This document shows, in pieces, positions 1 through 64,000 of a stretch of 64,000 nt of DNA (position 1 is its first letter; every line of letters begins with the position of its first letter). The stretch is from positions 3,864,226 to 3,928,225 of the forward strand of contig NZ_CM001441.1 of assembly GCF_000244895.1 (NCBI RefSeq), read 5' to 3'. The notes beneath the pieces are model-generated. The model saw nothing but the letters and a program-made list of their open reading frames with translations. It had not been told where the DNA came from and searched no databases. The translations under genes and the position numbers were made by a program. The stretch comes from Desulfosporosinus youngiae DSM 17734. GTDB taxonomy: Bacteria > Bacillota > Desulfitobacteriia > Desulfitobacteriales > Desulfitobacteriaceae.

Positions 1-1194
1 AAAATAAGGCGCTTTGCCTTCAGCCGTATAACGAAGCACAGTTTCCCCCTTCGCGGTAGTGATATTTTTAATGATTAATTTCCCCATCTTCCCCTGAGAA
101 AGCTCCAACGGATAATTGCCGTCAATTGCTTTAAGACTTTCGGCGGGATTCTCTGAGTTGGCACTGTCGCCGCTGACAACCGGAAACCTGCAGGGAACGA
201 TGGTAAGGGAACGGGGAAGGTTTTTTACGGCCTGAAATTTAGCTGTTCCCTGGAAATCCTTGCCGTAAGGAGCGTTATTACCGCCGAAAGTGCCGCCTCC
301 CGAGGAGAGCTCTATTCCCTGGTCATCAAAAACAAACCACCAGTAAACTACCCTATCCATGGCTTTGGTTACGGCGTCTTGGTCTTTGTAGTTGCCGCTG
401 AAGTGAATCGTACTGTCGATCGGTGTCAACACCACCTGATCTACCGTCACCAGGCCTTCCGGTAAATCCACTTGTTGATTGGTCTTAAATACCCTGGTCT
501 TCCGGACCAGTTCCGTTTTGGCCACCGTGAAGGAAAAATCCCAATGACCTTTGACGCCCATAAACTCATCTACATTTAAATCAATTTTCAATATATCCGC
601 AGCCGACGGAGAATGATAAGTTATACTAGCAACGCCGACGTAGGTTGTTTCGTCAAGATATTCTCCGGAAAAGCCGCCTCCTTGGGGCGAACTGCCGTTA
701 ATCCTTAAATCTCCCATTATCATGGCCCCGGCCAGCTGTAAATCCTCAATTTGGCCGCTGCTTTTGACGGTATACCCTAAAACCAGGGTAGAATCGTCAG
801 CCAAAGCTTCATTAATGGTCAAGGTTATGCCCTGATCGGTGACACTCTTATCCACCAGTTGAGAATAGGGAATATACTCTTGGTAGGTTCCGAATTTATC
901 ATTAAAGATCTTAAAAATTGAATTGATGACCGGAATATTCCTGGCTACAGCCGGTGACACCGTCCCGGCGCTTATCAATATCACCAGCAATACGGCGGCA
1001 GCGATTAAACTTCTTTTTGCCTTCTGCAGATAGTTTTTATTCCTGATTTCTTTCTGAACATTTTTCCTGACCTTGTCCTTAAGGCTTTTCGGCATTTCAT
1101 CGGTCACCGGCTCCCCTTCGCTCTGATCAAACCTGACTTCATTCAACAGCCGGTAGATATCCTTTTCTTCCAGATAAAATTTCAAGTGTTCCAT
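1..1194 (-). CDS. DUF4179-type membrane anti-sigma factor (3' end outside window)
   Basis: The frame is open for all 398 codons up to the window edge, so the C-terminus is missing. Residues 1-60 are charged and cytoplasmic in character, with one hydrophobic segment at about residues 61-82 (SLIAAAVLLVILISAGT), followed by a long extracytoplasmic beta-rich region. This layout fits DUF4179 proteins, which are encoded next to ECF sigma factors and are taken to hold them at the membrane. The ATG overlaps the stop of the sigma gene by one base (TGATG), so the two are translationally coupled. The anti-sigma role is inferred from this pairing and architecture; no zinc-binding HxxxCxxC motif was seen. 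Confidence 0.75.
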   Translation of the reverse strand, partial: MEHLKFYLEEKDIYRLLNEVRFDQSEGEPVTDEMPKSLKDKVRKNVQKEIRNKNYLQKAKRSLIAAAVLLVILISAGTVSPAVARNIPVINSIFKIFNDKFGTYQEYIPYSQLVDKSVTDQGITLTINEALADDSTLVLGYTVKSSGQIEDLQLAGAMIMGDLRINGSSPQGGGFSGEYLDETTYVGVASITYHSPSAADILKIDLNVDEFMGVKGHWDFSFTVAKTELVRKTRVFKTNQQVDLPEGLVTVDQVVLTPIDSTIHFSGNYKDQDAVTKAMDRVVYWWFVFDDQGIELSSGGGTFGGNNAPYGKDFQGTAKFQAVKNLPRSLTIVPCRFPVVSGDSANSENPAESLKAIDGNYPLELSQGKMGKLIIKNITTAKGETVLRYTAEGKAPYF

Positions 1195-1754
1195 CAGAGC
1201 CTCTCCCCCTTCGCGACCAGTTTTTCCTTTAAAAACTTCCGGCCTCTGGAAAGCCTTTGATCCACGACATTTCTGTCCACAGAAAATGTTCTGGCGATGT
1301 TTTCGATGTCTTCGGCAAGAAAGTAACGCCGGATAAAAATCTCCCTGTCCTGGTCATTCATATCCCGGATAGCCGCCAAAAGCTCTTTCCTGGTTTCTTT
1401 GGATACCAGAATATTTTCCGGCGTAAGCTCCGCCGATAATTCCCTGTCCGTAGCCCATTCTACAGAGTCCCGCTTACTTAGCTTCCGCCGATAATCAATG
1501 GCTTTATATTTGGAGACGGCAGCAATCCAGCTTTTGAAGTTGCCTTTACTCTCGTCAAAACTTGCCATGTTGTTCCACACAGACAGGAAAACATCGTTCA
1601 GACATTCTTCAACATCAGAGTCGCCGAAGCCGGCCTGAAGCACCTTGCGTACAATACTGTAAACCAGATTCCCGTAGGTCTCCATGACAAATTCCAATGC
1701 TCTTCTGTTCTTCTTTTGCAATTGGGCTACAAAATTGGTATCATTGATCTCCAT
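1194..1754 (-). CDS. ECF RNA polymerase sigma factor
   Basis: A 186-residue sigma-70 family protein of extracytoplasmic-function size. Region 2 lies at roughly residues 15-90 (ALEFVMETYGNLVYSIVRKVL, then FLSVWNNMASFDESKGNFKSWI, the region 2.2/2.3 signature), and region 4 at about 125-180 (MNDQDREIFIRRYF and the helix-turn-helix IARTFSVDRNVVDQRLSRGR). An ATG seven codons upstream (1775) is possible, but the ATG at 1754 has AAGGTGG seven bases before it and matches the usual N-terminus length. It forms an operon with the overlapping DUF4179 partner, so release from that protein is the likely control. Its target promoters cannot be read here. Confidence 0.9.
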   Translation of the reverse strand: MEINDTNFVAQLQKKNRRALEFVMETYGNLVYSIVRKVLQAGFGDSDVEECLNDVFLSVWNNMASFDESKGNFKSWIAAVSKYKAIDYRRKLSKRDSVEWATDRELSAELTPENILVSKETRKELLAAIRDMNDQDREIFIRRYFLAEDIENIARTFSVDRNVVDQRLSRGRKFLKEKLVAKGERL

Positions 1755-1912
1755 CTTTCCGCCACCTTCATCCATTCCTTGAGAAGCTTATCACCAGCTA
1801 ATACGAAACAATTTGGACTTTCTGACATAAATATCGAATATTTCGCCTAAATTCCTGCGGATTTCTGCCTGAGGATGATTGTTCAATAATCTGATCTGAA
1901 CAATGTCAAAAG

Positions 1913-1990
1913 CCCGTTCCCGTTCCGGCCGGTCGGCTGGAGATTGCCGTATTTTTCCGTCATACTGCTAAGGCTGTTGCTCTTTAAGGA
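1913..1990 (-). pseudogene. 78-bp remnant duplicating part of the neighbouring lipoprotein gene
   Basis: This stretch is nearly identical to 2801-2878 inside the lipoprotein gene at 2545-4230 (constant offset of 888 bases, a handful of mismatches). Read on the minus strand it gives SLKSNSLSSMTEKYGNLQPTGRNG, against SLKSNSLSSMTEKYGELQPTGRNG in the intact gene. No ORF continues on either side. It shows that a second copy of the gene once lay here and was largely deleted. Confidence 0.8.
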
Positions 1991-2261
1991 CTTACGTGAA
2001 TATTACGGCTCAATTCGCTCTGGATTATTCATTACGACCAAAGTTATAAACTGACCTCCCATTAATACTAATTTTAATATTTGAATTCAAAATATCCATA
2101 TTTTGTGACCAAGACAAAAGCAGCCTTTCAGACTTACTCTGTGAGGTTTCTCCGACCACGACATTGGCAAGAAGCAAATTTATTGAATAAATATCAATCC
2201 ACACTCCCAAGTAGGGAGTGGCTATCTCAAAGTCCTCTTCCAATATCCTCATCCTGACAAT

Positions 2262-2298
2262 AAAAATGGTCTTGGACTGCTTAATGCAGCCCAAGACC
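2262..2298 (-). terminator. Rho-independent terminator
   Basis: On the minus strand GGTCTTGG-GCTGC pairs with GCAGT-CCAAGACC around a short ATTAA loop and is followed by ATTTTTATTG. It lies just past the Rpn-like fragment and would end transcripts from the two lipoprotein genes. Confidence 0.75.
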
Positions 2299-2312
2299 AC
2301 AGGCCTTCCGTC

Positions 2313-2564
2313 TTAATTCATTAATTTCCTGATTTCCTCCTCAGCCAATCCTGTAGCCTTGATCATGTCTACATCCATACCCAGCCCCAGCAAATTCTCT
2401 GCCACTTCCAGTTTGCCCTTTTCCATGCCTTCCTCCATGCCCTTTTTTATACCCTTCTCCATACCTTCTGTAGGAAGATACAGGCTTATTCCGCTGATAA
2501 AGCCTGCTCCCCGTAACAGCCGCAGGCTATGGCGCACAACGTGTTTACATCCCCGTTTCCGCAT
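2313..2564 (-). pseudogene. C-terminal fragment of an Rpn/PD-(D/E)XK nuclease-type transposase-like protein
   Basis: The readable part carries the run GMEKGIKKGMEEGMEKGKLE followed by VAENLLGLGMDVDMIKATGL and AEEEIRKLMN. That alternation of MEKG repeats and a terminal ATGLxxEEIxxL helix is the typical tail of Rpn (recombination-promoting nuclease) family proteins, which are usually about 250-300 residues long. The catalytic PD-(D/E)XK part is absent: upstream the sequence runs straight into the end of the lipoprotein gene. The first 25 or so residues of the open frame have no clear family match and may not be translated. I read this as a truncated leftover of a mobile-type gene. Confidence 0.6.
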
Positions 2565-4230
2565 CCGTCACTTCGTCAACCTTGGTGATTTTCCAGCTTC
2601 CATCCTCTTGGAGCAAAGAAAATACTACAGCATAAACCGCGGCGGAATCGCCGTCAGCGCGGAGGATCTTCTCCTGAACCCTGATGTCGGCCGTAGCTGT
2701 GCCCCCGTTAACCAGCACAATGGGATCATCAAAAACCACGGCATACTCTTTGACGCCTAGGGGGCTCCAGACCTGGAACCCGCGCCGCCAGTCATTAATC
2801 CCGTCCCCGTTCCGGCCGGTCGGCTGGAGCTCGCCGTATTTTTCCGTCATACTGCTAAGACTGTTGCTCTTTAAGGCCTGGCCATAGGTTGTGTAATAGT
2901 CCCGGACAACGGCCATGATTTGCGCTTCGGCACTGTCGGCAGCCGATTGGGGCAAGTTGTCCGGATCAATGTTTAGGACCGCATCCTCCTGCCTGATCCC
3001 CAGCCTGGTTATTTTTAAATCCGTGCCCTCGGGGAAATCGGCTTCGCCCGGTGAGGGTGTGCCGGTGTTTAAGACCAGCTCCTGATCCTGGCCGGCCGGC
3101 CCCGGCAAACTGTCTCCCCATACGGGATTGGGCCTCCTGTAATTATCGCGCTTCTGATAGAACCCGGCGTCAATGGCGCCGTCCACCAGGTTGCCTGCCC
3201 GGTCCAGGATGCGGTAACTTAGGATCCAGCACCCTTTGTCTTTGCCGCGTTTTAGAGACTTCAGCTCGATAGTGTGGTTATGGACCGGCACTTTCCGGTT
3301 GATCTCCAGTTGATCCGTGATCCCGTCTAAAAGGATGATTGCGTCGACGTTATAATCGCTGTAAAGATCAGTCAGTTTGAGCTGGAGCGTACCGGCCGTT
3401 GCTCTGTCGAAGTAAGCATGGCCGACACAGGCCTTTCCGTTCAGGGACCTTGTGTAAGAGAGAGCGGAAGCAAAAGGATAAGGCAAATGCGGCTCCAAAT
3501 TTTGACCGCCTGCAGACAGGAATAAAATCTGCGGATAGCTTTGCTGATAAGAACCGGATAACCAGCCGTGTTCGACTCCATCGTAGTCACCCGCAGCCGT
3601 CAGCCGATAGTGCAGTCCGGTTTCACTGAGCCCATTCTCCAAGGACTTGATTTCCAGACGATACCCTTTCTCCTCCAAGGCCGCAAGGTCAAGGTATTCA
3701 CTGAAGTACTTGGCGTCGGCCAGGTGAAACGGGATATCATTTAAGATTAGGTTGATATTCCCGCCATAACCCACCGGACCGCCGAAAAATTCCAGGCGTA
3801 AAGCGGCGGGAGCTTTGGCCAGGGCGTCAAAGGTCAGCAGCGCCTTACCGTCCGGCAGTTTTTGGGTAAAATCGCAGCGCCCCAGGTCCTGGTCCTGATC
3901 CCCAAAGAGATCCACGGTGAGAGAATCCATAAATCCTTGAGCTTCTCCGGCGACGGCGGCAACCAGAAAGGTGTGGGTTTTATCCAGCAATATTTTTTCG
4001 ATGGTCACTTGCGCCCCCTTGCAGTCCACCGACCGTTTGACCGCGCTAAACTGCCCTTCCTGTTCAGCCAGGGCAAACCTGTCGGCTTTCTCCTTTGGCT
4101 GAATCTGAAGGGGCTGGGCCGAACAACCGACCGTTAAAGGCAAAAAAGTCATAAGTAAACAGAGAAAGAGCATCCTTCCTCCAGCAGCCTTTTTTCCCGG
4201 CCGCGTTATAGACCGGACAATTGCGTTCAT
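2545..4230 (-). CDS. Large secreted lipoprotein of unknown function
   Basis: A 561-residue protein with a basic N-terminus, a hydrophobic stretch (MLFLCLLMTFLPLTVGC) and a lipobox with the lipidated Cys in LTVGC, so it should sit on the outer face of the membrane. The middle is beta-rich and contains tripled strand-like units; the last ~150 residues (from AQIMAVVRDYYTTYGQALK) resemble an NTF2-like fold used in many secreted proteins. ATG 4230 is preferred because GGGGAGG lies six bases upstream; the ATG at 4236 is too close to that site. No enzymatic motif was recognised. The gene follows the propeller lipoprotein at 4382-5935 in the same direction. A fragment of a second copy survives at 1913-1990. 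Confidence 0.7.
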   Translation of the reverse strand: MNAIVRSITRPGKKAAGGRMLFLCLLMTFLPLTVGCSAQPLQIQPKEKADRFALAEQEGQFSAVKRSVDCKGAQVTIEKILLDKTHTFLVAAVAGEAQGFMDSLTVDLFGDQDQDLGRCDFTQKLPDGKALLTFDALAKAPAALRLEFFGGPVGYGGNINLILNDIPFHLADAKYFSEYLDLAALEEKGYRLEIKSLENGLSETGLHYRLTAAGDYDGVEHGWLSGSYQQSYPQILFLSAGGQNLEPHLPYPFASALSYTRSLNGKACVGHAYFDRATAGTLQLKLTDLYSDYNVDAIILLDGITDQLEINRKVPVHNHTIELKSLKRGKDKGCWILSYRILDRAGNLVDGAIDAGFYQKRDNYRRPNPVWGDSLPGPAGQDQELVLNTGTPSPGEADFPEGTDLKITRLGIRQEDAVLNIDPDNLPQSAADSAEAQIMAVVRDYYTTYGQALKSNSLSSMTEKYGELQPTGRNGDGINDWRRGFQVWSPLGVKEYAVVFDDPIVLVNGGTATADIRVQEKILRADGDSAAVYAVVFSLLQEDGSWKITKVDEVTDAETGM

Positions 4231-4381
4231 ATTCATCCTCCCCTTGGCTATTCGACTCCGAGTCTCTATTTCCGCCGGGCCGAATCTAAGACAATATATC
4301 CAAACAATAACACTATGCTTGCTTTTCGTTATCCTCTTGTCGGCTTCAATGGTAACTTACCTCCATTCAAGGCCCATAGGT

Positions 4382-5935
4382 TCATTTTGAGAACCAGGCA
4401 AAATTATCGTGCCAAACATAACCGTAATAACCGAACAGGTCTTTACTCCAATCCGGGAAAGGGCCAATAATCTTTTGCGGTTTTTCACTATCGACTTCAA
4501 CCAGCCATAAGGAATTGTCCCGGACGTATAGAATGGCCGTTCCATCGTTGCTCCAGGACGGCTGATAAATACCGCCGCCAGCCGCTTTAAGCGGATGGGC
4601 ACCGGAACCGTCACTGTTCTCCAGCCACAGCGTCCGGGTAGCAACCCAGTCCTCCAGTTGACCGGGTTCACTGAATCCTCCCATCTCCCGGCCGAGGTTT
4701 TGGGCGGCAACAAAGGCGATCTGCTTTCCGTCCGGGGACAGAGCCGGGTCCACGGCCACGCTGCCTGCAGGATTGGGCAGGATTTTGGTATTTCCTGTTT
4801 CCAGCTCACACACAGCCAGGTTTTTCTCCGACCAATTAGAGCGTCCGCCGCCGGCAACCATCAATAGCCGGCCATCCGGGAAAAAAGAAAGCCAGGGCCG
4901 GTATCCCAGCCCGCAAGGCAGAACTTGCGGCTGGGATTCTCCCCATCTCAGGCTATGTAATTCCAAGCCGTCCGCCGCCAGCGAAGCCGAGTAGGCAGGG
5001 TCGGGCCAGTACAGCATCCCTTGGACATCAGGCCGCCAGGCGGCGAAGAGAGTCCCGGTCCCGGCGGGCATTTCCAACTGCCCGGTCGTTGTCAAGCGGC
5101 CGGTATCGAGATTATAGGAATAAAAGATCATCCGGCGCTCTCCGGAAATCTTGTCCTTTTGAGACAGTGTCGGTTCGCTGTAGCAAGCCAGAGATTTCCC
5201 GTCCGGGGACCAGCCGCTGAGACCGGAAAATTTTTCCGTTCCAGGGACCTGATACGGTTCTCCCTTGGCGGGAACCAGCCAGATTTCACCCTGACCTTGT
5301 ACCGCTAAGATGCTTCCGGCCGGCGACCAGGAAATCCTCGCCGGCACAATGGGCAGTTCCGGCAAACCCTGGATCACGCGGCTTTCCCGGCCATCCCGGC
5401 TGACCAGCCAAAGCTTGCCCTCGTCCATATTCGCACTGCCGGCGGATGCCGCTCCCCGCTCCCCATCGCCTTGCGGCATGGCGAAAAGCATGTTTTTCGC
5501 CATTGACGTCAAAAAGGCAATCCATTGGCCATCGGCAGACCAGGTTGGATAAAAGGCTTGACCGGAATCAGACAGTTGTTTCACTTCACCGCTGCCGCCG
5601 TAAAGTACGTAGAGTATCCCTCGCCAGATAAAAGCCAGATCCCCCCGGTTTTTAAAAGCGGCTCCGTTGAGATTCATCCCGGCCCCAGCGGCCGTTCCGC
5701 CGGCGAAGCGGTCCGCCGTTTGCTTCCAGATATGACCGCCGTCCGTTGTTTTCCACAGGTTCCCCTCAATAATGGCCCATCCTGTACTGGCGGAAACATT
5801 GAGATCCTGGCCTCCTGTCGTACCGGATTCTGCCGGAGCACAGCCGGTCAGCACTGCCAATCCGCTCAGCAAGAAAACAACAAGAATCATCCCTCCGCAA
5901 AGTTTTCTGAATCTATGGTTGATTTTGTAAGGCAT
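4382..5935 (-). CDS. Lipoprotein with WD40/TolB-like beta-propeller repeats
   Basis: A 517-residue protein with a signal peptide ending in a lipobox (LAVLTGCAP). The mature part carries repeated PD40-type blades: PTWSADGQWIAFLT, RISWSPAGSILAVQ, SGWSPDGKSLACYS, DPALSPDGKQIAFVAA and QPSWSNDGTAILYVRDNSLW, each ending in a Trp/Ser-Pro-Asp-Gly turn. Such propellers bind ligands or proteins; no catalytic domain follows. A start region with TDGGHIWKQT also resembles the Asp-box/BNR motif. GAGGG lies before the ATG. It probably shares a transcript with the lipoprotein at 2545-4230. Its exact role is unknown. Confidence 0.8.
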   Translation of the reverse strand: MPYKINHRFRKLCGGMILVVFLLSGLAVLTGCAPAESGTTGGQDLNVSASTGWAIIEGNLWKTTDGGHIWKQTADRFAGGTAAGAGMNLNGAAFKNRGDLAFIWRGILYVLYGGSGEVKQLSDSGQAFYPTWSADGQWIAFLTSMAKNMLFAMPQGDGERGAASAGSANMDEGKLWLVSRDGRESRVIQGLPELPIVPARISWSPAGSILAVQGQGEIWLVPAKGEPYQVPGTEKFSGLSGWSPDGKSLACYSEPTLSQKDKISGERRMIFYSYNLDTGRLTTTGQLEMPAGTGTLFAAWRPDVQGMLYWPDPAYSASLAADGLELHSLRWGESQPQVLPCGLGYRPWLSFFPDGRLLMVAGGGRSNWSEKNLAVCELETGNTKILPNPAGSVAVDPALSPDGKQIAFVAAQNLGREMGGFSEPGQLEDWVATRTLWLENSDGSGAHPLKAAGGGIYQPSWSNDGTAILYVRDNSLWLVEVDSEKPQKIIGPFPDWSKDLFGYYGYVWHDNFAWFSK

Positions 5936-6085
5936 GGCAAATCCCTCTTTACTTTTAGTCCTTATTGATGGTAAAAATTGCTTTTGTTAATCATAACAAG
6001 TTTTATGATCCGGTGCTTTACAAAAAATTTAAATAAAGTTACGAAAAAATTACGCTGGACAGGTAAGCATGGAACAAATAGTGCT

Positions 6086-6135
6086 ATCTAAAAAAGTTGG
6101 TCCTGATTTTCAATCGTGAAAATCAGGACCAACTT
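6086..6135 (-). terminator. Strong Rho-independent terminator
   Basis: A perfect 19-bp stem (6094-6112 with 6117-6135) around a four-base loop ATCG, followed on the minus strand by TTTTTTAGATAG. It sits downstream of the aldehyde dehydrogenase gene and closes the dehydrogenase operon. Confidence 0.9.
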
Positions 6136-6230
6136 AGGTTCTTACCAAAATTCTTCACCTGCTGCTTCTTTGATGTATTAACATGGACACTGGGCAAGGT
6201 CTACCATACGCAGACGGGCTTTGACAATTA

Positions 6231-7601
6231 TTACTTCATAAATTTCTTGAGCAGAGACAAATGATTTTTAAAAGGCGGATAGCGGAGAGGAACATCCAGC
6301 CTATTGGATTTTTTCATAATGCTTTTCAAGTGTGAAAAGGTGTCATAACTTCCTTTACCGTGATATTGCCCCATGCCGCTCTCTCCCACACCTCCGAAGC
6401 GCAGATTAGGGTTGGCCAGGTGGATGATGGTATCGTTTATGCAACCACCGCCAAAGGAGGACCTGCGAATTGCCTGAGTCTCATTTTCCTTACTTCGGGT
6501 AAACAAGTAGAAGGCCAGAGGTTTGGGATGCTGATTGACCTGAGAAAGCGCGGCATCGAGACTTTCAAATTCTAAAACAGGGAGCAGCGGTCCAAAGATT
6601 TCTTCCTGCATCACCGCGCTTTCCCAGGTTACATTATCCAGAATTGTCGGCGCAATCTGCCTTGTTTTCTCTTCAAATTGTCCGCCCTCGACAACCCGTC
6701 CGCTTTTAAGCAATCCTAAAAGCCGCTCGAAGTGTTTCTGATTAATAATCTTGGGATAATCCTCATTGGTTAGAGGATTGTTTCCATAAAACTTAGCAAT
6801 GTATTTTTTCATCTCCCTGATGAGCTTTTCTTTTATACTCCCATGAACAAGCAGGTAATCCGGGGCAACACAAGTCTGTCCGGCATTCAGAAATTTTCCC
6901 CATACAATTCGTTTGGCCGCCAATTCAAGATCGGCAGTGTTATCAACAATACAGGGACTTTTCCCACCTAACTCCAGCGTCACCGGAGTCAGGTGCCTGG
7001 CAGCGGATTCCATCACTGTTTTCCCTACGGCAGTACTGCCGGTAAAGAAAATATAATCAAATTTTTCTTTGAGCAGGGACTGGTTGGCTTCTCTGCCGCC
7101 GCGCACAACTGCCACAAAAGACTCGGCGAAGATTTCTTTGCTTATCCTTTCAATAATTTCCGAGGTGTTGGCCGAATACTCCGATGGCTTAAGAACCGTG
7201 CAGTTTCCCGCCGCTATTGCGCCGACCAGGGGGGCCAGGGTCAGTTGAAAGGGATAATTCCAGGGTGATATGATTAAAACCGATCCATAGGGCTCTGTAT
7301 AGAGATAGCTGGAAGAGGGAAAGTGCACCAAGGGAGTCCTCACACGCTTGGGCTTAACCCAGCTTGAGATATGCTTAAGGGTATAGTTGATTTCTTCCAG
7401 CACCATGCCGACTTCTGTGGCATAGGCTTCAAAGGGCGCTTTATTCAGATCATTTTTCAAAGCAGCCATAATTTCCTCTTCATGGCTTTTTATGGCTTCC
7501 CGCAGTTTATTCAGCATAGCAACCCGAAACTGAAGATCCTTGGTTTTTCCGGTCTCGAAAAAAGCTCTTTGTTTTTCCAGCGTTTCTTTAATATCCAACA
7601 T
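6231..7601 (-). CDS. Aldehyde dehydrogenase, class 3 type
   Basis: A 456-residue NAD(P)-dependent aldehyde dehydrogenase, converting aldehydes to acids. The Rossmann part has IISPWNYPFQLTLAPLVGA and FTGSTAVGKTVM; the catalytic Glu is in TLELGGKSPCIVDN, and the nucleophile Cys in FLNAGQTCVAPDYLL. The short N-terminus and the hydrophobic C-terminal extension (SIMKKSNRL...LSLLKKF) match the ALDH3/YwdH/coniferyl-aldehyde type. It starts two bases after the stop of the alcohol dehydrogenase, whose end contains the GGAGGAG ribosome site, so translation is coupled. Together the two enzymes could oxidise an alcohol to an acid via the aldehyde; the substrate is unknown. Confidence 0.95.
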   Translation of the reverse strand: MLDIKETLEKQRAFFETGKTKDLQFRVAMLNKLREAIKSHEEEIMAALKNDLNKAPFEAYATEVGMVLEEINYTLKHISSWVKPKRVRTPLVHFPSSSYLYTEPYGSVLIISPWNYPFQLTLAPLVGAIAAGNCTVLKPSEYSANTSEIIERISKEIFAESFVAVVRGGREANQSLLKEKFDYIFFTGSTAVGKTVMESAARHLTPVTLELGGKSPCIVDNTADLELAAKRIVWGKFLNAGQTCVAPDYLLVHGSIKEKLIREMKKYIAKFYGNNPLTNEDYPKIINQKHFERLLGLLKSGRVVEGGQFEEKTRQIAPTILDNVTWESAVMQEEIFGPLLPVLEFESLDAALSQVNQHPKPLAFYLFTRSKENETQAIRRSSFGGGCINDTIIHLANPNLRFGGVGESGMGQYHGKGSYDTFSHLKSIMKKSNRLDVPLRYPPFKNHLSLLKKFMK

Positions 7602-7603
7602 TT

Positions 7604-8821
7604 TTAAATCTCCTCCTTGTTGGCTGCGCTGATCCGCTGCAGGATGCTGCTCAGGTCATTCTTAGACAAAAGCTTGGGTACGGGATAAAGAGGAGTAGCC
7701 TCTTTCCAGGCATGCTCTACCAGCAAAGGAATATCCCGGTCAACAATTTTGTCAATGGTTTGTGGAATATTCATTTTTTGGCTCAGCTCCTTGATGGCTG
7801 CTATGAACATAATTGCTTTTTTCTCATGGGTATCCCCAAGTGAACCAATTGCCAGGACATCGGCTAATTCGGCCAGCCGTCCATGGACCGCTTCCCCATA
7901 GTATTCCAGGACATAAGGAAGTATGACGGCATTGGCCAATCCATGGGGGACTCCGTAAAACCCACCCAAAGCATGGGCCAGAGCATGAATATATCCCACA
8001 TAGGCGCGGGTAAAAGCCACTCCGGCATAATAGGATGCCTTCAGCATATTCTCCCGGGCTTTTACGTTCCCGCCCTGAGAATAGGCCACATAGAGATTAG
8101 CAAAAATTAAGCGCACTGCTTTCCTGCTAAATTCCTTGGTTTCCTTTGTATTGCTTCGGCCGATATAGGCTTCCACGGCATGGGTAAGGGCATCCAAGCC
8201 TGTTGTCGAAGTGATGTTCTTCGGCAAACCGACAGTAAGCAGCGGGTCGAGGACGGCATAGCGGGGTATAAGTGCCGTATCATTAACCGGATATTTTTCA
8301 CGGGTTCGGGGATCTGAAACGACAGCGACAATAGTGGCTTCACTTCCCGTCCCGGCTGTGGTGGGAATAGCAAACAGCGGGGGGAGTTTCTTCCTTACTT
8401 TGAGTACTCCCTTCATTTGCGAGATACTCTTACGGGGATTGGCAACTCTGGCTCCGACACCTTTGGCACAGTCCATAGGAGAACCACCGCCAAAGGCCAC
8501 AATACCATCGCACTGATTTTCCTGATACAATTTGAGGGCTTCTTCAATATTATCAATCGTAGGATTGGGGACTGTCTTATCATAGACAATATACCTAACC
8601 CCTACCCGGGTGAGGTCCTTAAGAAAACCGTTCATCAGTCCTAATGAAAAAATTCCCTGATCTGTGACAACCAGAACCTTATTAATGCTTTTGCTCTGTA
8701 TTAACTCAGGCAGCTTGCTTAAACTGTTTTCCCCTTCCAACAATATGGGTTTACGCCAGGGAAGGAAATAAGATGCTAATTGTAAAGACCTCTGATACAA
8801 TCTGCAATACAACCTTTTCAT
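7604..8821 (-). CDS. Iron-containing alcohol dehydrogenase
   Basis: A 405-residue group III (Fe-type) alcohol dehydrogenase. The NAD-binding motif GGGSPMDCAKGVG is at about residues 114-126, and the metal ligands lie in DALTHAVEAYI and HALAHALGGFYGVPHG. The N-terminal ~25 residues (YQRSLQLASYFLPWRKP) are an amphipathic extension seen in some clostridial members. It is the first gene of the operon with the aldehyde dehydrogenase and is preceded by a TetR operator at 8861-8878, so the adjacent TetR-type regulator very likely represses it. Confidence 0.94.
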   Translation of the reverse strand: MKRLYCRLYQRSLQLASYFLPWRKPILLEGENSLSKLPELIQSKSINKVLVVTDQGIFSLGLMNGFLKDLTRVGVRYIVYDKTVPNPTIDNIEEALKLYQENQCDGIVAFGGGSPMDCAKGVGARVANPRKSISQMKGVLKVRKKLPPLFAIPTTAGTGSEATIVAVVSDPRTREKYPVNDTALIPRYAVLDPLLTVGLPKNITSTTGLDALTHAVEAYIGRSNTKETKEFSRKAVRLIFANLYVAYSQGGNVKARENMLKASYYAGVAFTRAYVGYIHALAHALGGFYGVPHGLANAVILPYVLEYYGEAVHGRLAELADVLAIGSLGDTHEKKAIMFIAAIKELSQKMNIPQTIDKIVDRDIPLLVEHAWKEATPLYPVPKLLSKNDLSSILQRISAANKEEI

Positions 8822-8860
8822 TTTGATCGTCTCACTTTCTTTTACAATTTCCGTATCTTA

Positions 8861-8878
8861 TCAGTCGGTCGGCTGACC
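8861..8878 (-). promoter_or_regulatory. TetR-family operator upstream of the dehydrogenase operon
   Basis: TCAGTCGGTCGGCTGACC here shares GTCGGTC[GA]GC[CT]GAC with the site at 9518-9537 read on the other strand. Each is an imperfect dyad. One copy in front of the enzyme operon and one in front of the tetR gene is the usual layout for an autoregulated repressor. Confidence 0.75.
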
Positions 8879-8922
8879 TACTACGAAAACAATTTCCAGC
8901 CTTAGATATAGGCTGTTAAAAA

Positions 8923-9498
8923 CTATTCAGCACTTACCAGCAGCTTGACAATCTCTTCAACGGGAATAGCCTCAGTTCCAAACAGCTTTTGAATAATCAG
9001 CCCGTCAAGGGCAGCCAGGATTAAGTAGGAAAGCACTTCGTTCTTATTGTTCTGAGATGGTAAAACCTTATCTAAACCATATCTCAAAGTTTTTCTCCAC
9101 TCTTTATACTGTTCTTTAAATTTTTCTTTCAGAGCAGTATTGGTTGTTCCTGCGTCGCTAAAAAGATAAAGGTGAAGTTTTCCCCTCGTTTCAGCCGCCA
9201 ATATTTGTTCAAATACTGTTTTCAAGATTTGTTCAGGAGCCGCCTTTGTATTGGCATCGTCAATCCAGGCCAGCAGACCGTCCGTAATTTGTTTTAAGTT
9301 ATGGTTTGCGATGTCATAGATAATGTCTTCTTTGGCTGAGTAATAGTAATACAATGTCCCTTTGCTGATCCCAGCTTCCTGGGCAATGTCTTTAAGGCTG
9401 GTTTGTTTGACACCTTTTTCAATCATTAATCCACTTGCTACGGTGAGAATATGCTGGCGCATGTCTACTAGTTGTTCTGTATTTTCTTTCAAACCCAT
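8923..9498 (-). CDS. TetR family transcriptional repressor
   Basis: A 191-residue protein with a TetR helix-turn-helix at about residues 30-60 (TSLKDIAQEAGISKGTLYYYYSAKEDII) and a long helical ligand-binding part. It lies directly upstream of the alcohol/aldehyde dehydrogenase operon, in the same direction, with a 100-base gap holding one operator; the second operator overlaps the region just before its own ribosome site. The ligand is probably an aldehyde, alcohol or acyl compound handled by the two enzymes, but that is inference. Confidence 0.93.
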   Translation of the reverse strand: MGLKENTEQLVDMRQHILTVASGLMIEKGVKQTSLKDIAQEAGISKGTLYYYYSAKEDIIYDIANHNLKQITDGLLAWIDDANTKAAPEQILKTVFEQILAAETRGKLHLYLFSDAGTTNTALKEKFKEQYKEWRKTLRYGLDKVLPSQNNKNEVLSYLILAALDGLIIQKLFGTEAIPVEEIVKLLVSAE

Positions 9499-9517
9499 TA
9501 AATTGAAAGCCTCCTCA

Positions 9518-9537
9518 TCAGTCGGCTGACCGACCGG
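9518..9537 (-). promoter_or_regulatory. TetR-family operator in front of the tetR gene
   Basis: TCAGTCGGCTGACCGACCGG lies immediately upstream of the GGAGG ribosome site of the tetR gene and matches, in inverse orientation, the operator at 8861-8878. Binding here would give negative autoregulation. Confidence 0.75.
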
Positions 9538-9645
9538 TTAATTGTAATTTATCAGATTATTCTCAAAACGTCAATGGGAACCTAAGTGCATTTTCCATAC
9601 TGAATTGCTCCCCCATTCCAGTGATAAAGCCTTCTGCAACACACT

Positions 9646-9678
9646 GAAAAAACCTCTCAGCTGTGGGCGTTGAGAGGT
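9646..9678 (-). terminator. Rho-independent terminator
   Basis: ACCTCTCA pairs with TGAGAGGT around an 11-base loop and is followed on the minus strand by TTTTTTCAG. It closes the MarR-led transcript, downstream of the small membrane protein at 9710. Confidence 0.85.
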
Positions 9679-9709
9679 CATGGCAGAATAACCGCCTCTG
9701 TCTCCTATG

Positions 9710-9889
9710 CTACTGCCGCAGTTTTTGCGTCACTGCTCCCAGTATCACGCCGATACCTGCACCAATTCCTAACCATAGAACCAGATTGTTCAGCAAAGCC
9801 CCCAGGAAAATCCCCACTGCTGCGCAGAGTCCGATAGCTGTCCCCAAATTCCAGTAAGCCGCTATAGGGTACTTTTTATTTTTTGGCAT
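9710..9889 (-). CDS. Small membrane protein (59 residues)
   Basis: The protein starts MPKNKKYPIAAYW and has two hydrophobic helices (LGTAIGLCAAVGIFLGALL and LWLGIGAGIGVILGAV) with a short basic tail. ATG 9889 is chosen because AGGGGG lies seven bases upstream; the longer open frame would overlap the end of the previous gene. It is the last gene of the MarR-DUF6544 set, and a terminator follows. The Gly-rich helices resemble those of small two-helix membrane proteins of unknown function. Confidence 0.7.
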   Translation of the reverse strand: MPKNKKYPIAAYWNLGTAIGLCAAVGIFLGALLNNLVLWLGIGAGIGVILGAVTQKLRQ

Positions 9890-9905
9890 CTGCATTCCCC
9901 CTCGA

Positions 9906-10766
9906 CTATTGGTAGCGGATGGCAACCGGCGCTTCATTTTGATTAAAGTAAACGCAGTCTCCTTGCTGGTAGTGCCAGACGGACTGAATGACCCCCGGCT
10001 GCAAAATCCCGTTCACCGGATGATACTCCCGGAAAAAAGCGGACCAATCGGCTTGAGTTTCCCGGCCCTTCATATCAATCGCCGCTCTGTCCTTTGTGCG
10101 GAAGGCAATCAATTCTCCTGTTGCCGCGAAGGTAAAAACCCCGCTTGCCGACAGGCCTTTCCAGGTAACCACCGCTTTTGCGCAGGTATCATCCATCGGC
10201 TCCCATTTTATACACTCCTGCAGCGCCGCATTGGGAACCATCAGACACTCGGCAAGCCAGGTCACCAGACAGGCGCGGTCCATGCTTTCCCCCCGCTGGT
10301 CAAATAAGGGGATAACTTTCCCCAGCCTCCCCTTCATACCTCCCTTGCCCTGTTCGTAAGAATCAAGCCCCTCAAAAGGGATTCCTGACAGAGAAGAGGA
10401 AATCAGCGCCAACCGTTCCGGCCGCTGGGCAAGATTGAACTGTTTATAGTCAATTTTTATCTGTTTGCTCTCGGACATCACAAAATCCACATTGTCAAGA
10501 GAAGCCTTCATATAGGTCATTTTAGGCGTTCCCAGATACCCGCAGCAGCGAAAATAGCGCTGGACAGGTGTTGGCAGTCCCTCAATGTCCGCCTCAGTGA
10601 ACACGCCGGAAGCACCTGCCTCTGATTTGATTTTTTCAGCAACGCGGCGCTCAAAATCCGCTTTAACCGGAGAAAAAGGCAAGCGCCAGAACACCGCAAC
10701 TCCCACAAGCAGAGAAAATACCGTTAAAATCCCAATCCACATCGTCCTATACTTCCTTCCTCGCAT
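9906..10766 (-). CDS. Membrane-anchored DUF6544-type protein
   Basis: About 286 residues: a basic start, one transmembrane anchor (MWIGILTVFSLLVGVAVFW), then an exported globular domain. Conserved-looking stretches are LPTPVQRYFRCCGYLGTP, then MDRACLVTWLAECLMVPNAA near the middle and the Trp-rich tail HPVNGILQPGVIQSVWHY. This pattern fits the DUF6544 (formerly DUF6920) family, whose function is not known. The start is uncertain: 10766 lies inside the marR gene and has GGGG before it, while ATG 10742 lies just after the marR stop. Either way it is cotranscribed with and probably controlled by the MarR protein. Confidence 0.7.
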   Translation of the reverse strand: MRGRKYRTMWIGILTVFSLLVGVAVFWRLPFSPVKADFERRVAEKIKSEAGASGVFTEADIEGLPTPVQRYFRCCGYLGTPKMTYMKASLDNVDFVMSESKQIKIDYKQFNLAQRPERLALISSSLSGIPFEGLDSYEQGKGGMKGRLGKVIPLFDQRGESMDRACLVTWLAECLMVPNAALQECIKWEPMDDTCAKAVVTWKGLSASGVFTFAATGELIAFRTKDRAAIDMKGRETQADWSAFFREYHPVNGILQPGVIQSVWHYQQGDCVYFNQNEAPVAIRYQ

Positions 10767-11208
10767 CTTTACGCCCCATCTCACCTACGTTCTTTTCAAG
10801 CTTTCCGATCATAGCCGATAAATGCAACAGTTCCCGGGAATCAAAGCCCTGAAACACTTCCTCAAGAAAACGAAGTTCCATTTCCTCGCGCTGCTGCAAA
10901 TGCCTTCTGCTCGCCTCAGTCAAGCTGATGCGCAGCATTCTGGCATCCTCCCCATCCCTCTCCAGCAGAACAAAGCCTTGTTTTTCAAGAAGGGCTGCCA
11001 TTTTCTTCACATTCTGCCGCGAGCTCCCGATGCGCGCGGCGACTTCGGAAAGCGTGGGTGCGGTGCTTTCACATCTTAGGACGCCGGCCAGAAGAAGCCA
11101 TTGCTTGACTGTCAGCCGGGGGTCCATTTTATCGCCAAGAATTTGCAGCTTGTTGGCGAGTGTGAATATAGTGCCGAAAACATAGGCCTTTTCTTCAATA
11201 TCCTTCAT
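10747..11208 (-). CDS. MarR family transcriptional regulator
   Basis: A 153-residue winged-helix protein. The recognition part is TLSEVAARIGSSRQNVKKMAALLEKQG, followed by the wing with FVLLERDGEDARMLRISLTE, where the Asp-x-Arg wing motif is clear. Start at 11208 is supported by GGGAGGA six bases upstream. It heads a set with the DUF6544 gene (overlapping) and the small membrane protein. Two perfect copies of GTAACCGGTTAC lie ahead of it, so it is likely autoregulated. Confidence 0.92.
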   Translation of the reverse strand: MKDIEEKAYVFGTIFTLANKLQILGDKMDPRLTVKQWLLLAGVLRCESTAPTLSEVAARIGSSRQNVKKMAALLEKQGFVLLERDGEDARMLRISLTEASRRHLQQREEMELRFLEEVFQGFDSRELLHLSAMIGKLEKNVGEMGRKDARKEV

Positions 11209-11317
11209 CAATAGTCCTCCCATAAAAGCTGTATAGGTTTGCGGACTGCCCAGCCTCTCTCTGATTTTCCTGCACTTCCGGAGAAAAAACTGCCTTTGTG
11301 GCCTTTTTAAAAAATGA

Positions 11318-11353
11318 GTAACCGGTTACTTAATATTATGCGTAACCGGTTAC
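11318..11353 (-). promoter_or_regulatory. Paired perfect palindromic operators GTAACCGGTTAC
   Basis: The same 12-bp palindrome occurs at 11318-11329 and 11342-11353, 24 bp centre to centre, about 110 bases upstream of the marR start. A TAATAT-type element lies between the two. Two identical dyads at two-turn-plus spacing in front of a MarR gene are a convincing autoregulatory operator. Confidence 0.85.
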
Positions 11354-11461
11354 CTATTGTCAAGGGTGCCCTATACATCATGCGATTTCAATCCACGCTC
11401 CAAATCATATTCCCATTTATACTTATCCATAAAATCAGATGGAAAGCTATTATAAGAAGGA

Positions 11462-11908
11462 TCAGGGGGCCTGATAATAATCTCCCAACTCTGTTAAGCG
11501 ATTGGGGGATATTGACAGGCTGTTCTTGTTCCGTAATATTTGAATGCGGTCAGACCAAATATAAAGTTTCCAAAAGGTCCTTCTTCGTTCGTTGTTGTAA
11601 AAAGCTGCTTCCTCCGTAAGATAGGGCTTCAGGTTACGGAAGTCCAAGTAATAAACTTGATTACCTTCTACCCGAAAAGCAAGTATCGAATGGTCAGCCT
11701 TGTCCAACATAGACACTTGAACAGTGGTTAGGTCAGTACGTCCGCATCTCCTCGGATATAATTTAGACTGTGGCGTACAAATAATCACAGTACTTCCATC
11801 GTTTAAAATGCCGTTAAAAAATATCAGACTCCTTGGAACTTGGTAAAGGTCAGTTTTCAGATAATCTTCTAATTCTTTTACGACCTTTTCTTTTAACGGA
11901 ATACTCAT
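11462..11908 (-). CDS. Hypothetical protein, 148 residues
   Basis: An intact frame with GGGGTGG before the ATG. The N-terminal part starts MSIPLKEKVVKELEDYLKTD, then IIFFNGILNDGSTVIICTP suggests a mixed alpha/beta fold; the C-terminal third is basic (NNERRRTFWKLYIW). No signal peptide or membrane segment. I do not recognise the family. It stands next to decayed DNA, so it may be a late arrival, but the frame and ribosome site look functional. Confidence 0.55.
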   Translation of the reverse strand: MSIPLKEKVVKELEDYLKTDLYQVPRSLIFFNGILNDGSTVIICTPQSKLYPRRCGRTDLTTVQVSMLDKADHSILAFRVEGNQVYYLDFRNLKPYLTEEAAFYNNERRRTFWKLYIWSDRIQILRNKNSLSISPNRLTELGDYYQAP

Positions 11909-11926
11909 ATAACCACCCCTAATGTC

Positions 11927-12172
11927 CTATCTATTATTGGCATACACCCGCCGACTCACAGCCTCGCCCTCCTTGTCAGCCTCCAGTTTCCCCTGCAACG
12001 TCTTGATGCTTGACTTCTGTTTTCTCAACTCGTCGCGCTCAGAGGCTATTTTAAATAACTTACGTTCCCCGGGAACTCCCAGGAGGATAATTACCTGGGT
12101 GTAGTTCAAATTCGGAATCGATTCCGAATTTGAATTGTCCCGGTGGCCGGCAGACAAAGCAGATTTGAACAA
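11927..12172 (-). pseudogene. Unrecognised gene fragment in decayed region
   Basis: An 81-codon frame starting from TTG with a poor ribosome site. Its charged C-terminal half (FKIASERDELRKQKSSIKTL then QGKLEADKEGEAVSRRVYANNR) looks like a coiled segment from a larger protein. The N-terminal half reads through the long palindrome at 12105-12134, which is unlikely for a real coding start. I treat it as a remnant; a recombinase or transposase tail is possible but not shown. Confidence 0.3.
12105..12134. repeat. 30-bp perfect palindrome, copy 1
   Basis: Half-site TTCAAATTCGGAATC and its exact complement, with no loop. A second copy with 28 palindromic bases is at 12680-12707. See findings. Confidence 0.9.
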
Positions 12173-12362
12173 CCTTACCCTAGCCTATGTGTTCAAGCCC
12201 TCACTTGTGACAAAAATAATGGCAAGACCGCACAGCGCATAGGCACTTTGCGTTCCTGCCATTATTTGTAACCAGTCCCCCTAGACAAGGGTAACCCTTG
12301 CCGGACAAGGTGCATAAGATAACAAGATAGACCAATGCTTGGCCGGTCAAGAACCAGCATAA

Positions 12363-12620
12363 GGGAGATTTACTCTTACGCTGCCGGCACCACGGGAAGA
12401 TCTGACCGCCGCGGAAACTGAGGCCGCTATGGAACTGATTATCAAAAATATGTTTCTCACCACCAGCGGTAAGTTGATCGGCAAACGAGATATTACAATC
12501 ACGGATTCAACAACAACGGCTCTCTATGATCCCGCCCCTGTATTAAAGCCCGCCAGACGGGAAATGCCCCGCCTGCCGATGGCGGTTGATTTTTTCGGCC
12601 CAAGGGCTGCACTTGGATAA
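12363..12620 (+). pseudogene. Broken DUF2922 gene
   Basis: The plus-strand frame gives GRFTLTLPAPREDLTAAETE then AAMELIIKNMFLTTSGKLIG, KRDITITDSTTTALYDP. The motif LPxPREDLTAAExxxAM and the ending TTxLYDP are diagnostic of DUF2922, a family of ~70-residue proteins common in Firmicutes. A stop codon precedes GRF in this frame; the missing start (VKNQHKG) is found just upstream in another frame, so there is a frameshift. After LYDP the frame runs on for about 28 foreign residues instead of stopping. The gene is therefore dead at both ends. Confidence 0.65.
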
Positions 12621-12679
12621 AATCTGCCCGCCTCTTTGAAAAGCATGAGGCCAAACCGCCCGCCTCTGGCCATAGTAAT

Positions 12680-12707
12680 TCAAATTCGGAATCGATTCCG
12701 AATTTGA
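12680..12707. repeat. 28-bp perfect palindrome, copy 2
   Basis: Same sequence as 12105-12134 apart from the outermost base pair. It lies about 575 bases from the first copy, the two flanking the broken DUF2922 gene. Confidence 0.9.
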
Positions 12708-13133
12708 GCCGAAAACAAGCGATGGTCCTCCGAAGAGCAGTGAATTTCTCCACCTTTTGATTTATTGGCAAATTTCTTTTCATCAGCGCTCTCTGGCAAA
12801 TAGCATAATCAGGATGGGATAGAAGGCTGACCCAGGGTACTCGGCCCTAATCCAAAAATACACTTGCCCAGACAATCACCTGACAATTCAAAGGCACTTC
12901 TCAATGAGTAGGCAGGAAAATATTAACTTTAACAGAATATATTATATAGTCACATTACATCCTGAAGAGCAGCTCAGCTTTTTTGCAGTTTATCCACCCC
13001 AAGCTTCAGCTCCCCCCTTAGTTTTCAGCCAATCAAATTTATTCCTCTTTTCCCTGCACTGTACCTAATGCTTACTCAGCTTATAAACTCTCCTCCCGAA
13101 AATCAGTGAAACCTTCAGCTTTGGAGGTGCCCT

Positions 13134-14783
13134 ATGACGCAAAACAACTTTAATTTAGATTTCACAAGTTTTCAGCACTTGCTTCTGGAGATGGCCCAAC
13201 AGCGTTCGGTGGATGAATTGCTGCGATTGGTCACTTCCTCTCTGGCTTCCACCCCTAATGTAGCCCTGGCCAGAGTCTGGATGATCGCCCCGGGGGATAT
13301 TTGCAGCACCTGCACTGAATACGCAGCCTGCCGGGACCAAAGCCGCTGCCTCCACCTGACGGCCAGCCGCGGGCGCTCTCTGGACAATACCACGGCCTGG
13401 AACACCATCGAGCACGGTGCCTTCAGACGCTTCCCCATGGGAGTGCGCAAGGTTGGCCGCATTGCTTCATCAGGCCAGCCCGGCAACATCTCGGCCATCA
13501 GCGGCAGCTCCGACTGGATAGCCGATAAGACCTGGGTGAAAAAAGAACGCATCACCAGCTTCGTCGGCCAGCCCTTAATTTGCAAAGATGAAGTCCTGGG
13601 CGTTCTGGCCATGTTTACGCGCATCCCTTTAGACCAGGAAGCCCTGGGACTTATGCGCATGATCGCCGATCATTTGGCTTATGCCCTGGCCAATGCCCGG
13701 GCCTTTGCGGAGATCAAACGCCTGCAAAGACAAATTGAGAATGAAAACGCTTACCTGCGGGCGGAAGTCAACACCGCTCAGTCTTTCAGCGGCATCATCG
13801 GTCAAAGCAAGGCCCTCCGGGAAATCTTACGCCAGATCCTTCTGGTTGCGCCCATCGACACCAGTGTGCTGATCAGCGGGGAATCGGGCACAGGCAAAGA
13901 GCTCATCGCCAGGGAAATCCACGCCGGAAGCAAGCGGGCCGGGCATCCGATGATCAAAGTTAATTGTGCCGCTATCCCTAAGAATCTTTTCGAAAGTGAG
14001 TTCTTCGGACATACCCGGGGTGCTTTCACCGGAGCCCACAAAGACCGGGAGGGGTTTTTTCAGATCGCCGACCGCGGAACCCTCTTCCTGGACGAGGTCA
14101 GCGAGATCCCCCTGGAACTGCAGGGCAAGCTTCTGCGCGTCCTGCAGGAAGGTGAATACCAGCGGGTAGGCGAGGAAAAAGTCCGCAAAGTTGACGTGCG
14201 CATCATTTCCGCCACCAACCGGGACCTGGGGCGGGAAGTGGCGGCAGGGCGCTTTCGTGAAGATCTTTACTACCGCCTTAATGTCTTTCCCTTCCTTCTC
14301 CCTCCTCTTCGTGACCGCAAAGAGGACATTCCCCTTTTGGTCAGCCACTTTTTGGCTCTTATCTCGCGAAGACTGAACCGCCCGAAACCCGGCCTCACCC
14401 CCTGGGATATGGACGCCCTGACCCAATACGACTGGCCCGGCAATATCCGGGAACTGCAAAACGTCATTGAGCGGGCAGTGATTACGTCTCATTTGGGGAA
14501 GCTGGACTCGGGGATTTACGCCATAACCCATTCGGAAACCGGCACCGCCGCACCCGTCTCCGACAACCACAGCAAAGCTCCTGCGGGCAAGGGCATTATC
14601 TTAACTGACGCCGAAATACGTCAATTGGAAAAGGAAAATATGATCGAGGCCCTCAGGGTCTGCAACGGCAAGGTCTACGGACAGAGAAGCGCCAGCGAAA
14701 AACTGGGGCTCAAGCCGACCACTCTCCTTTCACGCCTGAAAAAGATGGGAATCACCTTTGAGCATTGGCACAACTGCAATTAG
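13134..14783 (+). CDS. Sigma-54-dependent activator with four-Cys GAF domain, likely regulator of CO dehydrogenase
   Basis: A 549-residue bacterial enhancer-binding protein. Residues ~15-195 form a GAF sensor domain that contains a Cys cluster C57-x2-C60-x5-C66-x5-C72, suited to bind a metal or Fe-S centre. The AAA+ domain follows: Walker A GESGTGKE at 249-256, the sigma-54 contact loop GAFTGA at 296-301, Walker B GTLFLDE at 315-321. A Fis-type helix-turn-helix lies at about 505-545 ([21 protein letters not shown]). The next gene downstream, cooS, has a -24/-12 promoter and tandem dyads between the two genes. Control of cooS in response to CO, nickel or redox state is a strong inference; the signal is unknown. 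Confidence 0.92.
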
Positions 14784-14878
14784 CTTCACACGCCCCACCC
14801 TGAAGCAAATCCGGCTCCAACATCCCCCGGCAGGCTCTCTTACCAGCGGAAGAATTTGACCCCTGCTCTGCCTGCCAC

Positions 14879-14946
14879 TAAAACACGAGGACAACAACGA
14901 AATTCCGTTGCTAACAACGGAATTTTGTCGCTGTCCTCGTGTTTTT
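14879..14946 (+). promoter_or_regulatory. Tandem enhancer (UAS) dyads inside a 68-bp inverted repeat; also possible terminator
   Basis: Two 16-bp imperfect dyads, CAACGAAATTCCGTTG at 14895-14910 and CAACGGAATTTTGTCG at 14915-14930, lie exactly 20 bp apart centre to centre, about 100 bp upstream of the -24 element. This is the usual placing for an enhancer-binding protein. The flanks AAAACACGAGGACA and TGTCCTCGTGTTTT pair as well, and the right arm ends in a T-run, so the same element could terminate the activator's own transcript. Confidence 0.75.
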
Positions 14947-15004
14947 GCTGTTCCAGAAATCCCCTATCCCCTCTCATTGCTGGTATTTCCCCAGCCCATG
15001 ACTC

Positions 15005-15020
15005 TGGCACAGCACTTGCA
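15005..15020 (+). promoter_or_regulatory. Sigma-54 (-24/-12) promoter of cooS
   Basis: TGGCACAGCACTTGCA is a full match to TGGCAC-N5-TTGCA. Transcription should begin near 15032, leaving a leader of about 105 bases before cooS. Confidence 0.92.
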
Positions 15021-15137
15021 AAAGTACTTGTTCTAAAGACAAAGGGGATATCTTGATGCTGTGAAAATGCTGCCAGCCTGCCATTCAGATCCCCCCAGTT
15101 TCTAAACCGCACCTTTAAATTAGAGAGGAGTAACGAC

Positions 15138-17186
15138 ATGGAAGAGAAGAAACATTCCCATACCCATGAAGCTGATCAACACCATCACCACCATGACCAC
15201 CTTGACCCTGACCATCACCACAATCATGACCACCATCACCACGATAACGATTTTACCGACTACATGAGCGCCGTCACAGAGTATCGCAAGTCCTTCGCCA
15301 GCAAAGCCGACGTCATGGCCCAGGCTCCCGATCCCGCAGTAAGGGAAATGGTGGCCTACATGGACAGTATCGGCAGCGAAAACTGTTTCGACCGTTTCGA
15401 CAAGCAGAAACCTCACTGTGCCTTTGGCCTGGCCGGCGTCTGCTGCCGCATCTGCTCCCTGGGTCCATGTAAGATAACCGAGAAGTCTCCCCGGGGGACC
15501 TGCGGAGCCAATGCCGATCTCATTGTAGCCCGCAACCTGGCCCGGGCGGCAGCCGGAGGAGTGGCAGCCCATGGAGCGCGCGCCCGTGAAGTCATGTTAA
15601 CCCTGAAAAAGGCCGCCTCGGGAGAGATCGAGCTCCCTATCCTGGGTCAGGACAAAGTGCTCGCCGTGGCCAACATGTACGGACTGGAAACCTCGGGCAA
15701 GACCGTCGCAGCCCTGGCCGGCGAAATTGCGGATATTTTGCTGGCAGATATGAGCCGTACGGTGCCCGGCCGGCATAGAACCCTCACTGCCGTGGCCTCG
15801 CCCGAACGTCAGCAGGTCTGGGAGGAGCTTGGCATCACTCCCATCAGCTCCTATCACGAAGTTTTTGAAACCCTGCACGCTACCACCGTGGCAACTCAAG
15901 GGGACTGGCGCAAAATGATGGATCAGTTCCTGCGCTTAGGCATTACCTTTTCCATGAACAGCGTGGTGGGCGGTTCCATCGCCAGCGACTGTCTCTTCGG
16001 CATTCCCAAGCGGAGTACCGTCAAGGCCAACGTCGGGGCCCTGAAAAAAGACTTTGTTAATATCGCCATTCACGGTCACGCCCCCATGCTTGCCACAGAA
16101 GTGATCAAAACGGCCCGAACGGACAAATTCGTCACTATGGCCCGGGAGGCCGGAGCTCAGGGCATCCAGTTTTACGGAATTTGCTGTTCCGGCCTGTCAA
16201 CCATGTACCGCCTGGGTGGGGTCATTCCCCTCTCCAACGCCAACGGCGCCGAGCTGGTCGTGGCCACAGGCGCCCTGGATCTTTGGCTGGCCGACATCCA
16301 GGAAGTTTTCCCCGGGATCATGGATGTGGCCAACTGCTTTAAAACAGTGGTGGTCACCACCAACGAATCCAACCGCCTGCCGGGAGCGGAACATATCGGC
16401 TACAAGCGGGATCTCTCCGACCTGGACCGCCTGCCGGAATTAGCCGACAGAATTGTAACCCGCGCCATCACAAGCTTCAAAAACCGGCTGGACGTGAAGA
16501 GACATATCCCTCCCTACGAAGTGGAAGCGGAAGTGGGATTCGGTCCGGAGTACCTCAGCGAGTATTATGGCGGCAGCCTCCAGCCCATTGCCGGCGCTCT
16601 TAAGGAAGGCCGGATTCTCGGCATCATCAACTTAGCCGGCTGCACAAACACCCGCATCGTCTTTGAAAAGGCCATTGTGGATATTGCCGACATCCTGCTG
16701 AAGAATAACATCCTTATCTTTGCCAACGGCTGTGCCTCCTTTCCCATGGCCAAGCTCGGCTACTGCTCGGTCAAGGGACAGGATAAATGCGGAAGCAGTC
16801 TGCAGGAATTTCTCGGTTCAGATATGCCCCCGGTCTGGCATTTCGGCGAGTGCATTGATAACGCCCATGCCGTTGGCACCTTCGCTGCCCTGGCCGGCCT
16901 GCTCGGCCATCCCCTCAAAGATTTGCCCTTTGCCGAAGTAACTCCGGAATGGTCCAACGAGAAAGGCGTGGGAGCGGCCCTGGCTTTCCGCATGCTGGGC
17001 TTCGATTCCTACCACTGTGTCCATGCTCCGGTACAAGGCTCGAAAAAGGTCAGGGATTTCCTTTACGGGGGCACAAGAGAACTGCTGGGCTCCTGCATGA
17101 ACGTTGACCCGGACCCGGAAAAAGTCGCTCAGATGATCATCTCCGACTTTAAGGCCGCCAGAAAAAAACTGAACTGGGACCTTTAG
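15138..17186 (+). CDS. cooS: Ni-Fe-S carbon monoxide dehydrogenase catalytic subunit with His-rich N-terminus
   Basis: A 682-residue homodimeric-type CODH, catalysing CO + H2O to CO2 + 2 e- + 2 H+. C94 and C102 match the ligands of the bridging D-cluster; C103, C106, C111 and C122 match the B-cluster. C-cluster ligands appear in IAIHGHAPM (His), YGICCSG, VANCFKT, NLAGCTNTR, FANGCASFP and FGECIDNA. The usual protein is about 630-640 residues; here residues 1-40 are an extension with 17 histidines between positions 6 and 35, plus Asp, resembling nickel-storing tails of HypB, UreE or CooJ. AGAGAGGAG precedes the ATG. No CooF, CooC or ACS genes lie in the window, so the electron partner is elsewhere. 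An HPP membrane protein follows 64 bases downstream. Confidence 0.97.
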   Translation: MEEKKHSHTHEADQHHHHHDHLDPDHHHNHDHHHHDNDFTDYMSAVTEYRKSFASKADVMAQAPDPAVREMVAYMDSIGSENCFDRFDKQKPHCAFGLAGVCCRICSLGPCKITEKSPRGTCGANADLIVARNLARAAAGGVAAHGARAREVMLTLKKAASGEIELPILGQDKVLAVANMYGLETSGKTVAALAGEIADILLADMSRTVPGRHRTLTAVASPERQQVWEELGITPISSYHEVFETLHATTVATQGDWRKMMDQFLRLGITFSMNSVVGGSIASDCLFGIPKRSTVKANVGALKKDFVNIAIHGHAPMLATEVIKTARTDKFVTMAREAGAQGIQFYGICCSGLSTMYRLGGVIPLSNANGAELVVATGALDLWLADIQEVFPGIMDVANCFKTVVVTTNESNRLPGAEHIGYKRDLSDLDRLPELADRIVTRAITSFKNRLDVKRHIPPYEVEAEVGFGPEYLSEYYGGSLQPIAGALKEGRILGIINLAGCTNTRIVFEKAIVDIADILLKNNILIFANGCASFPMAKLGYCSVKGQDKCGSSLQEFLGSDMPPVWHFGECIDNAHAVGTFAALAGLLGHPLKDLPFAEVTPEWSNEKGVGAALAFRMLGFDSYHCVHAPVQGSKKVRDFLYGGTRELLGSCMNVDPDPEKVAQMIISDFKAARKKLNWDL

Positions 17187-17250
17187 ACCTCTCATTACCC
17201 GCCAAATCGCTGCCGTTAAGCCAAAGCTTGGTCTGGAGGGAGAACACTAA

Positions 17251-18030
17251 GTGCCTAAGAAACTAAATTCGGTGCAGATCAGAGTCAGGTCCATTTGCCG
17301 CAGAGAATTTGAGAGGGACGTTTACCGTCCGGGAGTCATTTCCTTGTCCCGCCTTGTCTGGGGCTCCCTTGGCAGCTGCCTGGTGCTTGCCGCCATCAGC
17401 CTTCTCTCCAAAGCGGCGGGAATAGCCGTGCTCTTTCCGCCCCTGGCGGCAACCTGCTTTATCAATTCCAGTTGCGTTTACTTGCGGGTGGCCCGGCCCA
17501 AACCGGTGATTGTGGGACATTTTGTCTCTTCCATCGGCGGGCTGGCGGGAGTTTGGACAGGAGAATTGCTGGCAGGGGACACGGACTTTGTTATTCCCCT
17601 TAAACTCAGTCTAACCCTGCTTTACGCCGCTGTGCTGATGCAGGTTTTTGACGCGGATCATCCTCCGGCGGCAGCCACCGCCGTCATTCCGGCTGTTTTG
17701 CCGCTGCCCATGCCCGCCTGGCTGTTTCCCCTCTACATGGCCTGGGGAGCAACCCTCACCGTCCTTTTCGCTCTCGTCTGGAACCGGATTTGGCTGGAGT
17801 TTCCGGCTAAAGATGACGATCACAGGGTTAAATATGCCGGACTGTACATGACCAGGGCCCAGGTATGGGGCATGGCCTTATGCCTGCTCAGCATGGTCTT
17901 GATGAGCTGCAAACACATTGTGCCCGCCCTCTACTTTCTCGGGCTTGGGGGCATGACCCTGGGGGTCTTGCTGCTGGGAACCCACCATTTTGTGGAGGCC
18001 CTGATAACTCGGAAAGCCGGGAATCACTAG
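17251..18030 (+). CDS. HPP family integral membrane protein
   Basis: A 259-residue protein with about five to six membrane helices and the family motif DHPPAAATA (in FDADHPPAAATAVIPAVL), preceded by LFPPLAATCFINSS. HPP proteins are poorly understood; some plant and cyanobacterial members take part in nitrite transport. The start is GTG at 17251 with GGAGGGAG eight bases ahead. It lies 64 bases after cooS on the same strand with no terminator between, so it is probably transcribed from the sigma-54 promoter. A role in CO oxidation, metal or anion transport is possible but unproved. Confidence 0.85.
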   Translation: MPKKLNSVQIRVRSICRREFERDVYRPGVISLSRLVWGSLGSCLVLAAISLLSKAAGIAVLFPPLAATCFINSSCVYLRVARPKPVIVGHFVSSIGGLAGVWTGELLAGDTDFVIPLKLSLTLLYAAVLMQVFDADHPPAAATAVIPAVLPLPMPAWLFPLYMAWGATLTVLFALVWNRIWLEFPAKDDDHRVKYAGLYMTRAQVWGMALCLLSMVLMSCKHIVPALYFLGLGGMTLGVLLLGTHHFVEALITRKAGNH

Positions 18031-18066
18031 GGGATCAGATACCGCGAAGGGAAGCGAATAACTGTG

Positions 18067-18147
18067 CTTAGAAAACCTGGCTAACAAGTCTATACTTAGA
18101 AAATTTGGCTAACAAGTGCAAAGATATTGTCTTCGCACTTGTTAGCC
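18067..18147 (+). terminator. Hairpin with duplicated left arm after the cooS operon
   Basis: GGCTAACAAGTGC (18107-18119) pairs perfectly with GCACTTGTTAGCC (18135-18147). The left arm is also duplicated: CTTAGAAAAYYTGGCTAACAAGT occurs at 18067-18089 and 18095-18117, 28 bp apart. No T-run follows on the plus strand, so termination may be weak. It lies between the convergent HPP and cysteine desulfidase genes. Confidence 0.55.
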
Positions 18148-18213
18148 TTCCTAACGCCACGCCACTTGGTTGATTTTTCGAGATTTATTTGCCATCACAA
18201 ATCAACGTGAAAA

Positions 18214-19491
18214 TTACCGGCACTCTACCATAATCTTTATTATCTCGCTGTCGGTTTCACGCATGCCCTTACTGGCCATCCGTCCGACATTGGCAATCGT
18301 ATTATCCACGCCCTTTGTTATAATGCCATCCCCACCGCAAAATTCCTGGCCGCTTTGATACATGCTGAAGCCAATAAGCCCAGCATCCACCGCAGAGGCG
18401 ATTTTTGCAGCACAAGATGATTTTGCCCCATCACATACAATACCGGAAACAATGGCCAGAGCGTTTACAACCGTATGGGCAATGGCATCATAATCGCCAT
18501 TACAAAGATAAGCAATTCCGGCTCCGGCGGCGCAGCCGGCACTAACAGCTCCACAAAAAGCGGATAGTCTTCCAACACTGGTTTTTTGATGAATGGTGAT
18601 TAAATCTGCCAGGGCCACTGCCCGAAAAAGCTTATCCTGAGATACTTTAAGCTCTTTGGCATATTCAATAACCGGCAGTGATGCCGTTAAACTCTGATTT
18701 CCGCTTCCGGAAAGGATGATGACCGGCTTTTCGCACCCTCCCATTCTGGCATCCGAACCTGCGGCAGCCATCGCCTTTGCCCGGATTTTCACATCATCCC
18801 CATAGGTATTTACAAGCACCTTTCCGATATTGGCACCCCAATTATTTTTCATACCGTCAGCCGCAATGGCGCTGTTGTACTCTATTTGACGCCCGATCAC
18901 ATCCGCGATATCCGTCAAATCAACCATATCTACAAATGCCAGGATTTCCTCTACATTTAAGGCTCCGCGATCGGTTAGATTAACGTTATTCAATTCTGCT
19001 TCTGAACGGAATAAAGCATTTCCATCCTTTTCAATGTAAACGATATTGGTATGATAGTCTTCAATGACAACCGTAGCATAGGAGTTCCCTGCGTATACGG
19101 TTACAGAAATATAGAATACAAGGTCTCCTTCATAGGGAATAATGCGAATATCATGGGTCTCCCGATAGTCCTGGATACGGGGCTTATCCTCTTCCTTGAT
19201 GTCCGACAAAACCTCCAGGGTTTTGGATGGGTTTCCGGCTATAATTCCTGCCGCCACAGCTGCCTCAATACCCTTTAGCCCCCCGGTATTGGGGACAATA
19301 ACGCTTTTCACGTTTTTGATTATATTGCCGCTTACGGCTACCCTGCTGCCGGAGGGCAAGACACCTAATACTTCTTTCGCCTTTGCGGCAGCATAGGCGA
19401 GAGCGATTGGTTCGGTACACCCCATGGCGGGAACCAATTCTTCTTTAAGAATGCTAACATAGTCCCAATATTTTTTACTCTTTATCTGCAT
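18214..19491 (-). CDS. cyuA: L-cysteine desulfidase (serine dehydratase alpha-like, UPF0597)
   Basis: A 425-residue member of the YhaM/CyuA family, which splits L-cysteine into pyruvate, ammonia and sulfide with an oxygen-labile [4Fe-4S] cluster. Likely cluster Cys residues are in GCTEPIALAYAAAK (N-terminal), ARMGGCEKPVI, SAGCAAGAGIAYLC and VCDGAKSSCAAKI. Start at 19491 is favoured by GGGAGG ahead of MQIKSKKYWD; the ORF could begin six codons earlier. It stands alone. The symbol follows the Enterobacteria name; some members of this family act on other beta-substituted amino acids. Confidence 0.85.
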   Translation of the reverse strand: MQIKSKKYWDYVSILKEELVPAMGCTEPIALAYAAAKAKEVLGVLPSGSRVAVSGNIIKNVKSVIVPNTGGLKGIEAAVAAGIIAGNPSKTLEVLSDIKEEDKPRIQDYRETHDIRIIPYEGDLVFYISVTVYAGNSYATVVIEDYHTNIVYIEKDGNALFRSEAELNNVNLTDRGALNVEEILAFVDMVDLTDIADVIGRQIEYNSAIAADGMKNNWGANIGKVLVNTYGDDVKIRAKAMAAAGSDARMGGCEKPVIILSGSGNQSLTASLPVIEYAKELKVSQDKLFRAVALADLITIHQKTSVGRLSAFCGAVSAGCAAGAGIAYLCNGDYDAIAHTVVNALAIVSGIVCDGAKSSCAAKIASAVDAGLIGFSMYQSGQEFCGGDGIITKGVDNTIANVGRMASKGMRETDSEIIKIMVECR

Positions 19492-19673
19492 ATTACTGCC
19501 TCCCGCCATTTATGTCATGATTCCTTCGGGGCTTATGAACTTACTTCCTAAATCTATTCCAGTTCATTGTAACCCAAGGCATCCCTTCCTGTCCAACAGC
19601 TTCCCCTCTGTAAAGATAGGGCATGAATCCCTCCCCCGGCTTGGGTTCATACCCTGTCTTTGCTTTTTCATAC

Positions 19674-20001
19674 TCACCCTAACCGGGCCTTTTCAATGGC
19701 GGCTATATCCAACTTCTTTATTTTCAGAAAGGCCTCTGTGATCCGCTTTACTTCTCCTTTTGTTTTGTTTCTCCTGCCGGTATGTCGTTTTTTTCCCGTC
19801 CTCCTCCAACTCTGCGCGCAGAAAATCGACAAAAAGATGATGATACCGATACCATTGGCGTTTCCCATCAAGAGGTACCAAAGTAAGCTTTCCACCCTGT
19901 GTTAATCCTTCGGTAATTTTCTGAGTCAGTGAAGGACGAAAAACTATATTAGGCCTGGATGTTGGTATGAATAATTTTGTCGTTAGGATTGGGTTTATCA
20001 A
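19674..20001 (-). pseudogene. Remnant of a MalT/LuxR-type ATP-dependent regulator
   Basis: The first part reads [20 protein letters not shown] followed by [20 protein letters not shown], the typical N-terminus of MalT-like LuxR regulators (normally ~850 residues). It jumps straight into [16 protein letters not shown], which belongs about 350 residues further on in that family, then shifts frame to [12 protein letters not shown]. So a large internal deletion and a frameshift have removed the NB-ARC ATPase core and the LuxR domain. Confidence 0.75.
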
Positions 20002-20192
20002 TATCCTCGGCTCCTTATTTTGCTATTTTAGCAGGTCGGTGATTATCTATCGGCTCATTTCCTGATATTAGCTTAGAACAAAACCCTCGATAAATTTCAT
20101 TCCTTACTTCTTTGGCAGCCGTATTATAGTCAAAGGAATAATTTTTCTGTGGATTTCAGCAGCATCCCCTATCAACCGTCCATGGTTCCGCT

Positions 20193-20990
20193 TTATATCT
20201 CTAATCTAAGAGATTTCAAATAAATCCCCAAGAAAGTCAAGGCAACCGCCAGATACAGTACAGAAGATATCGCTAAGAAATAAACACTATCCGCGTAGAA
20301 ATTCAGTGAAAGATTAAAGCAGAAGTGAATCCAGAACGCTACGAACAGATTATCACACTTCTTCATAAATACACCCATTATAATCGTTAAAGATGTCATT
20401 ATCACTATATTTTCAATGATATAGAGCAATAACTGCAAACCGCTATAATCAGATGCGACAAACCAAAGCGGTGCATGCCAAAATGCCCAGATTACACCCA
20501 AAATGAGATTCCCTTTAATAAACCCGTATCTTTCTTCCAATTCCGGGCGCAAGTATCCACGCCAGCCGGACTCTTCGCCGGATGCTCCCTGTAAAACCGA
20601 AAACAAAATCGTGCCAAATAGTGCAGATGGCACAACCCCCAGCTGCGCAGCAATAGATGTTTGTTCAATTGCGGATAAAATCCATGCCGACAGCAGGAGA
20701 ACACTTATAACGATAACGGGTACAATCAAAATCAAGCCTATTTTCAGCTTGCCTTGAAAAGCCTTCTTATAAAACCCCTTAATCGTCATATGGGGCTTTA
20801 GTGTTTTTAGCATTATAAGGAGCACTATAGTTGGTGACCAGCTGCACAATACCACAATCCATTGCATAGCAATGGGCGAAGCATGAAATACCATAGATGC
20901 CAAACCGCCAAGCCCTAAAACCATTACCCAAAACAATAGGTAGGAATTGATCACATACTTCCACATCACTTCGATCTTCTTCTCTTTCAT
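20193..20990 (-). CDS. CPBP family intramembrane metalloprotease
   Basis: A 265-residue, seven-to-eight-helix membrane protein with the CPBP (CAAX protease/bacteriocin-processing) motifs: motif 1 [18 protein letters not shown] (Glu-Glu-x3-Arg), motif 2 [13 protein letters not shown] (His) and motif 3 [13 protein letters not shown] (His-x3-Asn). ATG 20990 is preferred over an upstream start because AGGGAGTGAGG lies before it. It is the last gene of the methyltransferase-hydrolase-lipoprotein set. Family members process peptides, modify isoprenylated proteins or give self-immunity to bacteriocins; the substrate here is unknown. Confidence 0.87.
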
Positions 20991-21081
20991 ATTAACCTCA
21001 CTCCCTCTTTTTCGGTTTTTGTTATAGCGGCAAATGGTCAGCCTATTCAAAATTCCGATTACGCGCCATTTTTTCTTTCGC

Positions 21082-21516
21082 TTACTTTGATTGCCGGCTT
21101 CCCAAATTCTTGACCGCAACCTTCCCGGTCGCCTTGTCGCCGGTTATTGCGAACACATATTCATCCCTTTCAGATACGGCTACGGTGAATATGCCGGACT
21201 GCAAGTCCTTTCCCGTATAGGGTTCGCTGCCGTCTTTGCCGCTGATCGTCAGGGCGATTTTTCCCTCTTCACGAGAAATTTCGATCTGCAGCTCATCACC
21301 CTTCTTTAAGGACAATTCGCACTTGTTTCTTGCACTGAATTCCTTGAGTTCCATTGTGAATCCTGTCCCATTTGGGTTCTCAAGGATTATAATACTGCCT
21401 TTTGCCGCGAAGCAAGCCGTGAGCCCTATCATAATGGCAATCACCAGGGGCAGAAAAACTACCGCCTTCCTATTCGCACCCCATCTCATTCCTGAGTTTT
21501 GTTTTCCGAAAAACAT
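21082..21516 (-). CDS. Small probable lipoprotein
   Basis: A 144-residue protein with a basic start, hydrophobic segment and lipobox-like LTACF (Cys at about 35). The mature part is a small beta-rich domain ([57 protein letters not shown]) like those of secreted beta-sandwich proteins. AAGGAGG precedes the ATG. Its start overlaps the end of the alpha/beta hydrolase by 31 bases, so the two are translationally linked. Confidence 0.7.
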
Positions 21517-22691
21517 GCCGATACCTCCTTCACAAACTTCGCCCCCTCATTGATCCACGGGCTATGGCCGGAATGTTCAAACCAGACAATTCCCTTATCG
21601 GGCGCGTCCAGCACCTGTATATATTCCTCGACCAACACCGTGGGTGCGTTGACGTCATGCCGGCCCAGGAAGAAATAGACAGGAACATCCAGCTTAGTGT
21701 AATCCCTCCTCATGTCGATGTCATAAAGCTGCTGGTACACATGGTTATAGGTATTGATAATGCCCCAGGCATAGTTGATTTTGTCGAGCAGCCCATATTC
21801 AGCGGAGCCAATATCCCGAAAAGTGTTGTAGCCGGGATTGTCTATTTCGGGATTACCCGCCATATAAGCGCTGAGGTAATTCAGGTACACCGCGCTTTTC
21901 CAGATTACATCCCTTCCGTAATAGGGAGGCATGCCGTTTTCCGTAAGCCGTTCTACGAGAGCCGTATCCCCTTTGGATCTCGCGATTTCCATCGCTTTTG
22001 CGTAATCCATCCGCTCTGTTTCGGCAAAATCCACCATTTGCGCCGTGCCAATCAATGCGTGATAGGACTCAGGATACCTGTCGACCAGGAAAATACCCAA
22101 GGCGCTGCCCCAAGATTCTCCCACCAGATAGATCTTTTCCTGTGCAAAGCGTTCCTTGAGGTATTCCGTCAGGGCGTGACCGTCCTGAATATAGGTGTCT
22201 ACGGTGATGTTCCCCGTTTTTTCGGCATAATAGGATTTCCCGGAGCCGGGCTGATCCCAGTTTACAACGACAAAATATTTCTCCAGTTCCGCCAGCTCAT
22301 GCCGCACGGTCGCCATCTGGGTCCCGCCGGGGCCGCCTGCCAAAAAAAGCAGGACGGGCTTGTTCTTATCCCAACCTCTCAGACTGATCCACTGCTTCCT
22401 ACCCCTCAGTTCGACTTCTGTCAGCTCCGCAATGCCGTTTTCGGGTGCGTTGCCCTTTTCATCAGCGATGCGGGGCGTGGATGCGGTAATCTGGGAAACG
22501 GCAATCAGCCCCGCATTCAAAACGATTGCCATGACCAAGAATATCCCTGTCCTTTTTAGGCGGATGAGCTGTTTGTAATTTGTCTTTTTTGTGATTATGG
22601 CAATGACACGATGAATCGACAGGAGTAAAATCCCCGCGAGAACAATGACCGATAAGACGGTCAAGCTGAAAAATATTACTGTCTGAATCAT
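21486..22691 (-). CDS. Membrane-anchored alpha/beta hydrolase, proline iminopeptidase-like
   Basis: About 401 residues with two N-terminal hydrophobic helices (VIFFSLTVLSVIVLAGILLL and TGIFLVMAIVLNAGLIAV), then an alpha/beta hydrolase domain. Oxyanion region LFLAGGPGGTQ, nucleophile elbow VGESWGSALG (Ser), acid in FFLGRHDVNAPT (Asp) and the catalytic His in WFEHSGHSPW all fit the proline iminopeptidase/S33 group. Start at 22691 follows GGAGG with seven-base spacing and avoids overlap with the methyltransferase. The substrate is unknown; the exported location suggests peptides or esters at the cell surface. Confidence 0.85.
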   Translation of the reverse strand: MIQTVIFFSLTVLSVIVLAGILLLSIHRVIAIITKKTNYKQLIRLKRTGIFLVMAIVLNAGLIAVSQITASTPRIADEKGNAPENGIAELTEVELRGRKQWISLRGWDKNKPVLLFLAGGPGGTQMATVRHELAELEKYFVVVNWDQPGSGKSYYAEKTGNITVDTYIQDGHALTEYLKERFAQEKIYLVGESWGSALGIFLVDRYPESYHALIGTAQMVDFAETERMDYAKAMEIARSKGDTALVERLTENGMPPYYGRDVIWKSAVYLNYLSAYMAGNPEIDNPGYNTFRDIGSAEYGLLDKINYAWGIINTYNHVYQQLYDIDMRRDYTKLDVPVYFFLGRHDVNAPTVLVEEYIQVLDAPDKGIVWFEHSGHSPWINEGAKFVKEVSACFSENKTQE

Positions 22692-22704
22692 TTGAAAACC
22701 TCCA

Positions 22705-23259
22705 TTATTCCTTGATATATATGCTTTCAAGGACGTTGCCCATCAACGGGATATCCGTGATCCGGCTGTCTTGGAGGGACAGTCTGTTTTTCTCGATTAA
22801 CCCTTTGATTAGATTCAGTTTTTTCATTTCATTCAGCGGTTCGCGGAAAACAAACGCGCCCCCTGGTTTGAGGGATTTTGCCAGCGCGGGAATGACCCTT
22901 TCCAGTTCCTCTTGCGCAATATCGTGCAAAACAAAGTGGCAGTATGCCACATCGAAGCTTTCTCTGGGCAGTGCCGGGGCCTCCGCTTGCAAAAAAGCGA
23001 CGTTCCCATATTTGCGCAGGGTTTCGCGGCAGGCATTCAGCCATCGCCCGGAAATGTCCAGGCAAGTCAAATATCCGCGGGGCAGCTTTTTTACGGCGTA
23101 ATACGCAACCCTTCCCATTCCGCACCCGAAATCAAGCACCTCTTCACTACCCCCAATGGGCAGTAGGTCTGCGAATTCCTTATAGACAGATCTTCCGTAA
23201 AAGAAAAACCCAAGCCTTGTCAGAAGCACCTCCAGAAGAGCCGGTTCATGTTGCATCAT
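22705..23259 (-). CDS. Class I SAM-dependent methyltransferase
   Basis: A 184-residue methyltransferase fold: motif I VLDFGCGMGRVAYYAVKKLP (SAM-binding Gly loop), acidic residue in LTCLDISGRWL, motif around DVAYCHFVLHDI, and a UbiE-like KSLKPGGAFVFREPL. It opens the set with the alpha/beta hydrolase, lipoprotein and CPBP protein, separated from the upstream kinase gene by a terminator. The substrate cannot be told from the sequence. Confidence 0.88.
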   Translation of the reverse strand: MMQHEPALLEVLLTRLGFFFYGRSVYKEFADLLPIGGSEEVLDFGCGMGRVAYYAVKKLPRGYLTCLDISGRWLNACRETLRKYGNVAFLQAEAPALPRESFDVAYCHFVLHDIAQEELERVIPALAKSLKPGGAFVFREPLNEMKKLNLIKGLIEKNRLSLQDSRITDIPLMGNVLESIYIKE

Positions 23260-23273
23260 CCATCACCTCACAA

Positions 23274-23336
23274 TAAAAAATCAGCTGTATTTCAGGCTCT
23301 TTGCTATCATAGCAATCGAACCTGTCATACAGCTGA
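23274..23336 (-). terminator. Branched terminator after the histidine kinase gene
   Basis: TCAGCTGTAT pairs with ATACAGCTGA; inside it CAGG/CCTG and a TTGCTATGATAGCAA hairpin also pair. On the minus strand the stem is followed by TTTTTTATTG, which supports termination between the kinase and the methyltransferase. Confidence 0.75.
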
Positions 23337-23355
23337 TATGAACCTTAAATCCACC

Positions 23356-24756
23356 TTAAATCGTCGGAACCGTGATCCTGAAGGTGCTGCCTTTATTTCC
23401 ATCGGAGTCCAGCGTCAAATCCCCGCCGTGGGCCTGAGCGATTTTTTTCGCAATGGAAAGCCCCAGCCCGCTGCCGCCGGTTTTAGAGTTGCGGGAATTG
23501 TCCGCCCGGACAAAAGGCTTGAATATATCCTCCGTAAGATGAGCCGGAATTCCGCTCCCATCGTCATGAAAATGAATAACTGCCTGATGATCTTGCGCCG
23601 TCAGGCCTACGGCGACTGTTGTTCCCTGCGGATTATACCGCACCGTATTATCCGAAAGGTTTTGAATGATCCGGCCAAACCGTTCAGTATCCAACAGCGC
23701 AAAAACACTTTCTTCGGGGATTTCGAATTCATATCGGAACCCTGCGCGCTCCAATTGCGGCACAAGCCCGCCGCATACCTGCCGGAGATATTCGCAGAGT
23801 TCTGTTTTTATGGGCTTTATTGAAAAGTCCGGGCTGTCCATTTGGGAAAGCTCAAACAGCTCGGTGAGCAGCCGGTTTGCTCTCCGGCTGTTTTGGTGAA
23901 TGGTTTGAAGGTACGCACCACGTTCTTGCTCAGGTAACTCCGGTTTCTTCATGCACATCTCCGCATAGCCCTGTATGCTGGACATAGGATTTTTGAGATC
24001 ATGGGAAATATCGAGAATCAGCCGCCGCCTGTTGTCCTCCGATTTTTTGCGGAGGGATATTTCATGCTCAATCCGGGCGGCCATGTCGTTAAAGGTATTC
24101 TGAAGCTCGGCAAACTCATTTTTCAGACGCAAATCCACCCGCACAGAGTAATCCCCTTCCCGTAAAAGCCGTGTACCGTCACAGAGCTTTCGCAACGGCA
24201 CGGTAATGCTTGCGGCCGTGATTCTCGAAAAAAGAAAGGTGAACAGCGCAAGCATCAAAAGATAAATCAGCGCTACCGAAACCATCGCCCCGCCTGCCCG
24301 CACAAAATCACCGGCGGAGGCTTCTTTATTATATACCAGGGAAAAATCCAGCCGGATGGAGGTGGGGAAGGTAACAATCAGCCAAAATTCGCCCCCCGGC
24401 TGATAGAGGATATCATAATGGTAGGACTTCCCTTTACTTTCAGTCAGAAACCCAGTGAATTCCTCGGCGCTTAGCTGACTTTTACCGATGGTGTCAAGCC
24501 CGTTTGAATAAATGACGCGATATTCCTTGTCCACAACCTGTACGCCGCCGCCGTTTTGCACGACTGGGGATGCATCGATCTTTGTATAATCCTCTTTGAT
24601 TATCGAGCTTGCGGGGAATCTGTTTTTCGCCAGCGTGTCTGAAATCAATCCGCTCGCAAAGGACAGCAGCATAAACGCAAAGGCCGTCGTCAGTATCGTC
24701 AGCAGGAATACCACCATATAATTGGTGAGAAATTGATTGGACAGCTTTTTTTTCAT
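23356..24756 (-). CDS. Two-component sensor histidine kinase
   Basis: A 466-residue kinase. Membrane helices at about 12-36 and 155-178 flank an extracytoplasmic sensor of ~115 residues; HAMP linker follows (~180-235). The phosphoacceptor is H252 in ISHDLKNPMSSIQG, and the ATPase part has the N box (QNLSDNTVRYNP), G1 (DDGSGIP) and G2 (GGSGLGLSIAKKI). Its ATG overlaps the response regulator stop by four bases (ATGA). The signal is unknown; the architecture is that of OmpR-type partners such as VanS or PhoR relatives. Confidence 0.94.
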   Translation of the reverse strand: MKKKLSNQFLTNYMVVFLLTILTTAFAFMLLSFASGLISDTLAKNRFPASSIIKEDYTKIDASPVVQNGGGVQVVDKEYRVIYSNGLDTIGKSQLSAEEFTGFLTESKGKSYHYDILYQPGGEFWLIVTFPTSIRLDFSLVYNKEASAGDFVRAGGAMVSVALIYLLMLALFTFLFSRITAASITVPLRKLCDGTRLLREGDYSVRVDLRLKNEFAELQNTFNDMAARIEHEISLRKKSEDNRRRLILDISHDLKNPMSSIQGYAEMCMKKPELPEQERGAYLQTIHQNSRRANRLLTELFELSQMDSPDFSIKPIKTELCEYLRQVCGGLVPQLERAGFRYEFEIPEESVFALLDTERFGRIIQNLSDNTVRYNPQGTTVAVGLTAQDHQAVIHFHDDGSGIPAHLTEDIFKPFVRADNSRNSKTGGSGLGLSIAKKIAQAHGGDLTLDSDGNKGSTFRITVPTI

Positions 24757-25454
24757 GTCTTTTCACCGGAATAATGGAGCTTGTACCCGATTCCGCGAAT
24801 GGTTTTCAGATATCTTGGTTTTTGTGGGTCGTCCTCCATCCGGCTCCTGATTCGGCTGATATGAACCATCACGGTGTTGTCGTCAACATAAAACTCCTCA
24901 TCCCATACCGCGTGATAAAGCTGCCGTTTCGTGAAAACCCTTTCCGGGTTTTCCATAAAATACAGAAGCAGCTTGTATTCCTTGGCACCAAGCTCGATTG
25001 GTTCCCCATTCTTAAAGACGCAGCATTTTTCTTTGTCTATGGACAACTTTCCGTATGTAATGCTTGCGGCTTCTTTTTCCTTCGGAGATAAATACTCGTT
25101 ATTCCGGCGCAGCTGCGCGCCGACGCGGGCCATCAGCTCAGCAATAGAAAAGGGTTTGGAGAGATAGTCGTCCGCACCCAGCCCCAGGCCCAGCACTTTG
25201 TCCATGTCGTCAGCCCTCGCGGTCAGAAAGATGACGGGGATCGTGCTGTGTTCCCGAATTTTTCGGAGGAGATTGAAGCCATCCATCACCGGCATCATCA
25301 CATCAAGGATTGCCAAATGGACGTCCTGTGTCCTCAGGATGTCCCAGGCTTCCTTTCCGTTCTGTGCCGTCAAGGCAGTATATCCGTTTTCCGCAAGGCT
25401 GATTTTTATCAAATTTCGGATGTCGCTTTCATCATCCGCAATTAGAATATTCAT
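24753..25454 (-). CDS. OmpR family response regulator
   Basis: A 233-residue regulator. The receiver domain (1-118) has the acidic pair in ILIADDES, the phosphorylated Asp51 in LAILDVMMPVMDG, and Lys in DDYLSKPFS; the winged-helix output domain is at ~130-230 with RVFTKRQLYHAVWDEEF and the recognition region VMVHISRIRSRM. The ATG at 25454 begins the receiver at its normal position; the eight codons before it would be atypical. Forms a pair with the kinase. Possible targets are the neighbouring membrane genes. Confidence 0.94.
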   Translation of the reverse strand: MNILIADDESDIRNLIKISLAENGYTALTAQNGKEAWDILRTQDVHLAILDVMMPVMDGFNLLRKIREHSTIPVIFLTARADDMDKVLGLGLGADDYLSKPFSIAELMARVGAQLRRNNEYLSPKEKEAASITYGKLSIDKEKCCVFKNGEPIELGAKEYKLLLYFMENPERVFTKRQLYHAVWDEEFYVDDNTVMVHISRIRSRMEDDPQKPRYLKTIRGIGYKLHYSGEKT

Positions 25455-25539
25455 ACGCTTTAGGCGCCTCCCCCTCATTTATCACCTCGCTGAACCCAAT
25501 CTTCAAACGGGTGCCCGGTGTATGATACTTTTTTATCAT

Positions 25540-25869
25540 TCAATTCCCCTTTGGCTTTTTCTTCCTCGGCCGAGGAACAGGGATGAAGGGCAGCAGCAGG
25601 GATACGATCTCTTTGCTGAACTTCCTGTTATCAATATCTAATATATAATGTTCCTTAGCGCCGTCATAAGGAAAGCCTTTTTGAGCTTCTTTCATTTTAT
25701 CCCTGATACAATCAAGAATTTTTACATAAACCGTATTATCACAAACCAGAAGAACAGGTTTCTCTTCCACATAGACCATGTATTCACCAAACATCTTTTT
25801 ATATCTGATTGCGCCTGCACCCGAGATTTGTTCACAAACATACTCTATAAAATCCGAACTCGTAGCCAT
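25540..25869 (-). CDS. TfoX/Sxy N-terminal domain protein
   Basis: A 109-residue protein with the TfoX N-terminal pattern: FIEYVCEQISGAGAIRYKKM, then FGEYMVYVEEKPVLLVCDNT and VYVKILDC. The family includes the competence regulator Sxy, but single-domain short versions in Firmicutes have no known job. The tail FIPVPRPRKKKPKGN is basic. AGGAGG precedes the ATG. It lies just beyond the two-component system in the same direction, with no sign of sharing its promoter. Confidence 0.85.
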   Translation of the reverse strand: MATSSDFIEYVCEQISGAGAIRYKKMFGEYMVYVEEKPVLLVCDNTVYVKILDCIRDKMKEAQKGFPYDGAKEHYILDIDNRKFSKEIVSLLLPFIPVPRPRKKKPKGN

Positions 25870-26061
25870 GTCATACCTCCTGACCTATTTTTCATCCCTC
25901 TGCTCTTATCTTCAATAGATTTATCAGCATTCCCATCCTAAACCCAGACCTCAGGATGTTCGGCAAAGAGGATTTAAGGGAAAACCATAGCCCCTGCAAT
26001 TTCCAAATCAGAAAACCAATACGACCGAACTGTCTCCTGCTTCCTGTAGATCCTAAAATCT

Positions 26062-26223
26062 TCAATATCCAGATCGCCTCACTGCTTTTTTACCGTTTTT
26101 GGTAATTACCACTTCATTATTATGGATGACATAATCCAAATACGTCCCGAGATTGCTTTTAAGCTCAGTGGCCGTAATTATATTGTTCGGTTTTTGACGA
26201 TTGTTATCGTTTATATCGTTCAT
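26062..26223 (-). pseudogene. Phd/YefM-type antitoxin, probably frameshifted, without toxin
   Basis: A 53-codon frame on the minus strand (ATG 26223) reads NIITATELKSNLGTYLDYVI then HNNEVVITKNGKKAV, the N-terminal DNA-binding fold of prevent-host-death antitoxins. After GKKAV it changes to RRSGY and stops. Immediately beyond, the +1 frame carries LDIEDFRIYRKQETV, a plausible continuation, so one base near 26080 seems lost or gained. Full-length relatives have about 80-100 residues. No toxin gene is seen on either side. The upstream region contains the repeated element ATCGTTTATATCG/ATATAGTTATCGTACG, likely its old operator. Confidence 0.6.
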
Positions 26224-26688
26224 AATCCTAATCACTCCGTACGATAACTATATTATATCGAACAATGATTAGCAATCCTTTTAGCTCACCACATATATTC
26301 TTGGAATTGATTTAACAAGACCATTAGCAATGGTGGAATGCACAAGCTTAACTACCAGTGCCCGGCTGTCACAAGTCATCGGTATACTTGGTTCGTCCTG
26401 TTACCTTGTCAAAGCTAACATTATTTTTATAACCAAAAACCCAGGCACAGGAATAACAAATCAGACCTACGCGTTTAGGTTTAATAAACGGTAAGCTAAT
26501 AAGTTATTCATGTAGCCTGGGCATAGCTGCAAACGCTGTCATCCGACTCAGTAGGTTTCCCGGCAGTACGCAGAGCGTAATTGTTTAACCGGAAGGAACT
26601 TGGACAGGGCTGGGAATAAAACCGCAGTTCAGATTTTCAACAAAATATATTGGCAGCTATAAGAGCTTTTAAAACGAATCGCGCACTT
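26224..26688. other. Intergenic interval, no gene seen
   Basis: The left end is the promoter region of the antitoxin remnant. The rest has several short complementary stretches (for example CGTTTA/TAAACG at about 26471-26488, and Gly/Cys-less GC-rich pieces at 26510-26600) that could form RNA structure, but I could not match it to a riboswitch class and no ORF with a ribosome site is present. Confidence 0.4.
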
Positions 26689-27282
26689 TTATTTGCCAAA
26701 GGGCGAGTCTTCCCGGCGGACAAAAAATCCCTGATTATGGCTGCAAACTGGACAGGTTTGCGGCGCTCCGATAGCTTTATGGATGTGACCGCAGTTTAGG
26801 CAGATATATTCAGTGATCGTTTCGTTTTCAAATAGTTTATTGTTTTGTATGAGCTGCGCATAGTGAGAAAAACGCTGGCTGTGTACCTTTTCAATCTCAG
26901 CGATCATATAAAACGAATCGGCGATATTAGCAAATCCCTCCTCCTGCGCCCTGTCGCCAAAGGATTTGTAAATCATGTCATGCTCCGCAGCTTCACGTTG
27001 GGCGGCAAGCCTCAAAAGCTCCAGAATGTTATTCGAATTATCGACAGGGTAGTTGGCACTCATCGAGATTTCCTGCCCGTTGAACTCTTTCAAATGATTA
27101 TAGAATACCTCAGCATGTTCCTTCTCCTGATTTCCAGTGTAATGAAAAAGCCAGTAGAGGACCTCAAGATTTTGCTTTTTTGCCAGGCCTGCGGCAAGTT
27201 CGTAACGCCGCCAGGCTTGGCATTCTCCTGCAAAAGCCTTTAAAAGGTTCTCTTTTGTAACGCTGTCTTTCAGTGCAACCAT
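26689..27282 (-). CDS. Rubrerythrin
   Basis: A 197-residue peroxide-scavenging non-haem diiron protein. The ferritin-like part holds the diiron ligands in LLKAFAGECQAWRRYELAAG, GNQEKEHAEVFYNHL, REAAEHDMIYKSFGD and IAEIEKVHSQRF. The C-terminal rubredoxin-like domain has YICLNCGHIHKAIGAPQTCP and VC, giving two CxxC pairs for one Fe. Such proteins reduce H2O2 with electrons from rubredoxin in anaerobes. It is monocistronic, with its own ribosome site (GGAGG). Confidence 0.95.
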   Translation of the reverse strand: MVALKDSVTKENLLKAFAGECQAWRRYELAAGLAKKQNLEVLYWLFHYTGNQEKEHAEVFYNHLKEFNGQEISMSANYPVDNSNNILELLRLAAQREAAEHDMIYKSFGDRAQEEGFANIADSFYMIAEIEKVHSQRFSHYAQLIQNNKLFENETITEYICLNCGHIHKAIGAPQTCPVCSHNQGFFVRREDSPFGK

Positions 27283-27408
27283 TTTTCATTCCTCCTAATC
27301 TCATTCACCACTATTATTGCCAAACTTCTCTGGTTTATTAAGAAAAACGAAATGTATGGCAAACCCTTTATAGGACAGCTGGAAGAGACCTCCGAGATAA
27401 CGAAATCA

Positions 27409-28116
27409 TTAATAGCGCTGAATCCAAAGAGCAATAGCCATCAATACATTCCAGGTCCCATGGGCCACTATAGCCGGCCAAATACTCGAAGAACGTTCGT
27501 ACAGCCAGGTAAGCACCACCCCGCCTATAAATAGAGGTAAAAAGCGGATGATCTCTAAATGCAGCGCGGCAAAGAACAGACCGGTTAATAGTATTCCCTT
27601 ACCCCTCCCAAAGATTTGCCGCAGAGGCGGATAGATTAAACCACGGAAAAACATCTCTTCCTTAATCGGGGCTATTACTCCCCCCAATAGAGTGAGCAGT
27701 ATAAATTCCCAACTGTAATCCGCTCCTTTTACTGCGGCAGCAAAGCTTTGAGGTGCAGGTGTTCCCAGCACTTTCGTCAATAGGTTTCCTAAAAGGCCGA
27801 TACCTACAAATAAGAGGACTCCAACGATCAAGCCTAAGACCACAAACCTGCGAAGAGGTTTAACAAACCCCAGATCAGAAAACGGTCGTCGAATCAAGTG
27901 AAGAAATAGCCAGATAACACCGAAGTAAAGCAATACATCCCCTAAACCAACCGCTATAAAGCTGAGAATTCCATGAGATGATTCCAAATCCCTGGGACTC
28001 TCCAGCCAACCAAGCGGAAACTCAATGATCGTCACGATAGCCATTAATAGCAGCCCTTGCCAAATATTCCAGACTGGCTTGCGCGGCGGCACTCGCAAGT
28101 CGATTTTTTTACTCAT
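27409..28116 (-). CDS. CPBP family intramembrane metalloprotease
   Basis: A 235-residue polytopic protein with the CPBP motifs KEEMFFRGLIYPPLRQ (Glu-Glu-x3-Arg), LFFAALHLEIIRF (His) and IVAHGTWNVLM (His-x3-Asn). It differs clearly from the other CPBP protein at 20193. It stands alone between rubrerythrin and the CoA-transferase. Substrate unknown. Confidence 0.88.
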   Translation of the reverse strand: MSKKIDLRVPPRKPVWNIWQGLLLMAIVTIIEFPLGWLESPRDLESSHGILSFIAVGLGDVLLYFGVIWLFLHLIRRPFSDLGFVKPLRRFVVLGLIVGVLLFVGIGLLGNLLTKVLGTPAPQSFAAAVKGADYSWEFILLTLLGGVIAPIKEEMFFRGLIYPPLRQIFGRGKGILLTGLFFAALHLEIIRFLPLFIGGVVLTWLYERSSSIWPAIVAHGTWNVLMAIALWIQRY

Positions 28117-28253
28117 TTATAACATCCTCTATCTTAATTAAACTGACCATCAGGATCAGTTTATTCCTTTTCTATCCAATTCTAACCCCATATTAATTCT
28201 AACTGTTAAATCGGATAATGTCCACTACAGGGAAAAAGGAAACCCCTGATAGT

Positions 28254-28292
28254 AAAAAAAGCTTGGCGTTTGAATTTCGCCAAGCTTTTAAA
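28254..28292 (-). terminator. Bidirectional terminator after the butyrate operon
   Basis: AAAAGCTTGGCG and CGCCAAGCTTTT form a 12-bp stem around TTTGAATTT, with T-runs on both strands. It ends the long CoA operon whose last gene stops at 28329. Confidence 0.9.
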
Positions 28293-28328
28293 AATTTCCT
28301 GCATTATGAAAACTATAAAGTTTCCTGA

Positions 28329-29657
28329 TTATGCCTTTTTGCGCCAAATTTTAAGTTGTTTAGCCTCTTCGATCAGACTTTCACGGAAGTCAGGATGAGC
28401 GATTGAGATCAGCGCTTCAGCCCGCTGCCAGGTAGGCAATCCCTTAAGATTAACCTTCCCATACTCTGTGACCACATACTGAACGGTCGGACGAGTATCT
28501 GTTATTGTCGCACCATAGGTCATCATCCCTTTAATCCGGGAATGCAATTGCCCATTTTTATCCGTATAAGTGGAAGGCAAGCAAATAAAGCTTTTCCCTC
28601 CCTTGGAATTATAGGCTGCTTCCACAAAATCCAGCTGGCCTCCGGCACCGCTGATCATGCTTGGTCCAGCGGATTCCGAACAGACCTGGCCGGTTAAATC
28701 GACCTCCAGAGCACTATTGATCGAGATTAGCTGATCATTTTGTGAAGCAATAAAGGGATGATTGGTGTAATCTACGGGATAACCCGCCACGGAAGGATTA
28801 TTGCGAAGAAAATCGTAGAGTTTCTGAGTTCCGGCTGCGAAAGCATAGACTATTCTGCCCCGGTCAAGTTTCTTACACATGCCGGTAACCTTACCCGCTT
28901 CCACCATATCTACAAATCCGTCAACCAGCATTTCTGTATGGACTCCCAGATCTTTCAGATTAGATTCCGCAATCATTTTCCCTAAAGCATTGGGCATACC
29001 GCCAATACCTAATTGAATACATGCTCCATCAGTAATTTCCGGCAAGACATACTCAGCAATTTGCCGGTCAAGATCTGAGGCAGCTGCCGAAGGTAAGATA
29101 GGAAGCCCTCTGTGCCCTCCCTCAACAACATAATCTACCTTGGAAATATGAACGGCATGATCATAACCGCCATGGACACTGGGCATATCTTCGTTAACCT
29201 CAACGATAACAGCACGAGCTTTCTCAATAGCTGCAGCGTAGTGAGACACAGTAACACCAAAACTGAAATATCCATGGGCGTCCATAGGCGCAACCTGAAT
29301 CGCCACAACATCTGTTTTAACATTTTCCCGCAAATATCTTGGCAATTCTGAATATTTAAGAGGTATATAATAAGCCTGGCCTTTTTGAACCATTTTACGT
29401 TCCCGTCCGCCAAGATGCCAGCTATTCCAAGTAAAATGCTCTCCTGCGGGATCACATTCCAGACAGGCCATAGGCGTAATAATTACTCCCCCGCGCAAAT
29501 TCACATCAAACAGTTCATCTTTGCGACGAGCCAAAGCATCATCCAGTAGCCCCGGGACAGTCGCAGCCCAGGCAAACTCTACCCAGTCACCATTGCGAAT
29601 TACTTTTACCGCTTCATCTGCTGAGACACACTTTTTGCGATACTCCTCCATATACAT
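28329..29657 (-). CDS. Acetyl-CoA hydrolase/transferase family protein, likely butyryl-CoA:acetate CoA-transferase
   Basis: A 442-residue class I CoA-transferase that swaps CoA between an acyl-CoA and acetate through an enzyme-bound glutamyl-CoA. The N-terminal half has GDWVEFAWAATVPGLLDDAL; the C-terminal half has IQLGIGGMPNALGKMI and the CoA loop with probable catalytic Glu in TGQVCSESAGPSMISGAGGQ. It is the last gene of the operon after thiolase, dehydrogenase, crotonase and hydroxybutyryl-CoA dehydrogenase, which points to butyrate or crotonate as the acid partner. Start at 29657 is supported by AGGGGG eight bases upstream; ten extra codons are open before it. Confidence 0.88.
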   Translation of the reverse strand: MYMEEYRKKCVSADEAVKVIRNGDWVEFAWAATVPGLLDDALARRKDELFDVNLRGGVIITPMACLECDPAGEHFTWNSWHLGGRERKMVQKGQAYYIPLKYSELPRYLRENVKTDVVAIQVAPMDAHGYFSFGVTVSHYAAAIEKARAVIVEVNEDMPSVHGGYDHAVHISKVDYVVEGGHRGLPILPSAAASDLDRQIAEYVLPEITDGACIQLGIGGMPNALGKMIAESNLKDLGVHTEMLVDGFVDMVEAGKVTGMCKKLDRGRIVYAFAAGTQKLYDFLRNNPSVAGYPVDYTNHPFIASQNDQLISINSALEVDLTGQVCSESAGPSMISGAGGQLDFVEAAYNSKGGKSFICLPSTYTDKNGQLHSRIKGMMTYGATITDTRPTVQYVVTEYGKVNLKGLPTWQRAEALISIAHPDFRESLIEEAKQLKIWRKKA

Positions 29658-29784
29658 TGGTACATCCCCCTTTTGCTCTTCATCCATTTATAATTTATTT
29701 AAACGTTTAATTGCACGTTATTAGTGAAATGTAAGGATGTTAACTTTGGACGTAGAAATGAGACTAGGAATGTAGATATGAGAT

Positions 29785-30963
29785 TTAGCGTTCTACTATC
29801 AGGGCAACTCCTTGGCCGCCGCCAATACAAAGGGTCGCCAGCCCCAGATGAGCATTACTGCGTTTCATTTCATGCAGCAATGTCACCAGAATACGTGCCC
29901 CGGAAGCTCCAACCGGATGACCCAAGGCGATAGCCCCTCCATTGATATTCGTCTTGGCCATATCCAGATTCAATTCTTTAGCGACTCGCAACGTTTGGGA
30001 AGCAAAGGCTTCATTTGCTTCTACCAGATCGATATCTTCGATTTTCAATCCAGCCTTTTCCAAGGCTTTACGGCTGGCGGGGATTGGACCAGTCCCCATA
30101 ATCTTAGGATCGACACCGGCTGAAGCCCAGGATTTAACCGTTGCCAACGGTGTCAAACCCAACTCCTCAGCTTTTTCTCTCGCCATGACAACAAGAGCGG
30201 CAGCTCCGTCATTGATACCCGAAGCATTTGCGGCGGTAACAGTTCCATCCTTTTTAAAGGCTGGACGGAGCTTAGCAACAGCTTCATAAGTAGCTCCAAA
30301 ACGCGGAAATTCATCCTGAGAAACAATCACCGGATCCCCTTTGCGCTGGGGAATGGCTACAGGAACGATTTCCTCCGTAAACTTTCCGGCTTTGCTGGAC
30401 GCTTCACAGCGATTTTGACTCGATACTGAATAACGGTCTTGTTCCTCACGGGAAATATTAAACTGTTCAGCAATATTTTCAGCTGTAATACCCATATGAA
30501 TCTTATCAAAGGCATCGGTTAAGCCGTCGTTAATCATGGAATCAACGATGGAATCATTGCCCATTCTATACCCGGTTCGCGCTTTAGGCAGAACATAAGG
30601 AGCCAGTGACATGCTCTCCATTCCGCCTGCTACAATAATATCGGCATCTCCTGCCATAATGGCTTGAGCAGCACAAACGATTGTTTTCAGACCGGATCCA
30701 CATACCTTATTCAGTGTCCAGGAGGGCACTTCTTGAGGAATTCCGGCTTTAATGGATGCTTGACGAGCTGGATTCTGTCCTAACCCGGCCTGTAAAACGT
30801 TCCCTAAAATAACTTCATCGACTTGTTCAGGTGTAATCCCGGCTCGTTTAATGGCTTCTTTGACAGCCAAGGCACCCAGGTCTGCAGCCGGAATTTGACC
30901 TAACGTACCGCAAAAAGATCCAACAGGGGTACGCACTGCACTCACGATAACGACATCTCTCAT
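29785..30963 (-). CDS. thlA: Acetyl-CoA acetyltransferase (thiolase)
   Basis: A 392-residue biosynthetic/degradative thiolase, joining or splitting two acetyl units. The acyl-carrying Cys is in [16 protein letters not shown], the His in [17 protein letters not shown], and the second catalytic Cys in [18 protein letters not shown]. The length and the motifs match clostridial ThlA/AtoB. It belongs to the sigma-54-controlled operon with hbd, crt and the acyl-CoA dehydrogenase, where it links acetoacetyl-CoA and acetyl-CoA. Confidence 0.95.
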
Positions 30964-31029
30964 TAAGAAGGTCCTCTCTTTCTGTAACGGTAAATAGTTC
31001 AGATCTTAGATCTTACAGTTTACTATGGT

Positions 31030-31059
31030 TAGCGAAGCGCTTAAAAAGGCGCTTCGCTA
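31030..31059 (-). promoter_or_regulatory. Intra-operon hairpin between dehydrogenase and thiolase genes
   Basis: TAGCGAAGCGC pairs perfectly with GCGCTTCGCTA around an eight-base loop. There is no T-run, so it is more likely an RNA-processing or stability element, or a leaky attenuator, than a full terminator. Confidence 0.55.
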
Positions 31060-31076
31060 TATTGCAAATTAGATCG

Positions 31077-32216
31077 TTATTTTAGAATGTTAGCTGCAAT
31101 AACCATACGCTGAACTTCACTTGTGCCTTCATAAATCTCAGTAATTTTGGCATCCCGCATCATCCGCTCTGCCGGATATTCGCGTGTATATCCATATCCG
31201 CCATGAAGCTGAACACCCATAGTAGTTACTGCCATTGCGGTTTCAGATGCGAAGAGTTTCGCCATTGCCGCTGCCTTACCGACAGGTTTATGTTGAGAAG
31301 CCAAATAGCCGGCTTGATATACCAGAAGACGAGCAGCTTCAATTTGGGTTGCCATGTCTGCCAGTTTGAATTGTGTATTTTGGAACTCAGAGATGGCCTT
31401 ACCAAACTGTACCCTTTCTTTGGTGTAGTTCATGGCTTGCTCATATGCGCCCTGGGCAATCCCTAAGGCTTGGGAAGCAATGCCAATTCGGCCGTAATCA
31501 AGGGTTTGCATAGCTATTTTAAAGCCTTGTCCTTCTTGTCCGAGCAGATTTTCAGCCGGAATACGGACATCTTCAAAAACTAATTCATAGGTAGCTGATG
31601 ACCGGATCCCCATCTTTTTCTCTTTTTTACCAAAGGAGAAACCGGGCATCCCTTTTTCGACGATAAATGCAGCGATCCCACGATTTCCTTTGCTCTTATC
31701 CATTTGAGCCGTAACAACATAGGTGTCAGCATAGTATGCATTGGTGATAAAACATTTACTGCCGTTTAAGATATAATAATCGCCGTCCCGAACCGCCGTT
31801 GTCCGGGTACCCGATGCATCCGAACCAGCCATAGGTTCAGTCAAGCCAAACGCACCGAGCTTCTCGCCGGTAGCCAGCGGCACCAAATACTTCTTCTTCT
31901 GTGCTTCAGTACCGAACATATTGATCGGGTTGGCACACAGACTGGCATGAGCGGAAATAGTTACACCTACTGAAGCATCGACACGGGAAAGTTCCTCGAC
32001 TGTGATAGCATAAGAGATATAGTCGGCTCCGACACCGCCGTACTCTTCAGGGAATGTAACTCCTGCAAAGCCGAGTTCACCACATTTTTTCCAGATATCC
32101 ATGGAAAACTCTTCTTTTTCATCCCGTTCTTCTGCACCTGGGCCGCACTCTTTCTCTGCAAAATCACGAACCATTTTACGCATCATAATATGGTCTTCAG
32201 TTAAGTCAAAATTCAT
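31077..32216 (-). CDS. Short-chain acyl-CoA dehydrogenase (butyryl-CoA type)
   Basis: A 379-residue FAD enzyme that interconverts butyryl-CoA and crotonyl-CoA, normally with electron-transfer flavoprotein. Signatures: [20 protein letters not shown] (FAD-binding), [25 protein letters not shown], and the catalytic base region [22 protein letters not shown] 32216 follows GAGAGGATGG; the longer frame starts eight codons earlier. No etfAB genes lie in the window. It is paralogous to the enzyme at 36272. Confidence 0.93.
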
Positions 32217-32350
32217 TTTAATCCATCCTCTCAATTTCAAATATCATGGTGAACTCTATATCTGCCTATTTCCTTCCCAGTACCTTCCCTAAGTAAACGT
32301 TTCTCTTTTCAATTCAGCGCTTGACGTGGGACAGGTCATAGTTTAGTTTT

Positions 32351-33133
32351 CTACTTTCCTTCAAAAACGGGTTTGCGCTTTTCTAAAAAGGCGCTGCATC
32401 CCTCTGTCTGATCCTGGGTACTAAGCGTCAGTCCGAAAACCTCGGCTTCGTAAGCTTGAGCGCTGTCCAAATCCATATTGGCACCACGCTGGATCGCACT
32501 TTTACTTAACTGAACCGCTACGGGAGCTCTTCCGGCTATCCGCTTAGCAAGTTTTTGGGCCTCTTCCATCAGAGTCTCCAAAGGGTAAACCTTATTCACT
32601 AACCCAATCCGATAAGCCTCATTAGCATCGATGATATCTCCAGTAAAGAGCAACTCACTGGCTATACCTGTACCGACTAAACGGGGCAACCGCTGAGTCC
32701 CGCCAAATCCTGCTGTCAAGCCAAGGGTTACTTCCGGCTGACCGAACTTTGCGTTCTCACCGGCGATACGAATGTCGCAAGCCATGGCCAACTCGCACCC
32801 ACCGCCCAGGGCAAATCCGTTGATAGCCGCAATGACCGGCTGTGGCATCAGTTCCAGTTTACGAAAGACTGCCTGCCCTAATTGGGCAAACCGCCGTCCT
32901 TCCAAACAGTTAAAATCTTTCATCTGAGAAATATCCGCACCGGCAACAAAGGCCTTCTCTCCACTGCCTGTGAGAATTACAACTTTGACACCGGAATCCC
33001 TCCCCAACTCATCGAGCGCGGTGGACAGTTCCGATAGTGTGTCACTGTTTAAAGCATTTAAAGCTTTTGGCCGATTGATAGTCAGAACGGCAACAGCACC
33101 GTTCTTTTCGAGTAAGAGATTGGCATACTCCAC
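32351..33133 (-). CDS. crt: Enoyl-CoA hydratase (crotonase)
   Basis: A 260-residue crotonase-fold enzyme, hydrating crotonyl-CoA to 3-hydroxybutyryl-CoA. The oxyanion-hole region is AFVAGADISQMKDF and GFALGGGCELAMACDIRIAG; the two catalytic Glu residues sit in GGCELAMACD and GQPEVTLGLTAGFGGTQRLP. Start is GTG with GGAGGG upstream. It lies 49 bases after hbd in the operon. Confidence 0.95.
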   Translation of the reverse strand: MEYANLLLEKNGAVAVLTINRPKALNALNSDTLSELSTALDELGRDSGVKVVILTGSGEKAFVAGADISQMKDFNCLEGRRFAQLGQAVFRKLELMPQPVIAAINGFALGGGCELAMACDIRIAGENAKFGQPEVTLGLTAGFGGTQRLPRLVGTGIASELLFTGDIIDANEAYRIGLVNKVYPLETLMEEAQKLAKRIAGRAPVAVQLSKSAIQRGANMDLDSAQAYEAEVFGLTLSTQDQTEGCSAFLEKRKPVFEGK

Positions 33134-33182
33134 GCTTTACCCTCCTTACTGATTAGATTTAAGTAAGCATTATGCGTTATTT

Positions 33183-34028
33183 TTAAGCATCGTATTTATA
33201 GAAACCACGACCGGATTTCCTTCCCAGCCAACCCGCTTTTACATATTTGCGAAGCAAGGGGCACGGACGATATTTATCGCCCAATCCTTCATGCAGGACT
33301 TCCATGATTGAGAGACATGTGTCCAAACCGATTAAATCAGCTAACGCCAGAGGACCCATAGGATGATTCATTCCCAGCTTCATGACATTGTCAATGGCTT
33401 CGACTGAGGCTATCCCTTCATAGAGTGTATAAACAGCCTCGTTGATCATGGGGATCAAAATCCGATTAGCAACAAACCCAGGGGCGTCATTAACTTCCAC
33501 CGGTGTTTTACCCATCTTGATGCTGAGAGTTTCGATTGTATTATACACTTCATCGCTAGTGGCCAGACCACGAATGACTTCCACAAGCTTCATCACCGGA
33601 ACGGGATTCATAAAGTGCATCCCTATGACTCGGTCCGGCCGTTTAGTAAACGCACCTATCTCGGTGATTGGCAATGATGAAGTGTTTGTCGAAAGAATCG
33701 TATGTTCCGGACAAATAACATCCAACTGAGAAAAAATTTGGGCTTTAATTCCCATATTCTCAACTGCTGCTTCAATGACTAAGTCGGCGGATGCTGCGTC
33801 CTGCAGAGAGACCGATTTAGTAATGCGGCCTAAGATGAGATCTTTTTCTTCAGCTTGCAGTTTCCCCTTCTCAACACTTCGGCTGAGGTTTTTCTGAATA
33901 ATTCCAAAACCCCTGTTCACAAACTCTTCTTTAATGTCATTTAGAATGACTGAGTAACCCGCTTGGGCAGCAACTTGGGCGATCCCACCACCCATCTGTC
34001 CAGCACCAATAACCATGATCGTCTTCAC
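33183..34028 (-). CDS. hbd: 3-hydroxybutyryl-CoA dehydrogenase
   Basis: A 281-residue NAD-dependent dehydrogenase converting 3-hydroxybutyryl-CoA and acetoacetyl-CoA into one another. NAD-binding loop [18 protein letters not shown] at residues 7-24; catalytic region [18 protein letters not shown] with the active-site His and the Glu; and [16 protein letters not shown]. Start is GTG with GGAGG seven bases upstream. It is the first gene of the operon and directly follows the -24/-12 promoter at 34099-34114. Confidence 0.96.
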
Positions 34029-34098
34029 ACTTAATCCTCCTTCTGATTCAATTACAAGACCATTTAATCAGGTTGATTGGGAATCTACTGAATTATCT

Positions 34099-34114
34099 TG
34101 CAATTAATGTGCCA
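34099..34114 (-). promoter_or_regulatory. Sigma-54 (-24/-12) promoter of the butyrate operon
   Basis: On the minus strand TGGCACATTAATTGCA is a full TGGCAC-N5-TTGCA match, about 70 bases upstream of hbd. With the enhancer at 34285 and the adjacent PAS activator gene, it explains how the five-gene operon is switched on. Confidence 0.92.
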
Positions 34115-34284
34115 ATGAATATTCTCTATCTTCAGATAATTTTGCATTTGGCTCATGTCAAGGTTTAGCGGATTTTGTCCTATAACAAACCCCTGAATTT
34201 CTAAATATTATATATGTCTACGTTCATTTACACTCAAACAATGATAAACTCCAGGATCTGTCCGGCTCCCCGGACAGGCGGCAG

Positions 34285-34319
34285 TGTCTACAAATCGATA
34301 CAGGCAACGATAGTAGACA
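34285..34319 (-). promoter_or_regulatory. Enhancer-like dyad TGTCTAC-N21-GTAGACA
   Basis: The two arms 34285-34291 and 34313-34319 are exact inverse complements, 21 bases apart, and lie about 170 bp upstream of the -24 element. A lone half-site TGTCTACGTTC occurs near 34214. The same arrangement with the same spacing precedes the second sigma-54 promoter at 39042. Confidence 0.7.
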
Positions 34320-34373
34320 CCTATAAGTGCAGCTTTCCGGCAAACACACCTAAAAATAGGCTTCTTTGGTCCA

Positions 34374-36110
34374 TCAGGGATTGTGTAATTGATGCTTAAT
34401 AAGTTTCTTGTATAAGCCCGCTCGGGATAAACCTAAGGATTTTGCAGCTTGAACCTTATTTCCATTAGCCGTTTCAAGGGCGATTATGAGAGCATTTTTT
34501 TCCACTCCATTGAGAATTGTTTCCAGTGAGCCTTCTACATAAGGTCGGATATCATGGTTTGCCAGAACTTGAAGGTAATTCGGCAAGTGCTTTAATTGGA
34601 TTTCCGTACCTTCAAGTATATTAAAAGCTCTTTCAATAATATTTTCCAGCTCACGGATATTACCGGGCCAGCGATGTTTCATCAGGACATCTTTCGCTTC
34701 AGGTGATATTCCCGTCACCGATTGGGCAAACTGGAGGTTGAATTTTTTAATAAATGTCTTGATAATAACCTCTAAATCATCCATCCTTTCTCTTAGAGGA
34801 GGAATCGTTAAGGTTACAACATTTAAGCGATAATATAAATCTTCACGAAACTGTTTATCGCGAATCATCCCTTCAAGGTCACGATTCGTCGCGGCAACCA
34901 GCCGAAAATCCACTTTACGGGATTTATTGCTTCCCAATCGTTCGACTTCCCGTTCCTGAATGACTCGTAATAACTTGGCTTGCATGCTCATTTCCATGTC
35001 ACCGATTTCGTCAAGAAACAAGGTTCCACCGTCGGCAAGTTCAAACTTTCCGATCTTTCCCCCTTTTCTTGCTCCAGTAAACGCCCCTTCATCATAACCA
35101 AACATTTCCGATTCAAGAAGATTATCGGGAACCGCTGCACAATTCACCTTGATAAAGGGGCCTTCTCTGCGAGAGCTTTGCGCATGGAGCAGTAAAGCAA
35201 ATAATTCTTTGCCCGTCCCGCTTTCCCCCCTCAGCAGCACAGTGGACCCGGATTTAGCCACACGAAGAGTGGTCTGAACCAAGTTCGACATGACTAAATT
35301 TCTCCCCTTAAGAAGATCCAGGGCGGAAGAATTGCTTTGCACCATTGTCTTTTTATAATAGTCAAGTTCAGAACGCAGAGAATCAATCTTTTTCGTCATC
35401 GCATAAAGTTCGTTGACATCTTTGAAAACAACTTTTCCCAAAGCACCGACGATCTTACCATCCTGCACAATCGGGATCCTGCTGGCGATAATTTCATGTC
35501 CATTCAAGTCATGAATATATCCGTAAACAGGCTGCGCAGTTACCAGGACATCCGTAAACTTCGGGTTGTCGTAAACTTCAGTAATAGGTTTGCCGATCAA
35601 ATCTTCCGGGGTTTTATTAAAGAAGCTTGAAAATGCCTGATTCGTCATAGTGACAATTCCCTGCTTATTAACAACGATCAGTCCATCATAAGCTGTATTC
35701 AGAACAACTTCGAGAGTACGTTGAAGCTGCTTGGTTTTTTCATGCTCAATGACTAAATTATCAAGAACATTCTGGAGAACTGTAATGTCTTGAAATACAG
35801 CCACAGCTCCTACCAGCTCTCCATGAACATAGATAGGCGTTCGATTACTCAATAAGATGGTGTCATTCATGGTTAAGCGCTGGCCCAACTCCGCAATTCC
35901 AGTCTCGAACACCCGCATTAACCCGGTTTCGGGAAAATAAGTAGTTATAGATTCGCCAACAATATTTTTGGCTGGAATTTTCAATATGCTAAAAACGGCA
36001 CGATTAGCATAAATAATCATACCTTGGGGATTTACAGCAATAATTGCGTTATTCGTATTATCTAAAATTTCATCAAGGGTAATCGAAAAGTTCTGTCCTT
36101 CCAGCAACAT
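34374..36110 (-). CDS. PAS-domain sigma-54-dependent activator of the CoA pathway
   Basis: About 578 residues: two PAS domains (~15-110, ~140-240), a short coiled linker, an AAA+ domain with Walker [15 protein letters not shown] contact loop and Walker B GGTLFLDE, and a Fis-type helix-turn-helix at the end ([20 protein letters not shown]). The start at 36110 follows AGGAGG with eight-base spacing; the open frame begins six codons earlier. It lies directly upstream of the hbd operon, which has a -24/-12 promoter and an enhancer element, so it very likely activates it. PAS domains may sense an acyl-CoA-derived or redox signal. Confidence 0.92.
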
Positions 36111-36271
36111 GAATTTGTCCTCCTGCAATTTTTGGTATAATAAGTAATTCGATCAAAGAGATGTCCAATCCTTCTTGAATGTTCGTTCATTAAGTCTCAA
36201 AAAGAAACTACACAAGCCTCATTTCAAAAAAGTGCTTAGATTGTTAATCTCCCTGCAGTCGGTCCAAATCT

Positions 36272-37411
36272 CTAAGCTCCCAGGTGCTTTGCCACAACAA
36301 TCCTTTGTATCTGATTTGTACCCTCATATATCTGTGTAATCTTAGCATCCCGCATATAGCGCTCGACTTTATACTCTTTGCAGTAACCATACCCTCCAAA
36401 AATCTGCACTGCATCTGTCGTCACTTTCACCGCAGTATCGCTGGCAAACATCTTAGCCATCGATGCTTGTTTTGTGTAGGGCAGTCCGGCCATTCTCAAA
36501 GAGGCTGCCTGATAAACGAGCAGCCTCGAAGCTTCAATTTGAGTTGCCATATCGGCCAGAATAAATTGAACACCTTGGAAATTGCGTATAACTTGGTTGA
36601 ACTGCACGCGATTTTGGGAATAGGCTAAGGCTTCGTCAAGTGCGGCCTGAGCTATACCTAAGGCTTGTGCGCCGATTCCGATCCGCCCGCCGTCCAACAT
36701 AGACATTGCCACTTTGAAGCCTTGTCCTTCGGCTCCCAAGATATTTTCTGCCGGCACCATAGCATTTTCAAAAATTACTTCGCAGGTTGTCGATCCATTC
36801 AAACCCATTTTTCCCTGTCGTTTTCCGACAATTAAGCCAGGCGTATCCTTTTCCACCAGAAAAGAAGTCACTCCGTGGGGGCCTTTAGCCAGGTCTACAG
36901 ACGCCATGACTAAATAGATATCCGCATAACCCGCATTTGTGATAAAGCGCTTGGTTCCGTTAAGAATATAGTAGTCTCCCCTGCGCACCGCGGTCGTTTG
37001 CAGGCTGGCTGCGTCTGAGCCGGCATGAGTTTCTGTCAAAGCAAACGCCCCTAACCATTCCCCGCTGGCAAGCTTGGGCAAGTAGTTTCTTTTTTGCTCT
37101 TCTGTCCCAAAATAAAGAATGGGGAAGGTAGCTACAGAAGTATGCACTGCTAAGATGACAGCTGTTGAAGCACATCCTCTGGCAATTTCTTCAATAGCCA
37201 GAATGTAAGATAAGAAGTCCGAACCCGCGCCGCCGTATTCCTCTGGAATAGGTATACCCATTAGACCAAGCTTACCCATTTTACGAATGGTCTCTAAGGG
37301 AAATTCATGGGTTTCATCAGTTATACTCGCTATAGGGATAATTTCCTTTTGGACAAAACCTCGTACCATCGTTTGCATCATCAATTGGTAACGGTTTAAC
37401 TGAAAGTCCAC
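36272..37411 (-). CDS. Second acyl-CoA dehydrogenase
   Basis: A 379-residue acyl-CoA dehydrogenase with the same signatures as the enzyme at 31077: FALTETHAGSDAASLQTTAV, FKVAMSMLDGGRIGIGAQAL and ITQIYEGTNQIQRIVVAKHL. Start is GTG with GAGGG ahead. It lies just upstream of the PAS activator gene on the same strand but has no visible -24/-12 promoter of its own. It may act on a different chain length or branched substrate. Confidence 0.92.
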   Translation of the reverse strand: MDFQLNRYQLMMQTMVRGFVQKEIIPIASITDETHEFPLETIRKMGKLGLMGIPIPEEYGGAGSDFLSYILAIEEIARGCASTAVILAVHTSVATFPILYFGTEEQKRNYLPKLASGEWLGAFALTETHAGSDAASLQTTAVRRGDYYILNGTKRFITNAGYADIYLVMASVDLAKGPHGVTSFLVEKDTPGLIVGKRQGKMGLNGSTTCEVIFENAMVPAENILGAEGQGFKVAMSMLDGGRIGIGAQALGIAQAALDEALAYSQNRVQFNQVIRNFQGVQFILADMATQIEASRLLVYQAASLRMAGLPYTKQASMAKMFASDTAVKVTTDAVQIFGGYGYCKEYKVERYMRDAKITQIYEGTNQIQRIVVAKHLGA

Positions 37412-37670
37412 ATCTCTTCGCCCTCTTTCAACTTACAATTCTACGACTATTGCTGCGTATCAGATGCTCCTGATTTAGGTACTTTTCAAGAGAAGGGCAT
37501 CGCCGTGTCAGGGTAAAATTTGCCGCTTTATACAGCTTCCCCCCACGACGATGCACTTAATAAATCAAGCTACTCTTATTATCGCATATTTCATTCAATT
37601 TTTCATTGACCAAATATTTTAACTTCTACGAATAAACTCATTTTAGCACTTTGACAAGTCCTTATAAAAA

Positions 37671-38903
37671 TTAATTCAGACTTGAAGTTTTGGATTCAAC
37701 AACATCCACATGCTCGGCAGTTGACTTGTAAAAAGGAACCTTCCCCATAAACCAATCATTAAAGAGAAGCGGGATAATGGCCCAGAATAACCAAACCAGC
37801 GGTTTATTAGCATGATTGGAAAACTCAGGATTCAAGCCTAATAAAGGCAAACAAACTGCGTAATAGATATAGAACTGGACAACTGCAAGGATACCAACGA
37901 TTCCTGTGCGAACAAACCAACCCACAACACTTCCCCATTTTTGCGGCCAATTGTCAAAGTAGTGGTTCCAGATCAAAAATGGGAACAAGGTAAACCCGGC
38001 AAGTGTAGCAGTATTATAATAGCGCCATGCTAAAGACGCAGGTCCGTCCGCGGCCGTCGGGTCCACTGCACCCCATACCGCACCCATACCAAACATCAGG
38101 ATCTTGACGGTTACATAGGCCATGACAATGATAGAAATGATAGCAATCAAACCGGACCAAGGTTGTTTTTTAACAAGATGGAACGGTTTTCCTGACCAAA
38201 CATTAGCTGTCATGAAAAGGTAGACAACCATCCATTCCCAGATACCAACCACGTAATTCAGATGCGGAACCCCATCCATTATTCCCCACCAAGGAGCGGC
38301 TGCCGCAATAGGTTGTTTTAAAACGACACTTACGTAGAACGGATAGATAAGTGCTCCATAAGCTAAAAGCGTGATGACAGTCGTTAAAGACCACTCTGCC
38401 AAACCTAACGCCGGTTGAGTCAATTTTCCTCCCCAAGGCCATTTTTTAAAGAGAATTGACCAAAATGTATAGGTGACAAAACCCATCAGCACAAACATTG
38501 TAATTGCTCCGCCCACATATTCTTTGGCGTGCTCGATACTTATGCCTTGTGCTACTAAGGCATCAACACTCCAAAGCGGCAGGATGAGCTTACCAAGAAA
38601 GCCCTGAAACACGCCATAAACGATAACATAGGTTGCTACGATATTGACTACAATCATCACGATTCCACGTGTCACAGGCTGAAGCTTTTCAAAAGGCCAG
38701 TTCCCGAAAACAATATGCTGCCAGGCGCCAAACAAGATCATCCACGCCAAAAACTCCAGCATGGGATGTTCATAGTTCTTGAAAATCCCGTGAGGAGATG
38801 CTAATATGAACCAAGTTATCAGTGCGATAATTAAAAAAGAAGCCGATGCAATAATACCGGTTAAGGGTTGACCCCAACGGGCTTTAGAACTGTGATCTGA
38901 CAT
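37671..38903 (-). CDS. Polytopic membrane protein with fourfold repeat, unknown function
   Basis: A 410-residue protein with about ten to twelve membrane helices. Four similar motifs recur: HIVFGNWPFEKLQPVTRG, SILFKKWPWGGKLTQPALG, KPFHLVKKQPWSG and NHYFDNWPQKWG, each an aromatic-Trp-Pro turn just before a helix, suggesting internal duplication. I do not recognise a named family; a permease or a redox/gas-channel-like role is possible. It has its own sigma-54 promoter and the same enhancer as the butyrate operon, so it belongs to that regulon and may move a substrate such as a short-chain acid. A bacterial ribosome site (GGAGGAG) precedes the ATG. Confidence 0.75.
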   Translation of the reverse strand: MSDHSSKARWGQPLTGIIASASFLIIALITWFILASPHGIFKNYEHPMLEFLAWMILFGAWQHIVFGNWPFEKLQPVTRGIVMIVVNIVATYVIVYGVFQGFLGKLILPLWSVDALVAQGISIEHAKEYVGGAITMFVLMGFVTYTFWSILFKKWPWGGKLTQPALGLAEWSLTTVITLLAYGALIYPFYVSVVLKQPIAAAAPWWGIMDGVPHLNYVVGIWEWMVVYLFMTANVWSGKPFHLVKKQPWSGLIAIISIIVMAYVTVKILMFGMGAVWGAVDPTAADGPASLAWRYYNTATLAGFTLFPFLIWNHYFDNWPQKWGSVVGWFVRTGIVGILAVVQFYIYYAVCLPLLGLNPEFSNHANKPLVWLFWAIIPLLFNDWFMGKVPFYKSTAEHVDVVESKTSSLN

Positions 38904-39041
38904 TGATACTCCTCCTATTCACTTTGTTTAATAGGCTAATTCCGTAGTAAAGCGTTATCTTTAACCATCTATGTCCTTACACATTCCTCCTTTGTTCAGT
39001 TTGCTCCTAAAGTCATTATATTCTGAATATAATTAATTATT

Positions 39042-39057
39042 TGCAATATTAGTGCCA
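39042..39057 (-). promoter_or_regulatory. Sigma-54 (-24/-12) promoter of the membrane protein gene
   Basis: On the minus strand TGGCACTAATATTGCA matches TGGCAC-N5-TTGCA exactly. It lies about 140 bases upstream of the gene at 37671-38903. Confidence 0.92.
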
Positions 39058-39158
39058 TAAGGATAATTCTTAATTTATTTTTATTTGATCTGCCCTATTT
39101 ATCAGGCTTTAGCATAGTTTTAGTTCCTAGAAATTATAAAAATGCCGCAGAATACACC

Positions 39159-39262
39159 TGTTTACCTATGTTTACACTTTATGATCAAGATCTCTATATT
39201 GCTTAAGTTTCCTGAGCTTTTGATTACTGTCTACTTTATTTACATGTATATTTTTGTAAACA
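39159..39262 (-). promoter_or_regulatory. Enhancer-like elements TGTCTAC-N21-GTAAACA and TGTTTAC repeats
   Basis: TGTCTAC (39228-39234) and GTAAACA (39256-39262) are separated by 21 bases, exactly the spacing at 34285-34319. Two direct TGTTTAC copies lie at 39159-39165 and 39169-39175. These are 100-220 bp upstream of the -24 element. Confidence 0.65.
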
Positions 39263-39461
39263 TCTCCAAATGGTATCAAGGATAAATATAAGAGTATATC
39301 CTATTTATTTTAATAAGTTGGTTTTTAAACCAGGGATCATACTGAATAAAAACCTCCATCGATAGTTGAAGGACAGCCTTTGGTGTCAAAAACCGTGCAC
39401 ATGGAGGTAAAAACGATGCAGCACAAACCAAATAGTTAACGCCAGACCCGGCCGGACTTGT

Positions 39462-39491
39462 CCAAGAATCGTACGCGCGTACGATTCTTGG
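39462..39491. repeat. 30-bp perfect palindrome
   Basis: Half-site CCAAGAATCGTACGC with its exact complement and no loop, in a gene-free stretch of about 800 bases (38904-39717) between the membrane protein and nifV. A TGCCGC-TTCG-GCGGCA-type small hairpin follows at about 39543-39557. The rest of the interval shows no gene with a ribosome site. Confidence 0.85.
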
Positions 39492-39680
39492 GCAAACCGA
39501 GGAGAAAGTTCTCCCTGAAAATAAATTTTCCATTCATCAGTAGTGCCGCTTCGCGGCATAGGAGTCTGATACTAAGTCACGTATGAAAAATTAGATGTTG
39601 ATTGGCATAAAATCCAGCAGCAATTTATCACTTTGCTGCAAACAAGTAATAAGTGTTATTGGCAACTTAGTATGATACAC

Positions 39681-39704
39681 AAAAAACGGCTTTCGCCGTT
39701 TTTT
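39681..39704 (-). terminator. Terminator after nifV
   Basis: AAAAAACGGC and GCCGTTTTTT form a stem around TTTC, with a T-run on both strands; it lies 14 bases past the nifV stop. Confidence 0.9.
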
Positions 39705-39717
39705 ATTGTTTTATAAA

Positions 39718-40857
39718 TTACTTTCCACTATTTCGCTGCTTCAGCATATCGCTATAGATGTAAGCAAGTTCTTTGTCAAATAATGATCTCTTCATATCCA
39801 CAGCTAAAGCTCTGACCCGTTTAAGCATCTCGCTGGCGTCTTCATCCGACATCTCTTTGCCATACTCATTACGGAATTTTGCTTTAATTGATGCGGTTCC
39901 CGAATGTTTTCCAATTACAAGCTGACGTTCAAGTCCAACATCCTCAGGACTGAAGGCTTCGTAAGTCCGCGGGTTTTTGAGAGCCCCATCGGCGTGAATG
40001 CCAGACTCATGGGCAAACATATTACTTCCTACGATGGATTTCCAGGGGGGAATCCTCCGGCCCGAAGCTCTGGCGACATATTCGGACACCTCTACAAATC
40101 GTTCCGTAGCAAAGCTCAGATCCGTATCAAGCAAGTGTTTTAAGGCCATGACAACTTCTTCCAACGCAGCATTGCCGGCGCGTTCACCTAAGCCATTGAC
40201 TGTTACGCCTACATGAGTTGCTCCGGCCTTGACTCCGGCCAGGGCATTGGCTGTCGCCATGCCAAAATCATCATGGGTATGCATTTCGACGTCTATACCC
40301 ACTTTTTCAATTAAGGCTTTAATTTTGTCATAGGTTACAAAAGGATCTAAGATTCCCACGGTATCACAGTAGCGCAAACGGTCTGCTCCAGCTCGCTTAG
40401 CCTCTCTGGCAAACTCCATCAGAAAGTCCATATCTGACCGTGAAGCATCTTCCGCGTTAACGGAAATATACATACCTTCCCGTTTAGCAAACTCCGTTGC
40501 CTTGACCATCCGTTCTAAAACATCCTCACGAGTCGTCATGAGTTTATGTTCAATATGGATGTCCGAGGTAGAGATTGAAATAGCTACAGCATCAACACCA
40601 CATGCCAAAGATTGCTCGATGTCGGCTATTACTGCCCGATTCCAGCCCATGATGCTTGCTTTTAACCCTAATTTTACAATATCGCTGATCGCACGTTTTT
40701 CATCTCCGCCCATGACCGCAACTCCGGCCTCAATCTGATGAACACCAAGCTCATCAAGCAACTGAGCAATCCGTATTTTTTCCTGATTGGAAAAGACAAC
40801 TCCAGCAGTTTGTTCTCCATCCCGCAAGGTAGTGTCTACAATAGTTAAATGTCGCAT
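39718..40857 (-). CDS. nifV: Homocitrate synthase
   Basis: A 379-residue DRE-TIM barrel enzyme condensing acetyl-CoA with 2-oxoglutarate to homocitrate, the organic ligand of the FeMo cofactor. Motifs: DTTLRDGEQTAGVVFS (metal site), MHTHDDFGMATANALAG (His-x-His), NGLGERAGNAALEEVV and a C-terminal GRRIPPWKSIVGSNMFAHESG. It is closer in pattern to NifV than to 2-isopropylmalate synthase, and lacks the LeuA regulatory domain. ATG 40857 follows GAGGGG; a GTG three codons earlier is less likely. No other nif genes are in the window, so it may serve nitrogenase from afar. Confidence 0.88.
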   Translation of the reverse strand: MRHLTIVDTTLRDGEQTAGVVFSNQEKIRIAQLLDELGVHQIEAGVAVMGGDEKRAISDIVKLGLKASIMGWNRAVIADIEQSLACGVDAVAISISTSDIHIEHKLMTTREDVLERMVKATEFAKREGMYISVNAEDASRSDMDFLMEFAREAKRAGADRLRYCDTVGILDPFVTYDKIKALIEKVGIDVEMHTHDDFGMATANALAGVKAGATHVGVTVNGLGERAGNAALEEVVMALKHLLDTDLSFATERFVEVSEYVARASGRRIPPWKSIVGSNMFAHESGIHADGALKNPRTYEAFSPEDVGLERQLVIGKHSGTASIKAKFRNEYGKEMSDEDASEMLKRVRALAVDMKRSLFDKELAYIYSDMLKQRNSGK

Positions 40858-40984
40858 AAGACTCACCCCTCATATATCTGGAAGTATTATATAATACCTT
40901 GGAATTCACTAATCTTTATAATATCACCATCTCCTTCTTATTTGAAGGATCTCCATTCCCTTATACTGTATACTTAATAAACTG

Positions 40985-41365
40985 AATAATAAAAAGAGGC
41001 ATCCCCTTTCAGAGAAGCCGCCCATGCTGCCGTTGCGGTGCCCATCAGAGGATGAAATGAGAGTACTCTCTGGTCGGGCAGCTTCGCCACATCCGCTTAC
41101 CGCAGCATTCCGAGGCTCGCCCACTCGCCGGTGCGGGAGCTACCTTCAGCGGATAAGTATTCTTTGAGGATAGCCGCTTCGGCGAAAATGTCCACCGGAC
41201 ATTTTCGTGCCAAACCTCCGGGTAATACCTGATGTGAACCCGTGGCTCCGTTTCCCCGCACCGACTTGTGGGCTTCTACCGCCTCTCCATGCAATGGGTT
41301 CGCTTCTGTGGACGAAGCTGCCCTGCTTGAGGGTCTAGGGATTCTTCTGCATGTCTTTAGGGTCT
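40985..41365 (-). ncRNA. Structured non-coding RNA, possibly HEARO/omega-type, without IscB ORF
   Basis: Between gatB and nifV lies a gene-free, GC-rich stretch whose minus strand folds into a nested series of long helices. GGGCAGCTTCG (41313-41323) pairs with 41076-41086; GAGGC (41281-41285) with 41112-41116; GCCCAC (41268-41273) with 41119-41124; CGGTGCGGG (41255-41263) with 41129-41137. Inside are hairpins 41219-41242 and 41183-41207 (11-bp stem, 3-base loop) and GCCG-AAG-CGGC at 41173-41183. A T-run near 40985 could end the RNA. The 5' part AAAGACATGCAGAA then CCTAGACCCTCAAGCAGGGC recalls, from memory, HEARO/omega RNA scaffolds. No IscB or TnpB gene is nearby. The family name is tentative; the folding is direct. 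Confidence 0.6.
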
Positions 41366-41395
41366 TTTTTCAAGGGAGAGAAGCCTCTAAAGGCG

Positions 41396-42844
41396 TTAGG
41401 CGAGTTTTTCCTTGAGTAATTTATTGACCAGACCCGGATTCGCTTGCCCCTTAGTGGCTTTCATGATCTGCCCAACGAGGAAGCCGATTGCCCGGTCTTT
41501 ACCTGCGCGATAGTCCTCCACCGATTGGGGATTGGCTGCAATGACGCTGTCGATAATGCCCAGCAAGGCACCTTCGTCACTAATCTGGGCAAGCCCTTTT
41601 TCTTTGACAATCACCTGGGCATCCTTGCTTGTAGCATACATTTCCTCAAGAACCGTTTTGGCTATTTTTCCGCTGATCGTGCCTTTTTCTATGAGTTGTA
41701 ATAACTCCGCTAATTGTTTGGGAGAAATCGGAGAATCCTCTACTCTGCACTGATTAGAATTCAGCAGACGAGTGACATCTCCCATAACCCAGTTTGCCAA
41801 GGTTTTAGCATCTCCGAAGCTCGATAAAGCAGCATCAAAGAAGTCCGACATTGCCTTGGACTGGGTGATAACCCCGGCATCATAGTCGGATAATCCTATG
41901 GACAGCAGCCGAGCCCGACGTTCCCCGGGAAGCTCAGGCAGGGTTTTGCGGATTCTTTCCACCCATTCCCGGTCGATAACCAGAGGAGCCAAGTCGGGTT
42001 CAGGGAAATACCGGTAATCATGGGCTTCTTCCTTGGAACGCAGGGCTAAGGTTATCCCTTGACCCTCATCCCAAGTACGGGTCTCTTGAACCACCTTTTC
42101 TCCTGCGTCCAACACCCTGGCTTGACGTGCCACTTCGTATTCCATGCAGCGCCGTACTGAGCTGAAGGAGTTTAGATTTTTCGTTTCTGTACGGGTTCCA
42201 AAGGTTGTCGAGCCAATTGGGCGCAGTGAAACATTGATATCAAAGCGTACTGAACCCTGTTCCATACGGCAGTCAGAGACTTCCGTATACTCCAGGATCT
42301 GCACTAATTTTTCCAGGTAGGCAAGCACTTCGGGTATGGAGCGCATATCAGGTTCTGAAACGATTTCCAAGAGCGGCACGCCGGCCCGGTTATAGTCCAC
42401 GGATGAGGCATTGGAGGTCGTAATGGTATCCCCGCTATGTACGAGCTTACCGGCATCTTCCTCCATGTGGGCCCGAGTAATCCCGATCCATTTTTTCTCC
42501 CCATCCACTTCAATCTCCAAACCGCCTTTGCCGCAAATGGGCAAATCAAATTGAGAGGTTTGATAATTCTTCGATAAATCAGGGTAAAAGTAATTCTTGC
42601 GATCGAACTTAGAGAATTCAGCGATCTCACAGTTCAAAGCCAAACCGGCTTTGATGGCATAATCCACCACTTCCCAATTTAAGACGGGCAGGGCGCCGGG
42701 CATTCCCAGGCAGACCGGGCAGACATGGGTGTTTTGCTCTCCCCCGAACTCCGTCGTACAGCCACAGAAAATCTTAGTCTTGGTCTGGAGTTCCACATGG
42801 ACTTCCAAACCGCAGACCATTTCGTATTTATTAGCGACCAGCAC
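41396..42844 (-). CDS. gatB: Asp-tRNA(Asn)/Glu-tRNA(Gln) amidotransferase subunit B
   Basis: A 482-residue subunit that binds and activates the misacylated tRNA. It starts [20 protein letters not shown] (Zn-type Cys residues with [12 protein letters not shown]), has the activation core [20 protein letters not shown] and [10 protein letters not shown], and the YqeY-like helical tail. Start is GTG with GGGGAGG nine bases ahead. The start overlaps the end of gatA by 14 bases. Confidence 0.97.
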
Positions 42845-44321
42845 AGGACAGCACCTCCCCGGACAGATTCGGTTTTAACGTATGATAATTCGTATTTTGC
42901 TCAAAGGTATAAGCTACGCGATACAACGACCCTTCACCGAAGGGTTTGCCCATCAATTGCATGCCGATAGGCAAACCCTTGACGAATCCTGCCGGAATAG
43001 AAATTGCCGGAATCCCCGCCAGGTTAATGGGGACGGTGGTAATGTCGGATAAGTACATAGCCAAAGGATCTGCAGATTTTTCCCCAAATTTAAAAGCAGG
43101 GGTGGGAGCCGTTGGGGAAAGTAAAACATCAAACGTCTCAAAGGCTTTATCAAAATCCTCTTTAATCAGAGTTCTGACCTTTTGAGCTTTAAGATAGTAG
43201 GCATCATAATATCCGGAACTTAAAGCATAGGTTCCCAGCATAATTCTGCGCTTTACTTCCTGGCCAAATCCTTCAGCCCGGGTTTTCTTGAACATACCCA
43301 AAACATCGTTGGAATCCGCCCGGTATCCGTAGCGAACGCCGTCATAGCGGGCCAGGTTTGAGCTTGCTTCGGCAGTGGCAATCAGATAATAGGCGGGAAT
43401 GGCGTATTCCGTATGAGGCAGGGAACACTCCGCCACTTCCGCCCCTAAATCAATCAGGGTTTGAATCCCGGCTTGAATCCCTTTGGCCACCTCCGGATCG
43501 ATTCCTTCGCCAAAGTATTCACGGGGAATCCCGATCTTCAGACCTTTGATATCATTCACCAGAAACTTTGTATAATCAGGAGTTTCATAAGGAACTGATG
43601 TTGAATCCAGAGGATCATGACCGGCAATGGCATTCATCACCAAGGCATTATCCCTCACGGTTTTAGTAAAGGGCCCAATCTGGTCGAGAGAGGATGCAAA
43701 CGCTATCAGGCCCAAGCGGGAGACCGCTCCGTAAGTAGGTTTCATTCCCACCACACCACAGAAAGCGGCCGGCTGGCGAATAGAACCCCCTGTGTCTGAA
43801 CCCAAGGTAAAGGCAGCTTCATCCCCTGCTACTGCTACAGCAGACCCTCCTGACGATCCCCCGGGGACACACTCTAAATTCCAGGGATTGCGAGTCTTGG
43901 CAAAATAGGAATTCTCTGTCGAAGAACCCATGGCAAACTCGTCCATATTCAGCTTGCCCAGAAGTATGGTTCCCACTGCCCGCAGACGTTCCGTCACGGT
44001 GGCATTGTAGGGCGGATAAAAATTGTCCAGCATTTTAGAGGCACAGCTCGTGCGAATTCCTTCTGTGCACATATTGTCTTTGAGGGCCATGGGAATACCT
44101 TCTAAAGGTTTCAGAGCTTGTCCTTGAGAGATCTTTTCATCAACCTCAGCCGCTTGGGCCAAAGCCTGGTCTTCCAAGACGGTTAAATAGGCCTGCAACG
44201 CAGGATCCACCGACTTGATGCGGTCTATGTAGGCTTTTGTCAATTCCGTAGAGCTTATGTCTTTATGGACGAGCAGTTCGTGTAATTCACTCACTGACTT
44301 CCCGATAGTTGCTGATTCCAA
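42831..44321 (-). CDS. gatA: Asp-tRNA(Asn)/Glu-tRNA(Gln) amidotransferase subunit A
   Basis: A 496-residue amidase-signature subunit that frees ammonia from glutamine. The Ser-cisSer-Lys triad is in LKDNMCTEG (Lys), [14 protein letters not shown] (Ser) and [14 protein letters not shown]. The start is not certain: TTG at 44321 has AAAGGAG ten bases upstream, while the open frame begins seven codons earlier. It lies between gatC and gatB in the usual gatCAB order. Confidence 0.95.
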
Positions 44322-44353
44322 CTTCCGCAGTCTCCTTTCCAAGTCAAATAAAC

Positions 44354-44644
44354 TTACGTCAAACTGATTTTCGGCACTCTAAAGAAACCCTCTTCCCCAT
44401 CAGGGGCATTCCTGAGGGCTTTGTCATGATTAATCGAAGGTCTCACCTCATCCTCACGCAGTACATTGTGCAAAGGAACAGCATGAGCCGTAGGCATCAC
44501 ATTATTTGTATCTAATCTCTCCAACATGGCCGCATAGCCTAAAATGGAGTTAAGCTGTTCGGTGTATTCTTGAGTTTCCTGCTCAGTTAACTCTAGGCGC
44601 GCCAATGCCGCCACGTATTCAACGTCTTCACGTGAAATTGACAA
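44354..44644 (-). CDS. gatC: Asp-tRNA(Asn)/Glu-tRNA(Gln) amidotransferase subunit C
   Basis: A 96-residue subunit that stabilises GatA. The family pattern is clear: [20 protein letters not shown], then [20 protein letters not shown] and LREDEVRPS, ending [15 protein letters not shown]. The start is TTG at 44644 with GGAAGGTG ahead; the longer open frame would add 41 unlikely residues. The complex turns Glu-tRNA(Gln) into Gln-tRNA(Gln). Confidence 0.95.
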
Positions 44645-44826
44645 CTTATTCACCTTCCCTTGGTTAGTTTGTTGCTTTATCCCTTTATCATAACAAATAT
44701 TAGGGAAGGGAGCAATAAAAATGGAAAAAGTGTGAAATAAACCAACATGATACAACGGGCATAACACCAGTTATTTATAAAGCACTACAAATGTAAAATA
44801 ATTTTTAAGAATTCTTTCGAATTTGA

Positions 44827-44859
44827 TGAAGAAAATTTACCCTCTAAATTGTCTAATAA
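44827..44859 (+). promoter_or_regulatory. Probable ECF promoter TGAAG-N19-GTCTAATAA, copy A
   Basis: TGAAG 44827-44831 and GTCTAATAA 44851-44859. The same elements with identical spacing are found at 47217-47249 and 52145-52177. It lies about 35 bases before the DUF6147-like gene. Confidence 0.7.
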
Positions 44860-44894
44860 ATAAGGAACAAAAAATTACTAGGAGGATGCAAATC

Positions 44895-45335
44895 ATGAAA
44901 AAACTAGCTCTAACATTTCTAATCGCTGTCGTAATGTTGCTTGGGTCCAGCCCCGTACTCGCAGCCCCAGAATCATCCAAATCAAACTCCATCCAGGCAG
45001 GAATTGGGATTGAAGCATTGCAGCTTATCCAGGGCGGCTACAGCAGTATTCAAAATGCCGGGAACAATCATGTTAGCATCTATGGTGAAACACTGACTTA
45101 TAAGGTCACCGATATTGTTGGTGTGAAGTTTTATCTTCAGTACTACAATAATAGCGCCTGGGTTACCCTGGACACTGTGAGCCGACAAGGATATGATACC
45201 AATTTATTTACTACAATGGTCGATTACACTGTGACTCCCGGATATACCTACAGGGTTGCGACTGAACACTATGCTTATGATGGGTCTTTTAAAGAGACTG
45301 CCTGGACTTATACATCAGGAGTATATATGCCATAG
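44895..45335 (+). CDS. Secreted DUF6147-like protein
   Basis: A 146-residue protein with a signal peptide (KKLALTFLIAVVMLLGSSPV, cleavage after LAA) and a mature part of beta strands (ISIYGETLTYKVTDIVGVKF, YLQYYNNSAWVTLDTVSRQG, then VATEHYAYDGSFKETAWTYT). It resembles small secreted proteins with the DUF6147 domain; the match is by pattern only. ATG 44895 is chosen for its AGGAGG and because the signal peptide starts there. It follows a probable ECF promoter and is closed by a terminator. Confidence 0.7.
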   Translation: MKKLALTFLIAVVMLLGSSPVLAAPESSKSNSIQAGIGIEALQLIQGGYSSIQNAGNNHVSIYGETLTYKVTDIVGVKFYLQYYNNSAWVTLDTVSRQGYDTNLFTTMVDYTVTPGYTYRVATEHYAYDGSFKETAWTYTSGVYMP

Positions 45336-45355
45336 ATCCCTAATTAATTTGTTAA

Positions 45356-45398
45356 AGAAATAGAGCGCGTTTCATTTAACGTTCTCTATTTCTTTCTA
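45356..45398 (+). terminator. Rho-independent terminator
   Basis: AGAAATAGAG pairs with CTCTATTTCT around a 17-base loop, followed by TTCTAAATTT, 20 bases past the DUF6147-like gene. Confidence 0.7.
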
Positions 45399-45513
45399 AA
45401 TTTAACCCATGATTTTAGGATGAAAATCAAAGTTAATGGGTCTGCTGAAAAATAGAGTCTATGCGATGCTGAATGCCTATATTATTATATTATGTAGAAG
45501 GAAAGGGCGGACT

Positions 45514-45711
45514 ATGGAAATTATAACTGTTTTGATTATTACCGCAGTGCTTCAAATAGGTTCAATTTTTTTGTCCCGTCGAGTTGATCAACATACTCAA
45601 ACGTCGACGGTTTCATTTTTTCTTTCATCTGTCATTATTACATCTAATTTTTTATCGTTTTTCCTTCTCTGTTTTGTGGTTCTTAAGGTAATTAAGATAT
45701 TTTTTCCATAA
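45514..45711 (+). CDS. Small membrane protein (65 residues)
   Basis: Two hydrophobic segments, MEIITVLIITAVLQIGSIFL and FFLLCFVVLKVIKIFF, joined by SRRVDQHTQTSTVSFF. GGGCGG lies before ATG 45514; an ATG 26 codons earlier in the same frame is less convincing. It precedes a lipoprotein gene by 27 bases on the same strand. Confidence 0.5.
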   Translation: MEIITVLIITAVLQIGSIFLSRRVDQHTQTSTVSFFLSSVIITSNFLSFFLLCFVVLKVIKIFFP

Positions 45712-45738
45712 GATAATTTTTATTGGAGGCTGCCAGTT

Positions 45739-46359
45739 ATGAGAAAGTTACTATTACTTACAATGCTTTTTTTCCTACCTATTTCATTGGTCACAGGGTG
45801 CGCTCCCCAGCAATCAGAACTTATGTCTGATGATGTGGAGGTTATGATCCAAATCGTTCCCTTTTCATCTGTATGTGAATATCGTACATATTTTGGTTTA
45901 AATCATTTAGATGACAAATATAGTCACCCGGATGATAAACATACTGTGCTAAGTCAAAAAACTAAACAAGTAATTATTTCTTGGGAACTCAACCCTGAGA
46001 TAAGAGCAAATGATTTAAATCGTCTTTATTATGGACCGTATATTATAATCATTCTGCCAAAAGATGAATGGGAATACGCTGATACTACCCATATTGCTGG
46101 TAATTCCTTTAGAAGAACTTTTAATTCTGAAATAGTGACAAATATTTTAAAAGACTATCCCGAATATAATTGGGCCAGCCTTGAAACCTTTGGATGGTTT
46201 TTCCACGCAAAATCGTTTGACCAGGAAACTATACATGTAGCTTTTAAAAAAAGAACTGATTCATCTGACGAAGGCCAGTCCATTGTAGCATATTATATAT
46301 ATTTTGATCCGATCACCAAGCATGGATGGGCAAAAAAAATCGGTAAAACTATTATATAA
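45739..46359 (+). CDS. Lipoprotein of unknown function
   Basis: A 206-residue protein with lipobox VTGC (RKLLLLTMLFFLPISLVTGC) and a mature domain rich in aromatic residues (RTYFGLNHLDDKYSHPDDKH, DLNRLYYGPYIIIILPKDEW, FGWFFHAKSFDQETIHVAFK). GGAGG precedes the ATG. The low-GC codon use is like its neighbours in this accessory region. I do not recognise a family. Confidence 0.65.
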   Translation: MRKLLLLTMLFFLPISLVTGCAPQQSELMSDDVEVMIQIVPFSSVCEYRTYFGLNHLDDKYSHPDDKHTVLSQKTKQVIISWELNPEIRANDLNRLYYGPYIIIILPKDEWEYADTTHIAGNSFRRTFNSEIVTNILKDYPEYNWASLETFGWFFHAKSFDQETIHVAFKKRTDSSDEGQSIVAYYIYFDPITKHGWAKKIGKTII

Positions 46360-46625
46360 AAAACTTTGGGAAGGCTTTCTCGATAAACTCGTTCACCTGA
46401 TAGAAACTGGCAAAGGAACAATTTCTTTCCTCGCCCAATCCCTTCATTGCCACGAGAACCTGAAACTAACGGTTATTCCGTTTCCGACAGCATTTTTCGT
46501 TTCCTTCGTTTTTCAGGACTGTTTTTAAGTGATTAGTATAGAGAGGCTTCCCTTTACTGCGTTCCGAGTGGACCAGGACCCTTAACGAAACGAAAAATAC
46601 TACGGAATAATCATATCAGCATAGG

Positions 46626-46668
46626 AAAAGCACGTGAGCACTCCGACCAAATGCTCACATGCTTTTTT
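46626..46668 (-). terminator. Terminator, copy in the decayed sigma/anti-sigma duplicate
   Basis: AGCACGTGAGCA pairs with TGCTCACATGCT followed by T-runs on the plus strand and AAAAG on the other. It is nearly the same as the terminator at 50643-50688 behind the intact operon. Confidence 0.65.
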
Positions 46669-46680
46669 TCGTTAACTATC

Positions 46681-47101
46681 CTAGGTCACCGATCTCGCGA
46701 CTTTAATCAGATCATCTACTTCGATTTTCCCAATCAACTCTATATCCAGCCCTCTCATCGCCCATCGCAGTATTAATGTTCCATCTTTAGCAAAAGTCCC
46801 TCACTTCAGTTTATATAGATTTTATTTACCTGTGCATCATCCGAGTCGTAAGGAAACTCCCGTTATGACCTGCAACTAAATTGTTCTGTAGTAACATAAA
46901 TGGCATAACTGCTCATAATCCCAGAGTGCTTAATAGACCCTTCTTGAACCGCATCTTTGACCACTCCCAGACCCCTAACGATTAGATTAACAGCAGTAAA
47001 TATTCTATGATAACAGCGTTCATATAATTCTTCATCGAGATAGTTCTTCTTATCCCTAGAGAAAAACAACTGCCTTACTATCTTCAAATTTATTAATCGT
47101 A
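46681..47101 (-). pseudogene. Decayed duplicate of the ECF sigma/anti-sigma operon
   Basis: The left part (46681-46910) is close to the 3' end of the anti-sigma gene (50698-50930), with several frame-breaking changes; the right part (46915-47060) matches the first ~50 codons of the sigma gene at 51850-51989. Between them about 900 bases are missing. The surviving reading frame joins ELYERCYHRIFTAVNLIVRG to anti-sigma residues. The old promoter (TGCAAC-N15-GATTAA at 47091-47119) still matches that of the intact copy. Confidence 0.85.
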
Positions 47102-47216
47102 TACTCCAATATTGTTGCAGTCAAATCCTTTTTAGAGAATTCAATTCAAACCATATAAACCCAAAATCCCTCTTTATATAGGACTTTTATCCCATTTTAA
47201 ATTTTTCCCAAATTTG

Positions 47217-47249
47217 TGAAGCCTTTTCCATGACTCAATTGTCTAATAA
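47217..47249 (+). promoter_or_regulatory. Probable ECF promoter TGAAG-N19-GTCTAATAA, copy B (orphaned)
   Basis: TGAAG 47217-47221 and GTCTAATAA 47241-47249, flanked by sequence that also matches the region upstream of the gene at 52219. No gene with a start follows closely; the target was probably lost in the duplication. Confidence 0.65.
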
Positions 47250-47454
47250 GTATAAGGGGGGATGAAATGAGTTTGGGTCAACAGGGTTTTATGAGACCAA
47301 TAGGTAACCTCTTGGAAATTAACTAACTGAACTTAGGTATTATGGGGATACCATCCATTTAGTGTTCTTTGACAACTTCACATAGCTAAGATAAGCAAAA
47401 GTAAAAACTCACCTTTTCAAAAAAGTCAATAGGAAACCCGACGAAGCATAAGAG

Positions 47455-47492
47455 TAATCATTTAAGCAGGTGTTAAGCTGCTTAAATGATTA
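47455..47492. repeat. 15-bp stem inverted repeat in a gene-free stretch
   Basis: TAATCATTTAAGCAG (47455-47469) pairs with CTGCTTAAATGATTA (47478-47492) around eight bases. The interval 47250-47801 otherwise shows no gene; a short open frame at 47572-47772 has no ribosome site. Confidence 0.6.
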
Positions 47493-47801
47493 AGAAGCCT
47501 ATGTTCAAAAAGAATAGAAGGCTTCAGTATCGCAACTTGCGCATCCAAGTGCTGATTGACCGCAGGTAAACTTGCTTGCCAAAACCAGCGCTTTTTACTA
47601 CGACAGCGAGCATCTCAAGTTTATCGTCAACAAGGATTCTCTTGAATGTACGTTTAACCGTAGTTCTTCAGGCATAAATGATGGGACTGGGGTGAGAATT
47701 TCGAGAATCTGCTGGATGCAGAAAGGGGTGATACCAATAGGCTATGCTGGCTTTATTCCAAGACACTACTAAAGAATTAACAAATGAAAGGAGCTACCTT
47801 T

Positions 47802-48497
47802 ATGAAGGATGATAAAGACTTTGAGAAGAATGGTAGTAGCGATGTATCTAGGCGAGATTTTTTTGGTAAAGTTGCTAAGACCACAGTTGCTGGAGTATTA
47901 ATGGCTGCTACTGGTGGCATATTAACTAATCCTAAAATAGCCATTGCGGATGGAAATTATTCATGGTCATCCAATAATCCAAAGCCTATCATTTTATCGA
48001 GATCAGCATGGGGCGCTACTCCCCCAAAGACTACACTTCCTGCAAGAAATACTAGTAATTCATATAATTTAATATTTCATCATAGTGGAAGTTTAGTTTT
48101 TCAATTAACAGATTTCCAAGCTTGCATATTAAAAGTTAATAGTATACAAAGTCAGCAAATGTCATCTGGTTGGGATGATATAGCTTATCATTATCTTATA
48201 GATCCTGCTGGAAGAATATACGACGGCAGGGACCCTAGTAAACTAGGTGGTCATTGTACTGGTAAGAATGATGATATAGGAATATGTCTTCTTGGTAACT
48301 ATGATAGTCAGTCTCTAACTTCTGCTCAAATTACTGCAATTCAGGCACTTTCAGCATGGCGTATAAGAATTCAGGGTATATGGAAAACCAATACATTTGG
48401 ACATAAGGATTTTCTATCTACCGAATGTCCGGGAGAAAACTTGGAATCGTATGTAACGAACAGTTTGCGAACATATTTATCAAGTGCAATTTATTAA
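47802..48497 (+). CDS. Tat-exported PGRP-type N-acetylmuramoyl-L-alanine amidase
   Basis: A 231-residue protein. The twin-arginine signal DVSRRDFFGKVAKTTVAGVL at residues ~14-35 marks export by Tat. The amidase-2/PGRP domain follows: ILSRSAWGATPPKTTLP, zinc ligands in LIFHHSG (His) and FGHKDFLSTECPG (His, Cys), with YHYLIDPAGRIYDGRD and GICLLGNYDSQ. It would cut peptidoglycan between MurNAc and L-Ala in the envelope. ATG 47802 is supported by AAAGGAG eight bases upstream. Amidases usually use Sec; Tat export is unusual. A small gene follows 16 bases later. Confidence 0.87.
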   Translation: MKDDKDFEKNGSSDVSRRDFFGKVAKTTVAGVLMAATGGILTNPKIAIADGNYSWSSNNPKPIILSRSAWGATPPKTTLPARNTSNSYNLIFHHSGSLVFQLTDFQACILKVNSIQSQQMSSGWDDIAYHYLIDPAGRIYDGRDPSKLGGHCTGKNDDIGICLLGNYDSQSLTSAQITAIQALSAWRIRIQGIWKTNTFGHKDFLSTECPGENLESYVTNSLRTYLSSAIY

Positions 48498-48513
48498 TAA
48501 GGGAGGTTCAATA

Positions 48514-48900
48514 ATGTATTCATTAATTCAAGATATAAAATGGGAGAATGATGAAAAATCAGAAAAACTAATTTTCGTCAAAAAGGCAACTAATAGACTA
48601 TGTTTTCAGGTAAAAGAATTAGGTTTAGACCCTGAAGTTTGGACTCATGAGAAAAAAGAAAAGACTCATAAAGGCAAATTTCAATTAGAACTAATTTTCC
48701 AAGATTTAGAACTAACACCAGAACTTCTTGCCAAATTCGGTGAAAAGCCATTAGATATTGGTTTTAAGAACTTAAAAGCAGTATCATTGGGTTGTATGGG
48801 GGATGATTCATTAACCCCAATATATATAGCATTTGGAAAAAACAATCAAAGTATCGAATACCAGGAAGACAGCGAAAAATTAGTTGTAATGCTCTCTTAA
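48514..48900 (+). CDS. Hypothetical protein coupled to the amidase
   Basis: A 128-residue soluble, acidic protein with no signal peptide or membrane helix; GGGAGG precedes the ATG. Features: SLIQDIKWENDEKSEKLIFV, FQLELIFQDLELTPELLAKF, then LGCMGDDSLTPIYIAFGK. The family is not recognised. It starts 16 bases after the Tat-amidase and the two end before a shared terminator, so they form an operon. An immunity or chaperone role for the amidase is conceivable but only an inference. Confidence 0.6.
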   Translation: MYSLIQDIKWENDEKSEKLIFVKKATNRLCFQVKELGLDPEVWTHEKKEKTHKGKFQLELIFQDLELTPELLAKFGEKPLDIGFKNLKAVSLGCMGDDSLTPIYIAFGKNNQSIEYQEDSEKLVVMLS

Positions 48901-48981
48901 GGAATATATAATGGTCCAAAAAGATACTCAAGTAGGTATTTTTACGGGTTTATATTATGGTGGTTCAAGAGTTAATGAATT

Positions 48982-49015
48982 AAAAAAGGGTTCTGGATGC
49001 TCCGGAACCTTTTTT
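48982..49015 (+). terminator. Terminator of the amidase operon
   Basis: AAAAAAGGGTTC with GAACCTTTTTT around a GC-rich loop, followed by more T. The stretch 49016-49432 beyond it holds no gene. Confidence 0.8.
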
Positions 49016-49432
49016 ATTAACCCGTAGTGCCATTTGCCTAATCTTAGCTCTTCTAAAATTCCAGAAAAGCTCGACTTGCAAGGTTTTGTGGAGAATTCTT
49101 ATTGAATAAGGGGCTTTGATAAACACAACTACCCCTTAATAAAAGTGCACGTTGAGTAGAAAAAGATGTGCAGCAATCCGAATTCGCAGATAACCTCCCT
49201 ACCTTTTTGCAACTCAGCGCCGAAAATTGCCGAATTTTCTAAAATTATCCTTAGGGTAAAATAGAAGAATACGCACGTGCTTTTTCTTACTTTCTGCCAA
49301 TTGTTATAATTGCCAGATTATCTATTATTTTTGACGCAAATCAGTTTTCACCTTACTTAATTTTTTACTCGAGATACTTAAACGGGCTAAAAATCAGTAT
49401 TATAATTAAATCTAGTTAGGATGTGAATTACA

Positions 49433-49828
49433 ATGAAGAAGAAATTCCCAAAAATAATTTTACTATTTTTTGTTTTCCTAAGTATTTTTATTTTAACAGG
49501 ATGTGGAAATAATGAGGAGAAAATGCTAACAAGAAGTTTCAATCAGATAAATAATGTTAAGGTAATGGTTGGTGATAGCGAAACAACTTGTAACTCTAAT
49601 ACGGTTGAACAAATCTTTGATATATTACAAAATACTAAAGTCAAATTAGATAACTATGACCAAAGTTCGGAACCCAAATTTATACTTATCTTTGAATATA
49701 AAGATGGTACAAGTGATATTATTAGAACAACCGAAAACGGAAAATTCTTTTATCGTTATTTAACCGATACATCATGGATTGGTGGCATAAACGATAAAAT
49801 TCTACCTTTGATTAACACCCAAGATTAG
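49433..49828 (+). CDS. Small lipoprotein
   Basis: A 131-residue protein with lipobox LTGC (FLSIFILTGCGNNEEK) and a compact mature domain (VKVMVGDSETTCNSNTVEQI, then ILIFEYKDGTSDIIRTTENG). No family recognised. The first residues are very basic (MKKKFPK) as expected for a lipoprotein signal. It stands alone with a terminator at 49935. Confidence 0.65.
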   Translation: MKKKFPKIILLFFVFLSIFILTGCGNNEEKMLTRSFNQINNVKVMVGDSETTCNSNTVEQIFDILQNTKVKLDNYDQSSEPKFILIFEYKDGTSDIIRTTENGKFFYRYLTDTSWIGGINDKILPLINTQD

Positions 49829-49934
49829 TCTCGCTACAAATAGCTCCATCAATATCGTTGAATTTACACTAAAGTACAGTCATATGAATGAGGTCATCTT
49901 CATGCATGCCCTGTGTATATGAAACCCTGAATTT

Positions 49935-49960
49935 GACGCTTGAATGAGCGTCTCTTTTTA
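49935..49960 (+). terminator. Rho-independent terminator
   Basis: GACGCT-TGAATG-AGCGTC followed by TCTTTTTAT, about 105 bases after the small lipoprotein gene. The following stretch to 50642 shows no supported gene; an 87-codon frame at 50021-50284 lacks a ribosome site and any recognisable domain. Confidence 0.8.
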
Positions 49961-50642
49961 TTCTTGCGTAAATTTTACGAGAATTTTGATACTAATGATG
50001 AATAAGCAAGTGGTCTATTTTTGTCAAACGCCAATATAACATACTCCTCAAGCCTATACAGACCATTGGCATTGGAATATCATCACAGGAAACGAAATCT
50101 GATCCTTCTGTTGGTGTTGTTTTATCATATTAGATTCAATAGAATAGTCCGCTTCCAAAATATACCTCAAAAAACGAAAGTGCATACAATACCTGGTACA
50201 GGTGTGATATCGATCTCCGATTTCTCCGGGTTAACGATATATCTAAAAATCAAACAGGACATGGTATTTTACTTTAACTCCTAAGGATGAACATCTTGGA
50301 AATGTTGATTGGACACCAAATTCATAATTTCAAACTTAAATGCAATATTTATCGAAAATCATCAAATATTACCTTGGATAATCGTAATACTCTTAAAAAT
50401 GGTATAACTCAGTCTTTGGTAAGGCCCCTGTAGATGATGGAACAAATAAAATACCTGGGGCATTTATTTAATAGAAAAATTTAATAGTTTAAATCTATCA
50501 GACCAGCAAATAGTAGGTCTTCGTCGGGTAGGACATAGATTTGATGAGATAACAATTAGATTTTCCCCTGCGGTCTGGCTTTTGTGTCGTTCCGCGGGTC
50601 TAGTTTCGACGTACACGTTCCACGATATAATCTATCTCATAG

Positions 50643-50688
50643 AAAAAGCATATGAGCACTCCAACTAAATGCTCACATGCTTTTTTTA
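50643..50688 (-). terminator. Terminator behind the anti-sigma gene
   Basis: AGCATATGAGCA with TGCTCACATGCT; A-run on one side and T-run on the other, so it can work on both strands. It is duplicated at 46626-46668. Confidence 0.75.
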
Positions 50689-50697
50689 TTAACTACC

Positions 50698-51438
50698 TTA
50701 GGCCACCGACCTCGCGACTTTAATCAGATCATCTTCTTCGGTTTTTCCAATTAACTCTAGCTCCAGCCCTCTCATCACCCATCGAAGAATTAATGTTCCA
50801 TCTTTAGTCTTTAGCAAATGTCCCTCATTTCCGTTTATATCGATTTTATTAACCTGTGCATCATCCGAGTCATATAAGAAACTCCCATTATGACCTGCAA
50901 CTAAATTGTTCTGTATTAGCATAAATGGCTGGTTATTAACCGAGTACTCCATTTTAATAGAATAGGTATCTCCCGTTGTTTGGGTCAGAAGAACTTTCTT
51001 CAACTCAGTACCTTGAGGAAGATAATGCGGTCTGGCAATATTAAAGTAAACAATTTTCTCAACCTCATCTAACGTAACTTCTTTCTCCGACGGGGGCTCA
51101 TTTTGTTCAACGGCGGGAGGAGCCGAATTGCCCTTCTGCTCTGTTTTTACGTTATAGAGACTTCCCCCGAGAAAAACCTTTATCGAGGTGAATAACCTCT
51201 CCCCAAAAGCAGTTGCTGTAGCAGGCCTCAAAAACGAACCTGAAATAACGAGTAATACTACGGCTGCTGCCGCAAGGGTGACTTTTCTGATTCGGTTCGT
51301 TCGTTTTTTCGGAACACCATATCGCCTGACAAAATCTTCCCACTGTTCTTTAACTGGAGGTACATCTATTTCACTTGCTTCCCGCAGAAGGGATTTCCTA
51401 ATTTGTTGGCCTAACTTATCTTCAAACTCATCATTCAT
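50698..51438 (-). CDS. Membrane anti-sigma factor with DUF4367-like domain
   Basis: A 246-residue protein: cytoplasmic N-terminus (KLGQQIRKSLLREASEIDVP, VKEQWEDFVRRYG), one membrane helix (VTLAAAAVVLLVISGSFL) and an extracytoplasmic domain with YFNIARPHYLPQGTELKKVL, typical of DUF4367. Its ATG overlaps the sigma factor stop by four bases (ATGA) with GAGGTG upstream. It should bind the partner ECF sigma in the cytoplasm and release it upon an envelope signal. A decayed copy lies at 46681. Confidence 0.82.
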   Translation of the reverse strand: MNDEFEDKLGQQIRKSLLREASEIDVPPVKEQWEDFVRRYGVPKKRTNRIRKVTLAAAAVVLLVISGSFLRPATATAFGERLFTSIKVFLGGSLYNVKTEQKGNSAPPAVEQNEPPSEKEVTLDEVEKIVYFNIARPHYLPQGTELKKVLLTQTTGDTYSIKMEYSVNNQPFMLIQNNLVAGHNGSFLYDSDDAQVNKIDINGNEGHLLKTKDGTLILRWVMRGLELELIGKTEEDDLIKVARSVA

Positions 51439-51989
51439 AATCCACACCTCTCTAAACTCTCTGATGATTTATTAAGCGTATTTTTTATTCTGTATTTTTC
51501 TCGAGCACGTCGAAGCCTTTGATTCACATTTTGAGTTGAAGTTTCAAGGATAGCTGCAATTTCTTCAGTGGAGTAATCCAATAAATACTTTAACACCAGA
51601 ATTTCTCGATCCGCAGGATTAAGTTCGGCTAAGACATTTGTTACTTCATTTTTAAGTAGTACTGAATCACTTACAGGGTCTGGCAGGTTATATCCGCTGG
51701 TATCGATCTGCCTGGATAATTCCACTTCGTTCGTCAATACCTGGCGGGAATTTTTCCGCAACATATTTTTAGCTTGATTTATTGCAATTCTTATGACCCA
51801 TGCACAAAACTTATTTTTCTCTCTCAGCTGCTGAACGTTGCAAAAAGCCTTATAAAAGCCTTCCTGAACTGCATCCTTGGTCAGCTCAGGGTCTCTGACA
51901 ATCAGGTTAACAGCAGTAAATACTCTATGATAACAGCGTTCATATAACTCATCGTCAATTTGATTCTTTCTTTCTTTTGAAAAAAACAA
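51435..51989 (-). CDS. ECF RNA polymerase sigma factor
   Basis: A 184-residue ECF sigma factor. Region 2: DELYERCYHRVFTAVNLIVR, ELTKDAVQEGFYKAFCNVQQ, ENKFCAWVIRIAINQAKNML. Region 4: LNPADREILVLKYLLDYSTE and EIAAILETSTQNVNQRLRRA. The start is TTG at 51989 with GGGGAG seven bases ahead. It has its own promoter TGCAAC-N15-GACTAA at 52015-52043. The shared element TGAAG-N19-GTCTAATAA at three places nearby could be what it, or its lost twin, recognises. Confidence 0.93.
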   Translation of the reverse strand: MFFSKERKNQIDDELYERCYHRVFTAVNLIVRDPELTKDAVQEGFYKAFCNVQQLREKNKFCAWVIRIAINQAKNMLRKNSRQVLTNEVELSRQIDTSGYNLPDPVSDSVLLKNEVTNVLAELNPADREILVLKYLLDYSTEEIAAILETSTQNVNQRLRRAREKYRIKNTLNKSSESLERCGL

Positions 51990-52014
51990 ATGCTAACTCC
52001 CCTGTCTTCAAATG

Positions 52015-52043
52015 TATTAGTCTTTTATTTCAAGATTGTTGCA
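52015..52043 (-). promoter_or_regulatory. Promoter of the ECF sigma operon (TGCAAC-N15-GACTAATA)
   Basis: On the minus strand TGCAAC and GACTAATA are separated by 15 bases. The same two elements with the same spacing (GATTAATA in place of GACTAATA) survive at 47091-47119 in the decayed copy, which shows they are constrained. Confidence 0.6.
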
Positions 52044-52144
52044 GTCGAATCCTTTTTTGGGCATTAGGATTTAAACCAAAGCAAATTCAAAATCTCTCTT
52101 TATAATAGGACTTTTATCCTGATTCTGGTTTTTACCAATTTCTA

Positions 52145-52177
52145 TGAAGCTTTTTCCATAGCTCAATTGTCTAATAA
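52145..52177 (+). promoter_or_regulatory. Probable ECF promoter TGAAG-N19-GTCTAATAA, copy C
   Basis: TGAAG 52145-52149 and GTCTAATAA 52169-52177 lie 42 bases before the gene at 52219, divergent from the sigma operon. A more ordinary TTATACTAAT is found slightly downstream, so a housekeeping promoter cannot be excluded. Confidence 0.65.
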
Positions 52178-52218
52178 GCAGCGATGACATGTTATACTAA
52201 TAACGGGGGAATTTAAGA

Positions 52219-52932
52219 ATGAAGCTAAAAATTTTTATCTTAACGCTAATGCTTATGCTTCTAATATGTTCAAACGTATTCGCCATAGAAAAATTGCCGA
52301 CAGATGTAATGAGCGCTTTCCAAGCTAGTGTTAAAAGTTTTCAAAATCAAATGCTGGAAGAAAGAGATATGACACATCATCTCACGGATGCAGAAATCTA
52401 TCAAATGAAAGATACAGGATACAAAATTTACAGACTCGATCCAAATAAGGTACTTGAAAAGGAAAATATTGATTTATACGATGCCTTATATACCAATGAT
52501 AAGTGGTATATACCAGTTTCTGATCGATTAGGATATGAAATAGCTAAAGTTAATGGCGTTTATAAATTAGTTCATAGTGGTGTATATGACGAAAAAGATG
52601 CCATTCCTTATGAAACCTTAGAAAAGATGGCTATAGAAAAAGAGTTAAAAGATCTCGTTTATGTTGATGAACCAGCCCTGCACATTCATGGTCTTATCGG
52701 TAAAACAGCTAAAGGCAGTCAGTTTCTATCATTTAACCAAAATGATGACCTTAAACTCCAAAAACATGAAATAAACGACGGCAAAGACTTAATCAATGAA
52801 ATTAGAGTCAAAGTAAATGAAGCAAAAATGAAGAGAAACCAAGGGTTTGGAATACCAATATTATTTTTGCTTTTATCATGTTGTATTGTTATAGGAGGAT
52901 TCATATACAAGAAATCAAAGTTGCAATCATAA
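52219..52932 (+). CDS. Secreted/membrane-anchored protein, probable ECF target
   Basis: A 237-residue protein with a signal peptide (KLKIFILTLMLMLLICSNVF, cleavage near FAI) and a C-terminal membrane helix (GIPILFLLLSCCIVIGGFIY) followed by a short basic tail, so it is anchored outward by its C-terminus. The exposed part begins KLPTDVMSAFQASVKSFQNQ and includes a helix-rich middle. No family recognised. It lies divergent from the sigma/anti-sigma operon, behind a shared type of promoter, and may be part of the envelope signal or response. Confidence 0.65.
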   Translation: MKLKIFILTLMLMLLICSNVFAIEKLPTDVMSAFQASVKSFQNQMLEERDMTHHLTDAEIYQMKDTGYKIYRLDPNKVLEKENIDLYDALYTNDKWYIPVSDRLGYEIAKVNGVYKLVHSGVYDEKDAIPYETLEKMAIEKELKDLVYVDEPALHIHGLIGKTAKGSQFLSFNQNDDLKLQKHEINDGKDLINEIRVKVNEAKMKRNQGFGIPILFLLLSCCIVIGGFIYKKSKLQS

Positions 52933-52935
52933 GAG

Positions 52936-52977
52936 CAAAGCAGGTTTTTCCACATTAATTTGGAAAACCTGCTTTTT
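52936..52977 (+). terminator. Rho-independent terminator
   Basis: AAAGCAGGTTTTTCCA pairs with TGGAAAACCTGCTTT (one-base bulge) around a seven-base loop, followed by TTACA; it sits three bases past the gene at 52219-52932 and is workable from both sides. Confidence 0.85.
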
Positions 52978-53067
52978 ACACACTCAAGCAAACAAATTGT
53001 GTTTTTAGTTCCTGCCTAAAATGAAAAGTACCCAAAGAACCGTCGAACCATCTTAACACCCTATTTA

Positions 53068-54033
53068 TCACTTGATCATTTCTTCTAATCTTGGCAGGTT
53101 TGCTTCAACATCGGCCATGATCGCCTTAGTATAATTTAAGTTATGAATTCCCCAGCTGGCATCAGCCTCAATCAAGGTTAGATTCGTGAACAGTCTGCCA
53201 TATAAATTATTGGCCTCTGAATAATCCGGGTTATCCTTATTTTTAGCCAAGGCCTCATTAACACTAGCCAATCGATTCATATACTGCTCATCCTGGGCTT
53301 TAAAGTCCTCCTGCAGCTTGTCAATGCGCTCAGCAAATTCCTGCTCATCTTCATTGGCATGACAAAGATTGCAGGAGGTAATTCGTTTCTCTTCCATCGC
53401 TTTACTGGGAAGAGTCGCTTCAAAGGTATGGTTTTGATTGGTCATATGGCATTCCGCACAACTTATCCCTTCCTTATAGCGACCATCAGGCATTTCGGGA
53501 AGCCCTATGGCACCTATGCCTTTAAACATTTCTCCATGGGGATGATGCCAGGACCCTCCCGGCTTAACCGTGCCGCTGGACATGCCCGTATGACAGCTGG
53601 AACATAATTCCGTTACATTTTCATCCTTTAAGGTATAGGCACCCAAATTATCAATCTTATGGCAGTCAGCGCAGCCAATCGATGAATTCAGTTGAGCAAC
53701 CGCCGGTTTGCCATCCATCGGCGCCATGGCATACTCATAAGAATGGCATTGAAAACAGCGTGGCTGTACATGATGATCCGGCTTTTTCATTTCTTCAAGC
53801 AGGGTATTCAAGGCAGTCGAATGAACGCTTTCTTGATACTGTTCCGAAATGGGTATAAATGAATCCAGCTTAGGTTGTGGGGACGGCAATTTAGTTTGAG
53901 CAATTATTTCCGTTGACTGAGCGGCAGCAGTTTTGCCGGAATCCAACAGTTTGGGAACCGAATATATCCCCAGTAATATCACCATAAGCACTCCCAAAGA
54001 TATAAGAGTTATTAATTTAACCTTTTTATTCAT
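53068..54033 (-). CDS. Membrane-anchored pentaheme cytochrome c
   Basis: A 321-residue protein with an N-terminal hydrophobic anchor (LITLISLGVLMVILLGIYSV) and five CxxCH haem-binding motifs: CFQCH, CADCH, CSSCH, CAECH and CNLCH, in a NapC/NrfH- to NrfA-like cytochrome context. The C-terminal third is helical with no haems (ERIDKLQEDFKAQDEQYMNR). Its ATG overlaps the chemoreceptor stop by four bases with GGAGG inside that gene, so the two are made together. It should pass electrons on the outer face; the partner is not in the window. Confidence 0.9.
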   Translation of the reverse strand: MNKKVKLITLISLGVLMVILLGIYSVPKLLDSGKTAAAQSTEIIAQTKLPSPQPKLDSFIPISEQYQESVHSTALNTLLEEMKKPDHHVQPRCFQCHSYEYAMAPMDGKPAVAQLNSSIGCADCHKIDNLGAYTLKDENVTELCSSCHTGMSSGTVKPGGSWHHPHGEMFKGIGAIGLPEMPDGRYKEGISCAECHMTNQNHTFEATLPSKAMEEKRITSCNLCHANEDEQEFAERIDKLQEDFKAQDEQYMNRLASVNEALAKNKDNPDYSEANNLYGRLFTNLTLIEADASWGIHNLNYTKAIMADVEANLPRLEEMIK

Positions 54034-55793
54034 ACTGAACCTCCTACCGTAAATTTACTGACAACTCCTTGGAGGTTTACCGCCAAAGAATCTAGGGATT
54101 CGGCCTGAGCATGCAATTCTTTGATAAAGCTGGTCTGCTCTTTGATGCTTACTTCCACGACACTGATCTGGTTGCTTGTCGAGAGGGAAAAGCCGCCAAT
54201 ATCCTTGGCTTTACCCGCCATTGAGTTGCTTGCTTTCCGCAAGTCTTCTATGGTGTTATAAATGTTCTTTATTTCCAAGGCCTCCATTTTAGTGTTAGCA
54301 ATAATTTCTTTCAAACTTTTGCTCAAATCCTCAACAATAGTTTTGGTGTTGGCAATTGATAAATTACTTTTATTAATGACTTCAGTCACTTTCCGAGAAA
54401 ATCCCGATACTTCCTCCAGCTTTTTTTCAATACGATGGCTGTTCTCTGTACTAGCCTGGGCCAACTTGCGCACTTCTGAAGCAATTACGGAAAAGCCTTT
54501 CCCCATATCTCCGGCATGGGCAGCTTCGATCTCGGCATTTAAAGCCAACAGATTGGTTTGCTCCGCAAATTTTTTAGTGACGCTGGTTATTTGGGCAACT
54601 TCCTCAAAAAGGAGTGCAAGCCCAGACAGGATAACATTTGTTTCCCTGGAGTTCGTATCGATTTCCAGCAAATGACTAACGGCAGTATCTAATTTTAACC
54701 CGCCGTCTTCGGCTCTTTGTGAAGAAATACCCGCTGCTTCAGAGATCTTCTCCGTAACGGCAGCAATATTGGCCACATTGGCATTAGTTTCATCGATAAT
54801 ATAACTCATTTCTCTAATACCATCGGCATTTAAGGCTACGTCCATGCTTGCCTGGGAAAAGGATGCCGAAATATTCTCTGCTAAACCGGCATACTCTTGA
54901 GTCGATTTTCTGATACTTTCGCTGGATGCTAACAATTGATCACTTTTATGAGTCGTATCCTTGATGACACTCTCTAAATTATCAATCATCAAGTTAAAAG
55001 ATTGTGCCAGTTCGCCGATTTCATCCCTGCTCTCCGCCGCAGCCCTATTCCTCAAATCTCCTAACGCTACTTTTCGGGTTACTTCCATGAGACCTTTAAC
55101 CGGTTTCTGGATCTCTCTAACCACATAGAAACTGACGAATATGGACAATACCAAACCCAGCAGCCCATAAAGGGATGATCTTCTTAAAGCATTTTTAATA
55201 TTAGCATCTCCATTGGCCTGAACATCATTGAGCGCCTGTATGGTATCCTCACTCATTTGGTTACTGCTTTCAACCAGTTTTTCAGTAGAGGCTTTGGAAT
55301 TAGGCTCAATTTGAGCAACGACTAATTCGTTCCCCCTCGTATGTAAGGAAAACATAGCATTACTTAAATAACTAAAAACCTCGTGTTTATGTTTAATATC
55401 TTCAAATACCGGCTTTTCTTCATCCGTCAAATAGTTGTTCAGCTTAATTATTTCTTCAGTGAAGTATCGATCATAGTATCTGAATTCATCAATGGCAGCT
55501 TTTCTAAGGGTCTCATCCTTAGATGAAATAAACGTCAGAGTTAGATTTTGTTGAGTTAAGACAATGGTTTTAATGGAATCATTAATCCTCAATTTAGCCA
55601 TTCCATCATTGAGTTGAGATGAAAGAGTTCTTTGAGTATTACTGATGGTTGTTACCGCATATATGCCAATGGACAAGAAAATCAGGCCTGCGATCAGTAG
55701 CCCCGCGATAATCTTCTTTGACAATGACAGGTTTTTGATGATATTTAGCTGAAACTTTATCTCTAACCCCTCTTTTCGTGCATTTTTTCTCAA
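54030..55793 (-). CDS. Methyl-accepting chemotaxis protein coupled to the cytochrome
   Basis: A 587-residue receptor. Membrane helices at about 29-49 (IIAGLLIAGLIFLSIGIYAV) and ~205-225 flank a four-helix-bundle type sensor of ~155 residues; HAMP follows (VREIQKPVKGLMEVTRKVAL), then the long signalling coiled coil with the tip FAEQTNLLALNAEIEAAHAGD and KGFSVIASEVRKLA. The start is TTG (55793), without a strong ribosome site, so translation may be weak. Translational coupling to a multiheme cytochrome suggests it reports on electron flow or on an electron acceptor. Confidence 0.92.
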   Translation of the reverse strand: MRKNARKEGLEIKFQLNIIKNLSLSKKIIAGLLIAGLIFLSIGIYAVTTISNTQRTLSSQLNDGMAKLRINDSIKTIVLTQQNLTLTFISSKDETLRKAAIDEFRYYDRYFTEEIIKLNNYLTDEEKPVFEDIKHKHEVFSYLSNAMFSLHTRGNELVVAQIEPNSKASTEKLVESSNQMSEDTIQALNDVQANGDANIKNALRRSSLYGLLGLVLSIFVSFYVVREIQKPVKGLMEVTRKVALGDLRNRAAAESRDEIGELAQSFNLMIDNLESVIKDTTHKSDQLLASSESIRKSTQEYAGLAENISASFSQASMDVALNADGIREMSYIIDETNANVANIAAVTEKISEAAGISSQRAEDGGLKLDTAVSHLLEIDTNSRETNVILSGLALLFEEVAQITSVTKKFAEQTNLLALNAEIEAAHAGDMGKGFSVIASEVRKLAQASTENSHRIEKKLEEVSGFSRKVTEVINKSNLSIANTKTIVEDLSKSLKEIIANTKMEALEIKNIYNTIEDLRKASNSMAGKAKDIGGFSLSTSNQISVVEVSIKEQTSFIKELHAQAESLDSLAVNLQGVVSKFTVGGSV

Positions 55794-55877
55794 AATTACT
55801 CAAAGTATATCAATTCAATTACTAAATCAGTTTATACTATTTCCCTTTCCTTGTATATAGTAATGATTATAACTTTC

Positions 55878-55930
55878 ACTAATAATAAAAGAACGTTCCT
55901 TCATTGCGAAGAAACGTTCTTTTATTAGTG
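55878..55930 (-). terminator. Bidirectional terminator after ligA
   Basis: CACTAATAATAAAAGAACGTT pairs with AACGTTCTTTTATTAGTG (a three-base slip near the outer end), leaving a 15-base loop; both sides are AT-rich. It lies just past the ligA stop. Confidence 0.85.
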
Positions 55931-55934
55931 AAGA

Positions 55935-57959
<2,025 letters not shown>

Positions 57960-58005
57960 CTACCATATGTCTTTCAAAGCCGCCGGCGTTTGATACCCAC
58001 CCGAC

Positions 58006-58044
58006 ATTACACTATAGACAATATTATATTACATATAGTGTAAT
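58006..58044. repeat. Inverted repeat ATTACACTATA-N17-TATAGTGTAAT
   Basis: Two 11-base arms, exact complements, at 58006-58016 and 58034-58044, in the 370-base interval upstream of ligA. It may be an operator or a small AT-rich hairpin; no gene lies in the interval. Confidence 0.6.
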
Positions 58045-58206
58045 ATTTCGAACCAGTCCTGACATCTTGATGTGCCGGCATCTGCCTTACAGCCTTAGGC
58101 GAGGGATGTTGAGTCTCACTCCATTAAGATGAGCCAGAGAGTTACAAGCACAGCCTATCCTGACTAATTTAAGGTTCCAAATAACGGCAATTGAGATAAA
58201 TAAGGC

Positions 58207-58256
58207 ATCAAAAAGGGATTGTAACATACTTCAAACGTTAGTTACAACCCCTTTTT
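58207..58256 (-). terminator. Terminator of the ppaC gene
   Basis: AAAAAGGG and GTAAC on one side match GTTAC and CCCCTTTTT on the other, giving an AT-closed hairpin with a T-run on either strand, 35 bases beyond the ppaC stop. Confidence 0.75.
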
Positions 58257-58289
58257 CTCAATATTATAAAGCAAGCTTAGGTATTATGA

Positions 58290-59222
58290 TTAGCCTTGGA
58301 AATATGTGGTCATTTGTGGTACAACTTGCTTCTTACGGGAAAGAACGCCCGGCAGGGGAACGCTTCCATTGACAAGTTCTTTACCGAAGGCTTTAGCCAC
58401 TTCTTCAGGGTTGTCCCCTTTAACAATCAGTTCAGTATAATCTTCGAGAATATCCGTAACCATCAGGCAGAGATATTTCATATCATTAGCAGCACGATGT
58501 GCTTCAATAGCCGCTGTTAAGTTAGCACGTACATCTTCGAAGCCTTCCATGCCCATTAAGCTGACTTGTCCAACCCCGATTTTGTGTGGTCCCATGGTAA
58601 AGGCTTTGAGGTCTTCCTCAATCATGCTTTGCGGAGTGCGGTCTGCAATGTTGGAAGATGCTTTAAACATGTCAATACCGAAGGTCTTGGGATCAACACC
58701 AGCAATTGCTGCTAATTCAGCTGCGATTACCTTATCCTCCTCTGTGCAGGTAGGGGATTTAAAGATAACGGTGTCGGAGAGAATGGCGGCGAGCAGGATT
58801 CCTGCAATTGGTTTTTCCGGAACTAATCCTTGTTCTTTAAAAGCCTTCGCTACAATCGTACATGTGGAACCAACAGGCTCGATACGGATATGGATAGGAT
58901 CAGAGGTTTGCAGTCCACCGATTTTGTGATGGTCGATAACTTCGATAAGTTTAGCTTGATCTCCACCGGCAACTGCTTGACCCCACTCGTTGTGGTCAAC
59001 GAGAACCAATGGCTGACCTGCTTCTACAGACTCCAACACTTCAGGAATAGCAACACCATAGAAGTTGAGAACATACTCTGTCTCTTTATTGAGTTTACCG
59101 GCAGAGCAAGGAACAACATTGGCAGTCCCTGTGAGTTCTTTTAAACGGGCTAAAGCAATAGCTGAGCAAACTGAATCTGTATCTGGGCTTTTGTGACCAA
59201 CGATATAAATTTTATCTGACAT
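58290..59222 (-). CDS. ppaC: Manganese-dependent inorganic pyrophosphatase (DHH family)
   Basis: A 310-residue family II pyrophosphatase. DHH-type metal motifs: YIVGHKSPDTDSVCSAIALA (HxxPDxD), LVLVDHNEWGQA, EVIDHHKIGG. The DHHA2 part at the C-terminus has SRKKQV near the end (active-site Arg/Lys residues). It removes pyrophosphate formed by DNA ligation and nucleotide chemistry. ATG 59222 is chosen; the frame also opens two codons earlier at TTG. It lies between ligA and pcrA on the same strand. Confidence 0.96.
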   Translation of the reverse strand: MSDKIYIVGHKSPDTDSVCSAIALARLKELTGTANVVPCSAGKLNKETEYVLNFYGVAIPEVLESVEAGQPLVLVDHNEWGQAVAGGDQAKLIEVIDHHKIGGLQTSDPIHIRIEPVGSTCTIVAKAFKEQGLVPEKPIAGILLAAILSDTVIFKSPTCTEEDKVIAAELAAIAGVDPKTFGIDMFKASSNIADRTPQSMIEEDLKAFTMGPHKIGVGQVSLMGMEGFEDVRANLTAAIEAHRAANDMKYLCLMVTDILEDYTELIVKGDNPEEVAKAFGKELVNGSVPLPGVLSRKKQVVPQMTTYFQG

Positions 59223-59288
59223 AATCAAACACCTAAACCTTTCTCTTCCTCATTTTTTGAAATGCACCTGGATAAAGAATAAAAAATG

Positions 59289-61562
59289 TCACAGTTTCGT
59301 TAACTTGGCATACTCCGCAATTAACTTCTTGATTCCACTGTCAAAAACAATTGACAGTTCCGCTTGATTTCCTTCTCCTTTAATGGAGACAATAATCCCT
59401 CGACCAAACGTCGCGTGTTCCACTTTTTCTCCTACCTGATGCGCCTCACCTCCTTTAATGACCAGCGTACTCCCAAAATCCTTTTCCCACGACCCTGAAC
59501 CTAAAGGAATGGTTCGGTCCGACAGGGCATCCCTTCTCCGAATCGGCTTAGCTGGAGCAGCAGGACGACGTTTTGGCGGATCAAGGGGGTCTATATCCGT
59601 CATTAATTCCGACGGTATCTCCATCAAAAAGCGAGAGGGCTGATTGTATTGCGTCTTGCCATAGAGCATCCGCATTTCTGTATGACACAGGTATAGTTTC
59701 TCCCTCGCCCGAGTGATGGCGACATAACAAAGTCGCCGTTCTTCCTCTAAAAGAATTGGCTCTATTATTGAACGGCTGCTGGGGAAAATCCCATCTTCCA
59801 TACCAACCACAAAAATAACGGGGTATTCTAAGCCCTTGGCACTATGCATCGTCATTAATGCCACGGCTTCCTCGGCCTGGTCTAATTCATCAATATCGGC
59901 AACCAAGGATACTTGTTCTAAAAATCCGCTTAACCCCGGGACAGTCTCCTCCTCAACTCCATCGTTCAAGGCGTTTTGTGCAGCCTGAGCTGCTTTATCA
60001 TCATATTCGGAGGTGACGGAAAGAAATTCCATCAGGTTTTGCAGACGGGTTTCCGCTTCCGGAGTGTTTTCAGCTTCAAGGATTCCTTTGTACCCCGTTT
60101 TGTTCAGAATCTCTTCCACCAGATCTGAGACTCTTGCCCCTTCAGCAAAGCTCGCCAGGCCCTGCATCAGGTGGGCAAAGGCAATTAACGGCTTCTTGGC
60201 GCGTGTCGATAATTCCGGGATATATTCAGCCTCCAGAACGGCGTCCAGCACAGGCATTCCTTGTTCATCCGCATATTCCAGTACCTTCTGCAGCGTGGTG
60301 TCTCCCAGTCCGCGTTTCGGCACATTAAGCACCCGGGCAAAACTCACTTGATCTGCCGGATTATATAGAACCCGCAAATAGGCTAAAATGTCCTTGATCT
60401 CCATACGCTGATAGAATTTCAGTCCCGAGAACACGCGGTACGGTATGCCTTCCTTCATGAAACGCTCCTCAAGAGCCCGGGACTGAGCATTTGTCCGATA
60501 AAGAATGGCAAAATCATTATAAGGACGCCCTTCCAGCTCGTGCAAACGCTGAATGCGATTGACCACATAGCTGGCCTCATCTCGTTCGTCAGACCCTACA
60601 TAACACACCACAGACTGCCCCTCTGAGTTTTCCGTCCAGAGCGACTTCTCCTTACGGGACTCATTATTCTTAACCACCGCATTAGCGGCACTGAGAATCG
60701 TCTGGGTTGAACGGTAATTTTGTTCAAGTTTGATGACCTTCGCTTCCGGATAATCCCGCTCAAAGTCGAGAATATTTTGGATATCCGCACCCCTCCATCC
60801 ATAGACGGATTGATCATCATCCCCCACCACACAAAGATTGCGGTATTCACTGGCTAAAAGCTTGATCAGCCTATACTGAGCATGATTGGTATCCTGGTAC
60901 TCATCTACCATAATATAGCGGAATTTATCCTGATAATACCGGTACACATGGTCGCTTTGCTGGAAAAGCTGTACCGTGAGCATGATAATATCATCAAAAT
61001 CAAGAGCATTATTGCTCTTAAGGCGTTTCTGATAAGAACGGTAAATATCGACGACTTTTTGTTCAAAATAACTGGCAGCTTTATAGGAAAACTCCTCCGG
61101 GTCCTGGAGCTTGTTCTTAGCATCACTAATAACCGCAGCTACACTGCGCACCGGAAACTTTTTTTCATCATAGTTTTCTTCTTTTAAGCAGGCTTTGATT
61201 AAGGACTGCTGATCCCCTGTATCATAAATGACAAAATTCCGGTTATACCCCGGCAAATTATCGATATCACGTCTTAAAATACGGACACAGGCTGAGTGAA
61301 AGGTAGTAACCCATAGGCCATATCCTTCACTGCCCAGCAAGGCAGCCACCCGTTCCCGCATCTCTTTGGCAGCTTTATTGGTAAATGTAATGGCTAATAT
61401 CTCACTGGGTTCTACCCCTTGAGCAATCAAATGGGCAATTCTATAGGTGAGAACCCGGGTTTTCCCCGATCCTGCTCCGGCAAGAATTAGAAGCGGCCCT
61501 TCTCTATGCTCCGCAGCTTCGCGCTGCATTGGATTTAAATCCTCTAATCGGTACACGACCAC
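59289..61562 (-). CDS. pcrA: UvrD/Rep-type DNA helicase
   Basis: A 757-residue superfamily I helicase. Motif I LAGAGSGKTRVLTYRI (~30-45), Ia ITFTNKAAKEM, II VDEYQDTN, III VVGDDDQSVYGWRGAD, IV LEQNYRST, V MTMHSAKGLEYPVIFVVG, VI YVAITRAREKLYL, and a C-terminal Tudor-like DUF3553 tail (EHATFGRGIIVSIKGEGNQA), which is characteristic of Firmicute PcrA. The start is one of two GTG codons (61562 or 61556) near GAGGTG. Confidence 0.97.
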   Translation of the reverse strand: MVVYRLEDLNPMQREAAEHREGPLLILAGAGSGKTRVLTYRIAHLIAQGVEPSEILAITFTNKAAKEMRERVAALLGSEGYGLWVTTFHSACVRILRRDIDNLPGYNRNFVIYDTGDQQSLIKACLKEENYDEKKFPVRSVAAVISDAKNKLQDPEEFSYKAASYFEQKVVDIYRSYQKRLKSNNALDFDDIIMLTVQLFQQSDHVYRYYQDKFRYIMVDEYQDTNHAQYRLIKLLASEYRNLCVVGDDDQSVYGWRGADIQNILDFERDYPEAKVIKLEQNYRSTQTILSAANAVVKNNESRKEKSLWTENSEGQSVVCYVGSDERDEASYVVNRIQRLHELEGRPYNDFAILYRTNAQSRALEERFMKEGIPYRVFSGLKFYQRMEIKDILAYLRVLYNPADQVSFARVLNVPKRGLGDTTLQKVLEYADEQGMPVLDAVLEAEYIPELSTRAKKPLIAFAHLMQGLASFAEGARVSDLVEEILNKTGYKGILEAENTPEAETRLQNLMEFLSVTSEYDDKAAQAAQNALNDGVEEETVPGLSGFLEQVSLVADIDELDQAEEAVALMTMHSAKGLEYPVIFVVGMEDGIFPSSRSIIEPILLEEERRLCYVAITRAREKLYLCHTEMRMLYGKTQYNQPSRFLMEIPSELMTDIDPLDPPKRRPAAPAKPIRRRDALSDRTIPLGSGSWEKDFGSTLVIKGGEAHQVGEKVEHATFGRGIIVSIKGEGNQAELSIVFDSGIKKLIAEYAKLTKL

Positions 61563-62061
61563 TTCACCTCACTTCTTGTGCTTATTATAACATACTGTAC
61601 GTCCTTGATTTAGCAACAGACCCCCCTCCCTCTATGATATCACAATAATTATTTGCTATACCAAAAGGTAATGGATGCCATAGGAGAACCGATATTACAG
61701 AAGGGTTTTAGTTTAATTTTTAAGAAACACCTCCCAAAAAGAGTGTAAACTTCGAAAGCATCCGCCATAATGGAAAAATATACAAGGATAAATGTCATTA
61801 ATGTACGTAATATGACGAATGCAGCTAGGGTAAAAGGACAAATCCTCTTGATCCCCCATCCTAAACTAATATAATAACATAAATAAGGTTAATGGTGTTC
61901 GTCCCAAGCCAATGAAATGCTAATCATGCACCTGGTACCAAAGATAGTAAAAACAAATGACATGAGGAATACAACTATGTGCAAAATAAAAAACAGATGT
62001 ACTAAATTAATACATCTGTCTGATCAATCATTTCACTGAAAGTTCCTGCCTGTGCCGTTTG
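61563..62061. other. Intergenic interval of 500 bases
   Basis: The side next to asnS holds its terminator (61985-62019). The rest shows no ORF with a ribosome site and no clear RNA structure. Confidence 0.5.
61985..62019 (-). terminator. Terminator of asnS
   Basis: ACAGATGTA and TACATCTGT pair around CTAAATTAA; on the minus strand TTTTTTATTTTG follows. Confidence 0.85.
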
Positions 62062-63453
62062 TTAAAACTCACAGGAATTCGCGGTTCTAGGGAATGAAAT
62101 CACATCCCGAATATTGGCCATACCCGTCAAATACATAATCACCCGTTCAAAACCCAGACCATACCCGGCATGTTTCACACCGCCATACCGCCTTAAGTCA
62201 AGATACCACCAGTAATCCTCTGCGTTCAGTCCGGATTCCTGCATACGCTGCTGCAGGATATCCAGCCGTTCTTCCCGCTGGCTTCCCCCGATAATCTCAC
62301 CAACTCCGGGAACGAGCAGGTCCATAGCGGCTACCGTCTTGTTGTCGTCATTCAGCCGCATATAGAAAGCCTTAATATCCTTAGGATAATCTGAGACAAA
62401 GACAGGTTTTTTGAAGATCTTTTCAGTCAAATAACGTTCATGCTCAGTTTGAAGATCCATCCCCCAGCAAACAGGATACTCGAACTTGACATTTTCCCTT
62501 TGCAGCATTTCCACAGCCTCTGTATAAGTAACACGAACAAATTCCGAGCTTAGGATATTTTCCAAGCGATCAAATAAGGTCTTATCGACAAACTTATTAA
62601 AGAAGGCCATTTCCTCCGGAGCATTGTCCAAGGCATATTGGATCACAAACTTCATCATCTCTTCAGCTAAATTCATGTTATCTGAAAGATCAGCAAAAGC
62701 AATCTCCGGTTCAATCATCCAAAACTCAGCGGCATGTCTCGCCGTATTGGAATTTTCTGCTCGAAACGTCGGCCCAAAGGTATACACATTTCGAAAGGCC
62801 ATGCAATACGTCTCCACATTAAGCTGACCACTTACTGTCAGGCTGGTTTCCCTGCCGAAAAAGTCTTTGGCAAAATCAAGGTTGCCCGATTCATCCTTGG
62901 GCGGCAAAGCCATATCCAAGGCAGTCACCCTAAACATTTCCCCTGCGCCTTCAGCATCACTGCCGGTAATAATCGGAGTATGTACATAGACATATCCCTT
63001 CTCCTGAAAGAACTTATGAATTGCGTAAGCAACAACGGATCTCAGCCGAAAGACAGCCGCAAAGGTATTCGTTCTCGGGCGCAAATGGGCAATAGTCCTC
63101 AAATACTCAAAGGTATGCCGCTTTTTTTGCAGAGGATAATCCGCCGCAGACAAGGCCAGAATCTCAATGTTTTCCGCCTTCACTTCAAAGGGTTGTTTGG
63201 CACCCGGTGAAGAGACCAGCTCACCTTGGATACGGATCGCCGAGCTAATGGTCAGCTTCCCGATCTCAAGGAAATTATCCAGACTCTCTTCGAAAACGAC
63301 TTGAATATTTTCGAAGAAACTTCCATCATTGATTTCTATAAAGCCAAATGCTTTGGAGGTACGCACAGTACGAACCCATCCGGAGAGTTCTACTTTTTGA
63401 TTGAGAAACAGGTCTGTCTCTCTGTAAATTTCCTTAACAGTCACTAATTTCAT
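62062..63453 (-). CDS. asnS: Asparagine-tRNA ligase
   Basis: A 463-residue class II aminoacyl-tRNA synthetase. The N-terminal OB-fold ([20 protein letters not shown]) binds the anticodon; motif 2 is [20 protein letters not shown] and motif 3 is [20 protein letters not shown]. This genome also carries gatCAB, so Asn-tRNA can be made directly while the amidotransferase serves Gln-tRNA. ATG 63453 follows AGGAGG; the longer frame adds six codons. Confidence 0.96.
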
Positions 63454-63531
63454 GATTTTCCTCCTCAACAATCCTCATTGAGAGTTTAGGCATAGTTTAC
63501 TTTGCAATTATACCTGATTAGATTGCCGACT

Positions 63532-64000
63532 TCAAATCACAAACCGCTTACTTTGGGCCTTCAAGTCCTCCGTCAAGAGAACCAGTCCTTGCGTACTTTC
63601 ACGAATCATACCAACCGCTGCACTCATCTCCTCTGTGGAAGCGGCAATTTCCTCTGCAGCGGCCGCATCTTCCTGGCACATACCCGAAATCTCCGAAACT
63701 GACCTGGTGATTGCGTCCCCCATCTGAACAACCTGCTGAACCTCATCCTCCATTACCCTTAACATTTGAGCCACTGATTGCGTCCCTTGGGATATTTCCG
63801 TAAATTGCTCCAATGCCTGTTCTCCTATATCTGATTGTTCTTTGATCAAAAGAACAGCTTCTTCTGAAGCTTGGGCAGAGCTTTCTACATTTGAAGTCAC
63901 TTCATTGATCAACGCCGCAATCTGTGAGGCGCTTTCTCTGGAGCCCTCAGCCAACTTACGGACTTCTTCGGCTACTACAGCAAATCCTCGTCCGGCTTCA
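63532..64000 (-). CDS. C-terminal part of a methyl-accepting chemotaxis protein (start outside window)
   Basis: The frame is open to the window edge. It begins EAGRGFAVVAEEVRKLAEGS, the conserved signalling hairpin, followed by ASQIAALINEVTSNVESSAQ and the long heptad-rich second half of the coiled coil with RSVSEISGMCQEDAAAAEEI. The C-terminal end is QSKRFVI and carries no CheR-binding pentapeptide. The sensory part is not visible. Confidence 0.9.
   Translation of the reverse strand, partial: EAGRGFAVVAEEVRKLAEGSRESASQIAALINEVTSNVESSAQASEEAVLLIKEQSDIGEQALEQFTEISQGTQSVAQMLRVMEDEVQQVVQMGDAITRSVSEISGMCQEDAAAAEEIAASTEEMSAAVGMIRESTQGLVLLTEDLKAQSKRFVI

Follow-up and report, generated by a model that had tools for sequence, protein, structure and literature searches.

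Among the small dispersed repeats of bacteria, we take ERIC to be the closest kind to the element described here. ERIC/IRU sequences are non-coding, multicopy, stem-folding and non-autonomous, as is this element, and according to the same review ERIC RNA influences mRNA stability in Yersinia (PMC2229807). GTAG REPs, which are thought to be moved by RAYTs, share with the element its many copies and a right-end hairpin with GTAG on the reverse strand; the main text of the paper on GTAG REPs and RAYTs contains no mention of Firmicutes (PMC3733652). REPs are also known targets of insertion sequences (PMC1525189). Bacterial stem-loop sequence families, which are repeated and can fold as RNA, are of the same kind as well; the paper on them covers a set of 40 genomes, and the string 'Desulfi' is absent from its main text (PMC2267715). 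HEARO (RF02033) is likewise large, structured and multicopy, with a length similar to that of the element. No description of the repeat was found among the matches listed by a search of the open-access literature.

The element lies in a stretch of 64,000 nucleotides of the Desulfosporosinus youngiae genome, hereafter the window, between gatB (domain matches PF02934 and PF02637) and a homocitrate-synthase-like gene, nifV (PF00682 and PF22617). In kind it resembles ERIC or REP, and the size and refinement of its fold set it apart. Its core measures about 185-250 nt, compared with 127 bp for ERIC, and unlike ERIC as reviewed it has a many-helix fold with invariant internal loops that are kept by covariation (PMC2229807). 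Like MITE- and ERIC-like elements, it is multicopy, non-coding and located outside genes, and its site at gatB is empty in relatives. ERIC, however, carries terminal inverted repeats and a target duplication (PMC2229807), whereas the element has no terminal inverted repeats, and a duplication is unsupported across its solo copies. Only its right-end unit is a short GTAG-tagged palindrome in many copies. In contrast to GTAG REPs, this hairpin closes a large structured cassette, and the RAYT gene of the genome lacks the flanking repeat that is usual, though not universal, for that group (PMC3733652). Unlike HEARO, the element has no match to the HEARO model and no linked IscB, while the true HEARO RNAs of the same taxonomic family adjoin IscB. 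The element and its parts have the following coordinates in the window.

41010-41370, minus strand: whole element, the stretch across which copies align; exact termini uncertain
Near 41370 (left) and near 41020-41010 (right), minus strand: ends of the element, from the alignment of copies
41075-41324, minus strand: conserved structured core, from outer helix GGGCAGCTTCG to CGAAGCTGCCC; covariation in 33 short-form relatives
41209-41246, minus strand: most conserved stretch, the inner stem and loop GCCACGGGTTCACATCAGGTATTACCCGGAGGTTTGGC; nearly invariant in alignment A2
41144-41208, minus strand: optional module of about 65 nt, with hairpin CGAAAATGTCC/GGACATTTTCG; missing in short-form copies
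41022-41054, minus strand: right-end hairpin unit CATCCTCTGATGGGCACCGCAACGGCAGCATGG; right-end motif search of the genome
41377-41388, minus strand: 5' arm of the gatB terminator, parted from its partner by the element; intact hairpins in relatives and fold of the joined flanks
40991-41009, minus strand: 3' arm of the gatB terminator with its T-run (40991-40995); loci of relatives, fold of the joined flanks, and sequence
41011-41019 and again 41377-41385, minus strand: GGCTTCTCT, possible 9-nt target duplication of the window copy; sequence

At the left end most copies read CYCTGA, then AAAAAGACCC. At the right end, GGCTAC comes after a hairpin; the window copy has GGCTTC instead. Against the covariance model of the core, the window copy (locus L232) scores 151 bits. 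The optional module was delimited from alignment A1, in which the remaining rows show 65 columns of gaps and the coordinates of the window copy are wrong, together with the length classes of the copies; it may be a separate nested repeat. The region had been described as used by no ORF; among ORFs no shorter than 60 aa, two (65 and 66 aa) do overlap the element, but nothing favours either as a gene.

Covariation and strand asymmetry of the fold

The minus strand of the element has a folding energy of -157.5 kcal/mol, compared with -130.1 (s.d. 5.7) in 100 shuffled sequences, which corresponds to a z-score of -4.8. Together with the covariation, this bears out the first-pass annotation of a large structured element on the minus strand, where the 5' motifs quoted in that annotation are all present. 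From its series of nested helices of 11, 5, 6 and 9 bp, the outer helix of 11 bp is recovered, and the predicted fold contains further nested helices and an inner hairpin. As a whole, the core is a long hairpin of many helices whose inner loop hardly varies, and the inner stem and loop are recognisable also in other genera.

Conservation of the fold was assessed on alignment A2. From a pool of 141 cores of any length, counted with duplicate records, 66 were short cores of less than 200 nt, and 33 of these were hand-picked for diversity, with the window copy left out. The 33 cores have 50 pairs in nine helices, and 95.1% of the pair cells are standard. Covariation in related genomes is strong and lies above controls, as in a conserved structured RNA. 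More specifically, 108 cells carry two-sided changes, compared with 33.0 +/- 4.5 in 500 shuffles, and the number falls to 3-18 when the partners are slid by 1-3 columns. Such changes are seen at 20 of the 50 pairs. In the best helix, between columns 62-71 and 123-131, each of six pairs has 6-13 two-sided changes. The same holds for relatives from other genera, with 168 two-sided changes against 50.7, in an alignment that was fitted to the model. The helices are not due to chance, and the fold is under selection. A candidate pseudoknot within the core, GUGAACC/GGUUCAC, was rejected because covariation is absent there.

The helix cells of the 33 cores contain 75 G-U and 12 A-C combinations, or 42 and 12 after removal of two wobble-rich pairs, a count to be read with caution, as the sense strand is the one on which the helices were chosen. 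Furthermore, the sense strand is more stable than the antisense strand in 32 of the 33 cores. The excess of G-U over A-C and the stability of the sense strand point to this one strand as the folded one, either as RNA or as single-stranded DNA.

Copies, insertion sites and distribution

The element had been taken for an orphan, perhaps a stand-alone or stranded guide RNA; instead, it is one of at least 84 copies in its own genome, where a look for further copies had been advised. A DNA search of the 5,660,978 bases (one contig), with 40 of 118 candidates scored, returned at least 77 matching pieces. The 79 stretches around the matches yielded 74 near-full copies, or 75 with that of the window, a near-full copy being a profile match over more than 200 of 385 positions. 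Nine further places outside the fetched stretches, found in a later covariance-model search, bring the minimum to 84. The right-end hairpin motif has 104 matches in the genome, compared with 0 for a reversed control pattern.

The copies fall into a short form with a core of about 183 nt, a long form with the extra module of about 65 nt, to which the window copy belongs, and other variants. By eye, short derivatives retain the left end and the right-end hairpin without the core, and both tandem and nested arrangements occur. One copy, at L086, harbours an IS110-family element (positions 1241-3177; DEDD transposase of 459 aa, PF01548 and PF02371) in its inner loop, between CACATCAG and GGTATTACC. 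At L107 and L115, short scar-like sequences resembling the right junction of IS110 (ACTTATCTTACAAGG and TTACAAGG) lie at the same place. A second repeat family, family B, has the same ends as the main element. At L014, L017, L025, L034 and L035 it is found upstream of the main element, with its core opposite in orientation to its ends. In all 11 loci searched, this core gives a model match of 19-65 bits, on the opposite strand from the main element. Up to 45 bits are reached even by the antisense strand of the main core, since the long stem is nearly symmetric, and weak matches, including the lower ones of family B, therefore mean little alone.

No ORF of 100 aa spans any of the 74 copies, whose orientation to genes is mixed. 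Where such an ORF is present on both sides (36 copies), 9 copies lie in convergent gaps, 1 in a divergent gap and 26 in codirectional gaps, the latter holding the element in either orientation. As this analysis is blind to genes broken by the element, the flanks were additionally joined, with 60 codons required on both sides. An ORF crossed the junction in 3 of the 63 loci with long enough flanks, which does not exceed the 4-6 seen with shuffled flanks and thus gives no sign of interrupted genes.

Empty sites sought by flank comparison were too diverged in sequence to fix the termini, and the gatB locus proved the better case. The gatB gene was matched in 28 of the 29 genus genomes searched, and only in D. 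youngiae does the element model match next to it; the other 27 of 27 genomes have no model match at gatB, and plain terminators are visible in several. By eye, an intact terminator-like hairpin stands at the equivalent position in L233-L235 and L239. When the flanks in the window are joined, they form one hairpin, AGAGGC-T-TCTCT-GAAA-GGGGA-T-GCCTCT, followed by T, with an energy of -15.9 kcal/mol. Because the joined flanks rebuild the same kind of hairpin as in the relatives, we conclude that the element split the gatB terminator. The T-run at 40991-40995, previously assigned to the end of the structure, consequently lies outside the element and belongs to this terminator. A module-like sequence (ACGAAAGTGTCC..GGACACTTTCG..) was observed just downstream of gatB in L257, in another palindromic context and with no model match there, and L258 carries the start of something similar.

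The sequence GGCTTCTCT (9 nt) flanks the window copy on both sides. The flanks of solo copies (n = 26) are no more alike than shuffled ones (p = 0.59). The 22 tandem copies show a weak likeness of flanks (p = 0.004 with no shift, 0.02 with shift), and all 50 copies together give p = 0.10; two of 52 rows with too short a right flank were left out. Terminal inverted repeats were absent from 52 copies, in which the longest inverted match averaged 4.75 nt compared with 4.49 nt after shuffling. Orientation relative to replication, for 100 of the 104 right-end matches in 77 clusters and with origin and terminus assumed, revealed no significant bias (p = 0.10-0.25). In five species (L125, L128, L129, L153 and L193), the element occupies the same place at the 3' end of a lipoprotein gene. 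The right flanks there are 93-96% identical and the elements only 69-94%; the lower likeness of the elements suggests that replacement or gene conversion between dispersed copies may occur besides insertion.

The core covariance model R1 has matches in 47 of 82 genomes of the class, which we take to be Desulfitobacteriia, and in 9 of 398 genomes of the phylum, eight of them within the class and one marginal (E = 9.6e-4). Counts from both searches are lower bounds, as at most 32 candidates per genome were scored in the class search and at most 6 in the phylum search. A conserved 23-base pattern was found at 73 loci in genome contigs, 60 of which are from Desulfosporosinus and 11 from Gracilibacter (5), Paradesulfitobacterium (3) and one Clostridiales MAG (3); the remaining two, L132 and L141, were set aside by eye as chance. 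Desulfosporosinus loci have flanks identical to records of D. nitroreducens, D. hippei, D. acididurans, D. lacus and D. fructosivorans. The plasmid, phage and viral contig collections searched gave no match to the element. Copy counts vary from 0 in some genomes of the genus to more than 80 in D. youngiae. The repeat has spread through Desulfosporosinus and relatives, and is wide in the class and rare in the phylum.

Candidate partners and competing explanations

The first-pass annotation had compared the element with the HEARO/omega RNAs that guide IscB, and had proposed a trans-acting partner of an IscB elsewhere in the genome. In the window no Rfam family reaches its threshold, and up to E = 10 the region of the element matches only MIR5225 (E = 3.7) and the serC leader (E = 9), at chance level and with neither score anywhere near its cut-off. 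The HEARO model, whose use had been recommended, has no match in the window even at E = 10. It also has 0 matches in the whole D. youngiae genome, where the control genomes of the same search were equally silent, and a separate positive control was therefore made. HEARO was recovered at full length in 4 of 4 IscB-type loci tested, at 118-155 bits against a cut-off of 83; the four were taken from 14 RRXRR places in the same taxonomic family. Family relatives at L216, L217, L218 and L219 have RRXRR (IscB/IsrB-type) genes together with HEARO RNA and provide a ready comparison set.

As had been stated, no IscB lies near the element. The RRXRR domain, the N-terminus of IscB/IsrB, has 0 matches in the D. 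youngiae genome in a search that finds it in relatives. It is present in 7 of 45 family genomes, in which the element counts are at least 0, 0, 1, 2, 5, 8 and 27, and absent from 8 of the 9 family genomes with at least 20 element matches. We therefore reject membership in HEARO, given the missing model match, the positive controls and the missing link to iscB or isrB, and likewise an IscB acting in trans, given that the own genome and most copy-rich genomes are without RRXRR. A HEARO/omega guide RNA, stand-alone or working in trans with an IscB or IsrB elsewhere, would account for a large, structured, multicopy element in a family that does possess RRXRR proteins, but with true HEARO at the IscB-type loci of that family and this distribution of RRXRR, we consider it of negligible probability.

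Among the 19 recurrent protein clusters listed from 73 named loci, no transposase was recognised beside the copies (by eye, first 150 residues); of the four largest clusters, three are translations of the repeat and one is an ABC-type ATPase. The RAYT-like protein of the genome (L079) reaches 65.1 bits where NCBIfam requires 80, and neither a fuzzy search nor reading of the sequence found a right-end unit flanking its gene. RAYT relatives are present in 29 of 45 family genomes and in 6 of the 9 copy-rich ones (at least 20 matches), G003, G043 and G046 being without; conversely, G004, G016 and G023 have a RAYT relative and no element matches. The RAYT at L079 is thus not supported as the mobiliser, being unflanked by the unit and having relatives that track copy number poorly. 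Neither IscB-type genes nor RAYT relatives track copy number well. The genome further contains three Y1 transposase matches and two TnpB matches; by eye, the surroundings of the IS200 transposase (L078) and the right end of the one IS605/TnpB element read (L080) are unlike the element, and both were dismissed. IS200/IS605 transposases act on single-stranded hairpin ends.

On balance, we find it fairly probable that the element is a mobile repeat scattered through the genomes of Desulfosporosinus and relatives, non-coding and non-autonomous, and that it would be mobilised in trans. A trans-supplied mobilising enzyme would recognise the folded single strand, as RNA or as single-stranded DNA; if the enzyme recognises the folded strand, selection for spreading would maintain the fold. 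The copy behind gatB would then need no host role beyond disturbing the gatB terminator. The copies are many, none lies in an open ORF, the insertion into the gatB terminator is unique among the genus genomes examined, and compensatory change is evident. Against the mobile repeat stand the lack of a mobiliser among the proteins found, the unflanked RAYT gene, the want of support for target duplication in solo copies, the absence of terminal inverted repeats, the non-significant replication bias, and the sign of replacement or conversion at the five-species site. A bolder, rather unlikely version is that a new class of large structured RNA, transcribed but non-coding and with its inner loop invariant, is the mobile agent itself, bound by a trans-acting enzyme, and has colonised the class, with up to at least 80 copies per genome, nested and tandem arrangements, and a role as landing site for IS110. 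An unlikely alternative is that a RAYT or an IS200/IS605 transposase, acting on single-stranded hairpins, moves the element as a GTAG-type REP cassette: the right end, in reverse complement, reads GTAG, spacer and hairpin, GTAG being the tag of these REPs (PMC3733652), terminal inverted repeats are missing as this would have it, and both Y1 transposases in the genome and RAYT relatives in most copy-rich genomes are at hand. The absence of a flanking unit at the RAYT gene, the genomes in which RAYT relatives and copies part company in both directions, and the lack of a significant strand bias argue against such a cassette.

We give slightly less weight to a SINE-like retro-element, whose folded transcript would be copied to DNA by a resident reverse transcriptase. 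The strand asymmetry of the conserved fold is consistent with it, as are copies that, by eye, have a common right end and shortened left parts; internal deletions that keep both ends are seen by the same means and speak against it. Improbable, too, is an RNA that would serve a different nuclease or recombinase (TnpB, IS110 type or other) in trans as guide or cofactor. The inner loop and the internal-loop motifs, invariant across the class, resemble a protein-binding RNA, and the TnpB matches and the IS110 element in the inner loop of one copy would fit, yet by eye the right end of the one TnpB element read and the IS200 surroundings do not look like the element. We rate equally low an element useful to the host, as an ERIC-like determinant of mRNA stability or a spare terminator. 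Such a role would suit copies that no ORF spans, that lie in convergent far more often than in divergent gaps (9 and 1 of 36) and one of which, in the window, sits in a terminator, but it accords poorly with the inconstant orientation to genes, with the absence of a model match at gatB from all 27 other genus genomes, and with counts that range so widely within the genus.

Meaning for small bacterial repeats

The element represents a structured family that goes unmatched in Rfam 15, and it cautions that being large, structured and without a gene does not in itself make an RNA a guide RNA. Small bacterial repeats are usually regarded as simple palindromes, whereas this one has a many-helix fold that is kept class-wide; so elaborate and evolutionarily preserved a fold is unusual for such a repeat. 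From the class-wide compensatory change it follows that the folded strand has some activity, most likely a part in spreading the repeat. With a defined RNA or DNA bait with which to fish for the enzyme, how such repeats move becomes testable.
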